Program-made: the position numbers and the translations under genes
Shown: one piece after another, positions 1-32,050 of the stretch
Position numbering within the stretch: position 1 is the first letter of the stretch
How the letters are laid out: every line of letters starts with the position of its first letter
Notes under the pieces: generated by a model
Seen by the model: the letters and a program-made list of their open reading frames with translations, nothing else
What the model was told of the DNA's origin: nothing
The model's database searches: none
Assembly: GCA_945787525.1 (NCBI GenBank)
Contig: CALZJC010000002.1
Coordinates: forward strand, 1-32,050
DNA: 32,050 nucleotides
Direction: 5' to 3'
From: Thermoanaerobaculia bacterium
GTDB taxonomy: Bacteria; Acidobacteriota; Thermoanaerobaculia; Multivoradales; JAHEKO01

Positions 1-2545
1 GATCAGCGCCTTCTTGCCGCCGGCGCCCTGGAGCTGGACGAGCGAGTAGACGACCGCCTTCCAGATCGCGGTCTGGCCGTCGGGCTTGAGCCGGTAGAGG
101 CCGTCGACCACACCGGTCATGTCCGTGGTGGTGTCGCGAGCGAGGCGCGGCTCGCTGCCGAAGCCGACCACGAAGGCGCGGTCGCGCCGGGTCCGCAGGC
201 TCTGAACGAACGACGCGGCGGCGTCCTGCACGTCGGGCAGCTTGACGAACATCGAGGCCGACGAGTCGATCGCCAGGCCGACCGTCAGCGGCAGGTCGCC
301 GGCATCGCCAAAGGTGGCGATCTCCATCGGGCGCCCCTCTTCGAGCAGCCGGAACCTGTCGCGCGACAAGTCGGTGACCGGCTGGCCCCCGCGGTCGCTG
401 ACCACCACGTACAGCTCTACCAGGTCGATGTCCAGCCGCTCGCTGGGCCCCGGGCTGTTGAGGAACACGACATCTTCGCCACTGGTGCCGTCGGCCAGAC
501 GCGCCAGGACGCGGACGAAGCCGCGCGGCGACGAGGGATCGATCTCCACCCGTTCCCGGAACGGTGGCGCGTAGCGCGTTGCGACGAGCCGGTCGCGCCA
601 GAAGAACTCCACCCGATCCAGCCGCGCCCCGTCCGGCACCGTGACCTCCGCCCCCACCTCCACCGGGCCGACCAGCGGCGAATCGGCGCTGCCCGCCTCG
701 GTCGCCTGCGGCTCCACGATGTGCACTTCGAGCAGGCCGCTGCCACCGTTGACGAGAACGCTGTCCCGCGCCACTTCGCCGCCACCGGCATCGAAAGCGA
801 CTGCCAGAACCCGACGAGTACGCGGCAGCGGCCCCAGGTCGAGCTGGGCGCTGAACGGCGCCGTAGCGCGCGCGATGGCCATCTCGCCATCGAGATAGAA
901 GTCCACTCGGGTCACCGTCTTCTGGTCCACCAGGGTGCGAAACACGGTCGGCCCCATGACCATCGCGGAGTCCGGCGGCAGCAGACGCAGGAGGCGATCC
1001 GGCGCTGCCTCGAGGACGGGCAGAGCGGCGACGCCCGGCGCCGACGAGGCGCGCAGGCTGGCAAAGGTGGCGCCCCGCCGGCTGCCGGTGGTCTCTTCCA
1101 CGAGAACCGCCAGCGGCTCGTGCTCGACCGCCGCCAGCGCCAACGGCAGCGCCATGCGGATCATGCCGTCGACGGCCGAGCGCACGTCCAGTGGCTGGTG
1201 GGACACGCGGACATCGTCCGCACCGCCGAGGGCGGCGAGCGTCAGCCGCAGTTCGCCCGCCGATGCCTCGGGCTCGAGCTGCAGCGTCAGTCGCGGCTCA
1301 CCGTCGGTGCCCGGTTCGAGCACCGCCTCGACCCAGAAGTCGCCCTCGTCCAGCTCGTCGCGCAGCAGTTGCCGGGCCCGCGCCGCCGACACCGGTCGCG
1401 GTAGTCGCGAGCCGATCCAGCGCCGTGCCCTGATCTCTTCGCCGTTGGCGACGACCCGGACCGGCACCGGCTCCACGGCCGGTGCGTCGAGCTCCAAACG
1501 CAATAGGTGCCGCCGTCGAAGGCGGTCCGAAAGATCCGCCAACCGCAACGGATCGACCAACAGCTCGCCGCCGGTCTGGTCCGCCAGCTCCACCAGCGGT
1601 GCCACCGGATCGGCCAGAACCGGGATCTCCCCCCTTCCGCGCTGCCGCCTGCGGAGCTCTCGCGGATCGACGCCGATCGCTACCTGGCCCAACCCGCGGC
1701 CCTCCTCGAAGCGCCGCTCGAGCCGCTGGCTGTCCGATTCCTCGGCCCCGGCGAGCAAGGCGTCGCCGCGGGCCGGTGGTTGAAACGCCACGACCGTCCA
1801 GCCCAGCATCGATAGCGCCCGGCCGAGCTCGTCCGCCGAGGGCAGCGGCCCTGGCGGCGACATCTCGGCGCCACCATCCTCGCGGTCACCGCCCTCGGCG
1901 GCGCGCAGGGCCGCCGAGTAGAACGCCGCCGGATCCGCCTCGTAGCCGCCGCCGACGTAGAGCAGCAGCCGGCCGGTCGAGGTGGGCGGCGAGCGCCTCG
2001 CGCTCTGCCGCGGCCGCCGCCTCGGCGGCCGCAACTGTCGGCCGCGATCGTTCGGCGAACTGCCGGCGGCGCTCGCCCTGCAGGTGCCGCGACGACTCGC
2101 GCACCCGGATCCAGGCCAGCGCCTCGTCAACAGCCGGCGCCGAGGTCGTCGGCGGCAGAGTCGCGCGCACGGCGTCCCCGGCGAGCACGATCTCGACCGG
2201 GCCCAGAGCGGTCAGCTCGGCGGCCCGCTCGGCCAGCATGACGGCGCCGTTACGCAGCAGCAACGGCTCGCTGAGCTCCAGGTCGAACAGCACGACGACG
2301 CGCCAGGTCTGTCCCACCGGTCCGGCGTCGGTCGCCGCCACCACCGCACCGCCGGCCGAGACACTCACCTCGCCGCCGGTATCGGTGCCGTCGGGCAGCT
2401 CGACCCAGAGCTCCTGCGGCGGCTCGGTTCGAGGAGGAACGTCGCCGGCCGCCGCAAGTGCCAGCATGGCGCCGGCCAGAACAGCGCTGGCGGCCAGCGG
2501 CCGGCGCGGCGAGCGGATGGATCCGGGCTGCAGGAGGGTGCTCAT
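1..2545 (-). CDS. VWFA-related domain protein (secreted), runs off the left edge; apparent frameshift near 1980
   Basis: Minus-strand reading from ATG at 2545 (MSTLLQPG... with signal-like segment, WRVVVLFDLELSEPLLLRNGAVMLAERAAEL). After about 1980 the sense continues in another frame (STGRLLLYVGGGYEADPAAFYSAALRAAEGG...DQTGGELLVDP...DLPLTVGLAIDSSASM...) to position 1. VWA MIDAS-like DSSAS is present. Confidence 0.7.
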
Positions 2546-2756
2546 GGAGGCTCTCGTAATCTGAGTCGGGAGGTGATCCGGACCGGTCGAGTCGTTGACG
2601 GTTTCGACCACGCGGAGCTATCCTAGACCCGCCTGCAAGGCAAATGCCGGCCGACCGCAAAGTCGGCGGCTTCCACCAAAGGCAAACAAGCGTCTCGAGG
2701 CAAGCCGCCGTAGGCTCCGCCTGAACCCATCGTACGGGAACTCAAGGAGGAGAACT

Positions 2757-2943
2757 ATGAGCCAATCGATCCTAGACCTGCTGGACGGACAGCTCGGCGG
2801 CCAGGCGCTGGAGATGATCGGCAGCCAACTCGGCGCCGATCGATCCCGGGTCGAGAAGGCGGTGCCGTGACGGCGACATCAAGGACGACGTCGCCAGGAT
2901 CGGCGGTTCGCTGCTGAAGAGCTTTCTGGGCAAGCGCCGCTAG
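2757..2943 (+). pseudogene. Remnant of a DUF937-like small protein (N-terminus in one frame, C-terminus in another)
   Basis: AAGGAGG RBS, then MSQSILDLLDGQLGGQALEMIGSQLGADRSRVEKAVP*. After the stop the next frame reads GDIKDDVARIGGSLLKSFLGKRR* (TAG at 2941-2943), which looks like the C-terminal tail of the same family. Confidence 0.5.
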
Positions 2944-2990
2944 TCGACCGCGGCCCAGGCAACAAACAACCACAAGGAGATCGTTGAAAG

Positions 2991-3488
2991 ATGGGTATTT
3001 TCGATTTCGTGAAAGACGCAGGCAAGAAACTGGGATTCGGCGACGACGAGCCCGAGGCGAGGCCGGCCGCGCCGAGCGCCCCCACCGCCGCGGACATGCA
3101 GGCGGCCGCCGACCGGCGCCGGGCGATGGGCATGGTCAAGATGATCGGCGAGCTGGGGCTCGGGGTGGAAGAGCTCAATATCCGCGTCGACGACGACACG
3201 GTCACCGTCGGCGGCACCGCGGCGACCCAGGAAGACCGCGAAAAGATCGTGCTCGCGGTCGGCAACGTCGCCGGCATCGCCCGGGTCGACGATCAGATGG
3301 AAGTGGCGGCGCCAAAGGCGACCTTCTACACGGTGCAGTCCGGCGACACGCTGTCCAAGATCGCCAAGGAGCACTACGGCGACGCAATGAAGTACCCGGT
3401 GATCTTCGAGGCCAACAAGCCGATGCTCGAGCACCCCGACAAGATCTACCCGGGCCAGCAGCTCCGCATCCCGCCTCTGGAGGGTTAG
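2991..3488 (+). CDS. kbp: BON + LysM domain protein, Kbp/YgaU-like potassium-binding protein
   Basis: MGIFDFVKDAGKKLGFG..., BON-like VDDDTVTVGGTAATQEDREKIVLAVGNVAGIARVDDQM, LysM FYTVQSGDTLSKIAKEHYGDAMKYPVIFEANKPMLEHPDKIYPGQQLRIP; strong resemblance to E. coli Kbp. Confidence 0.92.
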   Translation: MGIFDFVKDAGKKLGFGDDEPEARPAAPSAPTAADMQAAADRRRAMGMVKMIGELGLGVEELNIRVDDDTVTVGGTAATQEDREKIVLAVGNVAGIARVDDQMEVAAPKATFYTVQSGDTLSKIAKEHYGDAMKYPVIFEANKPMLEHPDKIYPGQQLRIPPLEG

Positions 3489-3541
3489 CCTGCGTTTCTC
3501 CCCGGCTTCGCAGTCGAGGATTGGTGAGGAATGCTGGCTAG
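3486..3541. repeat. Probable degenerate/short member of the same element family
   Basis: TAGCCTGCGTTTCTCCCC ... GGTGAGGAATGCTGGCTAG: ends resemble TAGCCTGACCTTCTCACC / GGTGAGAAGGTCAGGCTAG with several mismatches. Confidence 0.45.
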
Positions 3542-4847
3542 GCCCCTGACGAGCAACGCCCAGCCGTCGGTCCGCAAGCGCGAGATCTTCGGCTGGGCGA
3601 TGTTCGACTTCGCCAACTCCAGCTACACCACGGTGATCGTCACCGTGGCGTTCAGCGTCTACTTCACGACCCTCGTCGCGCCAGGCAGCCGCGGCGACTG
3701 GCTGTGGGGCGTCGGCGTGATGATCAGCAACCTGATCGTGCTCGGCGCCGCGCCGATCTTTGGCGCTCTGGCCGACGGTTCGGGCCGCAAGAAGCACTTC
3801 CTGGCCACCACCTGGCTGGTCTGTGTCGGCGGCACGGCGGCTCTCTGGTTCGCGATCCCCGGCGCCGTGATCCTGGCGCTGGTCCTGTTCATCATCTCGA
3901 ACGTCGCCTTCGCCATGGGCGAGACGCTGGTCGGCGGCTTCCTGCCCGAGATCTCGACGCCCAAGAACGTCGGCCGCGTCTCGGGCATCGGCTGGGGGCT
4001 GGGCTACTTTGGTGGCCTGGCCTGCCTGCTGCTCATCCGACCGCTTCTGGCCGGTGACTTCGTGCTGGACAACCTGGCATCGCTTCGCCTGGTGTGGCCG
4101 CTGACGGCGGCGTTCTTCTTTCTCGCCGGCATCCCGACGTTCGTCTTGCTGCGCGAGCGGGCGCAGCGTGTCGAGCACCGCTCGCTCACCAGCTTCGCGG
4201 CCGAGGGCTTCCGCCGGCTACGCGCCACCGGCCGCTCGATCAAGCGTTTCCGCGAGCTGGTCAAGTTCCTCTCGTTCTTCTTCGTCTACTGCTGCGGCCT
4301 GATGACCGTGATCGCGTTCGCCGGAATCTACTCGCGAAAGACCCTCGCCTTCACCGCCAACGAGCTGATCGTGCTCTTTCTGGTCCTGCAGCTGTTCTCG
4401 GCGGCGGGCGCCTTCGCCGGCGGTCCGCTACAGGACCGGCTGGGCTCACGGCGCACCCTGCAATGGATCCTGGTGCTGTGGGTCCTGGTCTGCCTGGCTG
4501 GCGCCGCCGCAACCACCAAGACCGCCTTCTGGTTCGTGGCCATGGGAGCGGGGCTGGGCATCGGCTCGCTTCAAGCCGCTTCCCGCGGACTCGTCGGGCT
4601 GTTCTCACCGAAAGACAAGAGCGGTGAGTTCTTCGGCTTCTGGGGCCTGGCGATGCGTGGCGCATACGCCCTGGGGCCGTTCATCTTCGGCTCGATCTCC
4701 CTGTCGACCGGCTCGCAGCGCATCGCCGTCATGATCACCGCGGTGTTCTTCGTCATCGGCTGGGTCGGCCTGCTGTACGTCGACGAGGACAAGGGGCGGG
4801 CCGCGGCCGAGGCGTGGCGCGAAGAGCGGGCGACCGGCGCCACATAG
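3531..4847 (+). CDS. MFS transporter, UMF1/Atg22-like
   Basis: Multi-TM protein; GWAMFDFANSSYTTVIVTVAFSVYF matches the UMF1-type N-terminal signature (W-A-x-[YF]-D-x-A-N-S). Confidence 0.85.
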   Translation: MLARPLTSNAQPSVRKREIFGWAMFDFANSSYTTVIVTVAFSVYFTTLVAPGSRGDWLWGVGVMISNLIVLGAAPIFGALADGSGRKKHFLATTWLVCVGGTAALWFAIPGAVILALVLFIISNVAFAMGETLVGGFLPEISTPKNVGRVSGIGWGLGYFGGLACLLLIRPLLAGDFVLDNLASLRLVWPLTAAFFFLAGIPTFVLLRERAQRVEHRSLTSFAAEGFRRLRATGRSIKRFRELVKFLSFFFVYCCGLMTVIAFAGIYSRKTLAFTANELIVLFLVLQLFSAAGAFAGGPLQDRLGSRRTLQWILVLWVLVCLAGAAATTKTAFWFVAMGAGLGIGSLQAASRGLVGLFSPKDKSGEFFGFWGLAMRGAYALGPFIFGSISLSTGSQRIAVMITAVFFVIGWVGLLYVDEDKGRAAAEAWREERATGAT

Positions 4848-4944
4848 CCTCCAAGGGCGCCCCGACCGCGCAGCTGCTGCGTTCTGCCCGGTCGGCCAGG
4901 CACCTCCGGCGTTTCGTAGAGGTTTGGTGAGAAGGTCAGGCTAG
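4845..4944. repeat. Half-degenerate copy of the same palindromic element
   Basis: Right end CGGCGTTTCGTAGAGGTTTGGTGAGAAGGTCAGGCTAG (4907-4944) matches the 28889-29071 right end; the left end keeps only TAGCC. Internal stem CCGACCG/CGGTCGG. Confidence 0.75.
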
Positions 4945-4991
4945 AATAGCCCGTCCTTCAGAACCTGGGTTGCCGGAAGGGGGTTCCCGAG

Positions 4992-6761
4992 ATGAGCCAG
5001 ATCATCCCGCGTCTCTTCGAGGAGGCCGCGCGCGCGCGCGGCGACGCCGACGCCATGCGCTACAAGCGAGACGGCGAGTGGCTGCCGATCTCGTGGAACG
5101 GCTATCGCGACGACGTCTGGCGGGCGGCCGGCGGCTTCATGAGGCTCGGTCTCGAGCCCGGTCAGGGCGTCGCCATCCTCGGTTTCAACCGGCCGGAGTG
5201 GTTCATCTCCGATATCGGCGCCATCGTCGCCGGCGGGCTGCCGGCCGGGATCTACACCACCTGCACGCCCGACCAGTGCCGCTACGTCGCCCACCACTGC
5301 GAGGCGTCGGTGATCGTGGTCGAGCACGCCAACCAGCTGGACAAGATCCTCTTGGTGCGAGACCAGCTGCCCCATTTGCGGGCCATCGTCATGATGGAAG
5401 GAGAGAGCGCGGAGCCCGGCGTGCACAGCTGGCACGAGCTGCTCGAGTTGGGCAAGGGCGTTCCCGAGGCCGAGATCGAGGCGCGTGTCGACGCCCAGCG
5501 CCCCGAAGATCCGGCCACCCTGATCTACACCTCCGGCACCACCGGCCCACCCAAAGCCGTGATGCTGTCGCACACCAACCTGGTATGGACCGCGGCGCGG
5601 GTGCTGGAGTTCCTCGAGCTCCAGCCAGGCGACCAGTTCCTGAGCTACCTGCCGCTCTCCCACATCGCCGAGCAGATGGTCACGCTGCACGGGCCGCTGC
5701 ATGTCGGCGGCTGCAGCTGGTTCGCCGAATCCATCGAGCAGCTGGCCAGCAATATCCGGGAGGTGCGGCCGCATATCTTCTTCGGCGTGCCTCGGGTGTG
5801 GGAGAAGATCCAGGCCGCCATCCAGGCGGCGGGAGCGCAAAACCCGCCACTCAAGCGCAAGATCGCGGCCTGGGCGCGCGGCGTCGGCAAGGCGGCCGGC
5901 TACGCCGAACAGCGTGGCGAGTCGGCGCCGCTGCTGGCGCCGCTGGCCGACAAGCTGGTGTTCTCCAAGGTGCGCCAGAAGCTGGGCCTCGACCGGGCCC
6001 GCGTCTGCGCCTGCTCGGCCGCACCCATCACCCTCGACACGCTGGAGTTCTTTTTGAGCCTCGGCATCCCGATCCTCGAAATCTACGGCATGAGCGAGGT
6101 CACCGGCCCCGGCACCATGTCGCTGCGCTCGCGTTACAAGACCGGCCGGGCGGGCTTCGCCATCCCCGGCACCGAGCTGGCGCTGGCCGAGGACGGCGAG
6201 ATCCTGATGCGCGGCCCGCACGTCTTCCTGGGCTACTACAAGGACGAGGCGGCCACCCGGGAGACTCTCGACGACGACGGCTGGATCCACTCGGGCGACA
6301 TCGGCGAGCTGGATGAGGACGGCTTCCTCAAGGTCACCGACCGCAAGAAGGAGCTGATCATCACCTCCGGCGGAAAGAACGTCGCGCCAGCGCCGATCGA
6401 GGCGAAGCTCAAGTCGATCGGCGGCGTGGCGGCGGCGGTGGTCATCGGCGACAGCCGGAAGTACCTGGGCGCGCTACTGACCCTGGACCTGGATCTGCTG
6501 CCCAAGACCACGGCGGCCGCCGGCAGCCCGGCGACGGACCTGGAGTCGGCCGCCGGCTGCCCCAGACTGCGGGCCCACCTCGAAGCCGAGATACAGGCAG
6601 TCAACGCAACCCTGGCCAGCTACGAGACGATCAAGCGCTTCGAGATTTTGTCGACCCAGTTCACCCCGGAGAGCGGCGAGCTGACGCCAACCATGAAGCT
6701 GCGACGGCGGGTGATCCACCAGCGCTACGAGGGCGAGATCGACAGCCTGTACGACGGCTGA
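4992..6761 (+). CDS. Long-chain acyl-CoA synthetase / AMP-dependent synthetase
   Basis: AMP-binding motif LIYTSGTTGPPKAVMLSH; EIYGMSEVTGPGTMS; GWIHSGDIGELDEDGFLKVTDRKKELIITSGGKNVAP. Confidence 0.95.
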   Translation: MSQIIPRLFEEAARARGDADAMRYKRDGEWLPISWNGYRDDVWRAAGGFMRLGLEPGQGVAILGFNRPEWFISDIGAIVAGGLPAGIYTTCTPDQCRYVAHHCEASVIVVEHANQLDKILLVRDQLPHLRAIVMMEGESAEPGVHSWHELLELGKGVPEAEIEARVDAQRPEDPATLIYTSGTTGPPKAVMLSHTNLVWTAARVLEFLELQPGDQFLSYLPLSHIAEQMVTLHGPLHVGGCSWFAESIEQLASNIREVRPHIFFGVPRVWEKIQAAIQAAGAQNPPLKRKIAAWARGVGKAAGYAEQRGESAPLLAPLADKLVFSKVRQKLGLDRARVCACSAAPITLDTLEFFLSLGIPILEIYGMSEVTGPGTMSLRSRYKTGRAGFAIPGTELALAEDGEILMRGPHVFLGYYKDEAATRETLDDDGWIHSGDIGELDEDGFLKVTDRKKELIITSGGKNVAPAPIEAKLKSIGGVAAAVVIGDSRKYLGALLTLDLDLLPKTTAAAGSPATDLESAAGCPRLRAHLEAEIQAVNATLASYETIKRFEILSTQFTPESGELTPTMKLRRRVIHQRYEGEIDSLYDG

Positions 6762-6793
6762 CGGCATGCCGCCCGCGCTCACGCCGGGCTCGA

Positions 6794-7222
6794 TCAGGGC
6801 ACGGCTCCATCGGAGCTACCGGTCCGCAGCCGGCCACCCAACCAGGGCCCCAACAGCGTCGCCACCAGCACCAGCAGCCAGAGGCGGCCCGCCGAGAGAT
6901 CGTAGTCGCGCACCAGGTGGGCCCAGGGGTGACCGGCGACCCAGTGACCGAAGACGAACTCGAAGAGGACCGTCAGAGCGACCCAGAAGACCCCGATCCA
7001 CAGCTGCCTGGCCGGCCGACCGATCGCGCCCAGCCAGCGCAGGGTAAACGCCGACACCGCAACAATAATCAGCCCGCCGGTCAGACTGCTCAGCTGATGG
7101 GCCCGCAGCTCACCCAGAGCGGGCGTGGCCATCCATTCACGGAGCAGGCCCTGGGCAATCATCAGAATCGCCAGAGCCAGCCAGACTGCAGACGCGCGAA
7201 GCCAGGGCATCGGATCGACCAC
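6794..7222 (-). CDS. Hypothetical integral membrane protein
   Basis: 142-aa ORF with several hydrophobic segments (WLALAILMIAQGLL; LTGGLIIVAVSAFTL; LWIGVFWVALTVLFEFVFGHWVAG; LWLLVLVATLLGPWLGG). Start could be GTG 7222 or ATG 7210. Confidence 0.65.
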   Translation of the reverse strand: MVDPMPWLRASAVWLALAILMIAQGLLREWMATPALGELRAHQLSSLTGGLIIVAVSAFTLRWLGAIGRPARQLWIGVFWVALTVLFEFVFGHWVAGHPWAHLVRDYDLSAGRLWLLVLVATLLGPWLGGRLRTGSSDGAVP

Positions 7223-7284
7223 CGATGGATCTGCTATCGGTGGCCCACTCTTTCTATCAAGCGGACCCGACGTTGACGACCTGG

Positions 7285-7749
7285 TCAGCGACCCATCAGC
7301 TCGCGCAGCTGATGGGTGTGCCGGATCGGATGCATGACCGCGTGCTCGAGCATGGCATCGATGCAGTAGGGCGGGCCCCAGCGCGAAGAGTGGGCCGGAG
7401 CGTAGGCGCGCTGCTCGGTAAGAGCCTTCAGGGGCTCACGCCAGGCCGACAGGACATTGTCCACGACCCCGTCGGCGGCGGCGGCCAGTCCGTCCGGATC
7501 CGGGTGGCCCTCGACCTCCGGCGCCGGCATCTCGACCTTCTCGCACATCCAGACCAGATAATGCGCGGCGCAGCCCAATACGTGGGCGAGCAGCGCCTCT
7601 CTCGAAGAGTAGTTGGGGTCGCTCGAGGCCGGCAGCTCCAGCCCGAGATCATCCGCCTGGCGCCAGACTTCGAGGAACTCCCTCAGGTGTCGCTCATGAA
7701 GCGTGACCAGCGCCCGCGCACCTCCGTACTGGAACGACTCCTGACTCAT
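7285..7749 (-). CDS. DinB-like superfamily protein
   Basis: 154 aa from MSQESFQYGG...; helical-bundle-like with His residues in LAHVLGCAAHYLVW and MLEHAVMHPIRHTHQLRELMG typical of DinB/YfiT-like proteins. Confidence 0.6.
   Translation of the reverse strand: MSQESFQYGGARALVTLHERHLREFLEVWRQADDLGLELPASSDPNYSSREALLAHVLGCAAHYLVWMCEKVEMPAPEVEGHPDPDGLAAAADGVVDNVLSAWREPLKALTEQRAYAPAHSSRWGPPYCIDAMLEHAVMHPIRHTHQLRELMGR
7291..7317. other. 11-bp perfect inverted repeat overlapping the 3' end of the DinB-like gene
   Basis: ACCCATCAGCT-CGCGC-AGCTGATGGGT, ending a few codons before the stop at 7285. Confidence 0.6.
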
Positions 7750-7759
7750 GGGGGCTCTC

Positions 7760-8063
7760 CTAGGTGAACAACAGGTTGTAGCCGAGCAGACCGGCCAGGA
7801 CAAGAAAGCCGAAGCCCGGGTAGACGAAGAGCTGCGACCGCTCGCGCGACGGGATGCCCATCTTGCGCAGGCCGTAGGCAGGGAAGGTGAAGTAGACCAG
7901 CGCCTTGAGCACCTCTGCCCAGCCAACAATGGTCAGCACCATCGGGATACCGGTCCAGACGTTGTGGAAGGCGACGACGATCGAGCTGAAGATCAGGCTG
8001 AGAAACGCGCCGGCGAAAACGGCCGGCCTCGCCCTGGGTAGTGTTGACGGCCTCGTCCGGCAC
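7760..8063 (-). CDS. Small integral membrane protein (possible frameshift near the N-terminus)
   Basis: Sense reading FAGAFLSLIFSSIVVAFHNVWTGIPMVLTIVGWAEVLKALVYFTFPAYGLRKMGIPSRERSQLFVYPGFGFLVLAGLLGYNLLFT*. The best RBS (AGGAGG at 8075-8070) with a GTG at 8063 lies in a different frame. Confidence 0.45.
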
Positions 8064-8128
8064 AGGCAACCTCCTTGCTCTACGTGGTCTGACCGAGCCG
8101 AGTCTACCGCCGGGCGGGCGGCTTTGGC

Positions 8129-8617
8129 CTAGCCCCCGACGAAGTGCCGGTAGCCGCGGTTCCAGTACACCAGCGGCTGATCTTCGGGCCGCGGGATGGC
8201 GTGCGCCTGGACCTCGCCGATGTAGATGGTGTGGGTCCCCGACGGGAAGCGGTCACGGATCGTGCAGTCGAGCCAGGCGAGGGCATCTTCGAGAATGGGC
8301 GCGCCGGTCACCGCTTCACCCCAGCTGCCCACGGCGAAGCGGTCCTCGTCCTTGACCCAGGCAAACCGGTTGGAAAGCTCGGTGTGGTCCTCGCCCAGAA
8401 TGTTGACAGCGAAGACCGCGCCCTCCTCCTCCAGTAGCCGGTAGCCGTAGTGCTCGTGGTCGACGATCACGCAGACGAGGGGCGGATCGGGAGAGACCGA
8501 AGCGAACGCCGAAACGGTCAGACCGTGGCGCCTCCCGCCGGCTTGGACGGTGACGATGGTGACACCGGCCGGGAACAGCCGCATGGCATGACGGTACTCC
8601 TCCGACGAGATCGACAT
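8129..8617 (-). CDS. Flavin reductase family protein (FMN-binding split barrel)
   Basis: MSISSEEYRHAMRLFPAGVTIVTVQAGGRRHGLTVSAFASVSPDPPLVCVIVDHE...FAVNILGEDHTELSNRFA; flavin-reductase-like domain pattern. Confidence 0.9.
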   Translation of the reverse strand: MSISSEEYRHAMRLFPAGVTIVTVQAGGRRHGLTVSAFASVSPDPPLVCVIVDHEHYGYRLLEEEGAVFAVNILGEDHTELSNRFAWVKDEDRFAVGSWGEAVTGAPILEDALAWLDCTIRDRFPSGTHTIYIGEVQAHAIPRPEDQPLVYWNRGYRHFVGG

Positions 8618-8756
8618 CGGGGCGACTCTAGCAGCCCGTGGTAGAGGTCTGGACGGCCGCGCGGCAAGGGCTTTCGGTTCGGCAGCCGGCAAGATCGCGA
8701 CCCCGGATTCCGTCCGTTCGGGTGCGGCCGGGCCATGAGGCCGCGGCCCGGTCACC

Positions 8757-9107
8757 ATGAGCAGCCGATCCCGTCGCCGCCAGCGTTCCAGGGGCCGCCG
8801 CCGATTTCCCCGCTGGCAGGTACCCGACGGCCGGCTGGTCGGGCCGGTCATGACCGCCAGGGTGCTCGATCTGGGCCCGGCCGGCGCTCATATCGAAACC
8901 ACCAGCGCGCTGCGCGTCGGCGCTCCCTACGCCTTCACCCTCGAGCTGGCGGGCCCCAACCGCCGCCTGCACGGCCGCGTCCGGTGGTGCCGCCTGGTCG
9001 GCACCCGCGCGGCGACCGCTGGTGAGCGGACGCCGGTCTACCGCGCCGGCGTCGTCTGGAACACCCAGGGCCTGCCGCCAATCCGCCGCCCGGAGGGTGG
9101 CCGATAG
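8757..9107 (+). CDS. PilZ domain protein
   Basis: RRRFPRWQVPDGRLVGPVMTARVLDLGPAGAHIETTSALRVGAPYAFTLELAGPNRRLHGRVRWCRLVG: RxxxR...D/NxSxxG-like arrangement. Confidence 0.75.
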   Translation: MSSRSRRRQRSRGRRRFPRWQVPDGRLVGPVMTARVLDLGPAGAHIETTSALRVGAPYAFTLELAGPNRRLHGRVRWCRLVGTRAATAGERTPVYRAGVVWNTQGLPPIRRPEGGR

Positions 9108-9121
9108 CCTGCCCACCCGTG

Positions 9122-10933
9122 TCAGTACCGATCCAGATGGCCGCGCTCGGCGTCGCCCATCTCCACACCGCCCTCGGGGAAGTACTCTCTCCATCGCCGG
9201 TCCACCTTGCGGGCGACCTCCGGATCGCAGCACAGCTCATCGGGAAAGCCCGGCTTGAGGCGCGCATCGATGAGGATCGGCGGCCGGTAGGAGAGGTGGT
9301 TGCGCAGCGGCTCGCGACCCGCGGCGTGGATGTCCGCCGCCGGCTCGAAACGCGTGAACGTGGTCCACAGGAAGTTCATCGCCGAGGCGGCCGCGCGCCG
9401 GGGTTCGTCGGTCAGAACCACCAGCGGCCAGTCGGCGAAAGCGGCGTTGGCCGCCAGCCGGCTGGCGGCTTCGCGCTCGTCGGCGAGCCGGGGCCCGCCG
9501 ACCACGAGACATCCCGGGCAGAAGACCTCGACCTCGCTGACGCCGATCGGCAGCTCGGCCGAGAACTCCCGCGGCAGCTCCCGCACCGGATCGCCCAGCC
9601 CCAGCCAGACACCCTTCGAGCCCTCGTTGACCGCCGGCCCGGTGTAGTCGAGCGTGTCCATCGACAGGTTGGCGAAAACAAACAGATCGGTCTCGGGGCG
9701 GGTGCGCGCGAGCAGGTGGACCAGGGTGGCGCGGAAGTCCTTGAGATCCACCTCCCGATCGGTCACCAGGAGGAACTTGGTCAACGACAGCTGGCCCTCG
9801 CCGAGGATGCGAAAGGCGCTGACCATCGCCTCGCGCCGGTAGCGCTCGCGCACCACGGCCGCGGCCAGCGAGTGGTAGCCGGTCTCACCGTAGGACCAGA
9901 GATCCTTGACGCCGGGCATCACCAGCGGGAACAACGGCGCCAACAGCTCCTGCAGCAGATCGCCGATGAAAAAGTCCTCCTGCCGCGGCTTGCCGACCAC
10001 GGTGGCCGGGTAGATGGCGTCACGGCGGCGCGCCAGCCGCTGGACTTCGAAGACGGGGTAGTCGTGGGTCAGCGAGTAGTAACCGTAGTGGTCGCCGAAC
10101 GGACCCTCGGGCCGCCGCTCCCGGGGTGGGACGACGCCGCTCAGAGCGATCTCCGCCGTCGCCGGCACCGGATGCCCCCCCGGTCCCTCGACCACCGGCA
10201 GCCGGCCGCCGGCGATGAGCGAGGCCAGCATCAACTCGGGCAGATTCTCGGGCAGCGGCGCGATCGCCGAGAGGATCAGAGCCGGCGGTCCGCCCAGGAA
10301 GATCGTCGCCGGCAGCGGCTCGCCCCGCTCCTCCGCCACGCGGTAGTGGAAACCGCCGCCCTTGCCGATCTGCCAGTGCATGCCGGTGGTGCGCGGCCCG
10401 TGCACCTGCAGGCGGTAGAGACCCAGGTTGTGGCGACCGTCCTCCGGGTGCTGGGTGTAGGTCAGGCCGAGGGTCAGGAACGGGCCACCGTCCTCGGGCC
10501 AGGTTGTCAGAGCCGGCAGCCGGGTCAGGTCGACGTCGTCGCTCACCTGCTCGAGCACCGGCCCGCCGCGCTGGCGCCTGAGGCCCACCCGCAAAGCCTC
10601 CCAGGCCAGGTCGCGCGCCCCCCACAGCCGGCCGGGGGTCGGCGGCAGCAGCTCCTCGGCCAGCGCCGCCAGCCGCCGAATCAGCCGGAACGGCCGCTGG
10701 CCGAATGCCAGCTCGGCGCGCCGCGCGGTACCGAACAGATTGGTCACCGCCGGCAGCTCGGCGCCCCGGATCCGGTTGAAGAGCAGGGCCGGACCCCCGG
10801 CGGCGATCACCCGCCGGTGGATCTCGGCGGCCTCCTGGTCGGGGTCGACCTCGGCCTCGACCACCACCAGGTCGCCGTCGCGGCGCAGCTGTTCCAGAAA
10901 CGAGCGTAGATCGGCGAAAGTCTGGAGGCTCAT
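9122..10933 (-). CDS. UbiD family decarboxylase
   Basis: 603 aa; MSLQTFADLRSFLEQLRRDGDLVVVEAEVDPDQEAAEIHRRVIAAGGPALLFNRIRGAELPAVTNLFGTARR...; GPFGDHYGYYSLTHDYPVFEVQRLARRRDAIYPATVVGKPRQED typical of UbiD/menaquinone-type decarboxylases. Confidence 0.93.
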   Translation of the reverse strand: MSLQTFADLRSFLEQLRRDGDLVVVEAEVDPDQEAAEIHRRVIAAGGPALLFNRIRGAELPAVTNLFGTARRAELAFGQRPFRLIRRLAALAEELLPPTPGRLWGARDLAWEALRVGLRRQRGGPVLEQVSDDVDLTRLPALTTWPEDGGPFLTLGLTYTQHPEDGRHNLGLYRLQVHGPRTTGMHWQIGKGGGFHYRVAEERGEPLPATIFLGGPPALILSAIAPLPENLPELMLASLIAGGRLPVVEGPGGHPVPATAEIALSGVVPPRERRPEGPFGDHYGYYSLTHDYPVFEVQRLARRRDAIYPATVVGKPRQEDFFIGDLLQELLAPLFPLVMPGVKDLWSYGETGYHSLAAAVVRERYRREAMVSAFRILGEGQLSLTKFLLVTDREVDLKDFRATLVHLLARTRPETDLFVFANLSMDTLDYTGPAVNEGSKGVWLGLGDPVRELPREFSAELPIGVSEVEVFCPGCLVVGGPRLADEREAASRLAANAAFADWPLVVLTDEPRRAAASAMNFLWTTFTRFEPAADIHAAGREPLRNHLSYRPPILIDARLKPGFPDELCCDPEVARKVDRRWREYFPEGGVEMGDAERGHLDRY

Positions 10934-11044
10934 GGGGATCCGCCCGGAGGTGTCTGACGTGAGCCGGCAGGATACCAGCGGCGCCCCCGGACGCGGGGCG
11001 GCTGCTAGACTGCGGCCAAAGAGTCAGCAGGATCTGCAGACCCA

Positions 11045-12112
11045 ATGAGCTACGACCTCTTCTCGAGCCCGGCCGCGCGAGAGCCGGGACCGGTGGCCCT
11101 GACAGAGGCCATCGCCGCGAAGGACCTCAACAACCTCTATCTGACCAGCTGCTATTTCGCCGACCCGGTGCGCTACGCCGCGTTCTGCTCGCTGTACGCG
11201 CTGATGCGCGTCATCGACGATCGAGTCGACGCGTTGCCACAGGATGCGACCGGCTTCGACCCCGCCGGCGAGCACGATGTGCTTCGCTTCTGGGAAGAGG
11301 CGCTGTTCGAGGCGGCCGACGGAGCGGCACCGCCGTCGGGGCTGGCTGAGCGCTGCCGCATGCCCGAGGCACGGCCGCTGGTAACCGAGGCGGCGCGGGC
11401 GATGCAGCGGTTTCCCTTCCCCCGGAAGCTGTGGCGGAACTTCTTCTCGGCGATGCACCGCGACATCGAGCAAGCTCGGTTCGAGACCTACCAGGAGTTC
11501 CTCGACTACACCGAAGGAGCCAGCGTCGCGCCGACCTCGATCTACCTATACCTCGTCGCCGCCGGCAACGAGTCCAGCACGGGCGCCTACGTCCTGCCGG
11601 ACGGCTTCGACCTCATTCACTGCGGCCGCCACCTGGGCGTCTTCTCCTATCTGGCGCACATCCTTCGGGATATGGCCCTCGACCTGGAGACCGGCGAGAA
11701 GGGCCTGCTCTATCTGGCGCGGGAGGACCTGAGCCGTTTTGGCCTCGACGAGGCGAGACTGCGTCAGGACCTCGAGAAGGGCAAGGCCCGGGAGTCGCTG
11801 CGAGAGCTGGCGGCCGAGCTGGCGCGGCGAGCCTACGAAGCCAGGGATCGCGGCGTCGCCGAACTCGAGCCCCTGCAGGGTCATCTGGAGCCGGACTGCG
11901 CCTTCATCCTGGAGGTCATCCTGGAGATCTACGGGCAGGCCCTCGCCAAGCTGGCCGCCGTCTCTTTCGACCCGATGACGGGCAAGCACCACCTGAGCCT
12001 CGAGGAGAAGTACGCGACCGTCAGCCGCGTCGCCCAACGCCTGGGATTCACGCCGCCGGCGGACGTTCTGTCCAGGCGGCCGATCGCCGCGGCCAGTCGC
12101 CCGCGGGCCTGA
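11045..12112 (+). CDS. Squalene/phytoene synthase family protein (trans-isoprenyl diphosphate synthase, head-to-head)
   Basis: First Asp motif YALMRVIDDRVDA; second HILRDMALDLETGEKGLLYLAREDL; overall squalene/phytoene synthase pattern. Confidence 0.85.
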   Translation: MSYDLFSSPAAREPGPVALTEAIAAKDLNNLYLTSCYFADPVRYAAFCSLYALMRVIDDRVDALPQDATGFDPAGEHDVLRFWEEALFEAADGAAPPSGLAERCRMPEARPLVTEAARAMQRFPFPRKLWRNFFSAMHRDIEQARFETYQEFLDYTEGASVAPTSIYLYLVAAGNESSTGAYVLPDGFDLIHCGRHLGVFSYLAHILRDMALDLETGEKGLLYLAREDLSRFGLDEARLRQDLEKGKARESLRELAAELARRAYEARDRGVAELEPLQGHLEPDCAFILEVILEIYGQALAKLAAVSFDPMTGKHHLSLEEKYATVSRVAQRLGFTPPADVLSRRPIAAASRPRA

Positions 12113-13316
12113 CGAAATCCCACAGAAAACCGGGCCGCAGGATCTCGGTCTTGGCGACCGCATGGCCCATCAGCCCCATGAAGCGGTCGGCCCATCGTCG
12201 GCTGGCGGCGGCCCTGGCGACGGCCAGGTCCACCAGACCCGGCCGGGCGTGGAAGCGCTGCAGCAGCCTGCCGAGACGGAACTCGGTCAGCATCCGGCGA
12301 CGCCACACCCGCTCGAAATCGCCCATCGGCCCGGCCGTGGAGAGATCGCCGGCCGCGATCGCCCGGTCCGCGAGAGCGGCGGCATCGACCCCGCTGCTCA
12401 TGGCGTTGTGGATGCCGTGGCCGGTGAACGGATCGACGAAGCCCGCAGCGTCGCCGACCAGCATCACGCCATCGGCGACAACGCGGCGGCCGTCGTGTCC
12501 GCCGGGCAGCAGCCAGCCCTCCACGTCCCGCACGCTGTCGAGGTCCACGTGCTGCCGCAACAAGCGCTCGAGCCGCCGGCGGAGCTTGACGCCGCGCGCT
12601 CGCCGATCGACTTCGACCATGCCCACACCGATGTTGGCGCGCCCATCGGGCTGCGGCACTATCCAGCAGCAACCAGGCATCAGCTCACGATCGGTGATCA
12701 CCGTGAGGTACCGGTCACCCTCCGGCCAGTCGGCGTAGGCCCGCATGCCGACGTAGAGGTCGTTGCCGCGACTGCCGCGGGCGGCCGGCGGTCGGATACC
12801 GCTCTCCCTCGCCACCCGGCTGGCCGCTCCGTCGGCACCGATGACGACACGCGCGTCGAGGGTCTCGATGCCCCGCGGAGTGTCGATCTGAAGCCGGCTG
12901 AAACGGCCCTCACCGTGCCGCCGGAGCCGCACCAGCCGATGCTCTTGCCGCAACTCGGCGCCGCAGCTCACGGCATGCGCCGCGAGCCGTGCGTCGAGCT
13001 TCTCACGAGGCAGGATTCGCCAGGGATGCACGGTGCCTCGCGCATCGCAAAACCCGCCCTGGATCCGCCGACCGCTCGCCGACACGTAGCGGCATCCGTC
13101 GAGCGACAGCGCATCGGGAGCGATGGCCTCCAGACTCGTGCCGACTCGCGACAGCGATCCGTCGACCTCTGGCAGCAGGACGTCGCCGCAGACCTTGTCA
13201 CGCGGGAAGCCGGCGGCGTCGAGAAGGACCACCGACCTGCCTCGGCGAGCGAGCAGCGAAGCGGCAAGGCTGCCCGCCGGGCCGGCCCCCACGACGACGA
13301 CTTCGGCAACGCTCAC
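12048..13316 (-). CDS. Geranylgeranyl reductase family FAD-dependent oxidoreductase
   Basis: GTG start at 13316: VSVAEVVVVGAGPAGSLAASLLARRGRSVVLLDAAGFPRDKVCGDVLLPE (FAD-binding GxGxxG plus DKxCG) and VMLVGDAAGFVDPFTGHGIHNAMSSG. Confidence 0.88.
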   Translation of the reverse strand: MSVAEVVVVGAGPAGSLAASLLARRGRSVVLLDAAGFPRDKVCGDVLLPEVDGSLSRVGTSLEAIAPDALSLDGCRYVSASGRRIQGGFCDARGTVHPWRILPREKLDARLAAHAVSCGAELRQEHRLVRLRRHGEGRFSRLQIDTPRGIETLDARVVIGADGAASRVARESGIRPPAARGSRGNDLYVGMRAYADWPEGDRYLTVITDRELMPGCCWIVPQPDGRANIGVGMVEVDRRARGVKLRRRLERLLRQHVDLDSVRDVEGWLLPGGHDGRRVVADGVMLVGDAAGFVDPFTGHGIHNAMSSGVDAAALADRAIAAGDLSTAGPMGDFERVWRRRMLTEFRLGRLLQRFHARPGLVDLAVARAAASRRWADRFMGLMGHAVAKTEILRPGFLWDFVRPAGDWPRRSAAWTERPPAA

Positions 13317-13347
13317 GCCGCGAGCGCCCCCCGCTGTCCTGCCGCCC

Positions 13348-14187
13348 TCATCTCCGTGTCCCGGCGCCGTCGCCGCCGGTTTGGATCGCCGCCACATGGG
13401 TTCCCGGGACCGCTCTGCCAGCCAGCGCGCGCGCCAGCCTGCCGGGCTCCAGACCGTTGAGGATCCACGAGTCGACACCCAGTCGGGCGAGGGCGGCGGC
13501 GGTCTCCAGCCGGTGCCGCATGCCGCCGGTGACGTCGGTGCCGGCGGCCTCACCGGCCGACGCCAGGACGCGGCGCAGGTTGGCGCCCGTGACCGCCTCG
13601 ACCAGGCGCCCGTCGCGATCGTAGACACCCTCCGTCTCGCCCAGCCACAGCACGCGCGCCACCGGGCGACGGCGCCGTCGCAGGGCATTCACCAGGGCCC
13701 GGAAGACGCTCTCGGTCGAGCAGATGGCGGCGCCCTGGCGCCGATCCAGCACCACGTCGCCGTAGGTGACGGGCAGCAGGCGTCGATCGAGCGCGTGCAG
13801 GAGAGGCTCGAGCGCCAGGCCGACCGGCCGGCCGCCGCTGGCGCTCATGAAGCTCGACGGCGCCAGCGAGAACGGCGCCGCGCCCGCTGCGAGCCGGCCG
13901 TCGACGACCAGGCGATGCAGCGCCGCGGCGCGCGCCTGGGTCTCGGACACGCCGACCAGCTGGCTTCGACCGGCCACGCCCCGATGGACCCCATGCCGGG
14001 CCGCCGCGGGGTGGCCGAACGAGCCGCTGCCGTGGCCGACGATCAGCCGGCCGGCGCTCGCGTCCGACGCGCCTGCGATCTCGCCCGCCAACCGGGCGAT
14101 CACCCGGCCGCGCGATCGGCCGGGCCGGCGCTTGTCGGTGATCAGGCTGCCGCCCAGCTTGACCAGGGTCAGCGAAGCGCGCGTCAA
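13348..14187 (-). CDS. Isopentenyl phosphate kinase (IPK)
   Basis: Sense part of the longer ORF starts at TTG 14187: LTLVKLGGSLITDKRRPG...LIVGHGSGSFGHPAA (catalytic-His HGxGSFGH signature)...PVTYGDVVLDRRQGAAICSTE...VLWLGETEGVYDRDG...AGTDVTGGMRHRLE...SWILNG. Close to archaeal IPK organisation. Confidence 0.9.
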   Translation of the reverse strand: MTRASLTLVKLGGSLITDKRRPGRSRGRVIARLAGEIAGASDASAGRLIVGHGSGSFGHPAAARHGVHRGVAGRSQLVGVSETQARAAALHRLVVDGRLAAGAAPFSLAPSSFMSASGGRPVGLALEPLLHALDRRLLPVTYGDVVLDRRQGAAICSTESVFRALVNALRRRRRPVARVLWLGETEGVYDRDGRLVEAVTGANLRRVLASAGEAAGTDVTGGMRHRLETAAALARLGVDSWILNGLEPGRLARALAGRAVPGTHVAAIQTGGDGAGTRR

Positions 14188-15182
14188 AACAGGTGCTCCT
14201 CGATCGACCGCGGCCCGGTGCCCACCCGGTCCCGTAGCAGCGAGATCACTCGCGGCAGCCCGGCGAGCGCCGCCGCCACCGCCTCCTCGTCTCCAGGCCC
14301 ACAGATGACGTGCACGTTGGGCCCCGCGTCCATGGTGAACCAGGCGCCGACACCGCGCGCTCGCAGCTGGCGCACCGCCTCCAGGACCTCGAGCGTGCCC
14401 GGGCGCCAGTAGAAGATGGGCGGCCGGGACGACATGGCGATCAGGTGCAGATCGATCGCCTCCTGCTCGACGATCGGGCCGAGCCGTTCCAGATCCCGGT
14501 CCCGGATCGCCTGTCCCACCGCCGCCAGACGCTCGCCGAGCCGTTCCTGGCGCAGGGCGAACTGCGGGCTGGTCGAGGCACGGCGGTGGCCCTCGCGGGA
14601 GGAGACCGACTTGAAAGCTGTGTCGACCACGGCGACCAGATCGCACAACGGCCAGTGATCGGCTGGAGCCAGCGAGACGGCCGGGCTCGCGGGGTCGGCA
14701 TCGTCGGCCGGCCAGCGCACGTAGCCGCCCATCACCGAGCGCGCCGCCGAGCCCGAGCCGCTCAGCCGCGCCAGCAACGACAGCTCGGCCGCATCCGGGT
14801 CGCGCTCGAGGCTCGCCGCTACCGCTATGGCGAGCGCCGCAAAGCCGGCGGCCGAGGAGGCGATGCCCGCGCCGGTGGGAAAGTTGTTGCGCGTGGCGAC
14901 CCGGAACGGGACCTCGACGGCGGCCCACCGCCGCAGCTGATCGAGATGACGGCGCACGCCCGCGACGAACGCCACCGGTGCCTCTTCCAGTACGCCGCCG
15001 GCCGTCGCCAGCAGGACCTCGTCTCGGCCGGCTGCCGGTAAGCGCTCCACCGTGGTCCGCGCGCGGCAGTGATCGAGCGTCATGGACACCGAGGCGTTCT
15101 CCGGCAGCGCCGACTCCAGATCCCGCGCCCCCCAGTACTTGATGAAGGCGATGTTGGCCGGGGCTTCGACCGTTACCTTCAA
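14184..15182 (-). CDS. Mevalonate (di)phosphate decarboxylase family GHMP enzyme; candidate phosphomevalonate decarboxylase
   Basis: TTG start 15182: LKVTVEAPANIAFIKYWGARDLESALPENASVSMTLD...NNFPTGAGIASSAAGFAALA...LSGSGSAARSVMGGYVRWP...GAWFTMDAGPNVHVICG. MDD-family motifs with conserved Asp (MDAGPN) and Ser/Arg (GSGSAAR). Confidence 0.92.
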   Translation of the reverse strand: MKVTVEAPANIAFIKYWGARDLESALPENASVSMTLDHCRARTTVERLPAAGRDEVLLATAGGVLEEAPVAFVAGVRRHLDQLRRWAAVEVPFRVATRNNFPTGAGIASSAAGFAALAIAVAASLERDPDAAELSLLARLSGSGSAARSVMGGYVRWPADDADPASPAVSLAPADHWPLCDLVAVVDTAFKSVSSREGHRRASTSPQFALRQERLGERLAAVGQAIRDRDLERLGPIVEQEAIDLHLIAMSSRPPIFYWRPGTLEVLEAVRQLRARGVGAWFTMDAGPNVHVICGPGDEEAVAAALAGLPRVISLLRDRVGTGPRSIEEHLF

Positions 15183-16264
15183 GCTGCCCCCACCCGCAGC
15201 CCCGGAGCGCCCATGGCGCACTCGATACGACGCCAACCGGCGGGCGCGGGCGGCGCCCGTCGCGCTGACAGAGAGTAGACCAGCAGACAGCCGGCGGCAG
15301 CGCCGCTCAGCGCTCCGGCACCCGAGATCTTCGCCGCACCACCGGCCCGTTCCAGCCGCCGCACCATCCGGCGAACCGGCTCCGGCACGACGCCCACCTC
15401 TTCCAGGCAGCGCTCGAAGTCGCGCACCGGCGCCGCCACGGCGGCGCGGTCACCGCTCTCGAGCGCCGCGCGAAAGCTCATCGCTGCGGTGCGCATCCTG
15501 GCCAAGACGGTATCGAAGCCGGCCGGATCGTCCCGTCGGCGATCGGCGACCGCCGCCACGACGGCGCCGGTGCTCTCGGCCGGCGGCCCGCTGTCGTAGA
15601 TGCGGAAGGCTTGCAGCAGCTCGGGCCGGGCCGCCACCGGCCGCAGCCGCAGTTCGCCAGCGGCATCGCGATCGGCCCACTGGAGGCCGCCGCGCAGGAC
15701 GGTGCCGTGATCGACCCCCGAAGGGCGGCCGTGCTGACGCCGCTCCACCTCCAGCGCCAACCGCCCCACCCGTTCCGGATCCGCCTCGCCACCGCGCCAG
15801 GCGAGAAAACCGGCGATCACCGACACGGCCACCGCCGCCGAAGAGCCAAACCCGGCGCCCACCGGAAGCTCGGAGCGGACCCGCAGACGAAGCGGCGGCA
15901 GAGCCTCGGGAGCCCGCTCAACCGCGGCCTCGCCCAGCGCCACCCGGACCAGGGCCGCCGGGTCGTCGTCGCGCTCGAAAAGGGCGCCCTCGCGATATGC
16001 CAGCCAGCGCGCCCGGGCTCGAGCGGTGTGCTCGGCGATCTCCCGCCAGCTGCCGTGAGTGTGTATCCCGAGGTCCGGCAGATCCAGCTCGACACCCTGG
16101 CCGACGCCGTCGCCGAGCTCGGCTCGCACCCTGAGCCCGAGGGCCGCGGTCAGGGCCGGCTGACCATAGACCGCGCCGTGCTCGCCCATCAGGATCAGCT
16201 TGCCGGGTGCGGAGACAGCGACCACGGTACGCCGAGCCCGGGAGCTAGGATGAGCCGTTGCCAC
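15179..16264 (-). CDS. Mevalonate kinase (GHMP kinase)
   Basis: VVAVSAPGKLILMGEHGAVYGQPALTAAL; LPVGAGFGSSAAVAVSVIAGFL; RRQHGRPSGVDHGTVLRGG; AAKISGAGALSGAAAGCLLVY. Confidence 0.9.
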   Translation of the reverse strand: MATAHPSSRARRTVVAVSAPGKLILMGEHGAVYGQPALTAALGLRVRAELGDGVGQGVELDLPDLGIHTHGSWREIAEHTARARARWLAYREGALFERDDDPAALVRVALGEAAVERAPEALPPLRLRVRSELPVGAGFGSSAAVAVSVIAGFLAWRGGEADPERVGRLALEVERRQHGRPSGVDHGTVLRGGLQWADRDAAGELRLRPVAARPELLQAFRIYDSGPPAESTGAVVAAVADRRRDDPAGFDTVLARMRTAAMSFRAALESGDRAAVAAPVRDFERCLEEVGVVPEPVRRMVRRLERAGGAAKISGAGALSGAAAGCLLVYSLSARRAPPAPAGWRRIECAMGAPGLRVGAA

Positions 16265-17507
16265 GGCCCAGCCGTTCGTGGGCTCCGGCCAGGTCGCCCG
16301 AGGTGAACGCCGCCATCAGCGAGATCTCGCCCGCCAGCACCGTGGCGCCGAGGATCTCGGCCAACCGCAACGAGCCGGCCCCCGGCTTGCCCGCTTCGGC
16401 TGCGGCGCCCAGCAGGGCCAGCGCCTCGCGCTGGGTGCTCAGCGCGGTGCCGCCGCCCACCACGCCGAGCGGCACGTCGGGCATGAAGATCGACGCCAGC
16501 ACACCGCCCTCGCCCGACGGCTCGACCGTGGTCATGCCCATCGAGCCCTCCACCACCTGCGCCACGTCCTGGCCGGTGGCGATGAAGAACGCCGCCAGCA
16601 CGTTGGCAAAGTGGGCGTTCGATCCCATCGCTCCGGCGGCGATCGAGCCGATCAGGTTCTTGCGGTACTGGACCTCGATCATCGCCTCGGCGCGGGTCTT
16701 GAGACAGCCCTCGAGGATCTCCGGCCCGAGCTGGACCTCGGCGTGGATCCGCTTGCCGCGGCCCTCGAGAAAGTTGATCGCCGACGGCTTCTTGTCGACG
16801 CAGTAGTTGCCCGACAGGGCGACGCAGCGAACGCCGGTCTCCGGCTCGATCAGCTGCTGCACGACCCGATCGCAGGCGATGGTTGCCATGTTCATGCCCA
16901 TGGCGTCGCCCGAGTGGAAACGGAATCGCACGAAGATCGAGGTTCCGATCGCCTGGGTCTTGATGTCGGCCAGACGCAGGAAACGGCTGGTGCCTTCGGC
17001 GACCTCCCGGATCCGTTGCTCGTTGTCGCTCAGCCAGGCGAGGAAGCGCTCGCTCTGCTCGAGGCCGCTGGCGCGAAACACCGGCGCGCGCGTCATGCCG
17101 ACGTCCTCCACCCGCACCAACGCGCCCCCGGCCTCGACGATCGCGCGGCAGCCCCGGTTGACGCTGGCGATGAGCGCGCCTTCGGTGGTGGCCAGCGGCA
17201 CGTAGAGAGTCTCTTCCGGCCCGACCATCCGGCCACGCACACTCAGCGGCCCGGCGACCCCGAGCGGCACCTGGCTGATGCCGATGAAGTTCTCGCAGTG
17301 GCGGCTCGCGGCGCGCTCGGCGTCCAGAGAGTAGCGCCCCGAGTGCTCCAAGCCGCTGGAGCGCAGCGCCTCGATGGCGCGCCGCCGCACGCCGGCCGCC
17401 TGTTCGGCAGTCAGCTCCGCGGGAAGATCGTGCAGACGCCGCTCGCCGGCAACGATCGACCGCACCAGCTGCGCCAGCTCGTCCGTCTGTATCTTGGCTG
17501 GATCCAC
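16245..17507 (-). CDS. hmgA: Hydroxymethylglutaryl-CoA reductase, class I-like
   Basis: ENFIGISQVPLGVAGPL; TTEGALIASVNRGCRAI; FHSGDAMGMNMATIA; GNYCVDKKPSAINFLEGRGK; GMTTVEPSGEGGVLASIFMPDVPLGVVGGGT. Confidence 0.96.
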   Translation of the reverse strand: MDPAKIQTDELAQLVRSIVAGERRLHDLPAELTAEQAAGVRRRAIEALRSSGLEHSGRYSLDAERAASRHCENFIGISQVPLGVAGPLSVRGRMVGPEETLYVPLATTEGALIASVNRGCRAIVEAGGALVRVEDVGMTRAPVFRASGLEQSERFLAWLSDNEQRIREVAEGTSRFLRLADIKTQAIGTSIFVRFRFHSGDAMGMNMATIACDRVVQQLIEPETGVRCVALSGNYCVDKKPSAINFLEGRGKRIHAEVQLGPEILEGCLKTRAEAMIEVQYRKNLIGSIAAGAMGSNAHFANVLAAFFIATGQDVAQVVEGSMGMTTVEPSGEGGVLASIFMPDVPLGVVGGGTALSTQREALALLGAAAEAGKPGAGSLRLAEILGATVLAGEISLMAAFTSGDLAGAHERLGRGNGSS

Positions 17508-17510
17508 AGC

Positions 17511-18587
17511 TCAGATCCTCTCGCTGCGCCGTCGCAGGGGGGCGCGTCGAAGCGCCGTCAGATCGGCGGCACCGGCGCAGAACATGGCGATCTCGAGCTC
17601 ACGCACCACGCGCGCGGCGCGAGCCACCACCGCTTCGGCGGACTCGTTGGCGGCCTCCAGGAAACGCTGCGCCAAACCCACCAGGTCGGCGCCAAAGGCG
17701 ATCGCCTTGGCTGCATCGAGCCCGTTGCGCACGCCACCGCTGCCGATGACGGTGGCGCCGGGGATCGCCGACAGCTGGCGGATCGACAGCGGTGTCGGCT
17801 CGCCCCAGTCGGCAAACAGCTCACCGATATCCGCCTCGCCCGACCGTGCAGCCTCGATCCGGGCCCAGCTCGTGCCGCCGACCCCAGCGGTGTCGAAGAT
17901 CTCGACGCCCACCTCGAGCAGCCGGCGCGCCGTCGCCGCCGACAAGCCGCAACCGATCTCCTTGACGATGACCGGCACATCGAGCCGGCTCACCACGTGG
18001 CCGATCTTGGCCGCCAGCCCCGAAAAGTCGCACTGCCCCTCGGGCTGAATGGCCTCCTGCAGCGGGTTGAGGTGAAAGACCAGCGCGTCGGCGTCGATCA
18101 TCTCCACCGCCGCCCGGCACTGGTCGAGGCCAAAGCCGTAGTTGAGCTGCACCGCCCCCAGGTTGGCCAGAATCGGCACCGAAGGGGCTTCGGCTCGCAC
18201 GCGGAAGCTGTCCGCCAGCGACGGGTCCTCGATCGCGTTGCGTTGCGACCCGACGCCGAGGGCGATGCCGGCCTCTTCCGCCGCCCGCGCCAGATTGCGG
18301 TTGATCCGCATCGCCTCGTCGGTGCCGCCGGTCATACAGGAGATCAGCAGCGGCGCTCGCAGCGCGCGTCCCAGGAAGCTCGTCGAGATGTCGATGTCGG
18401 CGTAGTCGATCTCCGGCAGGGCCGCGTGCTCCAGCTCCCAGGCGTCGAAGTAGCTGCCAGCCACCTGCATTCGCCGGTCGAGCGCCAGCGCGATGTGCTC
18501 CGCCTTGCGATCGCGCTCCTCGGGCTCGCCGGAGGCGGTTGGCGGGTCAGGCGGCGCCACTGGAGACTGCGGCTTCATCGTTGGCAT
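17511..18587 (-). CDS. fni: Isopentenyl-diphosphate delta-isomerase type 2
   Basis: RKAEHIALALDRRMQ; LLISCMTGGTDEAMRINRNLARAAEEAGIALGVGSQRNAIED; GVEIFDTAGVGGTSWARIE; ATVIGSGGVRNGLDAAKAIAFGADLVGLA. Confidence 0.95.
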   Translation of the reverse strand: MPTMKPQSPVAPPDPPTASGEPEERDRKAEHIALALDRRMQVAGSYFDAWELEHAALPEIDYADIDISTSFLGRALRAPLLISCMTGGTDEAMRINRNLARAAEEAGIALGVGSQRNAIEDPSLADSFRVRAEAPSVPILANLGAVQLNYGFGLDQCRAAVEMIDADALVFHLNPLQEAIQPEGQCDFSGLAAKIGHVVSRLDVPVIVKEIGCGLSAATARRLLEVGVEIFDTAGVGGTSWARIEAARSGEADIGELFADWGEPTPLSIRQLSAIPGATVIGSGGVRNGLDAAKAIAFGADLVGLAQRFLEAANESAEAVVARAARVVRELEIAMFCAGAADLTALRRAPLRRRSERI

Positions 18588-18635
18588 CGGTTCATGGCTC
18601 GCGGGCGCGAAGCAGCGAGAGGCGGACCAATTATC

Positions 18636-19988
18636 TTACTTTGGCGGCGAGGAGGCCGCCAGCGGTGCCAGGGCTTCGTCGAAGCGCACCGGCCCGCTCA
18701 GCGGCAGCCGCGGATCGTCCGTCATCAGGAAGCCCAGGCTGGCGGCGCGCTCCAGGGAGCCATGGGTCCAGCGCAGCCGGCCACCGGTCAAACGCGCCGC
18801 GCGCTCGGTCTTGCGCGCCCCGAACATATGCCCCGGGCCGGTCGAGCAGAGAACCGATGCCGGGTTGTCCACCAGCTCGAAGCTACGCGCCAGCCGGTGC
18901 AGCGCGTCGGGGTAGCGATGATCCGCGGTCGCCTCGAACCACCAGCGGTCGTCGCGCCACGAGCCGTCCGCCAGCTCGCCGTACTGCAACGGATCGCCGC
19001 CCCCCGGCCGGTAGCGCCATTCGGTACCGGCAGGTCCTGCGCGACGTTCGAACGACGCTTCGCCATCATCGTCCACCACCACCCATGACCCGGGCTCTCG
19101 GCGCACGCACAGATCGACGCCGTCGATTGCCGCGACGACGCTGGCCACCTCCGGCTCCATGCCCTCCGCGGTGTAGATCTCGAAGCTCGAGACCAGGCCG
19201 AAGGGCGTCAGCGCCACGTCGCGGGGGCCTTCGAGACGCCGGCGATAGCGAAAGCCGGCTTCGCGCAACCCGCGCTTGACCGGCTTGAAGACGTTGCGCA
19301 GCGGCTCACCTCCTGCCAGACCGTGATCCGAGAACAGCAGGACGTAGAACGGTCGCTGCCGGCGGGCCTCCGCCAGCATCTGTTCGAGGTCGGCCAGCAC
19401 GCCTTCGAACGCCTGCGGCCCCTGGAGATGCGCCAGGGTGTCGGTCGCGCCGTTGTAGACGTAGAAGACCGGCTTGTCCGAGCGCAGGAACGCGGCGATG
19501 GCGCGCTCGAACCAGCCGCGGGTCGCCTTGGCGGGCCGCAGGGCGGCCAGCATCCTCCGCGCCGGGCTCTTGCGGTTCCAGTCGAAGTAGTCGCGCCACT
19601 CGAACGGGATGCGGAAGTAGCTGAATAGCATGCCGCCCACCACCTGGCGTCGCTGCCAGTCGAAGAAGCGCGCCTCATAGCCGGGCGACTGCTCGAGCCC
19701 CAACGGGCGCAGGATGCCGCCAAAGGCGATACTGGTGGTCGAGGGGAAGCTGCTGATCAGCGGCACCGGCCCGCGCAGCCCGGCCAGCACACGGCGCTCG
19801 CCCCTCGCCGGGTCGGCGAACCGGGCCGCCGTGTCATAGGGCAGGCAGTCGAAGGCGATGACCAGGGTAGGTGGCGGTTCCTCCACCGCCCCGCCGGCAG
19901 GAGCCACAACCATCACGAGGGCGCCGACTAGAATCGACGCCAGCCCGCGGCCGGACCGACGGCCGCCTGACGCTCCGCCCACCGCCAT
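18636..19988 (-). CDS. Secreted alkaline phosphatase superfamily protein (type I phosphodiesterase/nucleotide pyrophosphatase-like)
   Basis: Signal-like segment LASILVGALVMVVAPAGGAVEEPPPTLVIAFDCLPYDT; FPSTTSIAFGG; YVYNGATDTLAHLQGPQAFE; VLLFSDHGLAGG. ATG at 19988 preferred over TTG at 20003. Confidence 0.8.
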   Translation of the reverse strand: MAVGGASGGRRSGRGLASILVGALVMVVAPAGGAVEEPPPTLVIAFDCLPYDTAARFADPARGERRVLAGLRGPVPLISSFPSTTSIAFGGILRPLGLEQSPGYEARFFDWQRRQVVGGMLFSYFRIPFEWRDYFDWNRKSPARRMLAALRPAKATRGWFERAIAAFLRSDKPVFYVYNGATDTLAHLQGPQAFEGVLADLEQMLAEARRQRPFYVLLFSDHGLAGGEPLRNVFKPVKRGLREAGFRYRRRLEGPRDVALTPFGLVSSFEIYTAEGMEPEVASVVAAIDGVDLCVRREPGSWVVVDDDGEASFERRAGPAGTEWRYRPGGGDPLQYGELADGSWRDDRWWFEATADHRYPDALHRLARSFELVDNPASVLCSTGPGHMFGARKTERAARLTGGRLRWTHGSLERAASLGFLMTDDPRLPLSGPVRFDEALAPLAASSPPK

Positions 19989-20004
19989 CTGCGCAAGATA
20001 CAAG

Positions 20005-20898
20005 ATGCCGGCCCGACTCGGTTCCGCTCACTCCCCTGCGAGGCGCGCGGCGCTGGTCGGCATTGCGGCGCTCGTGGCCAGCGTCGCGATCGCCGAACCG
20101 CCGCAGACGCTGGTTGCTCGTGGCGACGACGCCTGGGAGCGGCGAGCCGAGGGCCGCCGAGGCGATCGCGCCGACACCGGGCCGATCGGCGAGGCGGTCT
20201 CAGCCTACGAGCGTGCGCTCGAAGCCTCGCCCGACTCCATCGCGATCCGCGAGCGCCTGCTGCGCGCCCTCTACTTCCAGGGCCAGTACGCCGCGGACGG
20301 CCCGCCCAGGCGTGCCATCCACGCGCGGGGCCACGAGCTGGCCCAGGAGGGGATTGCTCGACTCTCCACCGGCCTCGGCCGGGCCACGCCGCTCGATGTG
20401 CGCTCGCCCGAAGAGACCGCCGCGGCCGTCGCCGATCGGCCCGAGTCGGCGGCGCTGTTCTTCTGGGCAGCGGGTCACCTGGGTCTCTGGGCCGAGATGA
20501 TCGGCAACTTCACCGCTGCCCGCCAAGGGGTGGCGGGCAGGATCCGGGACTACGCGAAGGCCGCTGTCCTGATCGATGAACGGTACGAGACCGCGGGCGG
20601 CCATCGCATCCTGGGAAGGCTTCACACAGAGGCCCCGCGCATCCCGTTGATCACCGGCTGGGTCGACCGCGACGTCGCGGTGGCCAGTCTCGAGCGAGCG
20701 CTGGCTCTGGCTCCGGGCGATCCGTGGAATCGCCTCTACATGGCGGACGCCCTTCTGCGCTTCAGGCCGCGACGGCGAGACGAGGCGGTGGCGATGGTCG
20801 AAGCGCTGATCGCCGATCTGCCGCGGCCCGGCAAGATCCTCGAGGACAGGAAGACCCTTGCCGATGCACGGCGACTGCTGGCCGAGACGCGTCGCTAG
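20005..20898 (+). CDS. Secreted/periplasmic TPR-like helical repeat protein
   Basis: ATG 20005: MPARLGSAHSPARRAALVGIAALVASVAIAEPPQTLVARGDDAWERRAE...AVSAYERALEASPDSIAIRERLLRALYFQGQYA; ALERALALAPGDPWNRLYMADALLRFRP. Confidence 0.65.
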   Translation: MPARLGSAHSPARRAALVGIAALVASVAIAEPPQTLVARGDDAWERRAEGRRGDRADTGPIGEAVSAYERALEASPDSIAIRERLLRALYFQGQYAADGPPRRAIHARGHELAQEGIARLSTGLGRATPLDVRSPEETAAAVADRPESAALFFWAAGHLGLWAEMIGNFTAARQGVAGRIRDYAKAAVLIDERYETAGGHRILGRLHTEAPRIPLITGWVDRDVAVASLERALALAPGDPWNRLYMADALLRFRPRRRDEAVAMVEALIADLPRPGKILEDRKTLADARRLLAETRR

Positions 20899-20899
20899 C

Positions 20900-21991
20900 C
20901 TAGGTAAACAGGAACTCGATCACGTCGCCGTCCGCCACCCGGTAGTCACGCCCCTCGGTGCGGAGCCGGCCGCGCAGGTGCAGCTCGTGCATGCTGCCCG
21001 CCGCCACGAGCTCTTCGGCGCTCGCCACCTGGGCACGCACAAAGCCGCGTGCCATATCGGTGTGCACGCTGCCGGCCGCCTGGCGGGCGCTGCTGCCGTC
21101 GGCGATCTCCCAGGCTCGCAGCTTGCCGTGAACGACGGTATAGAACCGGATCAGCCCCAGGTAGCGGAACGACGCCTCCACCAGCCGGTCGAGGCCGCTC
21201 GCCTGGATACCGAGCTCGACCATGAACTCGGCGCGCTCGGCGGGCTCCAGCTGGAGCAGCTCCCACTCGATCTTCGCCGAGATCGCTACCGCCTCGGGCG
21301 GCCGGCCAGCGGCCCCCAGGCCGGCGATCGCCGCCAGGGCCTTGTCTGGATCGCCCACCTCCTCCTCGCCGATGTTGGCCACGTAGAGCTGCGGCTTGGC
21401 GGTCAGCAGACCGAGCGCCTTCATCTGGCGCACGATCGTCTCCTCCAGCCCCAGCGACCGAAGCGGCTCGCCGCGCTCGAGGCACCGCCGCAGCTTCTCG
21501 AGTCGTTCGAGCTCGGCCGCCGCATGGGCCGGATCGGACTTGGCCTGCTTGCGCCGCTTGTCCAGCGCCTTTTCGACCAGCTCCAGGTCGGCCAGGGCCA
21601 GCTCGGTCTCGACGATGCCGGCGTCACGAACCGGATCGACGCTGCCCGTCACGTGTGCCACCTCGGGCTGGGCGAAGCAGCGCAGCACATGAGCCAGGAC
21701 GTCCACCTTGCGGATCTCGCCCAGGAACCTGTTGCCCAACCCTTCCCCCTTGTGAGCACCTTCCACGAGACCGGCGATATCGACGAAGCGGATCCTGCAG
21801 GGCGTCGTCTCCTGCGGCCCGAGGAGCTCGCGCAGGCGCTCGAGCCGCGGATCGGGTACCGGCACCATGCCGACGTTGCGGTCGATCGTGGTGAACGGGT
21901 AGGCAGACACATCCGCCGCGCCCGCCGTCAGCAGGTTGAAAAGCGTCGATTTCCCAGCATTGGGAAGGCCGATGATGCCGACGGCGAGCAT
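20900..21991 (-). CDS. ychF: Redox-regulated ATPase / Obg-family GTPase YchF
   Basis: MLAVGIIGLPNAGKSTLFNLLTAGAADVSAYPFTTIDRNVGMVPVPDPRL; FVDIAGLVEGAHKGEGLGNRFLGEIRKVD; C-terminal DMARGFVRAQVAS...EGRDYRVADGDVIEFLFT. Confidence 0.96.
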   Translation of the reverse strand: MLAVGIIGLPNAGKSTLFNLLTAGAADVSAYPFTTIDRNVGMVPVPDPRLERLRELLGPQETTPCRIRFVDIAGLVEGAHKGEGLGNRFLGEIRKVDVLAHVLRCFAQPEVAHVTGSVDPVRDAGIVETELALADLELVEKALDKRRKQAKSDPAHAAAELERLEKLRRCLERGEPLRSLGLEETIVRQMKALGLLTAKPQLYVANIGEEEVGDPDKALAAIAGLGAAGRPPEAVAISAKIEWELLQLEPAERAEFMVELGIQASGLDRLVEASFRYLGLIRFYTVVHGKLRAWEIADGSSARQAAGSVHTDMARGFVRAQVASAEELVAAGSMHELHLRGRLRTEGRDYRVADGDVIEFLFT

Positions 21992-22081
21992 GGTCGCGAA
22001 AAAAAACCGGCTCCGTTTGTCAGAAAAAGGGCCTCAGCGGCAACTAGGACTAGTGGAGGGCAGCGCCGTCGCTGATCTTCC

Positions 22082-22148
22082 GACCGACCCCAATTTTTCA
22101 GGGTCGGTCCAGCGAGCGCCGCAAGGCGCTAGGCGCGGTCCGACCCTG
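22082..22148. repeat. REP/BIME-like structured intergenic repeat with competing stems
   Basis: GACCGACCC (22082-22090) pairs with GGGTCGGTC (22101-22109). GGGTCGG (22101-22107) can alternatively pair with CCGACCC (22140-22146), enclosing AGCGCC-GCAA-GGCGCT (22115-22130). Confidence 0.6.
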
Positions 22149-22242
22149 TCAGGCGACTTCTCTCTGGGCGCTGTCCTCCCATTCGAACATCCCGGGCGGG
22201 CACTTCGGTGTCCGCCCGATCCCCTTTCGGCCAGCTGGAGGT

Positions 22243-23832
22243 TCATCGCTGCACCCTTCCGGTGCGCTCGAGCCGGTCGAGATGGGCGGCGATCTGCCTC
22301 TCGGCGAGGGGCCGGGCGGCCGGCGCGAGGTCCGGATAGACCTCGCCCAGCATTCCCGAGGGCTCCGACCGGCCACCTTCCCACGCCTCGAGCACCCTCG
22401 CCTCGCGCCACAACCGATGACGGGCGTAGGCGCGCAGCTTCTCCTCGGCGTCGCCCAGCACCGGGCCGTGCGCCGGGAACAGGAACCGCGGCCGCAAGCC
22501 GGCCAGGCGCTCCAGAGAAGCCAGGTAGTCGGTCATGTCGCCCTCCGGCGGGTCGATGACGATGGTGCCGAATCCGGCGACCATGTCACCGGCGATGAGC
22601 ACGTCCCGGCTCTCTTCCAGAAAGCACAGATGCCCCCGGGCGTGGCCGGGCGTGTGGATCACCCGCAGGGCAAAGGGCGGGTCGTCGCCCAGCTCGAAAC
22701 GCGCCCCCTCCTCCAATCGGCCATCCACGGCGACGCCCCGTTCGGCGAGCCGCTCGGCGGTCAGCGGGTGGCAGAGCACCGGGCAGCCCAGCCTGCGGCG
22801 CAGCCACTCCAGGCCGCCCACGTGGTCCGGATGATGGTGGGTGAGCCAGATGGCGATCACCCGCCGTCCCAGGCGCTCCCGAGCCGCGGTCAGCGAGGCC
22901 AGGAGCCGTTCCAGCTCCGCGGGGTGGGGGCAGCCGGGATCCACCAGCACCGCGTCACCGGTGCCCAGAAGGAAAGTGTTGGTCCGTGACGCCGGCGGCA
23001 GCGTCGGCGTGGGCAACGGAAACATCACCACCCCGGGAGTGAACTCCAGCCGGCGGTACGGACCCAGATTCGCCTCCGAGGAGTCCAGCAGGCGGCCGAT
23101 TCCGTCCTCCGGGCCGTCCTCCGCCAGTACGGTCAGCAGGTGCAGGATGGGCGGCGCGGCCAACAGCTCACCCCGCCGCCAACGCTCGAGCGCCCGCCGG
23201 GGCTCGATCCACTCCCCCAGCTCCGCCTCGCCGCCTGCCGCCACCGGCTGCCAACTGCGGCGGCTATCCCACTCCAGCAGGAAGAAGCGGTTGTCGAAAC
23301 GCAACGGGCCCAGCGGCGGTGTCAGCCAGCGTCCGGCGTAGACCAGCCGGTCGACGGCAATCTGCAGGCACAGGTCGGCAACGACATCGGCGAAGGTCGT
23401 CTCGCCCGCCAGCATCGCGCGCCTGGCCGCCGCCAGCCGTTCAGGCGACTCGCCCGCCAGCGGCAGGACACCGGCCTCCTCGAACAGCTCGCGCAGAGCG
23501 CAGGCCGCCACGCCCGGAGGCATCTCCGGCCCCAGCTCACCGACGCCGTCCAGCACCTTCTCCGGAATGCCCGCCGCGGGCGGGCCCAGCCCGAGTCCAG
23601 AGGGCTCGCCGTCGAGCTTCAGCTCGCTGTCCGCGCGCCCCAGTCCACCGCCCGGAAAGGCGAACCAACCACCCATGAAAGCCATCGAGCGCGCGCGCTG
23701 CACCCAGAAGACCTCCAGCCCGACGCCGGCCCGTCGCCAGAGCACCGTCGCGGCAGAGGCCCGAGGCGGCCGCGGCGGCGGCAGGGTTCCTCCGGCCGCC
23801 AGGGCCCGCTCGTAGAGGCTCGGCTCGGACAC
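22243..23832 (-). CDS. Fusion protein: N-terminal Nudix hydrolase-like domain + C-terminal metallo-beta-lactamase fold hydrolase
   Basis: N-terminal FMGGWFAFPGGGLGRAD...GVAACALRELFEEAGVL (Nudix box with a long insert); C-terminal LTHHHPDHVGGLEWLRRR...VIHTPGHARGHLCFLEESRDVLIAGDMVAGFGTIVIDPPEGDM...PAHGPVLG. Confidence 0.88.
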   Translation of the reverse strand: MSEPSLYERALAAGGTLPPPRPPRASAATVLWRRAGVGLEVFWVQRARSMAFMGGWFAFPGGGLGRADSELKLDGEPSGLGLGPPAAGIPEKVLDGVGELGPEMPPGVAACALRELFEEAGVLPLAGESPERLAAARRAMLAGETTFADVVADLCLQIAVDRLVYAGRWLTPPLGPLRFDNRFFLLEWDSRRSWQPVAAGGEAELGEWIEPRRALERWRRGELLAAPPILHLLTVLAEDGPEDGIGRLLDSSEANLGPYRRLEFTPGVVMFPLPTPTLPPASRTNTFLLGTGDAVLVDPGCPHPAELERLLASLTAARERLGRRVIAIWLTHHHPDHVGGLEWLRRRLGCPVLCHPLTAERLAERGVAVDGRLEEGARFELGDDPPFALRVIHTPGHARGHLCFLEESRDVLIAGDMVAGFGTIVIDPPEGDMTDYLASLERLAGLRPRFLFPAHGPVLGDAEEKLRAYARHRLWREARVLEAWEGGRSEPSGMLGEVYPDLAPAARPLAERQIAAHLDRLERTGRVQR

Positions 23833-23924
23833 CTCGAAAGAGTACCCCAGCAGCGCGTGGTGGCCGCAGCGCGCCGCGCGGGATGCTTGCCGCCGGCCGA
23901 GGCCGCGGATAGATTGGGCTCACC

Positions 23925-25076
23925 GTGCCGCGCCATCCCCGCGTCGCCGCCAGCGTCGAGTCCATGCCGGGCTCGGTCTATTCGGCTTTGGCCCATCGCC
24001 TGGCCACCCACCCCGGCGAGACCTACCCACTGCACGTGGGCGACACCTGGATGGAGCCGGCCGAAGGCTGTCGCATGGGCGACCTGTCGGTGGCCGAGCA
24101 CCCCGGCATGCACCGCTACGCCACGCCTCAGGGACTGCCGCGGCTTCTCGAGCTGGCCGCCGCCCGCATCGGCGAGCGCAGCGGCTCGCCGTGCACTCCC
24201 GCGCAGGTGCTGGTCGCCACCGGCGCCACCGGCGCCCTGGGAGCGATCGCCGGCGCGCTCATCGAGGACGGCGACGAAGTGCTGCTGGCAGCCCCCTACT
24301 GGCCGCTCATCTCGGGCATCGTGCGCTCGTTCCACGGCCGACCGGTACCCGTGCCCTTGATCGGCGAGGCCGGCTCGGCGGCGGCCGCGGTGGAGCTGTT
24401 CGAGAGCCGGCGCAGCGACCGCACGATCGCCATCTATCTCAACACCCCGAACAATCCCACCGGTGCGCTGATGCCGGGCGAAAGGCTGCGGTCGCTCGAC
24501 GAGTGGGCGACACGACACGATCTGTGGATCCTGGCCGACGAGGTCTACGAGGACTACGTCTACAGCGGCGAGCACGTGTATCTGCGCTCCATGGCGCCAG
24601 AGCGTACCTTCTCGGTGCACTCGTTCTCCAAGGCCTACGGCATGGCCGGCAATCGCTGCGGCTATCTGGCAGGTCCGCCGGAGGTCATGGGCGAGCTGCG
24701 CAAAGTCAGCACTCATACTTTCTACTCCGCGCCTACCGCGGCGCAGTTGGCCGGCATCCGCGCCCTCGAGGGCATCGCCGATGCCTGGCTTGCCGCCGCC
24801 GTCGAGCGCTACCGCGAGCTGGGGCGGGCGGCCGCCGCGCGGCTCGGAGTCGCGCCCCCGGGCGGCAGCACCTTCCTGTTCCTCGACGTCGCCGACCGGC
24901 TCGACGAGCGCGGCCTCGAGGGTTTTCTCGAAGACTGCGTCGACGAGGGCCTCTTCCTCGCCCCCGGCCCCAGTTTCGGGCCCTACCCGACCCACGTGCG
25001 GCTCTGCTTCACCTCGGTCGAGCCCCAACGGGTCGCCCGAGGTGTCGACGTCCTGGCGCGGCTTCTCGGACGCTGA
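23925..25076 (+). CDS. Pyridoxal-phosphate-dependent aminotransferase, class I/II
   Basis: YLNTPNNPTGALM; WILADEVYEDYVYSGEHVYLRSMAPERTFSVHSFSKAYGMAGNRCGYLAGPPE (PLP-Lys SFSKAYGMAGNRCGY). Confidence 0.93.
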   Translation: MPRHPRVAASVESMPGSVYSALAHRLATHPGETYPLHVGDTWMEPAEGCRMGDLSVAEHPGMHRYATPQGLPRLLELAAARIGERSGSPCTPAQVLVATGATGALGAIAGALIEDGDEVLLAAPYWPLISGIVRSFHGRPVPVPLIGEAGSAAAAVELFESRRSDRTIAIYLNTPNNPTGALMPGERLRSLDEWATRHDLWILADEVYEDYVYSGEHVYLRSMAPERTFSVHSFSKAYGMAGNRCGYLAGPPEVMGELRKVSTHTFYSAPTAAQLAGIRALEGIADAWLAAAVERYRELGRAAAARLGVAPPGGSTFLFLDVADRLDERGLEGFLEDCVDEGLFLAPGPSFGPYPTHVRLCFTSVEPQRVARGVDVLARLLGR

Positions 25077-25083
25077 GGCAGCG

Positions 25084-25106
25084 CCGGCGCGCTCGAAGCG
25101 CGCCGG
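25084..25106. terminator. Putative bidirectional hairpin between convergent genes
   Basis: CCGGCGCGCT-CGA-AGCGCGCCGG: 10-bp perfect stem with 3-nt loop, immediately after the aminotransferase stop (25076) and upstream of the nitrilase stop (25140). No T-tract. Confidence 0.5.
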
Positions 25107-25139
25107 GGAGAGAGGGGGACCTCCTTAGCCTGCCCTTGG

Positions 25140-25970
25140 CTAGAGGCGCCGGTGGTCTGCCACCGGCAGCGCTGCGCGCACCTGGCGCACCCGGTCGAGA
25201 TCGATCTCGGCCAGCGCCAGGCCAGGACCGTCGGGCGCCATCGCCACGATGTGGCCCCAGGGATCGACGATCATGGCGTGGCCAAAGCTCTCCCGCAGGC
25301 CCTGGTCGTCGTGACGGCCCCACTGGGCCGGGGCCAGAAGCCAGCACTGGCTCTCGATCGCCCGCGCCCGCAGCAGCGGGTGCCAATGATCGCGGCCCGT
25401 GGTCAGGGTAAAGGCCGAAGGCACGGTGAGGATCTCCGCCCCGAGCTCCACCAGCCGCCGGTAGAGCTCGCCGAAACGCAGGTCGTAGCAGATGGTCAGC
25501 CCGACGCGCCCGAGCTCGGTCGCGGCCACCACCAGCTCCTCGCCCGGGGCGACGGTCTCGGACTCGGTGAACCGGACGTCCGGCGACAGATCGACGTCGA
25601 AGAGATGGATCTTGCGATAGACCGCGAGACGCTCACCGTCCCGCCCGAACAGCACCGAACTGTTGTGACAGCGGCCGGCGTCGCCACCGCGCTCGTTGAA
25701 AGAGCCCAGCAGCAGATGGATCCCGAGCTGCCGGGCGAGATCGGCGAACCGCTCGCAGGTCGGCCCCTCGAGGCCTTCGGCGCGCCGCACCTTCTCGCCA
25801 TGCGGGCCGAGGAAGTTGGTGTTCTCGGGGGTCGCTACAAAGCTCGCGCCGGCACCGGCGGCGCGCTGCGTCAGCTCCCTCGCCGCGCGCCAGTTGCGCT
25901 CCGCGTCAGAGGTCGAGTTGAGCTGTAGGACGGCCGCCACGAAGCGGCGGTCATTGGCGGTGACGGACAT
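25140..25970 (-). CDS. Carbon-nitrogen hydrolase (nitrilase superfamily, Nit/amidase-like)
   Basis: E-K-C triad contexts: VATPENTNFLG, AVYRKIHLFDVDL, VGLTICYDLRFGELYR. Confidence 0.93.
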   Translation of the reverse strand: MSVTANDRRFVAAVLQLNSTSDAERNWRAARELTQRAAGAGASFVATPENTNFLGPHGEKVRRAEGLEGPTCERFADLARQLGIHLLLGSFNERGGDAGRCHNSSVLFGRDGERLAVYRKIHLFDVDLSPDVRFTESETVAPGEELVVAATELGRVGLTICYDLRFGELYRRLVELGAEILTVPSAFTLTTGRDHWHPLLRARAIESQCWLLAPAQWGRHDDQGLRESFGHAMIVDPWGHIVAMAPDGPGLALAEIDLDRVRQVRAALPVADHRRL

Positions 25971-26058
25971 GGGCGGGCCGCAGCCAATCTACCACCCGCA
26001 CGAGCTTCCTCGCAGCGGCTCTCGAAGGTCATCGCCGTCCTCCGGACTGGGCGTCAGG

Positions 26059-26577
26059 CTAGGGGCTGACGAAGATCTGGGTCAACCAGTAGGTGCTGCC
26101 ACTGCGCGCCACGCCGACACCCCCGAGCTGGAAGCGCGGGTCCAGAATCAGGTCGCGATGCTCGGCGCTGGCCATGAACCGGGCATGCGCCTCGCCTGCC
26201 GGATTCGGCACCGAGGAGAGCTTGGCGAGGTTCTCGCCGGCGGTGCTGAACCGGATTCCGGCGGCGCGGAGGCGCGCCCCGATACCGCCAGCGGGACCTT
26301 CGTGGCCGAAGAAGCCCTGATCTCGCATCGCCTCGCTGTGCTCGCGGGCCACTCGGCTGATCGTCTCTTCCAGATCCAGCTGCGGCTGGACATTGCTGTC
26401 GCTCCGAGCGGCGTTGACGAGTTGGAAGGACTCGAACTCGACCTCGGCGACGGTGGTTCCGAGAGGCGTGGTGGGGCTGTCGGGGTTGGCGCCGCCGCCG
26501 CACCCGACGCCGATCATGGCGATAGCGGCCAGCAGGCCAACGCCGACTCCGAGCTGGTGGTTCGTTGCCTGCATCAA
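26059..26577 (-). CDS. CAP/SCP-domain lipoprotein
   Basis: Lipobox-like AMIGVGCGGG; QLVNAARSDSNVQPQLDLEETISRVAREHSEAMRDQGFFGHEGP...AGENLAKLS...EAHARFMASAEHRDLILDPRFQLGGVGVARSGSTYWLTQIF. Confidence 0.88.
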   Translation of the reverse strand: MMQATNHQLGVGVGLLAAIAMIGVGCGGGANPDSPTTPLGTTVAEVEFESFQLVNAARSDSNVQPQLDLEETISRVAREHSEAMRDQGFFGHEGPAGGIGARLRAAGIRFSTAGENLAKLSSVPNPAGEAHARFMASAEHRDLILDPRFQLGGVGVARSGSTYWLTQIFVSP

Positions 26578-26674
26578 CGGCCTCCGATGGGCTCCTCCCC
26601 TTCCTCGCTACGCAGAGTAGTGGAGCTCTCCTCCCGCCGCTGTGACCTTCTGCGGCCCGGGACGGTGGAATCCG

Positions 26675-27556
26675 TCACACTCCGTGGGAGTCGGGCCGCC
26701 CGGCGGCGCGCAGACAGCGACTCCGGAAGCGGGAGATACGCCTCAGATAGCGCAGGCCGCCGTGAAGATAGACGTCGTTGTGCCCTGCGCCAGGCACCAG
26801 ATAGAGCTCTTTGGGCTCCGCGGCCGCTTCGTACAATCGGCGGCCCAACGCCGGCGGAACCCGCTCGTCGGAGCCGCCATGGATGAACAGCTTCGGCAGC
26901 GTCAAGCGTCCCACTTTGTGGATCGAGCGGAACTGGTTGCGCGCCACCAGATGCAGCGGTAGCCCGGGATGACTGGCACGGGCCATGTCGCGCACCTGGG
27001 TGAACGAGCTTTCGATGACCAGACCGGCAGCTGGCCTGTCGAGCGCGCAGTCGATGGCCACCGCACCCCCCAGAGAGTGGCCGAAAAGCAGCATCTCCTC
27101 CGGCTGCACGTCCAGCTCCTCGACCAGATGGTCCCAGGCCGCCCGGGCATCCCGGAACAGGCCGGCCTCGCTGGGCTCCCCGGTACTGCGTCCGTAGCCG
27201 CGGTAGTCGAAGGCGAAGAGGTTCACCCGCAGCCGCGCCAGGGCGGCCAACTCCTCGACCCGATGCACGATGCTGCCGCTGCTGCCGTGGCAGTAGAGAA
27301 CGGTGCCCAGCGCCCGGCGTCGCGGTATCCACCAGCCGTGCAGCTCGACGCCGGAGTCAGAAGAGAACAGCCGATCCTCGACCTCCAGTCCGAGCGCCGA
27401 AGGATCTGAGTCAGTATCAGGATAGCGATCGGGCCCGAAGAGCTTCTGTCGCTGCCAGCGGTTGCGCAGATAGCCGAGCGCTCCGACGCCGCCAGCCACC
27501 GCCAGCGTCGGCAACGTGACTCCCAGCAGCTTCCGGCCCTTGGATCTAGCGCCCAT
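26675..27556 (-). CDS. Alpha/beta hydrolase, membrane-anchored (ABHD13-like)
   Basis: LGTVLYCHGSSGS; VNLFAFDYRGYGRSTGEPSEAGLFRDARAAWDHLVEE; LLFGHSLGGAVAIDCAL (GxSxGG nucleophile elbow); GAGHNDVY. Confidence 0.88.
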   Translation of the reverse strand: MGARSKGRKLLGVTLPTLAVAGGVGALGYLRNRWQRQKLFGPDRYPDTDSDPSALGLEVEDRLFSSDSGVELHGWWIPRRRALGTVLYCHGSSGSIVHRVEELAALARLRVNLFAFDYRGYGRSTGEPSEAGLFRDARAAWDHLVEELDVQPEEMLLFGHSLGGAVAIDCALDRPAAGLVIESSFTQVRDMARASHPGLPLHLVARNQFRSIHKVGRLTLPKLFIHGGSDERVPPALGRRLYEAAAEPKELYLVPGAGHNDVYLHGGLRYLRRISRFRSRCLRAAGRPDSHGV

Positions 27557-27658
27557 CTCTGCCCCTCACAACCGCCAGCCCGCCCCGCCCTATTCCGGGG
27601 TCGACCACGAGCAGGATCCGCAAGACAACCGCAGGCGAAGCGCTCGGTGGTGCCGCCA

Positions 27659-28330
27659 CTAGAACGGCCCGCCCATCTCCGTGACCAGGGGCTTGCTCTT
27701 GGCGGCCAGCCCGACGCCGTCGCCGAGGGGCAGCACCACGGACCGCAGCTGCGGGTGCATCATGAGGTAGCCGTTGAACGCCCGGATGGCCTCGGTCTCA
27801 TCGTCCGTGTCGTCGCCCGCCACCCGGCCCTTCCACAGCAGGTTGTCGACCACCACCAGGCCACCGACGGCCAGCTTAGGCAGGAGCAGATCGAGAAACC
27901 GTCTCAGATGCAACTTGTCGGCGTCGACATAGGCGAGCTCGAACGGCCCGGCCAGGCCCGGCAGCATCTCGAGCGCTTCGCCACAGTGCAACTCGACGCG
28001 GTCGGCGACTCCGCCGCTTTCGAGCCAGGTCATCGCCTCACGCTGGATCTCCGCGTCGCGATCCAGACTGACGATGGTCGCTTCGGGCGCGCCGCGGGCG
28101 AGGCACAGCGTGCCGTAGCCGATCGCCGTGCCGATCTCGAGCACGCGCCGCGCCCGGCACGAGCGCGCCAGCAACTCCAGCAGCCGCCCCACCTCGGGAT
28201 CGGAGATCGGGATCTGCCGCCCGGCGGCGACACGTTCCATCTCGGCCAGCAGCGGATCCGAGGGCGGCAGCAAGAGCTCCAGATACTCGGCCTGCTCGGG
28301 CCTGAGAATCGCGTCGGCTCGGTCTTTCAT
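27659..28330 (-). CDS. Class I SAM-dependent O-methyltransferase (caffeoyl-CoA OMT-like)
   Basis: RRVLEIGTAIGYGTLCLARGAPEATIVSLDRDAEIQREAM; PFELAYVDADKLHLRRFLDLLLPKLAVGGLVVVDNLLWKGRV. Confidence 0.92.
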   Translation of the reverse strand: MKDRADAILRPEQAEYLELLLPPSDPLLAEMERVAAGRQIPISDPEVGRLLELLARSCRARRVLEIGTAIGYGTLCLARGAPEATIVSLDRDAEIQREAMTWLESGGVADRVELHCGEALEMLPGLAGPFELAYVDADKLHLRRFLDLLLPKLAVGGLVVVDNLLWKGRVAGDDTDDETEAIRAFNGYLMMHPQLRSVVLPLGDGVGLAAKSKPLVTEMGGPF

Positions 28331-28367
28331 CGCCGCGATCGTACTTCAGAGATAAGATCGATGCGTC

Positions 28368-28892
28368 ATGAAGCGACCAGCCCCGAGCCTGTCGATCATC
28401 TGTCTCGCCATCGCCAGCCTGCTTCTCGCCGGCCACGCAAACGCCCAGCAAGAGGATGCCGCCGCCACAGGGCCCCTACTGACGATCGAGGAGATCTCGG
28501 TGGAGCCAGAGAAGCCGGCGGCTGACACGCTCTGCCGGCTACGGGTCAAGCTTCGCAACGCCGGCGAGCAGATCGCCTCACGGTTGGGCTTCGCCGTCAG
28601 CCTCAACGGCCAGGATCTCGGTGTCTACGGGAATCAGATCTTCATGTTCCCGGTCGACCCGGGCACCACCGAGGAGGTCAGCCTCTACAACTTCTGGACC
28701 ACGGAGACCTCGCGCGCGATGCCCGCCGACGGCAAGCTACGGGTGGAAGTGACTCTGAAAGAGGCGGTCTGGACGCAGCGCGCGATGGAGACCGACGAAG
28801 AGGGCGAGATCGAGGTCTGGACCCCGATCGGCCCGGTCGAGGATCTGCCGGTCAAGGCCTCGGTCACCCTGCAGATGAAGACCAGCGGCTAG
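28368..28892 (+). CDS. Hypothetical secreted protein with CARDB-like beta-domain
   Basis: Signal peptide MKRPAPSLSIICLAIASLLLAGHANAQQ; VEPEKPAADTLCRLRVKLRNAGEQIASRLGFAVSLNGQDLGVYGNQIFMFPVDPGTTEEVSLYNFW. Confidence 0.7.
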   Translation: MKRPAPSLSIICLAIASLLLAGHANAQQEDAAATGPLLTIEEISVEPEKPAADTLCRLRVKLRNAGEQIASRLGFAVSLNGQDLGVYGNQIFMFPVDPGTTEEVSLYNFWTTETSRAMPADGKLRVEVTLKEAVWTQRAMETDEEGEIEVWTPIGPVEDLPVKASVTLQMKTSG

Positions 28893-29071
28893 CCTGACCT
28901 TCTCACCGATCGTCGTAGCGAAACGTCGTAGCTGCCTGAAGATGCAAGGCTTGCGACCGAGGGCACCGCAAGCGTGCTCGAAGCACGCTGAGGATGCCCG
29001 ACCGGAGCGTAACGCCGCAGATTCAGGTAGATACGGCGTTTCGTAGAAGCTTGGTGAGAAGGTCAGGCTAG
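28889..29071. repeat. Complete palindromic intergenic element with 19-bp perfect terminal inverted repeats
   Basis: CTAGCCTGACCTTCTCACC (28889-28907) versus GGTGAGAAGGTCAGGCTAG (29053-29071). Imperfect inverted homology continues inward (CGAAACG... / ...CGTTTCG). Internal hairpin AGCGTGCT-CGA-AGCACGCT at 28971-28989. Confidence 0.85.
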
Positions 29072-29946
29072 TCAGCCGACCAGGCCAGCACTTCGAGGCT
29101 GACGGCGCGCCGCTCGGCCGATTCCAGCTCGAGCAGGTAGAAGTTCGGCGTGATCTCAACGACGCAGGAGTCGCCGTCATCACCCGGCGCGATCGGCAGC
29201 ACGACGTCGTGACTGCCCGGGCCGGCCAGCCTGACCTCCACATCGCCGCAAGCGCTCCGCACCACGGCTTCCTGTTGCGACGCACCCTCGGTGATCACCA
29301 GCTCCTGCCGGTCACCCGCCGTCGGCAGTAGCAGGCGCAGCAGGACCTGTCCCGACCCTTCGAGGCCGCTGAGGCGGAGGTGCCCCGGCCCGGTGAGCCA
29401 GCGCCGCGCCAACACCTGGCGATCCCGCCCGGGCGCGCTGGCGAGCCAGTCGGGCGAGAAGTGGAAGCTCGGTCCACCGGCCGAGTCGGGCGGTACCAGC
29501 ACGTTCGTGACCCGGTATTCGTGACGATCGACGAGCTCACCCGGGGTGACCAGGGGCCAGCGCCGGCCCTCACCGTCGTAGATGCCCAGCGTCAGGGCGT
29601 AGAGGCCGGGGTCGAGCGGCGGCGCCAGAGCGGACTGATGCAGATGCACCCGGTGGTCGACCCGCCGGCCGACCCGCCACCCGTCGGGCCAGGGGTAGTC
29701 GAACGTGCGCACGACGCTGCCCGGACCGTCCAGCAGGTGAACGAAGACGTGTAGTCGACCCGCCCGCCCGGCGAGCGGCTCGTGCAGCCGCCACGAGAGG
29801 TCGAGGGCGGCGAAGCGGCGATGCGGCAGTTCGAGCTCGGTGCTCTCGACCTCGACCGTGGCCACCGCAGGTGGCTCACCGCCGCAGCCGAGCGCCAAAG
29901 CCAGCGCCGGCAGGAACAGCAGTAGGCACGAGAGAGAGCGAAGCAC
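29068..29946 (-). CDS. Hypothetical lipoprotein
   Basis: LFLPALALALGCGGEPP lipobox; beta-rich remainder (LDLSWRLHEPLAGRAGRLHVFVHLLDGPGSVVRTFDYPWPDGWRVGRRVDHRVHL). Confidence 0.7.
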   Translation of the reverse strand: MLRSLSCLLLFLPALALALGCGGEPPAVATVEVESTELELPHRRFAALDLSWRLHEPLAGRAGRLHVFVHLLDGPGSVVRTFDYPWPDGWRVGRRVDHRVHLHQSALAPPLDPGLYALTLGIYDGEGRRWPLVTPGELVDRHEYRVTNVLVPPDSAGGPSFHFSPDWLASAPGRDRQVLARRWLTGPGHLRLSGLEGSGQVLLRLLLPTAGDRQELVITEGASQQEAVVRSACGDVEVRLAGPGSHDVVLPIAPGDDGDSCVVEITPNFYLLELESAERRAVSLEVLAWSAD

Positions 29947-29989
29947 TTAACAGCTTTATTCTAGCTCACTGCTAGACTCCTTCGGATCC

Positions 29990-30448
29990 ATGGATCTCAC
30001 TATTCAGGTTGAACGAGTCGCCGCTTCGATCGTCGACCGGAAGGGCCGTTCGAGCGAGATCGTCCTATTCCTGCACGACGCCAGCCCGCACCTCTTCGCC
30101 ACCGAGACGATTGCCGACCGCCTGAACGATCCCAACGTCGGCTTTCTGCCCTGTGAAGCCGCCGGCCGGACCGAGCTGATTCGGCTGAGCTCCCTCTCCT
30201 ATGTCGAGATCCACGGTCTGCCGCCCGAGATCGAGCGGCTGCAGGAGATCGGCGCCGTGCGCAAAAGGGTCGAGCTGGAGTTGGACAACGGCGACTCGCT
30301 GGCCGGCGAGCTGATGTACGAGGCGCCGCCGAGCACCGATCGGGTCTCGGACCTGTTCAACTCGCGCGCCCCCCGGTTCCTTCTGCTGACCAGCGGCGAA
30401 CGCATCCTGTTCGTGCGCCGCGACGCCGTCGCGAGAGTCCGTCTCTAG
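29990..30448 (+). CDS. Conserved hypothetical protein, probably co-transcribed with the downstream PilT-like ATPase
   Basis: 152-aa ORF ending 18 bp before the PilT start; beta-rich repeats (KRVELELDNGDSLAGELMYEAPPSTDRVSDLFNSRAPRFLLLTSGERILFVRRDAVARVRL). Confidence 0.65.
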   Translation: MDLTIQVERVAASIVDRKGRSSEIVLFLHDASPHLFATETIADRLNDPNVGFLPCEAAGRTELIRLSSLSYVEIHGLPPEIERLQEIGAVRKRVELELDNGDSLAGELMYEAPPSTDRVSDLFNSRAPRFLLLTSGERILFVRRDAVARVRL

Positions 30449-30466
30449 GAGGTGTAGGAGCAGATC

Positions 30467-31990
30467 ATGGCCGCGATCGACGCCCTTCTTCGCGCTCTGC
30501 AGCGCCACCGCATGGATGCCCTGGTGCTCGCTCCGGGCCTGCGTCCCGCCCTACGGCAGGCCGATCGTGAGCACCCGGTCACCAAGACCGCGCTGGACGC
30601 CGACGCCGTCGCCCAACTCCTGGCAGAGATCTCCCCGGCGGGCACCGAGCCCCGGCCGGGAGGCCAGTTCGGCTTCGACTACGCGCTCGAGGGCACCACG
30701 TTTCGCTTTCTTGGCGGCGGCGAGGATGGCGGATGGTCGGTGAGGGCGGCAGCCGTCGGCGAGCCGGCGGAGCCGGCGCCAGCCGCGCCCGGGCCGGCCA
30801 GAGAAGCCGCGCCCGCGCCCGAAGATCCCGCGGCAGTGCCCACGAAGCCTTCGACCGGGCCCAACCCGGCGCCGGCGAGCAGGCCCGTGGCGGCGATCAC
30901 GGAGCTGCTCGAAGTGCTGGTCGAGCGGGGCGCCTCCGACCTCCACCTCACCGTCGGCGACCGGCCCAGGATCCGGCTCGACGGCGAGCTCGAGGAGCTG
31001 GCCGACCTCGACCCTCCCTCCGGCGAACTGCTCGAGCGGCTGCTGCGGGAGATCACCCCGGATCACCAGCAGGCCTCTTTCGATGAGACCAGCGACGCCG
31101 ACTTCGCCCATGAGCTTCCGGGGCGAGCCCGCTTCCGCGTCAACCTGTTTCGCAACCGCAAAGGAGCCGCGGCGGTCTTCCGGCAGATCCCGCACGAGAT
31201 CCCCACCTTCGAGCAGCTCGGGCTACCGGGGCAGCTTCGCCGCCTGGCCGAGCTGTCCAAAGGGCTGGTGCTGGTCACCGGGCCGACGGGCTCCGGCAAG
31301 TCGACCACGCTGGCCGCACTGATCGACCTGGTCAACAAGACCCGCCGCGATCACATCATCACCATCGAGGATCCGATCGAGTTCGTGCATCCATCCCACG
31401 GCTGTCTGGTCAACCAGCGCGAGGTCGGCGTACACACGCAGTCGTTCAAGAGGGCCCTGCGGGCCGCCTTGCGCGAAGACCCGGACGTCGTCATGGTCGG
31501 CGAGATGCGCGACCTCGAGACCACTGCCATCGCCATCGAGACGGCCGAGACCGGTCACCTGGTCTTCGGCACTCTGCACACGACCACCGCCTCCTCGACC
31601 GTCGAACGCGTTGTCGAGCAGTTCCCGGGCGATCGCCAGGACCAGATCCGCATCATGCTGTCCGAGAGCCTGCGCGCGGTGATCGCGCAGGCGCTGCTCA
31701 AGCGCATCGGCGGCGGCCGCGTGGCCGCCTTCGAGATTCTCCTCGCAACGCCCGCCGTCTCCAACCTGATTCGCGAGGGCAAGACCTTCCAGATCCCGTC
31801 GGCGCTGCAAACCGGCCGCGCCCTGGGCATGTGCCAGATGACCGACTCGCTGCTCTCCCTGGTCGAGCGCAAGGTGGTCGAGCCGAAAGAGGCCTATCTC
31901 AAGGCGTCCGACAAGGAGGCGCTGCTCTCCAAGTTCCGCGCCGCCAACATCGCCTTCGAGCCGGCGACGCCGGCCAGCGCCGACCCCTGA
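30467..31990 (+). CDS. PilT-like type IV pilus twitching-motility ATPase with extra N-terminal domain
   Basis: LVLVTGPTGSGKSTTLAALIDLVNKTRRDHIITIEDPIEFVHPSHGCLVNQREVGVHTQSFKRALRAALREDPDVVMVGEMRDLETTAIAIETAETGHLVFGTLHTTTASSTVERVVEQFP; Walker A, Asp box, Walker B, His box. Confidence 0.95.
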   Translation: MAAIDALLRALQRHRMDALVLAPGLRPALRQADREHPVTKTALDADAVAQLLAEISPAGTEPRPGGQFGFDYALEGTTFRFLGGGEDGGWSVRAAAVGEPAEPAPAAPGPAREAAPAPEDPAAVPTKPSTGPNPAPASRPVAAITELLEVLVERGASDLHLTVGDRPRIRLDGELEELADLDPPSGELLERLLREITPDHQQASFDETSDADFAHELPGRARFRVNLFRNRKGAAAVFRQIPHEIPTFEQLGLPGQLRRLAELSKGLVLVTGPTGSGKSTTLAALIDLVNKTRRDHIITIEDPIEFVHPSHGCLVNQREVGVHTQSFKRALRAALREDPDVVMVGEMRDLETTAIAIETAETGHLVFGTLHTTTASSTVERVVEQFPGDRQDQIRIMLSESLRAVIAQALLKRIGGGRVAAFEILLATPAVSNLIREGKTFQIPSALQTGRALGMCQMTDSLLSLVERKVVEPKEAYLKASDKEALLSKFRAANIAFEPATPASADP

Positions 31991-32024
31991 CCGCACCACC
32001 CGGTCGCCCACCGAGGCGAGCCTG

Positions 32025-32050
32025 CCTGACCTTCTCACCAATCGTCTACG
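32025..32050. repeat. Left end of another copy of the same element, truncated by the window edge
   Basis: CCTGACCTTCTCACCAATCGTCTACG matches the consensus end CCTGACCTTCTCACCAAnnnTCTACG. Confidence 0.75.

Follow-up and report, generated by a model that had tools for sequence, protein, structure and literature searches.

Which route to IPP and DMAPP is used by a bacterium whose mevalonate genes stand beside a gene for isopentenyl phosphate kinase (IPK), with no phosphomevalonate kinase (PMK) among them? The question is raised by a window of 32,050 nucleotides, the whole stretch of DNA analysed here. It lies on contig C2 of a genome assembled from a metagenome, with a size of 4.43 Mb in 550 contigs and a completeness of 89%. 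The nearest named relatives of this genome are Acidobacteriota, and the bacterium belongs, as an uncultured representative, to the class Thermoanaerobaculia, in agreement with an earlier sequence-only reading of the same DNA that had placed it probably outside Chloroflexi. The cluster is predicted, with a probability that we put at about 87%, to encode the alternative ('haloarchaea-type') mevalonate pathway, this being the only route to IPP and DMAPP that could be found in this acidobacterium.

Gene organization of the cluster

Five genes that follow one another on the minus strand (13348-18587) form the core of the cluster, and a sixth comes after them. The first is fni (17511-18587), for an FMN-dependent type 2 isopentenyl-diphosphate isomerase; then come a class I-like HMG-CoA reductase (HMGR, 16245-17507, GTG start), mevalonate kinase (MVK, 15179-16264, GTG start), an MDD-family decarboxylase predicted to be a mevalonate-5-phosphate decarboxylase (MPD or PMD, 14184-15182, TTG start), IPK (13348-14187, TTG start) and, as an accessory element, a flavoprotein of the geranylgeranyl-reductase (GGR) family (12048 to about 13316, start uncertain). 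A gap of 3 nt separates fni and HMGR, HMGR and MVK overlap by 20 nt, and MVK/MPD and MPD/IPK overlap by 4 nt each (TTGA), the TTG starts of MPD and IPK overlapping the preceding stop. Taking the GTG at 13316 as the GGR start, the IPK/GGR gap is about 31 nt. The six minus-strand genes at 12048-18587, their order and the tiny gaps and overlaps between them had been described in the sequence-only reading, and all of these open reading frames and families were recovered.

Families were assigned with NCBIfam and Pfam profile models, the bit scores being compared with the cut-off of each model. Fni (TIGR02151, 382.9 bits, cut-off 281.3) and IPK (NF040647, 145.8 bits, cut-off 120) were above the equivalog cut-offs, the decarboxylase (TIGR01240, 226 bits, cut-off 171) and GGR (TIGR02032, 181.7 bits, cut-off 158.8) also passed, and HMGR (TIGR00533, 432.7 bits, cut-off 441.8; PF00368) and MVK (TIGR00549, 135.7 bits, cut-off 163) were slightly below theirs. 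Despite its score (433 vs 442), the predicted HMGR clearly belongs to class I, the class II model (TIGR00532) giving only 31.6 bits. For MVK the PMK model also gives only 31.6 bits, and all the strong PDB matches are mevalonate kinases, the best being 1kvk, 2r3v and 4hac.

The arrangement fni-HMGR-MVK-MPD-IPK is kept in the same order and strand in 25 of 80 named loci of relatives, so the cluster is not due to chance, and it probably works as one operon. The six-gene operon that had been proposed stands in its five-gene core; the GGR gene is a poorly conserved neighbour, and of the 80 loci of relatives L090 alone has a relative of it close to IPK. The best PDB match of the GGR-family protein is 3oz2. 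Archaeal-type membrane lipids, suggested by this gene, were considered and rejected as unlikely because no GGGP synthase was identified in the window's own genome, and a quinone or another prenyl chain is the more likely substrate.

Other genes surround the cluster. On the plus strand and outside the operon is a squalene/phytoene synthase-family gene (11045-12112; PF00494, 100 bits), a consumer of isoprenoids whose scores with the HpnC and HpnD models are far under the cut-off. A UbiD-family decarboxylase (9122-10933) and a flavin reductase (8129-8851), both on the minus strand, lie nearby, and in L050, L058 and L062 a UbiD homologue of 70-71% identity lies downstream of IPK, at a distance of about 1-2 kb. 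Just upstream of fni and on the same strand, an open reading frame of 455 aa (18636-20003) matches no Pfam family; visual inspection suggests a putative phosphodiesterase/nucleotide pyrophosphatase-type protein.

Specificity residues of the decarboxylase and IPK

The best PDB match of the decarboxylase is 6n0x/6n0y (6.8e-72), taken here as the MPD of Anaerolinea thermophila described by Thomas et al. 2019. In the aligned part its engineered variant 6n0z carries two changes, N to K and H to M. A later paper (PMC9254496) confirms the A. thermophila MPD structure and the work of Thomas et al., the entry code not being printed there, and describes how mutagenesis converted the specificity of PMD into that of DMD. 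In the window protein the two positions are occupied by A19, where MDDs have lysine, and by H199, where MDDs have methionine, the aligned MDD structures having lysine and methionine. Among 102 homologues (some genomes being present twice, so that independent genes are fewer, and one sequence being unreadable at the first position) lysine was found in 0 of 101 and histidine in all 102. A PMD-like motif of this kind, in which the lysine is lost but the histidine retained, has been described (PMC11052028).

The rest of the pocket is mixed. Arg83, Ala201 and Thr255 of the Roseiflexus MPD (PMC3857490) correspond to Ala, Ser and Ser in the window protein, which retains the diphosphate-binding serines of MDDs. 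The A. thermophila enzyme keeps these serines too, and the Roseiflexus-type residues are therefore not family-defining. With the archaeal MPD model (NF040704) the window decarboxylase reached 139 bits against a cut-off of 475. From the residues at the lysine and histidine positions the enzyme would be expected to act on mevalonate 5-phosphate. Since the TIGR01240 cut-off is passed, many such genes probably carry the annotation diphosphomevalonate decarboxylase, and surveys requiring PMK would miss them.

The best PDB match of IPK is another IPK (3ll9), and the 11 invariant residues listed by Dellas et al. 2013 are all present, including the catalytic His (H59); the protein probably acts on isopentenyl phosphate. 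A role as fosfomycin kinase was also considered and rejected, the FomA model giving 38 bits against a cut-off of 550.

Pathway repertoire of the genome

A single GHMP kinase and no PMK had been noted in the cluster, and genome-wide, too, no PMK was found. The GHMP family comprises four proteins, namely MVK, the decarboxylase, homoserine kinase (ThrB) and galactokinase (GalK), and since all four are accounted for there is neither a GHMP-type PMK nor IspE. Direct search of the 89%-complete genome gave no GHMP-type PMK either; the PMK model matched its Lactococcus control below the cut-off, so that on this point more weight is given to the GHMP inventory. The search that had been proposed for PMK, mevalonate 3-kinase, phosphomevalonate dehydratase (AcnX) and MEP genes found none of them: AcnX and the MEP markers IspH, DXR and IspG had no matches in this 89%-complete genome, the control genomes matching as expected, and the Thermoplasma-type mevalonate 3-kinase model (NF040847) gave 29.3 bits against a cut-off of 560. 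The genome has only one MDD homologue, which retains the catalytic Asp (D285) and Arg (R148), and the Thermoplasma-type pair of mevalonate 3-kinase and bisphosphomevalonate decarboxylase was not found.

An archaeal-type HMG-CoA synthase (TIGR00748, 436 bits, cut-off 353) is encoded away from the main cluster, overlapping a thiolase gene on contig C114 of the same genome, G000 (L151: 257-2451). With these two genes, and by way of MPD and IPK, each step between acetyl-CoA and DMAPP has a candidate gene. The synthase and the thiolase would supply HMG-CoA, HMGR would reduce it to mevalonate and MVK would yield mevalonate 5-phosphate; the MDD-like enzyme, acting as MPD, would phosphorylate the 3-OH and then decarboxylate to isopentenyl phosphate, which would be converted to IPP by IPK and to DMAPP by Fni. 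The claim of a complete alternative route from HMG-CoA to IPP/DMAPP is supported at the level of gene content, residues and the absence of PMK, AcnX and MEP markers, and this pathway is probably the sole route used.

Distribution in the order and phylum

In the order, IPK was identified in 48 of 60 genomes and MPD in 47. MPD is present in 47 of the 48 genomes with IPK and in 0 of the 12 without it, so that both are lacking in 12; the only IPK genome without MPD (G013) is 69% complete, and its IPK gene sits at the end of a contig. The distribution of MEP markers is bimodal, with genomes having either none or at least two of the three (DXR, IspG, IspH). Judged on these three genes, and with 'dual' meaning that markers of both routes are present, the 60 genomes comprise 26 with MPD and IPK only (the window's included), 22 dual, 11 with MEP only and one with neither. 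MEP is present in 11 of the 12 genomes without IPK (Fisher p = 0.007, relatedness ignored). In the last genome, G021 (8.0 Mb, 94% complete), IPK, MPD and the three MEP markers were all not found, probably through an assembly gap, since its genus-mate G036 carries MPD and IPK.

Faulty binning does not account for the dual genomes, since G028 carries the five genes on one contig (C1, WTGQ01000002.1): MPD at 494062, IPK at 495108, DXR at 534812, IspH at 549776 and IspG at 2625619. The window's own family contains the three states: among its genera, g4 is MEP-only, the dual state is seen in g2, g6, g7 and g9, and mevalonate-only genomes make up g1 (to which the window belongs), g3, g5 and g8. In the single-contig genome G057 (OX638294.1, L068) MPD and IspG are each split in two and IspH was not found; the split genes look like frameshift errors of long-read assembly rather than gene decay. 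A strong IPK match was identified in 25 of 396 sampled genomes of the phylum, and this order accounts for 21 of the 25. The cluster thus characterizes the order and is no one-off.

Of the protein phylogenies that had been proposed for the six genes, those of MPD and IPK were built, and both separate an Acidobacteriota-dominated clade from Chloroflexota (100 and 99% SH-aLRT). In both trees Acidobacteriota are joined by a few loci that carry the labels Gemmatimonadota, Rhodothermota, Planctomycetota and Schekmanbacteria. Similar IPK genes, most of them in MVK-MPD-IPK clusters, were identified in L048, L060 and L065 (Gemmatimonadales), L059 and L066 (Rhodothermia), L070 (Planctomycetota) and L054 (Schekmanbacteria). 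These loci, nested among acidobacterial ones, would reflect either lateral transfer or mislabelled bins, as the phylum labels of metagenome bins can be wrong. Horizontal transfer of the cluster is plausible, and neither donor nor direction is named because the backbone inside the clade is poorly supported.

The order may represent a natural series of pathway replacement, with MEP-only genomes, genomes with both routes complete side by side and genomes where MEP was lost and MPD and IPK kept, the decarboxylases being a further active-site type (Ala, Thr, Ile or Val for Lys, without the Chloroflexota Arg); we lean towards this view by a narrow measure. The order-level mosaic of MEP-only, dual and mevalonate-only genomes is the part most worth following, as with it the way in which an essential pathway is swapped would become testable on close relatives.

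Alternative explanations

The incomplete genome (89%) gives some room to the classical pathway, in which the decarboxylase would use mevalonate 5-diphosphate, PMK would be missing from the assembly or of an unrelated type, and IPK would serve for salvage only. The retained MDD serines agree with this, as does the higher score with the diphosphomevalonate decarboxylase model than with NF040704. However, PMK was above the cut-off in 0 of 60 relatives, though 47 carry the decarboxylase; IPK adjoins the decarboxylase gene and co-occurs with it in all genomes but one; and the decarboxylase itself is without the lysine and with the histidine. We regard the classical pathway as improbable. More room is left for a dual-specificity decarboxylase, intermediate between MPD and MDD and acting on both mevalonate 5-phosphate and 5-diphosphate, which is possible because the pocket is not a copy of the Roseiflexus MPD and the diphosphate-binding serines are kept. 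The mixed pocket, with the MPD state at the lysine and histidine positions and the MDD state at three serines, speaks for it, and dual activity has been reported for a Chloroflexota enzyme (PMC11052028); we give it a minor but real share of the probability. The flux would still pass through IPK, since no PMK is present and no diphosphate substrate would be made, and dual specificity is thus compatible with the alternative pathway, which would be unchanged.

Two other explanations are very improbable. The UbiD homologue and the flavin reductase a few kb from the cluster, with the recurrence of UbiD near IPK in three other loci, recall the archaeal modified pathway, where AcnX is followed by a UbiD-type decarboxylase; but AcnX is absent from the 89% assembly, its matches in relatives do not track IPK, and the presence of MPD makes such a route unnecessary. 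Contamination of the bin by another phylum could be suspected in a metagenome-assembled genome of this many contigs; against it, MPD and IPK fall within the Acidobacteriota-dominated clade and the cluster recurs in 8 of the 9 families of the order, also in assemblies made up of just 3 and 7 contigs. The alternative pathway, with MPD and IPK, is retained as the preferred explanation.

Comparison with known systems

In 2013 clear bacterial IPK homologues were reported only from the class Chloroflexi (PMC3857490), and Chloroflexota alone are named among bacteria for the MPD and IPK route in a 2024 paper (PMC11052028) and for the archaeal-type pathway in a 2026 review (PMC13001223). No description of this route in Thermoanaerobaculia or Acidobacteria/Acidobacteriota was found in the open-access literature, and the cluster is provisionally seen as a known pathway in a lineage for which no description of it was found. 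The range of a route treated as a speciality of archaea and Chloroflexota is thereby widened to an order of Acidobacteriota and to scattered relatives labelled as other phyla. The precedent in the same phylum is the 2017 report on the SD22 acidobacterium Mor1, which lacks MEP genes and has 'most genes of the mevalonate pathway'; MPD, IPK and the alternative route are not named in the passages located, and MEP genes are reported for all 31 genomes of cultivated Acidobacteria (PMC5462960).

The haloarchaea-type pathway of Haloferax volcanii (VanNice et al. 2014, cited in PMC9254496) has the same MPD and IPK chemistry. It is archaeal, however, and the window decarboxylase remains far below the cut-off of the archaeal MPD model. 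The A. thermophila MPD (6n0x, 6n0y) is the closest solved structure, both enzymes having a residue other than lysine and a histidine at the specificity positions, whereas its Asn and Arg are Ala and Ala in the window protein. Roseiflexus castenholzii (Chloroflexota; Dellas et al. 2013, PMC3857490) shares MVK, an MDD-like MPD and IPK, and the lack of PMK and MEP genes. It differs in phylum, in the pocket residues and in gene organization: the cluster here has five genes, whereas in those Chloroflexota loci where MVK, MPD and IPK can all be seen MVK is next to IPK and MPD is on the opposite strand.

Follow-up and report, generated by a model that had tools for sequence, protein, structure and literature searches.

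A predicted mevalonate-5-phosphate decarboxylase in an isoprenoid operon of Thermoanaerobaculia (Acidobacteriota)

Introduction

Which phosphorylated form of mevalonate does a decarboxylase use when automated models call it a diphosphomevalonate decarboxylase (MDD) and the gene beside it encodes an isopentenyl phosphate kinase (IPK)? The question is raised by a locus of an uncultured Thermoanaerobaculia bacterium (Acidobacteriota), located in a stretch of 32,050 nucleotides (contig CALZJC010000002.1, assembly GCA_945787525.1) which is called the window here. In the alternative mevalonate pathway, a rarer version of the mevalonate route, the last two steps to the isoprenoid building block are swapped. 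An initial annotation of the gene had proposed a mevalonate-5-phosphate decarboxylase (MPD) rather than an MDD, based on the loss of the usual MDD Lys and on the neighboring IPK, which would be needless if isopentenyl diphosphate (IPP) had already been made. Here we compare the pocket residues, the fold, the tree position and the gene content of related genomes.

Results

The decarboxylase gene and its operon

The coordinates given by the initial annotation were correct; the strand, which it had left unsaid, is minus. The TTG start at 15182 overlaps by a few bases with the stop of the mevalonate kinase (MVK) gene, and a TGA ends the reading frame at 14184. The motifs named before, NNFPTGAGIASSAAGFAALA, GSGSAAR, FTMDAGPN and FIKYWGARD, were all found in the ORF. 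On the minus strand the genes follow each other in the order type 2 IPP isomerase (IDI-2), HMG-CoA reductase (HMGR), MVK, decarboxylase, IPK and a geranylgeranyl-reductase-family protein, a probable isoprenoid user (Table 1). The IPK is indeed the direct neighbor of the decarboxylase, and its best PDB matches are solved IPKs. The MVK homologue is far from the models for phosphomevalonate kinase (PMK; 31.6 bits).

Table 1. Genes and motifs of the operon region, with positions in the window.
Feature	Position	Strand	Remarks
UbiD-family decarboxylase, menaquinone type	9122-10933	-	slightly below cut-off; flank of the operon
Squalene/phytoene-synthase-family gene	11045-12112	+	flank of the operon
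Geranylgeranyl/menaquinone reductase-family FAD protein	12048-13316	-	TIGR02032 above cut-off; same gene run, downstream
Isopentenyl phosphate kinase (IPK)	13348-14187	-	TTG start overlaps MPD stop; NF040647 145.8 bits, cut-off 120
ATP-dependent mevalonate-5-phosphate decarboxylase (MPD/PMD), predicted	14184-15182	-	332 aa, TTG start; automated models annotate MDD
FTMDAGPN	14316-14339	-	catalytic Asp285 kept (MDD Asp282/283)
KSVSSREGHRRA loop	14577-14612	-	catalytic Lys191, Ser194/Ser195, Arg196, His199
KYWGARD motif	15120-15140	-	Ala19 at MDD Lys21 (S. epidermidis numbering) / AthMPD Asn20
Mevalonate kinase (MVK) homologue	15179-16264	-	TIGR00549 135.7 bits, below curated cut-off 163
HMG-CoA reductase (NADPH type)	16245-17507	-	432.7 bits, slightly below curated cut-off 441.8
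Type 2 isopentenyl-diphosphate isomerase (IDI-2)	17511-18587	-	TIGR02151 above cut-off

A UbiD gene after IPK, comparable to the one in the flank of the operon, is also present in L008, L017 and L025, which suggests a link with quinone or other isoprenoid products.

The MDD equivalog model TIGR01240 matched the decarboxylase with 225.8 bits, above its cut-off, and PF22700 matched with 148.6 bits. Judged from these sequence scores and from the best PDB match (6.8e-72), membership in the family is not due to chance. Family models were rejected as arbiter of the substrate, as the MDD model is above its cut-off and the haloarchaeal MPD model NF040704 is below (139 bits compared to a cut-off of 475). 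The match to the Haloferax-type phosphomevalonate decarboxylases behind NF040704 is significant and we infer the same reaction, but the score far below the cut-off points to a separate subfamily. The catalytic Asp285 and the ATP-site Lys191 are invariant across an alignment of 60 rows. As Asp285 is retained in FTMDAGPN, decarboxylation would be expected and not 3-phosphorylation alone.

The nearest characterized relative

The best PDB chains by sequence were 6n0x, which gave the E-value above, and 6n0z (1e-70). Both represent the MPD from Anaerolinea thermophila (AthMPD; Thomas et al. 2019, as cited in PMC9254496 and PMC11052028), and the best MDD followed behind with 5.8e-51. A fold search using an AlphaFold2 model of the window protein (pLDDT 96, pTM 0.93) revealed 6n0x, 6n0y and 6n0z on top, with TM scores of 0.90-0.92 and a full-length identity of about 41%. 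AthMPD is thus closest by sequence and by fold, and an MPD as nearest solved relative argues for the proposed assignment. Bacterial MDDs also superpose well on the model (TM 0.86-0.91), so that the model alone cannot separate the substrates.

Both AthMPD and the window protein contain the catalytic Lys and Asp and a His at the MDD Met site, and both lack the Lys at the MDD Lys21 site. They differ in Asn20 of AthMPD, which is Ala19 in the window, in an Arg at the position of Ala25 and in the loop, which reads GSTQ in AthMPD and SSRE, including Arg196, in the window. In addition, the window gene adjoins IPK in a full mevalonate operon, and the phylum is a different one.

Residues of the phosphate pocket

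Phosphate-binding residues were listed by Dellas et al. (PMC3857490) for the MDD from S. epidermidis (Tyr18, Lys21, Ile27, Ser139, Ser141 and Ser192) and for the MPD from Roseiflexus castenholzii (Tyr74, Leu77, Arg83, Ala201, Ser203 and Thr255). The alignment identified Tyr16, Ala19, Ala25, Ser143, Ser145 and Ser195 as the equivalents in the window protein. Ala19 is located at Lys21 of the S. epidermidis enzyme, in line with the exchange of the usual MDD Lys for Ala recognized earlier. The Arg83 of the Roseiflexus enzyme is missing as well (Ala25), and the serines stay.

In the AthMPD mutant N20K H194M exactly two sites were changed towards the MDD type, as seen from the PDB title and the sequence difference. 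At these sites the window protein has Ala19 in place of Lys and His199, the counterpart of AthMPD His194, in place of Met; both MDD residues, Lys21 and Met196, are therefore absent. This combination at the two specificity-switch sites also favors MPD over MDD. The MDD pocket residues Ser139, Ser141, Ser192 and Arg193 are present as Ser143, Ser145, Ser195 and Arg196. These serines are common to most A. thermophila-type MPDs. Arg196 matches the MDDs from S. epidermidis and E. faecalis, and Thr is found at this position in both the Cryptococcus MDD and AthMPD, so that Arg193 is no discriminator. According to the alignment, the pocket is a mosaic of MDD-like and MPD-like residues.

The system from R. 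castenholzii resembles the window in the presence of MVK, MPD and IPK without PMK (Dellas et al. 2013, PMC3857490). Its MPD was grouped with haloarchaeal proteins (PMC3857490) and, according to the published residue table, differs from the window protein in Leu77, Arg83, Ala201 and Thr255 (Ala19, Ala25, Ser143 and Ser195 in the window). The window protein shows neither of the marks of the haloarchaeal/Roseiflexus-type MPDs, an NF040704 score above the cut-off and the Arg83.

Gene content within Thermoanaerobaculia

Named relatives place the group in Acidobacteriota, for the most part in Thermoanaerobaculia. For a comparison within the class we used 101 genomes of Thermoanaerobaculia, the window's own included. 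A decarboxylase homologue is present in 35 of these genomes. In 26 of the 101 it is of the window type, with an identity of 52-60% to the window protein, the query itself aside, and exactly the same 26 genomes contain IPK. The IPK gene lies beside the decarboxylase gene in 23 of them and on a separate contig in G029, G077 and G088. PMK was found in none of the 26, which are nearly all at least 93% complete (the window's own genome 89%). The other nine genomes encode a decarboxylase with about 40% identity to the window protein, and in all nine the gene adjoins PMK and IPK is missing. The two groups largely track taxonomy, so that these counts do not represent independent events.

The PMK model TIGR01220 falls below its cut-off even for true PMKs of the class, and the test was therefore repeated with a PMK from the class as query. 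This query yielded 153-745 bits in the nine genomes with PMK and MDD and at most 59 bits in the IPK genomes, where the matches examined fell on the MVK of the operon. The search with the human-type PMK family PF04275 matched no positive control and was given no weight.

The residues follow the same division. The two specificity sites are occupied by Lys and Met in all nine PMK-linked decarboxylases, and the pair occurs in none of the 26 window-type proteins where the sites are readable. Classical bacterial MDDs (S. epidermidis 3qt5, E. faecalis 5v2l and L099-L107 of the class) share the fold, the GHMP motifs and the catalytic Asp with the window protein; they differ in having Lys21 and Met196, and L099-L107 show linkage to PMK instead of IPK. 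The earlier argument that IPK is needless for a cell which already makes IPP is upheld by the strict separation (26/26 IPK without PMK, 9/9 the reverse), and the same split speaks for an MPD.

Phylogeny and wider distribution

For the tree, both specificity columns were left out of the alignment. The window protein belongs to a clade of 36 rows (support 100/99) and is placed together with the A. thermophila enzyme and apart from the tested MDDs. The MPD-side rows are separated from the MDDs (70/12) with moderate support of 67/91; the MDD side consists of the nine PMK-linked decarboxylases from the class together with the Enterococcus, Staphylococcus and Cryptococcus enzymes. Clustering inside the validated MDDs, combined with a complete diphosphate pocket, had been named as an outcome that would speak against an MPD. 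Instead, the protein is positioned outside (67/91), and Lys21 and Met196 are replaced.

Among the genomes of 28 named relatives, 18 contain IPK above the cut-off, among them nearly all Chloroflexota tested and the MAGs labelled Gemmatimonadota and Rhodothermota. In one Chloroflexaceae MAG, IPK is present only as two fragments. The Microgenomates rows with an adjoining PMK branch among the MPD-side rows, and at site 21 most of them carry Lys or Arg, a pattern suggesting that this residue changed a second time along with gene content. Linkage to IPK or PMK changed only about two times on the tree; the correlation between residue and linkage is therefore strong in rows and rests on few independent events. 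An independent-pairs test of residue against linkage contained 1-2 pairs only, too few for significance.

The protein L067 has Lys at site 21, His at site 196 and an adjoining IPK, with no clear PMK. The Lys loss on which the initial annotation relied is real, but site 21 alone is thus not decisive. L067 is possibly an intermediate, useful for separating the two sites. In the actinomycete Phytomonospora endophytica (L026, 6001-7011; genome of 8.3 Mb) we observed an MPD-like decarboxylase with 53% identity, Leu at site 21 and His at site 196; HMGR and MVK are present there, with no IPK above the cut-off and no PMK match. Another clade (L054, L057, L062, L063, L076, L077, L078 and L081, also L049) shows the motif FT(V/L/I/M)NTGQ, in which Asn replaces the catalytic Asp and Gln stands where FTMDAGPN has its Pro. 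It comprises mostly Microgenomates and one archaeon-labelled MAG; most of the genes belong to runs of HMGR, MVK and PMK, and no genome has more than this one decarboxylase homologue. In the Sulfolobus DMD, replacement of the Asp yielded a 3-kinase.

The pathway in the window's own genome

Searches of the window's own genome, which is 89% complete, gave no match to PMK of the Gram-positive type and none to DXR of the MEP pathway. AcnX, the phosphomevalonate dehydratase of the archaea-type route, had no match there either, and the controls matched. As neither PMK nor AcnX was found in this genome, the classical and the archaea-type routes were not found there. The UbiD-family gene of the flank was considered as trans-anhydromevalonate-phosphate decarboxylase of the archaea-type route and ruled out, because AcnX is missing from the genome and the best score was obtained with the menaquinone UbiD model, slightly below the cut-off. 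An archaeal-type HMG-CoA synthase above the cut-off is encoded elsewhere in the genome, beside an archaeal-style thiolase (G000:C114, L135, 257-2451).

DXR is present in 17 of the 26 window-type genomes and had no match in 9, so that the mevalonate route seems to replace the MEP pathway in some lineages and to coexist with it in others. The genome G098, which belongs to the window's family, contains DXR and neither MPD nor IPK; the window genome (G000) contains MPD and IPK with no DXR match. Within the limits of 89-93% completeness, this pair hints that one pathway has taken the place of the other.

Discussion

We conclude, with a probability of about 0.92, that the window gene encodes an ATP-dependent mevalonate-5-phosphate decarboxylase and that IPK would then make IPP, which would complete the alternative pathway. 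The tree, at its moderate support, and the lack of a PMK match in the own genome point in the same direction. The enzyme would phosphorylate the 3-hydroxyl of mevalonate 5-phosphate (MVAP) with ATP and then eliminate phosphate and CO2, resulting in isopentenyl phosphate; this would be converted to IPP by IPK, and IDI-2 would isomerize the IPP. With HMGR and MVK in the operon and HMG-CoA synthase and thiolase elsewhere, the cell probably has a complete alternative mevalonate pathway of the haloarchaea type as its sole source of isoprenoids.

A sub-case of this reading is a decarboxylase with dual specificity, which would turn over MVAP and the diphosphate MVAPP at similar rates and act as MPD in vivo since PMK is missing. 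We regard this as quite possible, at slightly less than even odds. The Chloroflexota enzyme of the A. thermophila type was reported to be active on both substrates (PMC11052028) and AthMPD was also crystallized with the diphosphate (6n0y), so that activity on MVAPP may remain in the window enzyme, whose mosaic pocket keeps Arg196. In some Asgard proteins, loss of the Lys with the His kept was read as likely dual specificity (PMC11052028). Against similar rates stand the lost Lys and the His at the two sites altered in the AthMPD mutant, and a cell without PMK would presumably be under no pressure to retain the use of MVAPP. In such a cell, exclusivity for one of the two substrates matters only in vitro.

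It is highly unlikely that the protein is a classical MDD which makes IPP from MVAPP supplied by an unrecognized kinase, with IPK salvaging isopentenyl phosphate. The TIGR01240 score and the retention of Arg196 and of the two GSGS serines fit such an enzyme, and a PMK could be missed in a genome of 89% completeness; but PMK is lacking in all 26 genomes with the enzyme, nearly all of them at least 93% complete, and adjoins the gene in all nine classical relatives of the class, Lys21 and Met196 are replaced and the nearest solved structure is an MPD. A mevalonate 3-kinase or 3,5-bisphosphate decarboxylase of a Thermoplasma-type pathway, which belongs to the same superfamily and could be read from a weak NF040847 match (29.4 bits, cut-off 560), can practically be dismissed in view of the retained Asp285 and Lys191, the adjoining MVK homologue and the lack of a close sequence match to Thermoplasma enzymes.

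The literature assigns the MPD/IPK route to Chloroflexota and, among archaea, to the haloarchaea and some others, and we found no report of it in Acidobacteriota in the searchable literature, which leaves most subscription papers out of reach. Both the kind of enzyme and the pathway are already known, and the novelty lies in the phylum and in the exact pocket; the protein is best seen as a new branch, in bacteria, within a known type of enzyme. A more far-reaching proposal, which we consider rather doubtful, is that a whole order of Acidobacteriota carries the full MPD/IPK operon, which in some lineages apparently substitutes for the MEP pathway, and that a pocket with Ala19, Ala25 and the MDD-like Arg196 selects the monophosphate as a third solution of specificity. 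If true, this pocket would differ from those of Anaerolinea (Asn20 and Arg) and Roseiflexus (Leu/Arg).

The automated name MDD would lead to the prediction of an incorrect intermediate and of an absent PMK throughout a whole order. How MDD and MPD were converted into each other is debated in accounts of the evolution of the mevalonate pathway (PMC9254496, PMC11052028), and a single class that has both forms of the pathway with different pocket residues would provide a natural comparison for this interconversion.
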